Shown here: one piece after another, positions 1 to 29,930 of the stretch
How the letters are laid out: every line of letters starts with the position of its first letter
How positions within the stretch are numbered: the first letter of the stretch is position 1
Position numbers and translations under genes: made by a program
Source of the DNA: Polychytrium aggregatum
Lineage: Eukaryota; Chytridiomycota; Chytridiomycetes; Polychytriales
NCBI RefSeq assembly: GCF_025602895.1
Contig: NW_026516499.1
Span: 1-29,930 of the forward strand
Length of the DNA stretch: 29,930 nt
Reading direction: 5' to 3'
The notes under the pieces: model-generated
The model's database searches: none
Told to the model about the DNA's origin: nothing
Seen by the model: the letters and a program-made list of their open reading frames with translations, nothing else

Positions 1-1
1 A

Positions 2-550
2 AATCTTGAAGGGCACGTGGCTGGTGTGAGCTCCGTGGCCATCTCTCCCGATGGTGACGCAATTGTATCTGGCTACGCTGATGGGACTATCAAAGTGTGG
101 GATGCGACCACGAGCCAGCTAAAACACACCCTTGAAGGACACAAGAGTGGTGTACACTCTGTAGGGTTCTCCCCCGAAGGAAAGTCCATCCGATCCCGTG
201 ACTGGAATAATGGTCAATTCCTCTGGGTTCTTCAGGATGATCGCTGGATTTGTTCCGAAGAAATTTCTGCCAATATTCTTCCTCAATCCAGCGTCTCTTC
301 CTCCGACGAGTGGGTCGAAATCAACGACTCACCTCAATGGATCCACCACCGTCACCACCCCGTCAAAGTCCCTCACTCGCTCTTTCATGATTGGGATATC
401 CGGGCGCTCACGTTAATGGGTGGACTTGCGATGGTCAAGTCTGCCCCCCCCCTTATCATCGTGGTGAGTTGGTTTTGCTCATTTTCCGTATTCTGGTTCT
501 CGACTGACACCTCCACCCCCTCTCCTCAGCCGATATATCCGACTCTCTAG
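2..550 (+). CDS. C-terminal part of a WD40-repeat protein (5' end outside the window)
   Basis: The frame is open from the left edge, so the true start lies upstream. The first ~75 codons hold one complete and one partial WD40 repeat: GHVAGVSSVAISPDG, then DGTIKVWDATTSQL, then EGHKSGVHSVGFSPEG. These show the usual GH..V..V..SPDG and IKVWD signatures of a beta-propeller blade. After residue ~60 the WD40 pattern stops and an unrecognised ~100-residue tail follows. A possible in-frame intron lies at 464-529 (GTGAGT...CTCAG, 66 bp); spliced or not, translation ends at the TAG at 548-550. WD40 propellers are protein-interaction scaffolds and in fungi often form the sensor end of NACHT/NB-ARC proteins, but no such domain is visible here. 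The abrupt loss of the motif could also mean that this end is decayed. Confidence 0.6.
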   Translation, partial: NLEGHVAGVSSVAISPDGDAIVSGYADGTIKVWDATTSQLKHTLEGHKSGVHSVGFSPEGKSIRSRDWNNGQFLWVLQDDRWICSEEISANILPQSSVSSSDEWVEINDSPQWIHHRHHPVKVPHSLFHDWDIRALTLMGGLAMVKSAPPLIIVVSWFCSFSVFWFSTDTSTPSPQPIYPTL

Positions 551-1035
551 TTGCCCTTGGAGAAGATATGAATGATGCTGAGCTTGGCCTAGCCTCTTCG
601 GGTTGCAGAAGAGAGGGCACACATTTATTCAGAACGAAACACAAGATTACGATGAAAGAGAGGACTGGGTGCCGAGCCATCTGCTTCAGTTTGGTTCGAT
701 ACGTGAGGAACAGATCGTGGTCAGGATGATCATGGAGATTGCAGTGGTAGAGCTGATTGCTGGTGGCGGTCAGCATGGCTGCGTATGAACCAAGAGGAAG
801 CGGACAATGCAAGGGGCGGAGCCCTTGGGGGCGAAAGTGAGAACAGACATACGATGGATGCACCGAATCAGACAATTTCCAATTCCGTTCTTTGCACGAC
901 AGCTCGTCATGCCCAAAATGAAACGAGTCGTACCGATTGAGGTATAGACCGTTGCTCACAAGATGCCTCCGGCAGAAGGGAATCTGTCCGGTGGTCGTCT
1001 CTGGTGGTGGATGAATTGCTCGAAATAATCCCGCG
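551..1035. other. Intergenic stretch, no supported gene
   Basis: This is about 480 bp between the WD40 gene end and the Sel1 pseudogene. Short frames exist on both strands, but none shows a recognisable domain, splice structure or similarity to other parts of the window. It may hold an unrecognisable N-terminal part of the decayed Sel1 copy. Confidence 0.4.
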
Positions 1036-1423
1036 CCTGAAGCAATCCGCCAGCAAATCCTCCTCCATCTGGCGAAGACGACCGATGCCGGTCGTCTTGG
1101 GCACAGTTCCAGCTAGCCGAATGCTATAACGTTGCAGTCGGTGTCAACCAAGACGTCAAGATAGCTGCCGGACTGTATCAAGCAAAGATGGACGATGCCA
1201 TGTTGTATTCCTCCAAGGTGGCTCTCTTTCATTGACTATTATGCTGAGTAGAGCAACCTGTCCACCGATCCAATGATCAAACCCATCGCCACGCACATGG
1301 TTGGCTGGATACACTACCTCGGCCGAGGACACCGACGCTGCCGTCTTGTGGTATCGCAAATCCGCCGACCAAAGCTTGCCACGGGCGATCGATTCTCTTG
1401 AGCAATTCGGCAAGTGGCCTTGG
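1036..1423 (+). pseudogene. Decayed Sel1-repeat gene, related to the Sel1 gene at 26766-28298
   Basis: Fragments in different frames match successive parts of the minus-strand Sel1 protein at the right end of the window. At 1036, EAIRQQILLHLAKTTDA corresponds to EQAIRQRIFRHLENAANA. At 1113, LAECYNVAVGVNQDVKIAAG corresponds to LADFYHDGIGVNRNFTKAAE. At 1273, MIKPIATHMVGWIHYLGRG corresponds to IIKPIATHMVGWMHYLGRG. At about 1322, DAAVLWYRKSADQ followed by AIDSLEQFGKW corresponds to the last repeat. The order is collinear, but the frame changes at least three times, in-frame stops occur, and the repeats between HYLGRG and the final repeat are missing. It is therefore a non-functional, internally deleted relative on the opposite strand. 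Confidence 0.8.
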
Positions 1424-2991
1424 TCTCGAGGCCCTCCGAACGTCGTCTCCCAAATGCTGTGCGGCGACAGACGACACAGGCGAGCACAACACTACAAGCA
1501 GAGCATTCAGGCAAACGACATCCAATACAAGCATTAGATTGTTAGACCCCTTGGGCTGTCAAATGGCTTCGATAGAGTGGTGAAATATGAAAGTGTCTAT
1601 CCCTGTCCTTCAGTATATCTCGGTACCGATACAAAGGGGATTCGTCGACAAGTGAAACCGAGGCTACGGCTCCTGGAAGCCATGGATAGGACCGAGCAAT
1701 CATATCTAATCAAAGACAGCAGTCCATCGTGGATAATACTCTTGCCTCATCTTTACCCTGAAGGCCGCCCCGTTGCTGGCCAAGTTGCACCGACACTTCT
1801 TATCGAATTGGGACTGGATCAAAAACTGGACGCAGGTTTTAGAGTCTAGGCCGCCGAGACACATGATTTTCGGATGGCATCGCCCCAAGTAGTGAATGGC
1901 TCTCCCCTGCGAGATTTATGGGCCGTTGCGAACTCTCTGGTGCCGAATAGTGTATTGGTTGGTATCGAGTCTACAGCGTCGGAGCGGGCGGTTTATAGTG
2001 ATGCTGTGTGGACTTGGATATATGAGCCACCGGTCCTCCTCCTCCACTTTCTCCCTTTCTCCAGTATCTCAGCGTCGCTCTAGTCGGAAGGTGCCTGGCT
2101 CCGTATCTACCCTTCTGTCCCCAAATGCTTCGCCCACAGCCGGGCTGGCCTTCCTCGCGGAGCACGCATCACAATCTGCTCAGTATCCTCTTTCTCAGCA
2201 CTATTTCTGTTCTGGTCAGGCATGTCGGTCTGGTCGATCTTGTCGGTCTGGTCAATTCTGATGCTCACTCTGGCGTTGCGACCAGCCAGCGCGATGCCGG
2301 AAGTTTGCATTTTGAAGCGGCCGTTGCCACAACACTGCTTCGGGCGAGAGAGAGAGAGCCATCGGTCGAGACTATTGGGTGGTATGGTATCGGTCAGTAC
2401 TATTCAGCTCATCGACGACGGCTAAACTGAACCAATCCCTCAGACGGATCACAATAGCACATCCGCCTTGCGCCTCACCTTTCAATCGTCGTCCTGGTAC
2501 GGTCTTCGAACGATTTTGATGACGCCCTGGTCGATGAGACAGCGGGCAAGCTGGCTCATATCTAGATTGGCGGGAACAGGGTGTAGGGTGGAAAGTGTGC
2601 GAGGCAGTCAGCGATTGGAATTCCTTGCTTGTATTCATGTCTCCCCCTCACAGGACGACTGCCACGGTTAAACTGTGGGAGAGTGGGCCCAGCAGTCTCC
2701 TTGGCCAACAAACCGAGCCGCGGGGATGGCGCCCAGATCCCCGGTCGACCTCCCCCCCCACCTCGGCCACCGGGCCGCCCCAACAGGCCCGACAGGCCTC
2801 CAGGCACAGCATATCCCGCTCGAGCATACCAGAAAATTCCCTCCTGTTGGGAGACTGGAAGACCGAGGATGTGACCGACGAGCCCCTGACGGGAATGGGA
2901 AAGGCATTGTGGCTGTGGAATGTGAGGGAGGGAGTTCCAAGTCGTCCGTCGAGGCACACAAGCAGAGGGAGAAATTCGGGAATGGCGGGTG
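1424..2991. other. 1.5-kb stretch without a supported gene
   Basis: No frame on either strand shows a recognisable domain or a convincing exon set. It contains simple patterns: GGTCTGGTC-type repetition near 2214-2262, a GA-rich run near 2346-2358 and a C-rich, proline-coding stretch near 2736-2780 on the plus strand. The 3' flank of the velvet gene lies at its right end. Confidence 0.4.
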
Positions 2992-4279
2992 TCAGTGCAG
3001 ATCTCGATCGATATCATCCAACGGATCGGAAACGAGTAGGCTGGCCCTCTTAATGACGGATCGCAGGCCGGCGACGGTGTGCTCAAGCCACGCATGGACA
3101 GGGGCATGGTAAACGTAGCTCGGTAAGGCCGAGGGTCCCGACGAAAGCGACTCGTGTAAATGACAGCCGCGACCAGCCAAGATGACAACAGCCATCAAAG
3201 AGGATAGCAACAGCAATCAGAGCGGATGGCGACAGAAATCAAATGAGATGACAACAACAATCAAAGGGGATGACAGCAGCGATCAAAGGGGATGACACCT
3301 GTGCGGGAGGCGACTCGAACCCGCTGCCCTGGCTTGGGCGAGGCGGGCCCAATCCTCTGTGGATACGTACAGCTTTAGATCCACCAGATGGAACCGGAGG
3401 CGGAAGGGTCCTTCGCCCCGGACGTTCAGGTTGTTGAAGACGAAAAAGACGCCCGGTCGTCCCTCGGTATCGCGAGCGTAAATGCTCTCGGAGACGGTTT
3501 GTCCAAAGAGCGCTGGCGGAGGCAGCCCAGCTTCGCCATTCAGGTTGCCGGCAAGCGGCTCCACTGCTTCCGGGAAGAGCTCAGCATGAACTACAAAGCG
3601 GTGGGGTGCAGCAAAGGCAGGATGTGCGCTGTGGCAGCAGGCGGTCATGCCGATCGAGGGAGAGAGAAGGGGGCAGCCTTAATGCTTTGCTGCGTCTCTT
3701 TGCTGTCCACCAGACGCCCCAAACGCTCCAGCATCCCGGATGCGAGCACCCCCTCTCCCGCAAACCACAAGCGGGCACCCACCTATTGTTGAATGTCACT
3801 CCACTCTGGTCTGTGAAGACAAGTCTCAAGATTGGCACAGGGCTGACGGAGCAGCTGGCCGCCGTGGGGATGCACCTCGGGGTGCGCTCTGGGTCGGGCT
3901 GGTCGATGATGATGAGGCTATACTCGCCAAGAGGATCACCGTCTCCAACCTAAGAGGAAAGCAGGAGATGCATCCATCAGCGCCGTGATATCAGAAGCTG
4001 AGCAGGGGGATCGTGAGGGGCTATCGAGGCGAGACTCGGTGACTGCGTCCCGAATGGCGCGATGAGCGCCGGAATGATGGAGCTCTCTGCTCAGTTTCCG
4101 GCATCCGCGCAAAGGGGCTGCAGAGGCTTTAACCGATGTGGGGGGGAAGTAGAGAGCCGGTTCCGGTGCAGGTTGATGCAGTGCATGCAACAAGAGGGTC
4201 GGAAAAATAAAGATGGAGACCAAGGCACAAACGAGAGACGAACCTGGAGATAGTCAGGCCGCGGGCCAGAGCACAACAT
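2992..4279 (-). CDS. Velvet-domain regulatory protein (putative four exons)
   Basis: Velvet proteins (VeA, VelB, VosA, VelC) are fungal nuclear regulators of development and secondary metabolism with an NF-kB-like DNA-binding fold. Exon 3783-3949 encodes EYSLIIIDQPDPERTPRC and then PVPILRLVFTDQSG, matching the velvet N-terminal half (Y.L...QP..AR...PPI..L). It joins in phase 2 (intron 3629-3782) to an exon beginning at 3628 with HRFVVHAELF, then PALFGQTVSESIYA and GVFFVFNNLNVRGEGPFRL, the velvet signature FFVF.DL.VR.EG.FRL. The last exon (about 2992-3150) gives SYVYHAPVHAWLEHTVAGL and ends at the TGA at 2992. The splice at 3151-3366 (GTATCC..CGAG) and the short first exon (4244-4279, intron 3950-4243) are tentative; with them the protein is 207 aa. 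A longer proline-rich N-terminus upstream of 4279 is possible. Which velvet subfamily it belongs to is unclear. Confidence 0.78.
3181..3290. repeat. 22-bp minisatellite, five copies, in the presumed last velvet intron
   Basis: Five consecutive 22-bp units begin at 3181, 3203, 3225, 3247 and 3269, with consensus close to GATGACAACAGCAATCAAAGGG. A partial sixth (GATGACA) follows at 3291. The unit length is not a multiple of three, which fits non-coding (intronic) DNA. Confidence 0.9.
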
Positions 4280-5903
4280 AGCGGCAGGGTCGAGCAGCTG
4301 GCTGTTCCAGTTTGGCGAGGGAGACTGGCGGCACCACCGAAATTCTGTTAGCGGCCCCAGCAAGCAACGGGATGGGCTGGGTCGGCAAGGCTGCAGGGGG
4401 GGGGCAGGCGCGGGTTGGTAGCAGAGAGGAGGCGCTGTGCCGAGCGACCGGGATGGTGAAGCGCCAGCCGGCACCACCCGAGCGACGGCACTGATGCATC
4501 GCTGCCGGAGAGGCGCAGGGTCCTGCTTATCGCTTGGTGCGGTTGGGTTGGGGGGGGGAAGTGCTCGAGCGCATGGCCATCGAGGAGCCGCCGACCAGCC
4601 GGCCGGAGTATGCACATACCGCAGATGGAGTTGGCGGAGCCTTGGGCGATGCCGGCATGACTTGGTGATGGTTGAGGTACCCGTGTTTATGGATGAGCAT
4701 GGGCAAGACGATGCAGAGCCGAATATGTGGCCAAGATATACCCCAGCTGGTCACTCTCCACCGCCGATGGGTATCCAACTTGCAAACATGCATGGGGGCT
4801 CGCCACCCAGGCCGCTTCGGCTCGGAGATGCATACATCCGTGCCCGCATCCGCTCTCACGCGCAGGGCTCATGACATGGGTGTATTCATGAACCTCGCTT
4901 GCTATGCACATTCCATCGGCAGGCGGCTCAGTGTGTCGCCGCATGGTATCTCTGTCGCAACTTGTCCCTAGCCAAGGCGGCGAGATGTCGAGAGCGTTGG
5001 ACAATAGCGCCGAGATTCCCGTCGCTGCCGCCGTGGGTGCGGTACAAACTGTCAATCCGACAAGACAGCCGAGCATATCGCTTGGATACACCTGTCTCGT
5101 GGGTATCAGGCCTGGCGACTTTACGGACGTGGTCCTGATCTTTGCGTCGAATAGGACGCAGGCTCGATCGCAACGGCGAGGCCGAAGCAAGATGGGGGAT
5201 CCGAGAGTGCTCGGCCTGATACCCTTGGCTTTCAAGCTCGGGGCACTGCTTGCCTTGGGGCCGCTCGCCGGCGGGCTGTGCTACACTTGTGCCATATGCC
5301 GAGGCAGTGCATGAACTTGCTTCCAGGAGGGGTCGGAAAGTTGCACACGCTTCCTCCGGGCTTGGGCTTGGGCTTGGATGGACTGGGTGAGCGGGGTGGA
5401 CTGGGTGGATTGAATGTATGCCTCCCCACCGTTGAGGCATGTGGCTCCTGCCCTGCGGTCCAGCGACGCAAATAAGGGATACCATGTTGGTGTAAGAGGG
5501 GCGACAGGGTATGCGGTGTCTCCAGGCAAGGGGGTCACAGCCGCTTGTTCGGGCTCGCCATGACGGCAAGTTCGGTTGATGAACGGCGCACCCCAAGTCG
5601 ATGCGTAGCCGCCAGTCTGCCGCTAAAATCGGAATCTTTGGTCATTTGGACGAACCTGAGTCTCCGGATGTGGGTGGGAGATGGATGCCTCGCGGTTTGG
5701 CATCTCCGAGCTGCCTGGCGTGCAGGGCAAGTATTGATCAAGGGCTGGGATGTGAGGAGTAGGTCGCTCCATATCCTCGATCGTAGCCATAAACTTTTTC
5801 ACGAAGCAGAGGTGTCAGCCCAAACGAACCCGTCAGTGACCGAGTCCAGCGATTCCTCAAGATTCGCTCTGGATCTGGTCTGTTGCTGTGCATCGAACAG
5901 TGG
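4280..5903. other. 1.6-kb stretch without a supported gene
   Basis: This lies upstream of the velvet gene. The minus strand at 4280-4620 is proline/alanine rich in more than one frame and could include an extra N-terminal velvet exon. Near 5355-5412 there is a low-complexity GGGCTTGG / GGTGGACTGG run. A minus-strand frame around 5730-5880 could be a downstream exon of the candidate at 5904-6650, but nothing recognisable is encoded. Confidence 0.4.
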
Positions 5904-6650
5904 TCAATGCTCGATCTGAAGGAGGGTTGGGGGCTGTGAGGTTGAGCTTACCAGGGGATGATCTCTGCTGAATGTGCAAAGAACGGGCTCGCTTTGATAA
6001 GGAGCAGCGCAAGTACACCAGCTCCTACTGGCACTGGTGCTGATAGCACCGCCGGCAGCGATATCAGTAGCGATGTTGATGTTGTCGCCGCAACTGGTTT
6101 TATCGGGTTGGCAAGCTGTCATGTGTCCCTCGAATGCAAGTATCTGCTCAGGGTGGTTGTTCAGAAGCTGCCACACCAGAGGATCGATAAACTCAGGACC
6201 AAGCGAGCCTCCAGAGCCAGGGTGCGCAACAGCATCTGTTGGCGAATGCAGGACGGTCGTGGCGTCCCAGGACAGGCTCGGCGACATTCCGGGAGAACAG
6301 GCAGATAGGGCACGGAAAGCCATCTCCGAGTTGCCGTCTTCTGCGCTTTCAATAAGCTTAGGCGAGCCCGAAATGGGGTTGGGCGACCAAGGACCAAAGC
6401 TGGCAGAGAAGTCGTTGTCATGGTCGCCCGAGTGAGGCCCTGAGAGGACAGCGACAAAGTCCAAGATATCTGCCCCGAGTCCCGGTGAGCCAGTATCGCA
6501 GTACTCGCCTGCAACCGTGACTGCACCGTCGCAACTGCTGTCAGAGAACACGGCCCCGGGGCCGTCATCGGGACAGGCCGGCAAGACGGGGTGAAGCAGG
6601 GTGTCGCCTTGGATGCCGTTGGGGTCTTCTTGGCTTTGCTGTTGGCCCAT
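5904..6650 (-). CDS. Hypothetical Ser/Gly/Pro-rich protein (candidate exon)
   Basis: A long minus-strand frame is open here. The best ATG is at 6650 (GCGAAAATGGGC, with A at -3 and G at +4) and gives 248 residues to the stop at 5904. The frame continues open upstream to 6806 without an ATG, and a TCTCAG acceptor near 6797 could make this an internal exon instead. A good donor, CTG|GTAAGC, occurs at about 5952-5957, so the real protein may leave this frame before the stop. The product starts MGQQQSQEDPNG. Its composition is biased toward Ser, Gly, Asp and Pro, as in disordered regulatory proteins, with one more ordered segment (PEFIDPLVWQLLNNHPEQIL). There is no membrane segment and no known domain. 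I do not recognise it. Confidence 0.4.
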   Translation of the reverse strand: MGQQQSQEDPNGIQGDTLLHPVLPACPDDGPGAVFSDSSCDGAVTVAGEYCDTGSPGLGADILDFVAVLSGPHSGDHDNDFSASFGPWSPNPISGSPKLIESAEDGNSEMAFRALSACSPGMSPSLSWDATTVLHSPTDAVAHPGSGGSLGPEFIDPLVWQLLNNHPEQILAFEGHMTACQPDKTSCGDNINIATDIAAGGAISTSASRSWCTCAAPYQSEPVLCTFSRDHPLVSSTSQPPTLLQIEH

Positions 6651-6806
6651 TTTCGCTGCGGGAAAGCAGTGCAGACTCGATTTCGGCTTCGGGATGCGGT
6701 TCCGCTTCGCTGACCGGTTGGCGATCCGCACCGTGGTTGCTTTTGGTCGGTCGTGAGCACAGTGATGAGCTTCGGGGACTCTGGCTCTTGCTTCGGCCTG
6801 AGACAA

Positions 6807-7803
6807 CAGACGGAGAGAAGGAAAGCAACGGTTTCAGCCGGCGTCGATGATCTGGTGCAGGACTGCCCAGAAGTCTCCCGACCGACGCTGTGAAGGAGAT
6901 CTGGACAGGCAGCGTGCGAATGCTGATCCTTGCTTTGGCCGCAGGAATCAAGAGCCGCCCGATGGCCCACAGCGGCCGCCGTCGGTTCCTGCTCCGAGAT
7001 GCGAGCGCAACAAACACATCGTCGCAGGCCTACTTCGCTTCGGGCAGCTTGTCGTTTGGGTATCGAGCTTGCCGCCGATCTTGCAGGAAATGTCTCCTCG
7101 CCAAAGGATGCGCAAGAGCAGCGTCGAGGCGGCGATGGTCCTTGTCAACCCGCTTGACAGGTTTTGCACCGACATCGACAAGGGCAGGGTTCTGCTGTCC
7201 GGACGCTGCCGATGGCGATGAAATCACGGAGTGTCGTCGCTGGTCGGATATGCCATTGCGTCGTCGCTGGTCGGATATGCCACTGTGTCGTCAATGGACT
7301 GCCCAGATCGATTTCTGCGCCATAGTGTGCCCTGCGCTTGGCCCACTGCCGATATTCAGAGCCTTCTCGACCTGCTGCGATCGGGAACGTCAGAGCAGCT
7401 GTGCTCTTGGCCATCCCCTCGCCGGGTCAGCAATCCTTCGGGTCCAGACGCCGGCCGTCTGCGGCGAACGGCCGGGAACAGCAGGCCGATGCTGCTGAAT
7501 ACCAATCACACCTTCTGGTGCTGCCCGCCGCCCTCCGCTCCCAATCACAGCAGCATCGTTTGTTGGATGTGCAGGCCAGGAATGTGCCGTCGACGAAGCT
7601 CTTTCGGTCCTCCACTGCCATCGGCTCCGTCGACTCTCTGGTCTCTGTGCAATCGTCCCTCGACAACCTCCCAGCCAAACTCAACCCAGAGTATCGATTG
7701 AATTGATTGTCGCTGAGTCGTAACGCCTGTCGCTGTTTCCACTGGCCTGCTCCGACTCGCTGCCTCGACTGCCCTATCCAAACTCGCTGCACCGCCAAAC
7801 CCC
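6807..7803. other. 1-kb stretch upstream of the SHANK-like gene, no supported gene
   Basis: Plus-strand frames up to ~200 codons are present, but their translations are Arg/Ser/Cys-rich and carry no recognisable domain. They look like GC-driven open frames. The stretch includes the 27-bp duplication at 7233-7286 and presumably the promoter of the downstream gene; no clear TATA element is visible. Confidence 0.4.
7233..7297. repeat. 27-bp tandem repeat, 2.4 copies
   Basis: The units at 7233-7259 and 7260-7286 (GTCGTCGCTGGTCGGATATG...) differ at only two positions near their ends. A partial third copy starts at 7287. The unit is a multiple of three and is open in several frames, but no gene is supported here. 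Confidence 0.85.
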
Positions 7804-10800
7804 ATGGCCGAAAGCTCAACCGCAGCAGCAGCAGCAGCAGCGGGCGCCTCAGCGCCTGCTCCGGCCGCACCGATAGTGGCAGCAGCCGCCCCCGTCCCGC
7901 TCGTCATCCGAGTGTCGATGCCGAATCTGGGTCTGCAGAAGGCCCTGCGGGTCAACAGCACCGACACCGTCTGGTCGCTCAAGCGGCAGGTGATGGACAA
8001 GCTGGCATCCGACGTGCGGGATTCGCTCAACTATGGCTTGTTTCTGCCCGGCGTGGCCGGCAAGATGGGCAAGTTTCTGGAGGAAAAGCGGGACATTGCC
8101 AGCTACGGGATCGAAAATAACGTAAGCGGTGCGAGAAGGAGAGGAGGGATGGATCATCGGCCTGCTTCATCGATCCAGCCGCAGGCGGAGTGAAATGGGG
8201 GGGCTTTGGGTGTGTCGATGACTCCCCACGGCGCGGCACGGCGCTTCGACCGATCGATCGATCGATCGAGGCCGATTCTCAGATCCTCAACCATTCCCAC
8301 AACCCCGTCAGCGGACGCTGGAGTTTGTGCCCAAGGCCAGAGCCCATGTCGCCAACTCCGAGGTTCTCGAGCCCAGCACCCTCAAAAAGGTCCAGAAAAA
8401 GTTCCTCGAGGACATTACCAAGGGCAATATCGAAAAGGTTGTCGAGAAGGGCCAGAAGGGCCTCGATCCAAACTTCTGGTCGGACAACGGCGGTAAGCTG
8501 GTCTGGTCTGGTCTGCTCTGGTCTGCTCGGCCCTGCGACATGTGTTCCTCCTCCTTTGCTGTTCTTTGCGCTCCTTGAGGGACCAAGCGATGCTGACCCT
8601 TGACGTTTGTGCTGCATTTGACGTTGGTGCTATTCGCCATCTCTGGTGATGACACACTTAACTGTCGGTCGGGCTGGTCTCGCGGCCTATGGATGTCTCC
8701 GGCTGTATGTGCGGTCCTGCAGATACATGCTTGAGCATGGCGGTCATGTTCAACGACCGCGAGATGATGGTCGTGCTCATGGAAAACGGCGCCTTTCTGG
8801 ATTATCGTGTGAGCGAGAAGGACACCTGGAAGACCCCGCTCCACATTGCAGCCCACCACAACAAGGTCATTGGGCTCCAGGCGAGTATCGCTCCACAGAC
8901 TCGGTAGTTCCGGATCAAGCTTGGCTCTGGACGAATACGAGCCCGGTGGCGCCCACTGTGATTGCGATGCTCCGGCTCTTTCTTTGGTCCAGCAGCACCG
9001 GCGACTTGCGCTGACCTTGTCTGCATCCACTTCCTTGTCGGTATCCGCTTCCACAGGCTCTGCTCGACTTTGGCGCCTGGGTCAACTGCGTCGATTCGCT
9101 GGGACTCACTCCGCTGTGGTACGCCGTTGCAGGAAGCCACCTTGAGAGCGTCCAGAAGCTGCTGGCCGCCAAGGCCGACACCGAGATCTTTGATGACAAT
9201 GGCAAGGGGCTGCTCCACCAGGTAACGGATGGAAAGATGGACTTACACTCTTGGTCATGTCCGCGGCAGCCGGTATGGTGAACGCTGGGTTCTGATGCGT
9301 TTCCGATAATCTACCGGGACGACAACTGGGTCAATCTATTTGGGCGATCCGCCGGGAACAACACCACAGGCATGTCTCAACGACACCGGCTCGATCGCTG
9401 GTCTCCTCATCGACTACGGCGCCAACATAGAGGCCACCAACAGCGCCGGAAACACCCCGCTCCATGTGGCCTGCAGCCGGAACTCGAGAGAATGCGCCCG
9501 CTGGCTGCTGATGCGCGGAGCCGACCGCACCAAGGTCAACAAATCGAGCCAGACGCCTCTGCAGGTCGCTGTGCTCTCGGGAAATCTCGAGCTGTTTGAG
9601 TTTGTCAAGGCATTTGACGAGAAGGACATTGGTGGGTGAACTTTGGTGCCAACAAGGCGATGGGAGACTCGCAGGATCCATGCTGTGCAAGTCGATGGGG
9701 CGGGGTGGCTCTCGCTGTCTGCACATGTGTGTGCTCGATCGCAGATTCCCACGCCTACTGATATGCCGGCTGATATGCCCGCTGCATCCTGTCCGACCTC
9801 CTTGCAGTCCCCAGGCCCCCCAACATGTTCAGCGAGGACGCTCCTCCCCTGCCTGTGCTGGCATCGCGCAATCATGGATCCGTTGGGGTCATCCCAAAGC
9901 TCCAGTCGCCATCCATCCGCTCGGCGCTCTCCTACAGCACGCTCTCGGATCACAGCCGCACCAACAGCGAGCTGCACACACCGATGGCCGGATATCAGAA
10001 ACAGACCCTCCACGGGTCCATCCTAGGCGGCCTGCATGTCAAGGTTCCCTCCGGCCTCTCGGTCGAGGGCAGCTGCTCCAGCTTTGAGGAGTGCCAGCGC
10101 ACCTCGACGACAAACAAGATGGTCAAGTCCGGATCCTTGTCCTCGCTGGCCCCTGCGAGCGCCGAAAAGGCCCCTCGTCGCAAGTCCGGCATTCTCTCGG
10201 GCGGCTCTCCAGGCTCGGCTGTCGGCGGCTCAACCACCGCATTGAGTTCCCCGTCGACATCGGCAGCCTCGCAGAGCGAGCTCCCCAAGCGCCCGTCGTC
10301 GGTGTCGCACGCTGCGACGCCATTGTCGATGCTGTCCAAGAAGCAGATGCAGCCAAGAGCCAACGTCCCGCCTCCCCCTGCCAGCCCCCCCAAGGCCGCC
10401 GTCAATCCAAACATTCCATCGCCGCCTCCACTGCCCGTCTCAGCCGATCCCGCACCACCACCACCGCCGCCGCCAGCCGTCCCGAGCCTCGCCAATGTTC
10501 CACCACCACCGCCGCCGCCGATCGCCGAGGAGGCAGCGTTTGAGGCAGGCAAGATGCCGCGCCCCTTATCCAGCTCCAACGACTCGCTGCAGCAGTCCAT
10601 GACGGACATTACCACTCCGCTGAGTGCCGGGCCCCTGCCGTCGTCTGCGGGCTCGGTCGGCGTGGTGCTGGGCCGACTGCGCGACCTGATCAAAGCCCAA
10701 CCGGCAGACTCGGCAGTGCTGCTGGGCGAGTTCAGCAACTTTGAAGATATCTTCAAGGACATGGCCGAGCGGCTCGAAAAAGCCGAGCAGCACGTCCAAA

Positions 10801-10838
10801 AGCTCGAGGAGGAGCGCAAGAAGCTCGTGACGATCTGA
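7804..10838 (+). CDS. SHANK-like scaffold: SPN domain, ankyrin repeats, proline-rich tail
   Basis: Six exons: 7804-8121, 8312-8492, 8723-8880, 9057-9221, 9370-9631 and 9808-10838. They give 2115 nt, exactly 705 codons including the stop (704 aa). Residues ~30-125 resemble the ubiquitin-like SPN domain of animal SHANK proteins, with DSLNYGLFLPGVAGKMGKFL matching the SHANK region DALNYGLF...GKFLDEER. The linker TLKKVQKKFLEDI...GLDPNF and about six ankyrin repeats (~140-355; TPLHIAAHHN, LGLTPLWYAVAGS, AGNTPLHVACSRNS, SQTPLQVAVLSGNLEL) follow in SHANK order and end in DIVPRPP, like the SHANK DVVPFRE. Residues 548-599 are proline-rich with runs of seven prolines (SH3, WW or profilin ligands). The last ~45 residues form a charged coiled coil ending EEERKKLVTI. 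SH3, PDZ and SAM domains are absent. In animals this N-terminal module binds Ras/Rap and actin-linked partners; a cortical scaffold role here is inferred. Confidence 0.9.
8250..8269. repeat. (CGAT)n microsatellite in intron 1 of the SHANK-like gene
   Basis: About five CGAT units lie within the 190-bp intron 8122-8311 (GTAAGC...GTCAG). Confidence 0.8.
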
Positions 10839-11048
10839 GCGTACCGTTGGCGCGAGCTTGCTTGTTGACGGACGATGGCCCAGGCCCTGCTCCAGGCTCC
10901 GGGCTCCGGGCTCCGGGCTCCGGGCTCCTATGGCTCGGGAAAGCAAGTGTCCATGGGGCCAAAGGCAACTGAGCGGATACAGGGTTTCCAAAATGAAATG
11001 GGGCATCCCTGTTTTGTGCATGGCTGTGTTTTTTCTGTGACCTGAATA
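10839..11048. repeat. Short intergenic spacer with a 7-bp tandem repeat
   Basis: Just after the SHANK-like stop, about six copies of a GCTCCGG unit lie at roughly 10890-10928. Nothing else is recognised before the Fanzor remnant. Confidence 0.7.
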
Positions 11049-11342
11049 CACCCACCCGCTCATTGCATTCATGGCCAAGCACAGCACCATCTTGATATCG
11101 AGAAACCACACTTTGTCCGGAGCTGTGCAAGCTGCCATACGCTGTGGGATCGAGGCATCAATGCCTCAAGGAACATGATCTCGGTATGCCAGTCGATCAT
11201 CGCCACAGGAGATCGACCGGGTGTATTCAAGACCATGCTTCCCAAGCCAACCAAAACCACTCGATTGCCACCCATGACGGGAAACAATCTCACGGCTTGC
11301 TCACTGGGGCCTACGGAAGTTCGGCAGGTTTCAGATATCTGA
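11046..11342 (+). pseudogene. Remnant of a Fanzor (TnpB-like) nuclease C-terminus
   Basis: The frame is open from just after a TGA (11043-11045) to the TGA at 11340-11342 and has no convincing start codon. It encodes HFVRSCASCHTLWDRGINAS followed by RNMISVCQSIIATGDRPGVF. This matches the end of Fanzor/TnpB RNA-guided nucleases: the second CxxC of the zinc finger, then W-(D/N)-R-D-(V/I)-N-A-(A/S)-R-N-(I/M) carrying the RuvC-III aspartate, then a GxRP tail. Here the aspartate of RDxNA is glycine (RGINA), and the rest of the protein (N-terminal, WED-like and RuvC-I/II parts) is absent. It is therefore a dead fragment. It lies between the converging ends of the SHANK-like and NAR1 genes. Confidence 0.75.
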
Positions 11343-11852
11343 AGCCAGGAAGGGAAGGTGTCCCGTTTCTTTCTGGTTTGACTGTAAACTACTTGGGTCC
11401 AATGATAATCTATTGGTGACGGCTCCAAATGCTCGGCGTTTCACAGGACATGAACATTGTGCAAGTGCAGCCGTGTGGAGCGCGATGGATGAAACAGAGC
11501 TTTGAGCGGGCTCGCTGACAGACGCCGATACTGAGAAACAGCCGCAGATGCAACAAAAACAGATGCGCACAGCGATCGCTGGGCAAATGACTAAGCAGGA
11601 CCAGATATGGCTGGGAGTGGAGTGTTGCACTGGAGACGGAATGTCCACGATACAGCAGCAAAGTGTGGACAAGGAGTTGCTCTTCGAGGCCGTTGACTTG
11701 CTCGTTAGTCTGCATGTGCGTCTTTGCGTGCTCTCTGATTTTCTGATTCGCTCGATGGCTCATATCCTTGGTCGATGGCATTCCAGAGGCCAAGCGATTC
11801 GAGAAGCTGATGTGGATGCGCTGATGGCTGGGTGGATCGCTGGAAGGCAGCA
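11343..11852. other. Intergenic spacer downstream of NAR1, no supported gene
   Basis: A 143-codon plus-strand frame starts at 11548 but runs across the NAR1 stop and last exon (11853-11958), so it is probably chance. No domain or repeat is recognised. Confidence 0.4.
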
Positions 11853-14408
11853 CTACCACTTGACCGCCAGGGGGTTGATGTCATTTTTCTCGATGGCTCG
11901 GTACTGGGTATGGAGCATCTGCCGGGCTTTGGTGCTGTCGGGCCCGCCGAGCCAGGCTCTGCAAGGTGATGCGTGAGTGTGGAATCGGTGAATCGAGGTG
12001 ATGCGGGAACAGAGACGGGTTTGGCGACCAGTCAAAGCGCCTCGGGCTTTGGGCAATCAAGAAGAGCTCGAAGCAGACGAAGGATGCATGGTGGAATGGC
12101 TGAGGGGAGGGACCACGGCTTGCCGACCTGGCAAGTTACCGTGTTCATCTACTGCCAATTGGCCAGCAATGCCGGGACAGCAAATACGGCGGACAAACGG
12201 AGGAGATCATCGATACCAATAACGCGGCGACGGCCACGACACATTGGATTTCGATAAGGCTGCAGAAGGGGTGGGTTAGACGCATCCCTGTGACTCACCT
12301 GTACAGCTCCACGACGGCAGCATTCTCCTCGGGCATCTGGATGCCACCTTCCCCGGTGCCCACGGAGCGATAGACTTCCTCGACATGGGCAACCCAGGAC
12401 CGACTCGCGCCGACGCCATTGGTTGCCGCTTGGTTCTCGTCAGCGAGCTGGCTGGATGTGTGGGACTCGGGCTTGAGCTGGCCACCTCCATTGATGCAGC
12501 CCGAAGGACAGGCCATGACTTCGACAAAGTGGAACTCGGACTGACTCGACGAGCCACGAACCCTTCGTGCAGCCCCGCCGGCCGTGCGTCCCGCTGCAGC
12601 AGGCTTGACCTTGCGCACCAGATTCTGGATGTTTCGGAAGCCATAGGCTGCCACAAACCGCAGCACAACCCCGCCCCTCTCGGGCAGGTTGAGGCAGACC
12701 TCGACAAAGTCGAGATTGCGGCCGGGCTTGATCTCGACGCCGTTTGTGCCCATGGCGACGTCGACGGGGGTCAGGATGTGGCCAAACAGCTCCTTTGCGG
12801 CGTACCGGAGGACGTAGGACAAATATCCTCCAGAGGACGAGCCCTCGGTCGAGTGCAGCAGTGCAAGGGTGCCGTCCGGGGACTGCGAGGCTTTGGTGAA
12901 TCTGCAGCAACCACAGCAGCGGGGGCGGAAACGGCCACGGGCTAAAGTCAGCGCACAGCGACATATCCACATGACAGGATGACGGCGATGGGCATCTCAA
13001 GGGCTGTGGATGACAGACAATGCTTTCGGCACGGCGCTTACACAGGCTCGAGGGGCACCTCTGGGACGAGCGACAGATCCGTGATGCCTTGCTCCTTCAG
13101 AAGCAGCTCGACCTCGCCCGTGGTGATGACACAGTCCACATCCCGGGTCCGCATGACGTCGCTGTAAAAGTCTTCTCGCGAGGCTTCGAGCTTCTTGTCA
13201 TAGCAGGGCATGACGGAGACATGGTAAATCTTGTTGGAAGGGACGCCCAGTCTCTCGGCGAAAAAGTCCTTGACGATCGAGCCCATGATCTGCTGCGGTG
13301 ACTTGGTGGTGTCGATGTTTGGGATGATGTAGCCGTGGGTCTTTTCGGCATAGCAGATCCAGCCTGTGGATGGTGGACGGCGGAATACGAGCAGTGGAGC
13401 GGGTCAGCGAGCCGCGGGTTTTGAGCAATTCGCGGCGATCGGGGCATGGTGCCGACGGCGATGTGGATGGCGGTGGGAAGAGTGGTGAGGATGGCAGTGG
13501 GAATGACGATATAGATGGTAATGGCAGCGATGCAAGCAGCGACACAGCGGCCATGTACCGACCTGGACATGCGCTACTGAGCATCGGAAGCACACCGCTG
13601 GACGAGCCGGATGCGAGCTGGCTCTCTTTGAACCGCCGGACGAACTCTCGGGAACACTCCACGAGACTAAAGTCCCGGGAAAAGGCAGTGTCGAAGACGT
13701 AGTGGCAGCCCAGCGACTTGAAGAAGGCAGTCAGCCTCCGGTGAGTCTGGAGCGGCAGGATGCTGTGCTTTGCGGCGATGGATGCCCTTGATTGCGGGGA
13801 GAGCGAAATGACGATGGTTCGGATGTCGTGCGGGCGGTTTTCCTGTAAGCCCGTGGATCCAAGGCGGCGCAAATGGTAAGCAACAGAGACCCATATCGTG
13901 CGATGGCATGGATCGAGTATCGGGAGGATAAGGCGTGAGGAGCGGTGGTGGAAGCTGACGGCTGGTCGATTCGCCTGACGGATGTGGCCTGGAGTGGGTC
14001 GATTGACTCAAAGACACAACGACGGAGGATAGCGCAGGGGGGGGGAGTGCAAACCTGGAGGGCCTTCTTGTTCTCCGTCAGCACCGAGTACAGCTCATTA
14101 TGTGATTGCATCGTGATCAGAACCGACTCGGCCGAGGTGATGCAGCCAGAGCAAGCCAGGCAGTCGTTCAGGGTGATCGAAGCCTTCTCCAGCTTGGTCG
14201 ACGAGCCGTCGCTGAGGGAGACCTCGTGGTAGGAGCCGGTGTTGTCGATGCGGATTTCGGTCCTGGCCGTGCCGGAGTCATCGGCGCTGCTGGAGGCTGG
14301 GCCGCTCGGGGCTCTGGCCGAAGGCACCGGGAGAATGCAGGCCTGCGAGGGCTGGATATAGTCGTTGAGGTCGGTGAGGACGAGTGCGCCGGAGAAGTTT
14401 CCCGACAT
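11853..14408 (-). CDS. NAR1: Cytosolic Fe-S cluster assembly factor NAR1 (iron-only hydrogenase-like)
   Basis: Five exons on the minus strand: 14408-14055, 13842-13563, 13363-13042, 12901-12299 and 11958-11853. They total 1665 nt, a 554-aa protein, and every junction is in phase. NAR1 is a cytosolic CIA-machinery component that relays Fe-S clusters between the scaffold and targeting complexes. The N-terminal cluster ligands are C24 (SQACILPV) and C83/C86/C89 (NDCLACSGC). Hydrogenase-like ligands are C210 ([14 protein letters not shown]), C265 ([13 protein letters not shown]) and C450/C454 ([13 protein letters not shown]). TKSPQQIMG and GSSSGGYL are family motifs. The protein ends ...LAVKW with the conserved terminal tryptophan. 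The ATG at 14408 begins [18 protein letters not shown], as in homologues. The length is close to that of fungal NAR1. The 340-bp last intron (11959-12298) is the longest. ARC1 lies upstream in the same direction with a ~520-bp spacer. Confidence 0.95.
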
Positions 14409-14930
14409 GGCTGCAGTAGTTCTCGATGGGTGGAGTGCCGTTGTTCAGATGGATGGACGGACGGACGGATGGATGAGGGGATGCGACCGAGTCAGCGCTG
14501 GTGCAGGACGAGATCGGGCGGCGGCATGGGCATATCGCAGGATTTGTCAAGCGGGCAGCCGATCTCGGGCGATAGCGGAAAACAAAGCCCGTCCGCGGCG
14601 CTGGTTGGCCAACCGACCCGATTCGCTGCTGCGCTCTGGCGACAAGGCGGGCATTCTGGCTGGATGTTGTCAATCGGCACTTGCGATGCTGTGGTGTGCT
14701 CGGCCGATGATGTACCATGGGGTTGGATGTCCAGGGGAATGCCCGGGGGATGCCCGGGGGATGCCCGGGGGATGCACAGGGGAATGCCCAGGGGAATGAT
14801 CCGACTCACTTGGCTGTCCTTGCCCGAGGGCTTGTGTCTCGCCTCTGTTCAACACGACGTATATATCCGCCGCAGTCCCAACACCCAATGTGACCGATAT
14901 CTGTGTGCTGTATTGGGGGCTCCCACACGC
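14409..14930. repeat. NAR1 upstream spacer with two tandem repeats
   Basis: This is the ~520-bp spacer between the ARC1 stop and the NAR1 start. It holds an ATGGATGGACGGACGG-type tetranucleotide run at about 14448-14475. It also holds a G-rich minisatellite at about 14731-14799 with roughly six units of 11-12 bp (CCCGGGGGATG / CCCAGGGGAATG). No TATA element is obvious for NAR1. Confidence 0.75.
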
Positions 14931-16875
14931 TTACTTGATCGAAGCGCCGACCACGCTCTTCACCGTGCACTCGCCCTTGGCGGTCTTCAGCACACACTCC
15001 TTTCCAGACGACGGCTCCACAAAGCATGCGCGCTTCTTTGCGTCGGTTCGGAGGTGGGGCTGGATGGCCTCAAAGACTTTCTTCTTGGGGTTCAGCTGGG
15101 CCTCGGGCTCGCCTGGGAGTTGGATGCAGCCAATGAGGCGTGGGCGGGATTGGCAGAGTTAGCCAGGGCATTCCCGCGAGCAGGTCACTAAGGAAAGTAC
15201 TGGCATTTTGCGCGCGGGCCTTCTTCTCCTCCGCCAAGATCGATACTCACCCTGGTGTCCGTCAAAGTGGGCTCGATCGCCAGGCTTGCTGCCTTTGGGA
15301 GCGTTGATGAGCTCGACCGTGCCGTCGGCGCCAGTGGCCGCCAGAACCATGGCCTGGCTCTCGATGCCTCTCATCTTGGCCGGCTTGAGGTTGCAGAGCA
15401 GCAGGACCAGCTTGTTTTCGAGCTCGCTAGCCTCCATGTACTTGACCAGACCCGACACAACGGTTCGTGGAGCACCCTCGCCAAGATCGACCTGCTCAAC
15501 GTAGAGGGACTCGGCATCGGGGTGTCGCTCGACGGACTGGATCAGGCCAACGCGGATGTCGAGTCGGCTGGGGTCGGGGTCGGAGGAGGCCGCAGCAGCA
15601 CCTGAAATGGATATCGACGATGTGTTTGCGCCAGCATGGACTCGGGTCAGCGGCAGTGGTGGACGGCGGCAAATCGAACGTTCACACAAGTGCGCGAATG
15701 CACACACAGCTCGCACCTGCGGCAGGCTCGGCCTTGGGCTCTTTCTCGGCCTTCTTGGATTGCTTCTCAGTCTTGGAATCTTTCTCGGCCTTCTTGGGCT
15801 CCTTCTCAGCCTTGCCGGCAGTTTGGGCAAGCGGAGCGTCGGCAGCGGCAGCGGCAGCCTTGCCCTTGGGGGCTCCAGCCGGGGGCTTCTTTTCCACAGC
15901 CGGGGACTTCTTTTCCACAGCCGGCTGCCACAGTTTTTTGGAGGTTCCAGGAAAGGATCGTGTCAGGCCGCATTGCATCAAGCCAGACCATATCAGAATT
16001 AGCTGGGATCGCACCACGTCAAAATCATATCAAAATCACACCAAATCGGATCGCTGTATACTATGTCATAGCATGCCTGGCCGTGCAAACGACGATTGGG
16101 TTGATGGGACAAACCTTTTCCTCGAAAGGATAGTCGAACGAGATGTCGACGAGGTGGTAGTACTCCGAAGGGGTCTTGAGCCCATCGTGGAGGATGTGCT
16201 GGATCAGGTCAAAGTAGCGGGTAAAGTTGGCATACTTGATTTTATCAGCGACTGACATCTTGGCCTAAGCGATCAGGAGAAAGTGTGAATCCGTTATTAT
16301 TGGGGACTGGCAGTGACTTGGATTAGAGCCCATCGATCCAGGCAGCGCCGCGATTACAGAATGCTTGCAGGTGATGGTCAGTCGGGAGCGAAAGCAACCC
16401 GCAGCGACAGCCCCAGGAGGCAACGTACGGCGGTGGTGTAGATGGCGTCATAGACGAAAATATCGGCCAGGGTGAGGTGGTGCGATACGAGATACACTCG
16501 AGACGAAAGCTGGGTGTTGAGATGCTGCAGATGGCAGGCATGGAAGACGGCAGAGTCAGAACATTGCGCCAGACGAGGAAAAACGTCCTCGAGATTGATC
16601 CTCTATGCGAGTGGCAAAGGCTTGGGCAGCAACAGTACCTCGACCGTCTCCTGGAGCTTGTCCTTGGAGGTCAAATTTTGCTTCAGGGAGTCGATAGCGG
16701 CGAGCTGCCACTGGACGATCTCGGCCTTGTCGGTCTCGGTCGATCCCAGGAGCGACGCAGAGGTCTTGTGGGCAAGGACCAGCGAGTGAGCTTGTGCGAG
16801 CAGATCCGTGGCCTGAGCGGCCTTGGGGGCGTCGACATGCAGATATGCGGCGAGGAGAGCAAGAAGATGCGACAT
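14931..16875 (-). CDS. ARC1: ARC1/AIMP1-type tRNA-binding aminoacylation cofactor
   Basis: Six exons: 16875-16639, 16602-16429, 16264-16115, 15924-15717, 15601-15251 and 15112-14931. They give 1302 nt and 433 aa, with all phases consistent. Arc1-type proteins tether aminoacyl-tRNA synthetases in the cytosol and deliver tRNA to them. Residues 1-185 form a GST-C-like interaction domain (LNTQLSSRVYLVSHHLTLAD, then YANFTRYFDLIQHIL). Residues ~188-260 are a Lys/Ala/Pro linker (EKEPKKAEKDSKTEKQSKK). From ~268 the OB-fold tRNA-binding domain runs through SRLDIRVGLIQSVERHPDAE, SGLVKYME, LLCNLKPAKMRGIESQAMVL and LINAPKGSKPGD. Exon 6 adds the EMAPII-like C-terminal domain (LNPKKKVFEAIQPHL...GECTVKSVVGASIK). 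Intron 1 would be only 36 bp (16603-16638) and should be checked. The N-terminal GST fold points to Arc1 rather than animal AIMP1. Confidence 0.93.
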
Positions 16876-17906
16876 TGCAGACAGAGTATCGGCTTATTCG
16901 CTGGGCGGGAGGATGCGATCGTGGACTGAGGGCGACGAAGGACGAGCGGTCTTTGGCGCAATGGACGACAGAACAGATCGACCGAGGAGATCTCGCCGAG
17001 GAGTGCTGCGCTCTCGGCCATGTGTGAGTCACATGGATGTGCTGCGCACGAAGAGGGATCCATCCACACTCGATCCACACGCACCGGATCGATTTGGCTG
17101 CATCCATTCCGCGTGACATCCCAGCAAGCGGTGCCACAGCAGCGCCACAAATGCACCAAATGTCGTGTGATCTGGCTGCGCACAATACCGCGTGCCGTGG
17201 CACAAACGCGCACCCTGCACAGACAGAGCCACAGACAGTGCACAGACAGGGCACAGACAAGGCCACAGACAAAGCCACAGACATGGCACAAATCCGCCGT
17301 GTACCTGGCGGCTGAGTCCGTTACACCCACCAGGCTGCACACCGCCTGGTCGTCGCTTGGCGTGGGCTCTTGGTGACCCAGAAACAAGGTTTGACCACCG
17401 TGGGCGCCAAGCCCGTCACTTGTGCTCGATCTGGGCTTTCGCCGCAGGCACATCCCTGGTTTCCCACGGCGGCTACTCCTGGGGAAACCCGTGGTCCAGC
17501 CTATCACCCGGGCGACATTCCATGGTGCAGGTGGCATTGGTGGTCACCTGGGGTCTCTGTGTGAGGCACCGGACCCTGCCTGCCTGCCCTCGACCATCAC
17601 CGGTCTTGCGTCGTCTGTCCATGGCGTCCCGGTGTACTCTTCACTCGCTACAGCTTCCGCTTGCACCCCGGGCTCGCTCCACCCATACCCCCGCCCACTT
17701 GTCCGGTGATGCACCAGGGTCGTCAGGGCTGAAAATTTTGATGCCGAGCAGCATCAGCTGATGAGAGCATGCCCCCTCCTCCGCCAAATTTGATCATGCC
17801 GCTTGCGTGGGATGCAGGGCTTGCCCACGCAGGAGCCTGGTAGGTTTGAAGCCATCTCCTGAAAGACACGTCTCTGCCCCAAACCACCTCGGTGTCCAGT
17901 TTCGCA
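16876..17906. other. Divergent 1.1-kb intergenic region between ARC1 and the hexosaminidase
   Basis: The region separates two divergently transcribed genes and should hold both promoters. Frames on both strands (for example 17192-17761 plus) have no recognisable product. It contains the CACAGACA repeat at 17218-17288. Confidence 0.5.
17218..17288. repeat. CACAGACA tandem repeat, six units of 11-12 bp
   Basis: Six consecutive units follow the pattern CACAGACAnnGC/G: CACAGACAGAGC, CACAGACAGTG, CACAGACAGGG, CACAGACAAGGC, CACAGACAAAGC and CACAGACATGG. Confidence 0.9.
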
Positions 17907-17912
17907 TATAAA
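17907..17912 (+). promoter_or_regulatory. TATA box of the hexosaminidase gene
   Basis: TATAAA (in CATATAAAC) lies 82 bp before the ATG at 17994. It is followed by a pyrimidine-rich tract (CTCCTCTCCCTCCCCTCTTC) just before the start, a pattern typical of strongly expressed fungal genes. Confidence 0.7.
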
Positions 17913-17993
17913 CTCCATCGCCGCGCGGCCTTGGACGGTCCGCATCCCTCACTGCCGACGCTCCTCTCCCTCCCCTCTTCTCAACTCCTCACA

Positions 17994-20184
17994 ATGGTCT
18001 CATTCAGAGCCGCTGCTGCCGTCTTTGCCTTTGCCGGTGCCGTCGCTGCCCAGTCCCACGCTGCCGGCGACTACCTCTGGCCCTACCCCGCCCAGGTCAC
18101 CGACAAGAAGGCCCTCATCAGCGCCCGTGGCTTCACTCTCGCTGACAACAGCCAGAACAACGAGAACGTTGTTGCTGCCTTTGGCCGTCTCCAGGCCTCG
18201 GCCCGCTCGCGCTTCTCTGCCTCCAAGGCCAAGAACTCGCTCAAGGTCACTGTCTCGATTGCCAAGGATGAGGGATTTGCCGCCAAGGACCTCGTCGGTG
18301 CCGATGAATCGTACACCCTCGATGTGAGCTCGAGCGGTGTCAACGTCAAGGGTGAGTTGTGTGCCACGGCGATGCACTCTGATCAGGATGGATGAGATGT
18401 GGCTCATGATCGATTGTCCTGCGATGCACGATCTGATTGTCCACGTCCTTGACCGCGGCCATGTCACGCTCACCATGATGTGTATGTCGCACTCACCGAC
18501 CTTGATACTGTCGCACTCACCGACCCTGATGTGTATGTCGCACTCACTGACCTTGATACTGTCCCATTCACTGTCCCTGCCATCAACTGCACAATCCCGC
18601 TCCCACTCCCACACAACAGCCAACACCCAGGTCGGCGCCATCTACGCCCTCCAGACCCTCTCCCAGCTCGTCACCAGCAGTGGTCAGGTCGTTGCTGCCA
18701 CCGTCAACGACGCTCCCGCCTATGCCTTCCGTGGTCTCATGCTCGACACTGCCCGCAACTTCTTCCCCGTTGCCGACATCAAGCGCATCATCGACGGTCT
18801 GGCCTACTCCAAGATCAACGTCTTCCACTGGCACATCTACGACTCCCAGTCGTTCCCCATCGACTGGCCCTCGTACCCCCAGCTCAAGGCCACGGCTTTC
18901 AAGGATGCCAACGGCAACCCCAAGGTCTACACCGAGCAGGATGTCCGTGACATCGTCCAGTATGCCTTCCAGCGCAACGTCCGTGTCATTCCCGAGTTCG
19001 AGGCCATCGGCCACAACGCCGTCTTCGCCGCTGCCAATCCTTCCTTCGTTGTGGGTCTCAACCACGCTCCCTGGGATGGACGCAACGGCGATGCCAACAA
19101 TGTTTCTACCGGTGCCGTCATGTGGGGCACCCAATGGTGCAACCAGCCTCCTTGCGGCCAGATCGATCTGACCAACCAGGCTGCTCTCGAATTCTTCAAC
19201 CAGCTTGTTGCTGAGGTTGGTGCCTGGTTCGAGGACCCCATTGTTCACTTTGGCCACGATGAGTTCAACTACCGTGTCTATGGCACCACTCCCGACAGCT
19301 GGGACTCTGTTGATGTCAATGGTATCTACGAGGTCATGGCTCAGGCCGAGCCCAAGCTCCTCCAGATCGCCGAGACAAACAACAAGCTCTACGGTGCCTG
19401 GGACGACATTGTCACCGACTTCAACGTCCAGAACATCATCCCCAAGGACACCTACATCTGGAACTGGCAGGGCGACAACTCGGCCATCCAGAACTTTGCC
19501 GACCAGGGCTTCACCAACATCATCGCCTCTCCTTCCAGCGTTTACTACCTCGACTGTTCTCCCACGGCTCGCTGGTGCACGAGCACTTTTGAGCGTACCG
19601 TTCCTGACAGTGCCCTCAATCTCCCAGGCTATGCCACCTTTCCCGGCCAGTGGCACAACTGGACGTTCATCTACAACTACGACACCACCGCCGGCTTGAC
19701 CGACTCTGCCAAGAAGGCCGTCATTGGCGGTTCGGTTGCGCTGTGGACCGAGACCATCAAGCGCCACAACCTCGATCGCTACGTCTTCCCCCGTACCTCT
19801 GTGTTCGCCGAGCGCTACTGGTCTGGCCATGCAGCTCCTGCTTACGATGCCGTCAAGACCGCTGCTCGTCTCGAACGTTTCCGCACCACCCTCATCAACG
19901 AGCTCCAGATCGCCGCTGCCGATCTCTCTTACCTCGGTAACCAGGAGGGCACCGTCTTCCGTACTGAGTGGTGTGATGCCAACCTTGCCACTCCCGGCCA
20001 GAAGACTCACGAGTGCTGCTTCCCTGGCGAGCCCCTCACCGGCCACAACGGCTCTCCTCTCAACACCACCGTTGGTGCTCACTTCCCCACCGGCGACGAG
20101 GCCGACTATTGCAAGATCGCCGCCTCCTACAACACCAACTCGTTCACCCACGTTGTCCCCAAGCCCACTCCCTATCCCTACTAG
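17994..20184 (+). CDS. Secreted GH20 beta-N-acetylhexosaminidase
   Basis: Two exons, 17994-18351 and 18620-20184, join in phase 1 (intron 18352-18619, GTGAGT..CAACAG) to give 640 aa. The enzyme removes terminal N-acetylhexosamine from chitin oligomers and glycans. Residues 1-20 form a signal peptide (MVSFRAAAAVFAFAGAVAAQ). Residues to ~150 are the non-catalytic GH20b domain, ending NTQVGAIYALQTLSQL. The (beta/alpha)8 catalytic domain begins FRGLMLDTARNFFPVADIKR and INVFHWHIYDSQSFPIDWP. The catalytic Asp-Glu pair is D333-E334 in HFGHDEFNYR, where most family members have GGDE. VALWTETI and FAERYWSG near the end are also typical. A ~100-residue Cys-containing C-terminus follows. Several Asn-X-Ser/Thr sites fit secretion. 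It probably takes part in wall remodelling or extracellular chitin digestion. Codon use is strongly C-biased, as in highly expressed genes. Confidence 0.95.
18476..18577. repeat. 51-bp imperfect tandem repeat in the hexosaminidase intron
   Basis: A GATGTGTATGTCGCACTCAC block recurs 51 bp later, and within each unit CACTCACCGACC(T/C)TGAT(A)CTGTC-like subunits of about 24-27 bp alternate. Roughly two units occupy most of the middle of the 268-bp intron. Confidence 0.85.
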
Positions 20185-20773
20185 GCTGGATGACATTCAA
20201 AACTCTCTCTCCCTGTCCATTAGTGCGCCGCTTGTGATGGGTTTCTGATCTCCTATGATAATACTTTGTCTCCCCATCTAATGATGCGACTGCGGGTTTC
20301 TCTGTGCTGTGACGCCTTTGCTGATCTGAAGCGAGGGTGTAATCTTGACAATACAATGCCATACAACGCAACACATTCGCTGTTAGTTTGGTTGTTGAGA
20401 TCGGTGCGTGGTCAGCGGTACCGTGCGGACCTGCGGATCGATGCTGACCGACGTAACTCTGCTCTGTGGGTTGGAGGTCAGCCCAGCCAGATGAGCCCGA
20501 GCCTAGTGGGGCTGCGAAGAGAATAGGCTGAATCTGCATCCGTGCCAGGCCGGAGCCACAGCCCGGCGATCCGCCACAGATGCAGGCGAGCACTGTATCA
20601 GTGCGATGCGATGTTCAGATCCGAGGCATTCACGGGTGGCGTTGGTGTGGCAGCACGCGATTGCCTCTGTCCTCGTGGTTGGGCTGGAGACTGGAATCGA
20701 TGGCCGGCTGGCACAGCACCAAGAATACAGCAACCCCAGGGTATTGTTGCTGAGTCACCCCGGGCGCTCGATG
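20185..20773. other. Intergenic region, hexosaminidase 3' flank and receptor upstream region
   Basis: About 590 bp without a recognisable coding frame. It should carry the hexosaminidase 3' UTR and the upstream control region of the TIR/NB-ARC gene. Confidence 0.5.
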
Positions 20774-20778
20774 TATAA
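20774..20778 (+). promoter_or_regulatory. TATA-like element of the TIR/NB-ARC/TPR gene
   Basis: TATAA in ATGTATAAGAGG lies 67 bp before the ATG at 20841, a plausible distance for transcription initiation just upstream of the coding start. Confidence 0.55.
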
Positions 20779-20840
20779 GAGGGGCTTTCGTTCGCACTGC
20801 AACACCGTCGCCCATCCCATCGCTCAACTCATCGCATACG

Positions 20841-23800
20841 ATGTCATCTGCCGCTGGTAGCGAGCCGTTCCAGTGCCCCACGCACGGGCCCAAGCATGCC
20901 TTCTTCCTCTCGCATCGGCGCTCATCCGACGAGCAGATTGCCCGAGACCTCAAGCGCCTCCTGGCTTCGGTCGGCCAGCGTCGCCATGGCGAGCCCATCT
21001 CGGTCTTTCTCGACTCGGACTGTCTCGACGGAACAGCTGGCGTGTCCACCGATGCTCTTCCCGGCAGCGCCGTTGCCGTCCTGCTCGTCAGCAAGTCGTC
21101 CATGAACGGCATGAAGGAACTCGCCGACCAGGGCGAGCCCGACAGCGTCGTCGATGAAATCAGGACAGCCCTGGATCTCAAGGATGCCAAGCCAGACCTG
21201 CCTGTCCTGCCGCTGTGCATTGCGACTCTGGAGGATGTGGGTATCCATCTGGACGACCTGGCATCATGCTATCATCGGACATGATCTGATATGCAGGGCC
21301 CATATCGGATGCCACTCGCTCACTCACTCACTCACTCACTCACTCACTCACTCACTCACTCACTCACTCACTCACTCACTCACTCACTCACTCGCTCGCT
21401 CTCGCAGGGTGGCTACATTGACTTCAAGCCGTATATGATGTCCTTCCCCAGCGACCCCAAGTTTGCCTCGCTCAAGCACACCATCGACCGCATGAACCAG
21501 ATCCAGATGTACGGCTTCCGCCCCGACCAGCCCCACAAGCGTCTCTACCGTCTGCTCACCCTCTTCAGCCCCATCTTCTCCAACCCCGGTCTCCGCGACG
21601 CCATCCCCACAAAGTACTATGTCGACAACCTGTTCCTCGGCGACATGGGCCATCTGGACTCGCTCCTTCGTCAGGTCACCCTGACTGGTCGCGCCGTCGT
21701 CTCGGGCATGGGCGGCATGGGCAAGTCCGTCCTGGCTCGCCAGTTCCTCCAGTTCATGATGGGCACTCTTGCCGTCAGCAACGACGGCGAACTCGACGGC
21801 TTCAAGCTCGAAACTGTCGGCATCAAGCCGCAGTACAGCCGCATCTACTGGGTCAACTGCGCGACCGAATCGACGGCCCTCGACAGCCTGGTCGACATCT
21901 TTCCGCACATCAAGCCCGGCGAGATCAAGCAGCATGCCTCTCGGATCCTCTCCCAGAGCCGCGAGTATCTCCTGGTCTTCGACAACGTGGACGATATGGC
22001 CGTGGTCGACTCGGTGTTTGAGCACTCTGTCGCGGCCGGATTCAGCGGCGACGTCGTTGTGACGACCCGGTTGTCGGCTCTCGACGAAGGACCCTTCCTC
22101 ACGGCCCTCGGGGCCAAGCTTGACGACTTCCAGCAGGCTCCACTCCGCCTCGAGTCGTGGAAGAACGAGACAGCCTTTGACTACATCCTGGCGACATCGC
22201 CAATGATTGCCGTGAAGGTGGGCACCGACCAGGACCGAGCAACGCTCCGAAAGCTCATGGACCGGATCAACGGATATCCCCTCGTGATCCAGACGGTGCG
22301 GATCTATGCCGAATGCAACGACACGCCGATCGACGAGATCGAGGCGCAGTTTGCCCAGGCACTCGAGGAGCAGGATGGCGAAGACGAGACCCGGTCGTCG
22401 CTCAAGGTGATCGTGGATCTGTCGATGAGCACGCTGCTGAAGAAGGGTGCAGTGGGAGTCGAGGCATGTCGGCTGTTTGGGGCGATCAGCCTGCTGGCGC
22501 CAGACGACATTCCTCTCGAGCTGATCACAGCGATTGCGCAGAAGATGGAGCTCTCGGCCGATGGTGAGTGAGTGACGGCAGAGTTGTGCGAGGGGTGTGG
22601 GCGAATATGCTTGACGGCGTGGATGAATGGCAAGCGAATGCCCAAGCGATGAGTAATTGGCGATGAATGCACAAACACACGAATGACTGATGGTGATTGA
22701 CGAACCATATCTCTGTCCAGCTGCCCATCTCGTCAAAATGGTGTGCGAGAGTGGTCTGCTCCGGCCCGGGCCCGACGAGCAGTACTACACGCACTCGCTG
22801 ACGCAGAGAGTCGCCCACGAGTGGGTCGTCGAACATGGCGAGCTCAACAGCGACCGGATCGAAGATGCCACTGGCGAAGCGCTCCTAGATAGGATCAAGA
22901 TTCCATGCAATCGCAAGGACTTGGAGCTTGGTCGCCACCTCGACCTATATGCCCGCAACACTGTTCCCGACATCCTCACCAAGAGACTCCACTTTGAGGT
23001 CCTCACCCGCATGGGTCGCGTCACCGAGTCCAGAGGCGCCTATCGGGAAGCAGAGAGCATCTTCACGTTGCTGTTGCCAAAGATCATTGCTTTCCACGGC
23101 ACACGACATCATAGCGATGTCGCCGCCAATATGAGCAACATGGCCGTCCTCTATTCTGCGCTGGGACGCCACGAGGATGCACTCAAGTACTTTGAGGAGG
23201 CGATAGACCTTCTTTCCAACCTGTTTGGAACCCGGCGAAACCTTGCGGTCGCCCGGATTATCGGCAATGCCGGTGATTCCCTCAGAAACCTGGGGCGCCT
23301 CCCCGAAGCGGCAGCGCACATGCAAGAATCGCTCGATATCATGATCGAGAGTATTGGAACCCGCGAGCATCCTCTTGTTGCCACGACGCTCAACGGCCTG
23401 GCAGGTATCTTGCAAGACCAAGGCCGTTTCAAGGAGAGTTTTGAGCTCTATCAAGAGGCGTATGATCTCATGATCAGGTTTCCAGAGACCAGCAGCGACA
23501 TTACCATTGGGACCGTGCTCTCCAACATGGGATCAGCCGCCCTGAAAGTAACTCGCTACCAGGTGGCACTCGAGTATCTTCAACAGGCGCTCGATATCCG
23601 CCTCAGGGTGTTTGGAACACGCGAGCATCTCGATATCGCCACGACCCTTGGGGAACTCGGCATCGTAGCCTTGCATCTTGGGCAATACGAGAGCGCAGCC
23701 AATTATCTCAAAGAGTCGCTTGACATTACCGTCAGGAGCGTCGGGACAAGGGAGCACTCCGACGTTGCCACGGCCTTGACCAACCTCGGCACCCTTGCAA

Positions 23801-25473
23801 GCTGTCAGGGTCTTACCGCACAATCGCTTGCCCTGCACATGGAAGCACTGACCATCTTTCGAAAGGTCTTTCAAAACAAGCCCCATCCCCTCATCATCAC
23901 GGCCCTCTGCAACATTGGCGATGTTTCCAAGTCCCAAGACGATCCCGTCGGCGCCTTGTCACGGTATTTCGAAGCCATGGAGATGGCAGCGAGTGTATAC
24001 AGCACCCGCGACCACCCCAAGATCGCCTCGATTCTGGTCAGGATGGCATCGATTGTTGGCGATATGAATATGTTTGATCAAGCCCGCGGCTTCTACCTGC
24101 AAGCCCTCGACATCTATGTCAAGGTGTATGGGACTCGAGAGCATGAGGATGTCGCTCTCTTGCTCAACAACCTGGGGTGTGATGCCCGCGTCGAGGGAAA
24201 GCTCGATCAAGCAATGGAGTACCTGCGGGAAGCGCTCGATCTGCGTATCAAGATCTTTGGCACCAAGCTGAACCCCGATGTTGCCGAGTCGATCAATAAC
24301 ATTGCGGCAGTTGAATGGAACCGTGGTCACAGCGACGAAGCCATTGCACACCTTGGGGAAGCCCGTGACATTCTGATCACGGTGCACGGCTCCAAGCAGC
24401 ATCCAAAAGTTGCCAGGACAATCATGAATATGGCCGAGATCTACCGCAGCCAGAGCCGCTACCGAGAATCCACTGCTGCTTTCCGGGAAGTCATTGAGAT
24501 ACAGATGCAGATCGATGAGAACCGAAATCATCGCAACGTTGTGCGCTCTCTTGACAGTATTGCTGAGATGGCTGAAGATCTGGACGATGTCGACGAGGCT
24601 CTGGAGGCGCTCCAAGAGGTCTTGGTCATCCGCAAGTCAAACGGCGATGAGGCCGCCACGATGAAGCTGCTTCACACAATGGCCAAACTGGCAGGCGAAC
24701 ACAGCCGCTTTGTTCAGGCTCAGACATATAACAGCGACTTGCTGGAACTGGCCGTCAGGCTGCTTGGCACCAGAGAACACCAGCTAGTCGCAGAGACACT
24801 CAACAATATCGGCCTGGCTTTGTCTGCACAGTCCTCCTTTGAAGAAGCCGTGAAGTATCATCTCGAGGCGCTCGATATCGCCCTTCGACTGCACAAGTCC
24901 CGCGAACACGTTGACGTTGCGAGCATATTAGTCAACCTTGGCAATGCCGAACACGGCTGCGGGCGCTTGGAAGAGGCCCAGCAGAGGTACCAGGAGGCCC
25001 TCGATATATTCTCCAAGGTCCTGGATAGTACGGATCACCCTATATTTGCTATGGTCGGAGAGTGTATGAAACAGGTTGAAGAGGACAAGGCCATGCAACT
25101 GGCCATGCACGATGTCGCCAAAGTTGATTGCGACGGTCAAGGAATGGACGGTGCTGCCGGGGACCCAAATGTAGTTGCGCCAGCGAAACAACATCAAGCA
25201 GACGACTCGTGCGCATCATTCGTGATTCCTGCTGAGCACGACAACGGGATTGGAGCCACTGATGAGAATGAGGAAGAGATCGAGAAAACAATGCCAAAAG
25301 ATACTGGAGATGCAAACGGTGTCGAGGCCGATGAGAAAGTAAGAGCACAGGAGCCAGTGTCTGATTACAATGCCAACGAGTCAGCTGCCAAGAGATCGAG
25401 GGCGGAATCCGTGGTTGAGGATGTCGGGGTAGCGACAACGAGGGTCTGCCAGATCGGCTGCGTTGTAATGTAG
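20841..25473 (+). CDS. TIR/NB-ARC/TPR receptor-like STAND protein with C-terminal CaaX box
   Basis: Three exons, 20841-21236, 21408-22563 and 22721-25473, give 4305 nt and 1434 aa with consistent phases. Residues ~18-150 look like a TIR-type domain (KHAFFLSHRRSSDEQIA, VFLDSDCLDGT, SAVAVLLVSKSSM); E in VVDEI is a candidate NAD-hydrolase glutamate. An NB-ARC ATPase follows: P-loop GMGGMGKS (232-239), Walker B YLLVFDNVDD (319-328), VVVTTR (348-353) and a helical/winged-helix part to ~600. About 15 kinesin-light-chain-type TPRs of ~42 residues (GTREHxDVAxxLxNLG pattern) span ~610-1305. The ~125-residue acidic tail ends CVVM, a CaaX motif with Met last, which predicts farnesylation. STAND proteins oligomerise when the repeats sense a ligand; signalling through TIR is inferred. 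The tail also has AAKRSR. Domain calls are strong; an immune or allorecognition role is inference. Confidence 0.92.
21321..21392. repeat. (CACT)18 microsatellite in intron 1 of the receptor gene
   Basis: An uninterrupted run of 18 CACT units fills nearly half of the 171-bp intron (21237-21407, GTGGGT..TCGCAG) and lies 15 bp from the acceptor site. Confidence 0.97.
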
Positions 25474-25547
25474 CAGGGTCAAACCGAGTGCAGAGGAGAG
25501 GATACAGTGAAGAGTCGTTCGATCTGGTCCGGCAATACAGGACCATT

Positions 25548-26375
25548 TCATAAATCATTCCGATCACACCTATTCCAGGAAGAGTGGGACAGTATCCACT
25601 TCAAAGGCACGCCGAGATCATGCTCCTGGCTGTGCTCTTGCTTCGCTGCGGTCAGGCAGCACTTGAAGGCGCTCTCAATCTCGGCGTTCTTGCTGAATAT
25701 GAGTGGGCCTGCCAAGAAGATCTGCGGGTCCTCGATGCTGTTGCCGTCAAGCATGTCGATATGCATGTTGTTGTACTGCACAATGTTGTTGGAGTGGTTG
25801 AATATGGTGCAGTCCTTGAAGATGTGCTGGTCCGGGTGCTGCTGGCGGATACGATCCATCGCTGCGACTTCGTGGTTGATCTCGCTGTGTTGATGGTGGC
25901 AGCGAGCGGTGACTTGGATGGAGGGATGATGGCACCACAGTTGATACAGGTCTCCAGGATATGGTCCTTTGCATAGCCAGCGAAGTAGATTATGTGGGTG
26001 GTGTCTTCATCACAAATCGGAGTGGATGAACGGCACCAGGATGGTGTGGATATTGTGGTGGATCTCGAGTGGTCGCCCTGGCGGCTATCATTTGAGTGAT
26101 TTGACGGACAGGATCACACGGATGTGCGAGTTGGTGCTGGGGTTGACCATGGTGGCATTGGCCATGTCGGTGAACTGGGCAAGGTCATGGGCTTTGGCGT
26201 CGAGATGGGCATAGATACGGACAAGGTCGCTCTTGATGACGCTGGTGTCCTGGCCGATGTGGATCGAGAGGATGTGGTACTTGCCCTTCGTGGTCCATAA
26301 AGTACATGGCGAGCTTGATGGAGCGGACCTGCTTTCTCCGGTTCCATGTGGCGAGGGATGGTCTGGATCGTGCTC
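25548..26375 (-). pseudogene. Unrecognised gene, apparently broken by frameshifts
   Basis: Protein-like segments follow each other on the minus strand in changing frames. First comes RSIKLAMYFMDHEG (near 26290-26330), then KYHILSIHIGQDTSVIKSDL through ATMVNPSTNSHIRVILSVKS, ending in a TGA at 26088. Next, THIIYFAGYAKDHILETCIN with CGAII (about 25930-26020), including a CINC pair that could bind zinc. Last is HSEINHEVAAMDRIRQQHPD through NIVQYNNMHIDMLDG and IFLAGPLIFSKNAEIES to the stop at 25548. The first junction needs a one-base shift (DHEG to KYHIL), too small for an intron. Others could be splices, but good GT..AG pairs are not evident. The composition is unlike a GC-driven chance frame. 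I do not recognise the family. A sequencing error is an alternative to decay. Confidence 0.45.
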
Positions 26376-26501
26376 ACTCTTTAGACATCCATGGCTGCAG
26401 AACGAGTATCGATTGTCGTGGTGGAGTTGTCGTTGTCGAGTCATTCGATGCTCACTCGGTCGATCAACATCAGCGATTCTTATGGGACAGCACTGTTGTA
26501 T

Positions 26502-26546
26502 ATTGGATGTATTGGATGTATTGGATGTATTGGATGTACCGGATGT
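26502..26546. repeat. 9-bp tandem repeat, five copies
   Basis: Four exact ATTGGATGT units (26502, 26511, 26520, 26529) are followed by one variant, ACCGGATGT (26538). On the minus strand an open frame reads them as repeated Thr-Ser-Asn. Confidence 0.95.
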
Positions 26547-26765
26547 CAAATACAACACCAATCGGCCATTGCCGCTTTCTCGGGATTACTTTGCAAGTCC
26601 ACTCTTTGGTATCATGGTGTCAGGGATGGGTGTGGGCGGCGCAATTTTGTTGGATGTTGGATAATGTAGCTTATTACTTTGGGAGTGGAACATGGGAGGG
26701 ACTCGGGGATCAAAACCTTCCCATTTGCCGAGTTGCTTGAGTTGGTTGATGGCAACATTGTTTCC

Positions 26766-28298
26766 CTAGTCGGCGGACTTTTGGAACCAGACGAAGGCGG
26801 TGTCGATGTTCTTGGGGACACCATAGCCGAACTGGTAACACTCGCCAAGAAAAAATTGTCCGTATCGATTTCCCTGCTCGGCTGATTTGCGATACCACTT
26901 GGCTGCTTTGGTGTAGTCCTCGGTGACTCCAATTCCATAATAGTAGCAAAAACCAACCATATTCTGCCCATATGAGTTGTCTTGGTTGGCCGACTTGCAG
27001 AACCACTCGAATGACTTCTTGTGGTCCTGCGATACACCCACACCCCAGTAGCAGCACTCTCCGATCCAATATTGACTGTCGCTGCGGCCTTCGTTGGCGA
27101 GTTGCTCAAAGTTACCGGCTGCCTTCTTCTGGTCCTTGGTGGTTCCGAATCCATAGTACAGACACACAGTCATGAGGTGTCGACACAACCAGTCGTGGTC
27201 CGATCCCAGCCGGCAGAGATTGAAGAATTTGCGGGCTGCGTGGGAGTTGGAGTCGGCACGCGTCCCAAAGAACTTTGTAAGACACTTGTCCTCACCCAGC
27301 TTGAACTCATCCGATTTGTTATCGCGGATGATCTTTGTACCCTTCTGCTTGTTGCGCATGGTGCCCCGGCCAAGGTAGTGCATCCATCCGACCATGTGGG
27401 TGGCGATGGGTTTGATGATTGGGTGGGTGGATTGAACGCTGACCTCCTGCCAATGGTTAAAGGCATCGACATCGCAATGTTCGACACCATGGCTGATCAG
27501 CGAAAGCCAGCCACGGAGGAACACAATGTGGAAGCGGCCGTCTTCGCTGCCCTGGTCTGCAGCCTTGGAATACCACTCGATGGCAGTGTCATAGTCTTGA
27601 TCGACACCTTCGCCAATCTCGTAGCAACCACCGAGGGTTATTTGGGCCTGAGGGATTCCGCGTTCTGCAAGATCACGATACAGTTCGGCAGCCTTGGTGA
27701 AATTTCGGTTGACACCAATGCCATCGTGATAGAAGTCAGCCAGGTGGAACATTGCCATCGTGTGGTGTGCGTTGGCGGCATTCTCCAGATGGCGGAAGAT
27801 TCGCTGGCGGATAGCTTGCTCCTTGTGCTTGTCCATATACCGCTGGCGAGCGACATCGACTTGAAGGATTCTTGCCAAGAAATACGATGCGGCAGCGTTG
27901 CCTTTGTCGGCTTGGGCAACGAGCCAGGATCGTTCAGTTGTCTCTTGATTCTTGCGGTGCAGGGAGAGAGTGATCTGGTCACTGGGTGTGAGGCCGATCC
28001 GCAGCGATCCGTCTGGACGACACAGTCCTTCCTTCCGACACCAGTGATGGAAGCGAGCTATCCTGAAGCTCAGAAGGGGACGGGCACGCCTGCACACTCG
28101 GAGGAGGGTCTTGATCGTGTTCAGGTCGAGGGCAAGCCAGAAACTCTCATTGCAGCATATGATGGTGAAAATGTCTGGGTTGTGTTCGAGCGAGAGTTGG
28201 GTGATATCAGGCATCGACGAGGCTGCTCTGTCTTCAGCTTGGGTTTGCTGAGTGGCTGATGATGCTGTGGTTGAAGCAGGCTCGTTCATGCTGGCCAT
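26766..28298 (-). CDS. Sel1-like repeat protein, truncated by a stop in its last repeat
   Basis: A single exon of 510 aa from the ATG at 28298 (GTCAACATGGCC, good context). The frame stays open upstream to 28607, but that extension has no family features. Residues ~1-35 are Ser/Thr/Ala-rich. Residues ~35-95 (NPDIFTIICCNESFWLAL, TIKTLLRVCRRARPLLSF) resemble an F-box-like or leader helical region. From ~125 to the end there are roughly eight Sel1-like helical repeats: YHDGIGVNRNFTKAAELYRD, CYEIGEGVDQDYDTAIEWYS, CYYYGIGVTEDYTKAAKWYR, CYQFGYGVPKNIDTAFVWFQ. Such solenoids act as adaptor scaffolds. Translation stops at KSAD-TAG, but the same frame continues GNNVAINQLKQLGKWEGFD, the normal end of the repeat array. 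A Gln codon (CAG) has therefore probably become TAG. A decayed relative lies at 1036-1423 on the other strand. Confidence 0.88.
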   Translation of the reverse strand: MASMNEPASTTASSATQQTQAEDRAASSMPDITQLSLEHNPDIFTIICCNESFWLALDLNTIKTLLRVCRRARPLLSFRIARFHHWCRKEGLCRPDGSLRIGLTPSDQITLSLHRKNQETTERSWLVAQADKGNAAASYFLARILQVDVARQRYMDKHKEQAIRQRIFRHLENAANAHHTMAMFHLADFYHDGIGVNRNFTKAAELYRDLAERGIPQAQITLGGCYEIGEGVDQDYDTAIEWYSKAADQGSEDGRFHIVFLRGWLSLISHGVEHCDVDAFNHWQEVSVQSTHPIIKPIATHMVGWMHYLGRGTMRNKQKGTKIIRDNKSDEFKLGEDKCLTKFFGTRADSNSHAARKFFNLCRLGSDHDWLCRHLMTVCLYYGFGTTKDQKKAAGNFEQLANEGRSDSQYWIGECCYWGVGVSQDHKKSFEWFCKSANQDNSYGQNMVGFCYYYGIGVTEDYTKAAKWYRKSAEQGNRYGQFFLGECYQFGYGVPKNIDTAFVWFQKSAD

Positions 28299-28639
28299 GT
28301 TGACGGAGACTGGATGGAGACAAGTGGTGACGGAGCTGGACAGGAGACAGTGAGGGAATTTGTGGCGAAGCAAACCAAACACTGGCCATCTAACACACAC
28401 ACACAAGCCTGGCTCGATCCGATGGTTTGCTGGCTGGACTCGCTGTTGTACAAGTACTGCCACATACACTGCCACATACATAAAATCGATCATGGAATCG
28501 AACATCGTATCGAGTCCTGCATTCTCGCCAAGGCAAGATGTAATAGCCATTCCAACCAATTCCACATCGACACCGACACTATGGCCCCAACCTGCTGCAC
28601 CAAGCACCGCCAGTTTGGGTCCAAGGGGTGTTTGCGAGG
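28299..28639. other. Intergenic spacer upstream of the Sel1 gene
   Basis: About 340 bp that should contain the Sel1 gene promoter (minus strand). It shows a short CA run near 28395-28404 and a CACATACACTGCCACATACA duplication near 28462-28480. No gene is supported. Confidence 0.5.
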
Positions 28640-29225
28640 CTACACCATGCCCTCGCCAAGAATGTCCTCCGAGCTCGCATTCTTCAACAGAATGTTACGA
28701 GCCCCATTGATGTCGCGATCTATCATCAACCCACACTCCCTGCAATGATACACCTTGGCTGCTCCCAGGTCCCGCTTGATGTGCCCGCACCGAGTGCATG
28801 TCTTGCTCGTGTACTCGTCCCGTGTCCTGGGCTTGGTTTTCGCCCGGACGGACAAGTGGCTCCGAGACCACGATGTAGAACTTGCCAGTCTTGGTCCGCA
28901 TGATGCGGGTGTCGCAGAGGAAGGGAAGCTGCAGTCGGCGATCCTCGATGGTCCCGTCGGCACGGAGGCGGGGAAGGAAGCTCCTCTCCATCCGGCTGTG
29001 CTTGGGCGGCTTCTTGACACATTTCATGCTTCTGGACAGCATGGGGTGGTCGCCATCGGCATCCACAGGCTGTGGAAGAGGCGGACGCAGAAGCTGCACA
29101 GGAGTGTCTTGTGCGCTGGGATGGGCCAGCTTGAGAGCATCCATGTGGTATATGTGAGCTGACGACAGATCGAGACATAACGGCCCGCACCATGCTGTTG
29201 AAGAGTGTGATCACCGAGGAGATGC
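28640..29225 (-). pseudogene. Fanzor (TnpB-like RNA-guided nuclease) pseudogene, core deleted
   Basis: The 3' part (frame ending at the TAG at 28640) encodes RDEYTSKTCTRCGHIKR, then VYHCRECGLMIDRDINGARN. This is the TnpB/Fanzor zinc finger (CxxC at ~28789-28798 and ~28735-28744) followed by the RuvC-III DRDINGARN with its aspartate at 28712-28714. In another frame upstream (29144 to ~28850) are VDADGDHPMLSRSMK, RSFLPRL and RIMRTKTGKFYIVVSEPL, fitting the Fanzor region just before RuvC-I. In intact proteins well over 100 residues, including the RuvC-I Asp and RuvC-II Glu, separate these two parts. Here fewer than 20 codons and a frame change lie between them. ITLFNSMVRAVMSR near 29173-29214 may be an older N-terminal piece. 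The element cannot encode an active nuclease. Terminal repeats were not identified. Confidence 0.82.
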
Positions 29226-29507
29226 ACGGATTGTGGTTCGAAGGTCTAGTTGTATAAGATGAGGTATGGGATGTCTTCGCAAAAGTTTCTGGATATCGTG
29301 AGGCGGGCCGGTTGGGATGCAGGCCGATGGCGGATGCTTATGCTTTTGAGTGAAAATCCAAACCCCATCCAGCGCATGTCACAACAGGGACACAGCATCC
29401 GACTCAGGGACAGATAACAAGTCAAGGGACCAAATGGTGCGATATATTGATCACATTGAGCTAAGGAAGTTGTGGGGTCGCCGCGTCTGATGGCAGCGAC
29501 CTTTTCC
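29226..29507. other. Spacer between the Fanzor pseudogene and the right-edge gene
   Basis: About 280 bp, less GC-rich than its surroundings. No coding frame, RNA gene or repeat is recognised. The true right end of the Fanzor element may lie here. Confidence 0.4.
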
Positions 29508-29930
29508 TCACGGAGGACTCGCTCGGGTCTTGATGCGTTCGCGAAGGAGCTCGTTTTGCAGCCAAAGGTTCTTGAGTCTGAGCATTATCATTGGATCTTC
29601 GAACTTGACCGTGGTGCTCGGCTGCTCTGTGGTTTCAATGACGACCTCTATAGAGACATCGGGGCTCGAAAGTCGGCGGCGAGATCGAGGAGGGAAGCTG
29701 GGCGAAGCTCTGGCACCCTCGGCGGCGGGCTCGGGACTCTGACGTGGAGGGGACTTTCTCTTCGGACGAAGGGGAGTCGAGCGTCGCGCAAAGAAGCGAA
29801 GGGTGGAGCCTACGGGCGTCTCTGCTGGTTCTCGAGAAGTGCTGGCCGAAACACCATTGACGATGCAGTGCTTGGTGTACTGCAGGAAGCAAGAGATGTC
29901 TTGTTCCTCGTCGGGGAGCTCGTCACGATT
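29508..29930 (-). CDS. C-terminal part of an unknown protein (5' part beyond the right edge)
   Basis: A minus-strand frame is open for 140 codons from the right edge to the TGA at 29508-29510 and needs no internal start. It begins ELPDEEQDISCFLQYTKHCI and VNGVSASTSREPAETPVGST. It continues through a basic, Ser/Pro/Arg-rich segment (RRSTPLRPKRKSPPRQSPEP, then PSFPPRSRRRLSSPDVS). It ends with an acidic stretch and an amphipathic helix (FEDPMIMLRLKNLWLQNELL, then RERIKTRASPP). The basic patches suggest a nuclear or nucleic-acid-associated protein with a short C-terminal coiled coil. I do not recognise the family. The short ATG-initiated frame at 29635-29892 on the same strand is out of register and is probably a shadow. 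Confidence 0.6.
   Translation of the reverse strand, partial: NRDELPDEEQDISCFLQYTKHCIVNGVSASTSREPAETPVGSTLRFFARRSTPLRPKRKSPPRQSPEPAAEGARASPSFPPRSRRRLSSPDVSIEVVIETTEQPSTTVKFEDPMIMLRLKNLWLQNELLRERIKTRASPP

Follow-up and report, generated by a model that had tools for sequence, protein, structure and literature searches.

A TIR-NB-ARC-TPR protein ending in a CaaX box, and a fungal family in which such endings recur but are optional

We have analysed a window of 29,930 bp, which is the whole of contig C220 in a 64.7-Mb assembly of 418 contigs, and describe a gene on its + strand (20841-25473). Its 1,434-residue product begins with a TIR domain, continues with an NB-ARC ATPase and some 15 TPRs of the 43-residue kind, and closes with an acidic tail of 145 residues, after which CVVM forms the C-terminus. 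A preliminary description had presented this protein as a single receptor with an unusual prenylation signal. The observation is real and larger than stated: it concerns a whole family with a recurring prenylation box, not one odd receptor.

The gene was read as three inferred exons joining to 1,434 codons plus a stop, with splicing and gene ends taken from the DNA frames rather than from transcripts. Exon 1 (20841..21236, residues 1-132; reading frames and joined translation) encodes most of the TIR domain. Exon 2 (21408..22563; frames and Pfam) encodes the end of the TIR domain, the NB-ARC and the start of the winged helix, and exon 3 (22721..25473; joined translation and Pfam) encodes the rest of the winged helix, the TPR array, the tail and the stop. 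Intron 1 (21237..21407, 171 nt, donor GTGGGT, acceptor CAG) and intron 2 (22564..22720, 157 nt, GTGAGT...CAG) were inferred from the frames. The outer limits given by the preliminary description were right, but it omitted the two introns that interrupt the frame. An in-frame stop follows residue 147, and a true frame break at this place was rejected because the stop lies inside inferred intron 1 and one-frame paralogues cross the junction. Intron 1 is absent from most paralogues, whose TIR-NB-ARC forms a single frame and continues over the junction in the way expected from the splice; the paralogue at C408:282k carries a comparable intron sequence in the corresponding position. Within intron 1, about 22 copies of CACT form a tandem array (21313..21401) whose length varies among the near-identical gene copies of the window, C57, C40 and C112; the C408:282k intron also holds a related array. 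The sequence of intron 2 is nearly identical in the C57 and C112 copies.

The features of an NLR (STAND) protein, an NB-ARC with Walker A and B motifs and a C-terminal repeat array, are present. The NB-ARC lies narrowly above the Pfam cut-off (25.5 vs 23.5 bits), and both motifs named in the preliminary description were located: the Walker A GMGGMGKS at residues 232-239 (21705..21728, +) and the Walker B YLLVFDNVDD at residues 319-328 (21966..21995, +). THSL at residue 541, at the winged helix end in exon 3, is presumably the MHD-like position. The TPR array spans residues 644-1285 (23098..25023, +; Pfam and a count in the 43-residue register), with a TPR_12 match at E = 2.2e-89. It holds 14 in-register units of 43 residues plus an irregular one at 1160-1199 judged by eye, in agreement with the 15 or so repeats claimed earlier. 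The tail (residues 1286-1430; 25024..25458, +) is acidic, with 32 Asp and Glu against 12 Lys and Arg among the last 149 residues (1286 onwards). The joined product ends in RVCQIGCVVM, so that the CVVM box reported before stands at residues 1431-1434 (25459..25470, +). The predicted model of the TIR-NB-ARC part of a paralogue matches RPP1 (3.0e-8), Apaf-1 and CED-4.

The genome looks like that of a zoosporic fungus, since it matches the families chitin synthase 1 (n=26), Zn_clus (n=27) and radial-spoke protein (n=8). An oomycete check with elicitin carries no weight, since none of the control genomes gave a match. Contig C40 is 99% identical to the window over the 9.3 kb preceding the gene and 99.4-99.8% identical through the gene, which is most simply explained by their being haplotypes of the same locus. 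A genome search with the first 559 residues returned at least 99 matches, counts of large families being lower bounds. NB-ARC places related to the window gene number at least 74, some 61 of which are also matched in the TIR part (a hand count with haplotype copies not collapsed). As for the surroundings of the gene, a GH20 glycosyl hydrolase gene lies just upstream (18337-20184; Pfam 5.4e-75), with C365, C212 and C418 carrying relatives that are 90-94% identical in DNA, and a Sel1-repeat protein is encoded at 26769-28607 on the - strand (Pfam 5e-56). An interspersed repeat of about 390 bp at 11000-11390 has more than 30 matches among those listed, at 85-92% identity and on many contigs. An Rfam search found no RNA.

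The family members share DNA in a characteristic way. The window has a TIR-NB-ARC cassette (20813..22880, +) in common with C57 (20813-22880) and C112 (20815-22852), at 96.3% and 97.0% identity, respectively, introns included. It begins 26-28 bases ahead of the start codon and extends about 2,010-2,040 bases beyond it, and the identity ends inside exon 3. Outside the cassette, the upstream DNA, the TPRs and the tails give no DNA alignment, apart from one 71-base piece with C57. When compared as protein, the exon 3 parts are 41% (C57) and 33% (C112) identical to the window, so the TPRs are still related, if distantly. The identity within the introns points to recent copying and not to purifying selection. 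An open frame adjoining the C57 copy (L031, C57:102900-104600) resembles by eye what we take to be a DDE transposase.

The same pattern was found more widely. Among 33 sequences, haplotype copies included, a common piece of 600 bases or more, at an identity of 90% or higher, is found in 145 of the 528 possible pairs. The piece is cassette-bounded in 118 of the 145, starting within 60 bases of the start codon and ending 1,507-2,160 bases after it; seven pairs are haplotype-like over their whole length, and 20 fall outside the rule. Four of these exceptions (C112 paired with the window, with C40 and with C57, and C40 paired with C57) have a piece that is truncated or divided around intron 1, and the other 16 share upstream DNA, three of them upstream DNA only and three (among C358:275k, C358:351k and C361) the TPR part as well. 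The high identity is partly a matter of row choice, because the loci were picked by similarity in the cassette itself, but the common ends are unaffected by this. Three loci with one cassette end in three ways, CVVM in the window, CVVS in C112 and SGEN without a CaaX in C57. On the basis of these endings, the candidate anchor goes with the sensor end rather than with the switch.

Such a family, with many copies, a like effector part and divergent sensors, resembles recognition families known in general, and by this analogy an immune or self/non-self role may be supposed. A non-immune role of the family, in development or in zoospore or symbiont signalling, is the alternative that survives best, and we hold it to be doubtful rather than remote. 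It finds support in the available part of a review, according to which most fungal NLRs lie outside allorecognition (PMC12881547), and the resemblance to recognition families speaks, indirectly, against it.

For the N-terminal domain, on the one hand, the window protein by itself gave no match to TIR or TIR_2 at E<=1, so that the profile search which found NB-ARC and TPR_12 did not return the third domain; the Pfam family TIR found nothing in the genome of the window at E<=0.001, and a single-sequence search of the PDB with the TIR part gave five weak matches and no clear TIR. On the other hand, TIR_2 matches 16 of the 22 rows of the family alignment A2, from which divergent rows were left out and in which row L028 extends a few residues into the intron. 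With the 22-row family profile, SARM1 is the top match among solved structures (E 8.2e-6). An AlphaFold2 model of exon 1 (pLDDT 79.7) has TIR neighbours in the PDB, and the Foldseek matches of this model are TIRs, yet none passes E 0.001. The idea that the TIR label was a misreading is rejected by the family profile and the predicted fold. We therefore assign the N-terminal domain as a TIR, as the preliminary description did, on the grounds of profile and model; it had named the lack of a TIR fold as grounds for refutation, and the predicted structure adopts that fold. The same description had invoked the plan of plant and bacterial immune receptors. The TIR-NB-ARC order agrees with this, but among solved structures the TIR profile is nearest to SARM1 and not to plant receptors.

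In the alignment of the family profile with the SARM1 TIR, Glu106 of the window protein (codon 21156..21158, +) aligns with the catalytic Glu of SARM1, which we take to be the Glu counted as residue 642 of chain 7knq_A. With haplotype copies counted separately, 38 of the 41 family rows have a Glu at this position. These observations suggest that the TIR domain may hydrolyse NAD+. We regard it as unlikely that it is a scaffold for assembly which recruits other TIR or downstream proteins: the adaptor TIRs of MyD88 and TRIF rank level with SARM1 in structural re-alignment and three divergent paralogues lack the Glu, whereas the conservation of Glu106 and the nearness of the sequence profile to the NADase SARM1 among solved structures point to an enzyme. 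The three paralogues (L079 at C46:288k, L080 at C397:360k and L081 on C241) have neither the catalytic Glu nor the Ser of the first strand, and because of this their domains at the TIR position may be non-enzymatic partners.

A canonical CaaX ends eight of 36 distinct paralogue C-termini read from the genome DNA: CVVM in the window and, identically, in the other haplotype (C40), CVVS at C112:1094k, CLII at C1:60k, CFII on C13, CSVM on C179, CLIM on C68, CLLM on C364 and CVVA on C4. The 36 tails are one per distinct tail, with C40 standing for the window; they cover part of the family and paralogues of the same genome only, include the tail of C382, whose end is uncertain, and are not independent of one another where related. 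C28, C390, C9 and C363 were left out as having the same or nearly the same tails as C358:178k, C408:102k, C79 and C68, respectively, and counting these four as well gives 9 of 40; the tails of C57:649k and C46:285k lie outside the 36. Those of C13, C179, C68, C364 and C112:1094k were tied to their genes by position and open-frame length, and the 559-residue query is matched by C4 only from residue 126 and by C364 from residue 34. Within these tails, 4 of 2,736 internal positions show the pattern. A Cys stands at -4 in nine of the 36, compared with 27 of 2,844 at other offsets in the last 80 residues; the ninth, C408:282k, has the non-canonical end CRNM.

Pairwise scoring divides the eight CaaX-ended tails into about five types. 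The CLIM, CLLM and CFII tails are related, as are those of CLII and CSVM, and CVVM, CVVS and CVVA stand apart, with one weak pair between CVVS and CLII (z 3.9). In all three tails of the first group, the stretch from FSH to the Cys is 12 residues long with divergent letters. The tails of C358:178k and C223:1401k are related to this group and that of C408:102k to the CLII/CSVM group, and none of them has the box; the ends of such related tails are SRIM, SDSSS and SKK. Because the 12-residue spacing is kept while the letters differ, and related tails do without the box, the pattern fits a motif that is selected but dispensable. The 28 tails without a canonical CaaX include that of C57, whose TIR-NB-ARC DNA is 96% identical to the window, and since most tails are of this kind an anchor would be unneeded for the function of the family. 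Judged by these tails, the CaaX is a recurrent yet optional end. On conservation of the box in homologues, which the preliminary description had made a test, the tails are divided: it recurs among paralogues of the same genome far above its internal rate, but in a minority of distinct tails; a lack of any CaaX among homologues does not apply to these paralogues. The suggestion of a nearby Cys for palmitoylation gained no support: Cys1427 (25447..25449, +) is the candidate second lipidation site, and none of the other 35 tails has a Cys at its offset.

The counts reject CVVM as a lone chance ending (8/36 tails vs 4/2,736 internal positions). It is also improbable that this NLR is soluble, with CVVM a chance ending and the CaaX-like ends of the family coincidences or relics: the box is missing from 28 of 36 tails, related tails end without it, and a search with the C-terminal 189 residues found the CVVM tail covered, among the matches listed, by the window locus and its C40 haplotype only, but the excess of Cys at -4 and of the canonical motif at the very end, and the keeping of the box in two tail groups although the linker differs, argue against coincidence.

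Taking these results together, we think it rather probable that the window protein is a member of a modular NLR (STAND) family in which a TIR NADase switch is shared, the TPR sensors vary and some members are lipid-anchored, and in which copying spreads the cassette from locus to locus. In the resting state, ADP would be bound by the NB-ARC/winged-helix switch, with the TPR array as the sensor. A ligand or modified self on the TPRs would lead to nucleotide exchange in the NB-ARC and to oligomerisation, and the oligomer would gather the TIR domains, so that Glu106 could serve to cleave NAD+, in the manner of SARM1 and the TIR receptors of plants, with a signal or the death of the cell as the outcome. 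In the window protein and some relatives, the CaaX of the flexible tail may be modified by farnesyl- or geranylgeranyl-transferase, which would tether the sensor end to a membrane. An X of Met, Ser or Ala suits farnesyltransferase, and Ile suits geranylgeranyltransferase I. The genome has 12 matches to prenyltransferase-alpha repeats, 10 of them above the cut-off; four matches to the ICMT family say little, because five of the 14 control genomes, some of them bacterial, also match this family. With near-constant copies of the cassette at different loci and a diversity of sensors and ends, one output could serve many inputs and locations. More tentatively, and at somewhat less than even odds, lipid-anchored NLRs may have evolved in this fungal lineage by spreading a SARM1-like TIR-NB-ARC cassette among loci that differ in upstream DNA, TPR sensors and tails; the box would have arisen several times, on tails of unrelated kinds, and the one switch would be deployed in soluble, farnesylated and geranylgeranylated forms to watch different membranes.

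For many NLRs, being placed at a membrane determines their capabilities. A near-constant switch with a varied sensor and end is a natural experiment on the coupling of location and sensing. The family also brings together a SARM1-like TIR, an NB-ARC and TPRs in a fungus that has flagellar genes and stands close to the chytrids, a group for which the available part of a 2014 survey gives no NLRs (PMC4986451). The domain plan is already known and TIR NLRs in chytrids have been reported in passing; the literature searched yielded no report of the recurring CaaX ends. By title, no C-terminal prenyl anchor on a fungal NLR appeared in that literature, searched for NLR or NB-ARC with CaaX, prenylation or farnesyl and with most subscription papers outside its coverage, and the word 'prenyl' is absent from the fungal NLR papers checked, including the available text of PMC4986451, PMC12881547 and PMC10197012, as it is from the available text of PMC12856790 on plant TNPs.

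As far as the accessible parts of the sources go, fungal NLRs are built from an N-terminal effector, repeats and a switch of the NB-ARC or NACHT type, and among them HNWD (HNWD/HET-E) has a TIR-related HET domain and PLP-1 an NB-ARC with TPR (PMC12881547, PMC4986451); TIR and HET domains in fungal NLRs have been reviewed (PMC12881547, PMC10197012), and TIRs in fungi are noted only as occurring (PMC7075850). The window protein shares the switch, the repeats and the N-terminal effector with these NLRs, but its family differs in that the TIR is SARM1-like and the fungus has flagellar genes. Plant TNPs are described in the available part of PMC12856790 as TIR-NB-ARC-TPR proteins originating in land plants, one of which is reported to cause cell death that depends on the catalytic Glu. 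The order of modules is the same as in the window protein, but the likeness is by description only, and the fungal TIR profile is nearest to SARM1 among solved structures. The SARM1 TIR is the best sequence-profile match of the fungal TIR family, with the Glu aligned. SARM1 itself has the order ARM-SAM-TIR and no NB-ARC. CaaX proteins of the Ras and Rho type have Cys-aliphatic-aliphatic-X at the very end, as the window protein does, but they are small GTPases, whereas the window protein is a 1,434-residue receptor with a long acidic tail.
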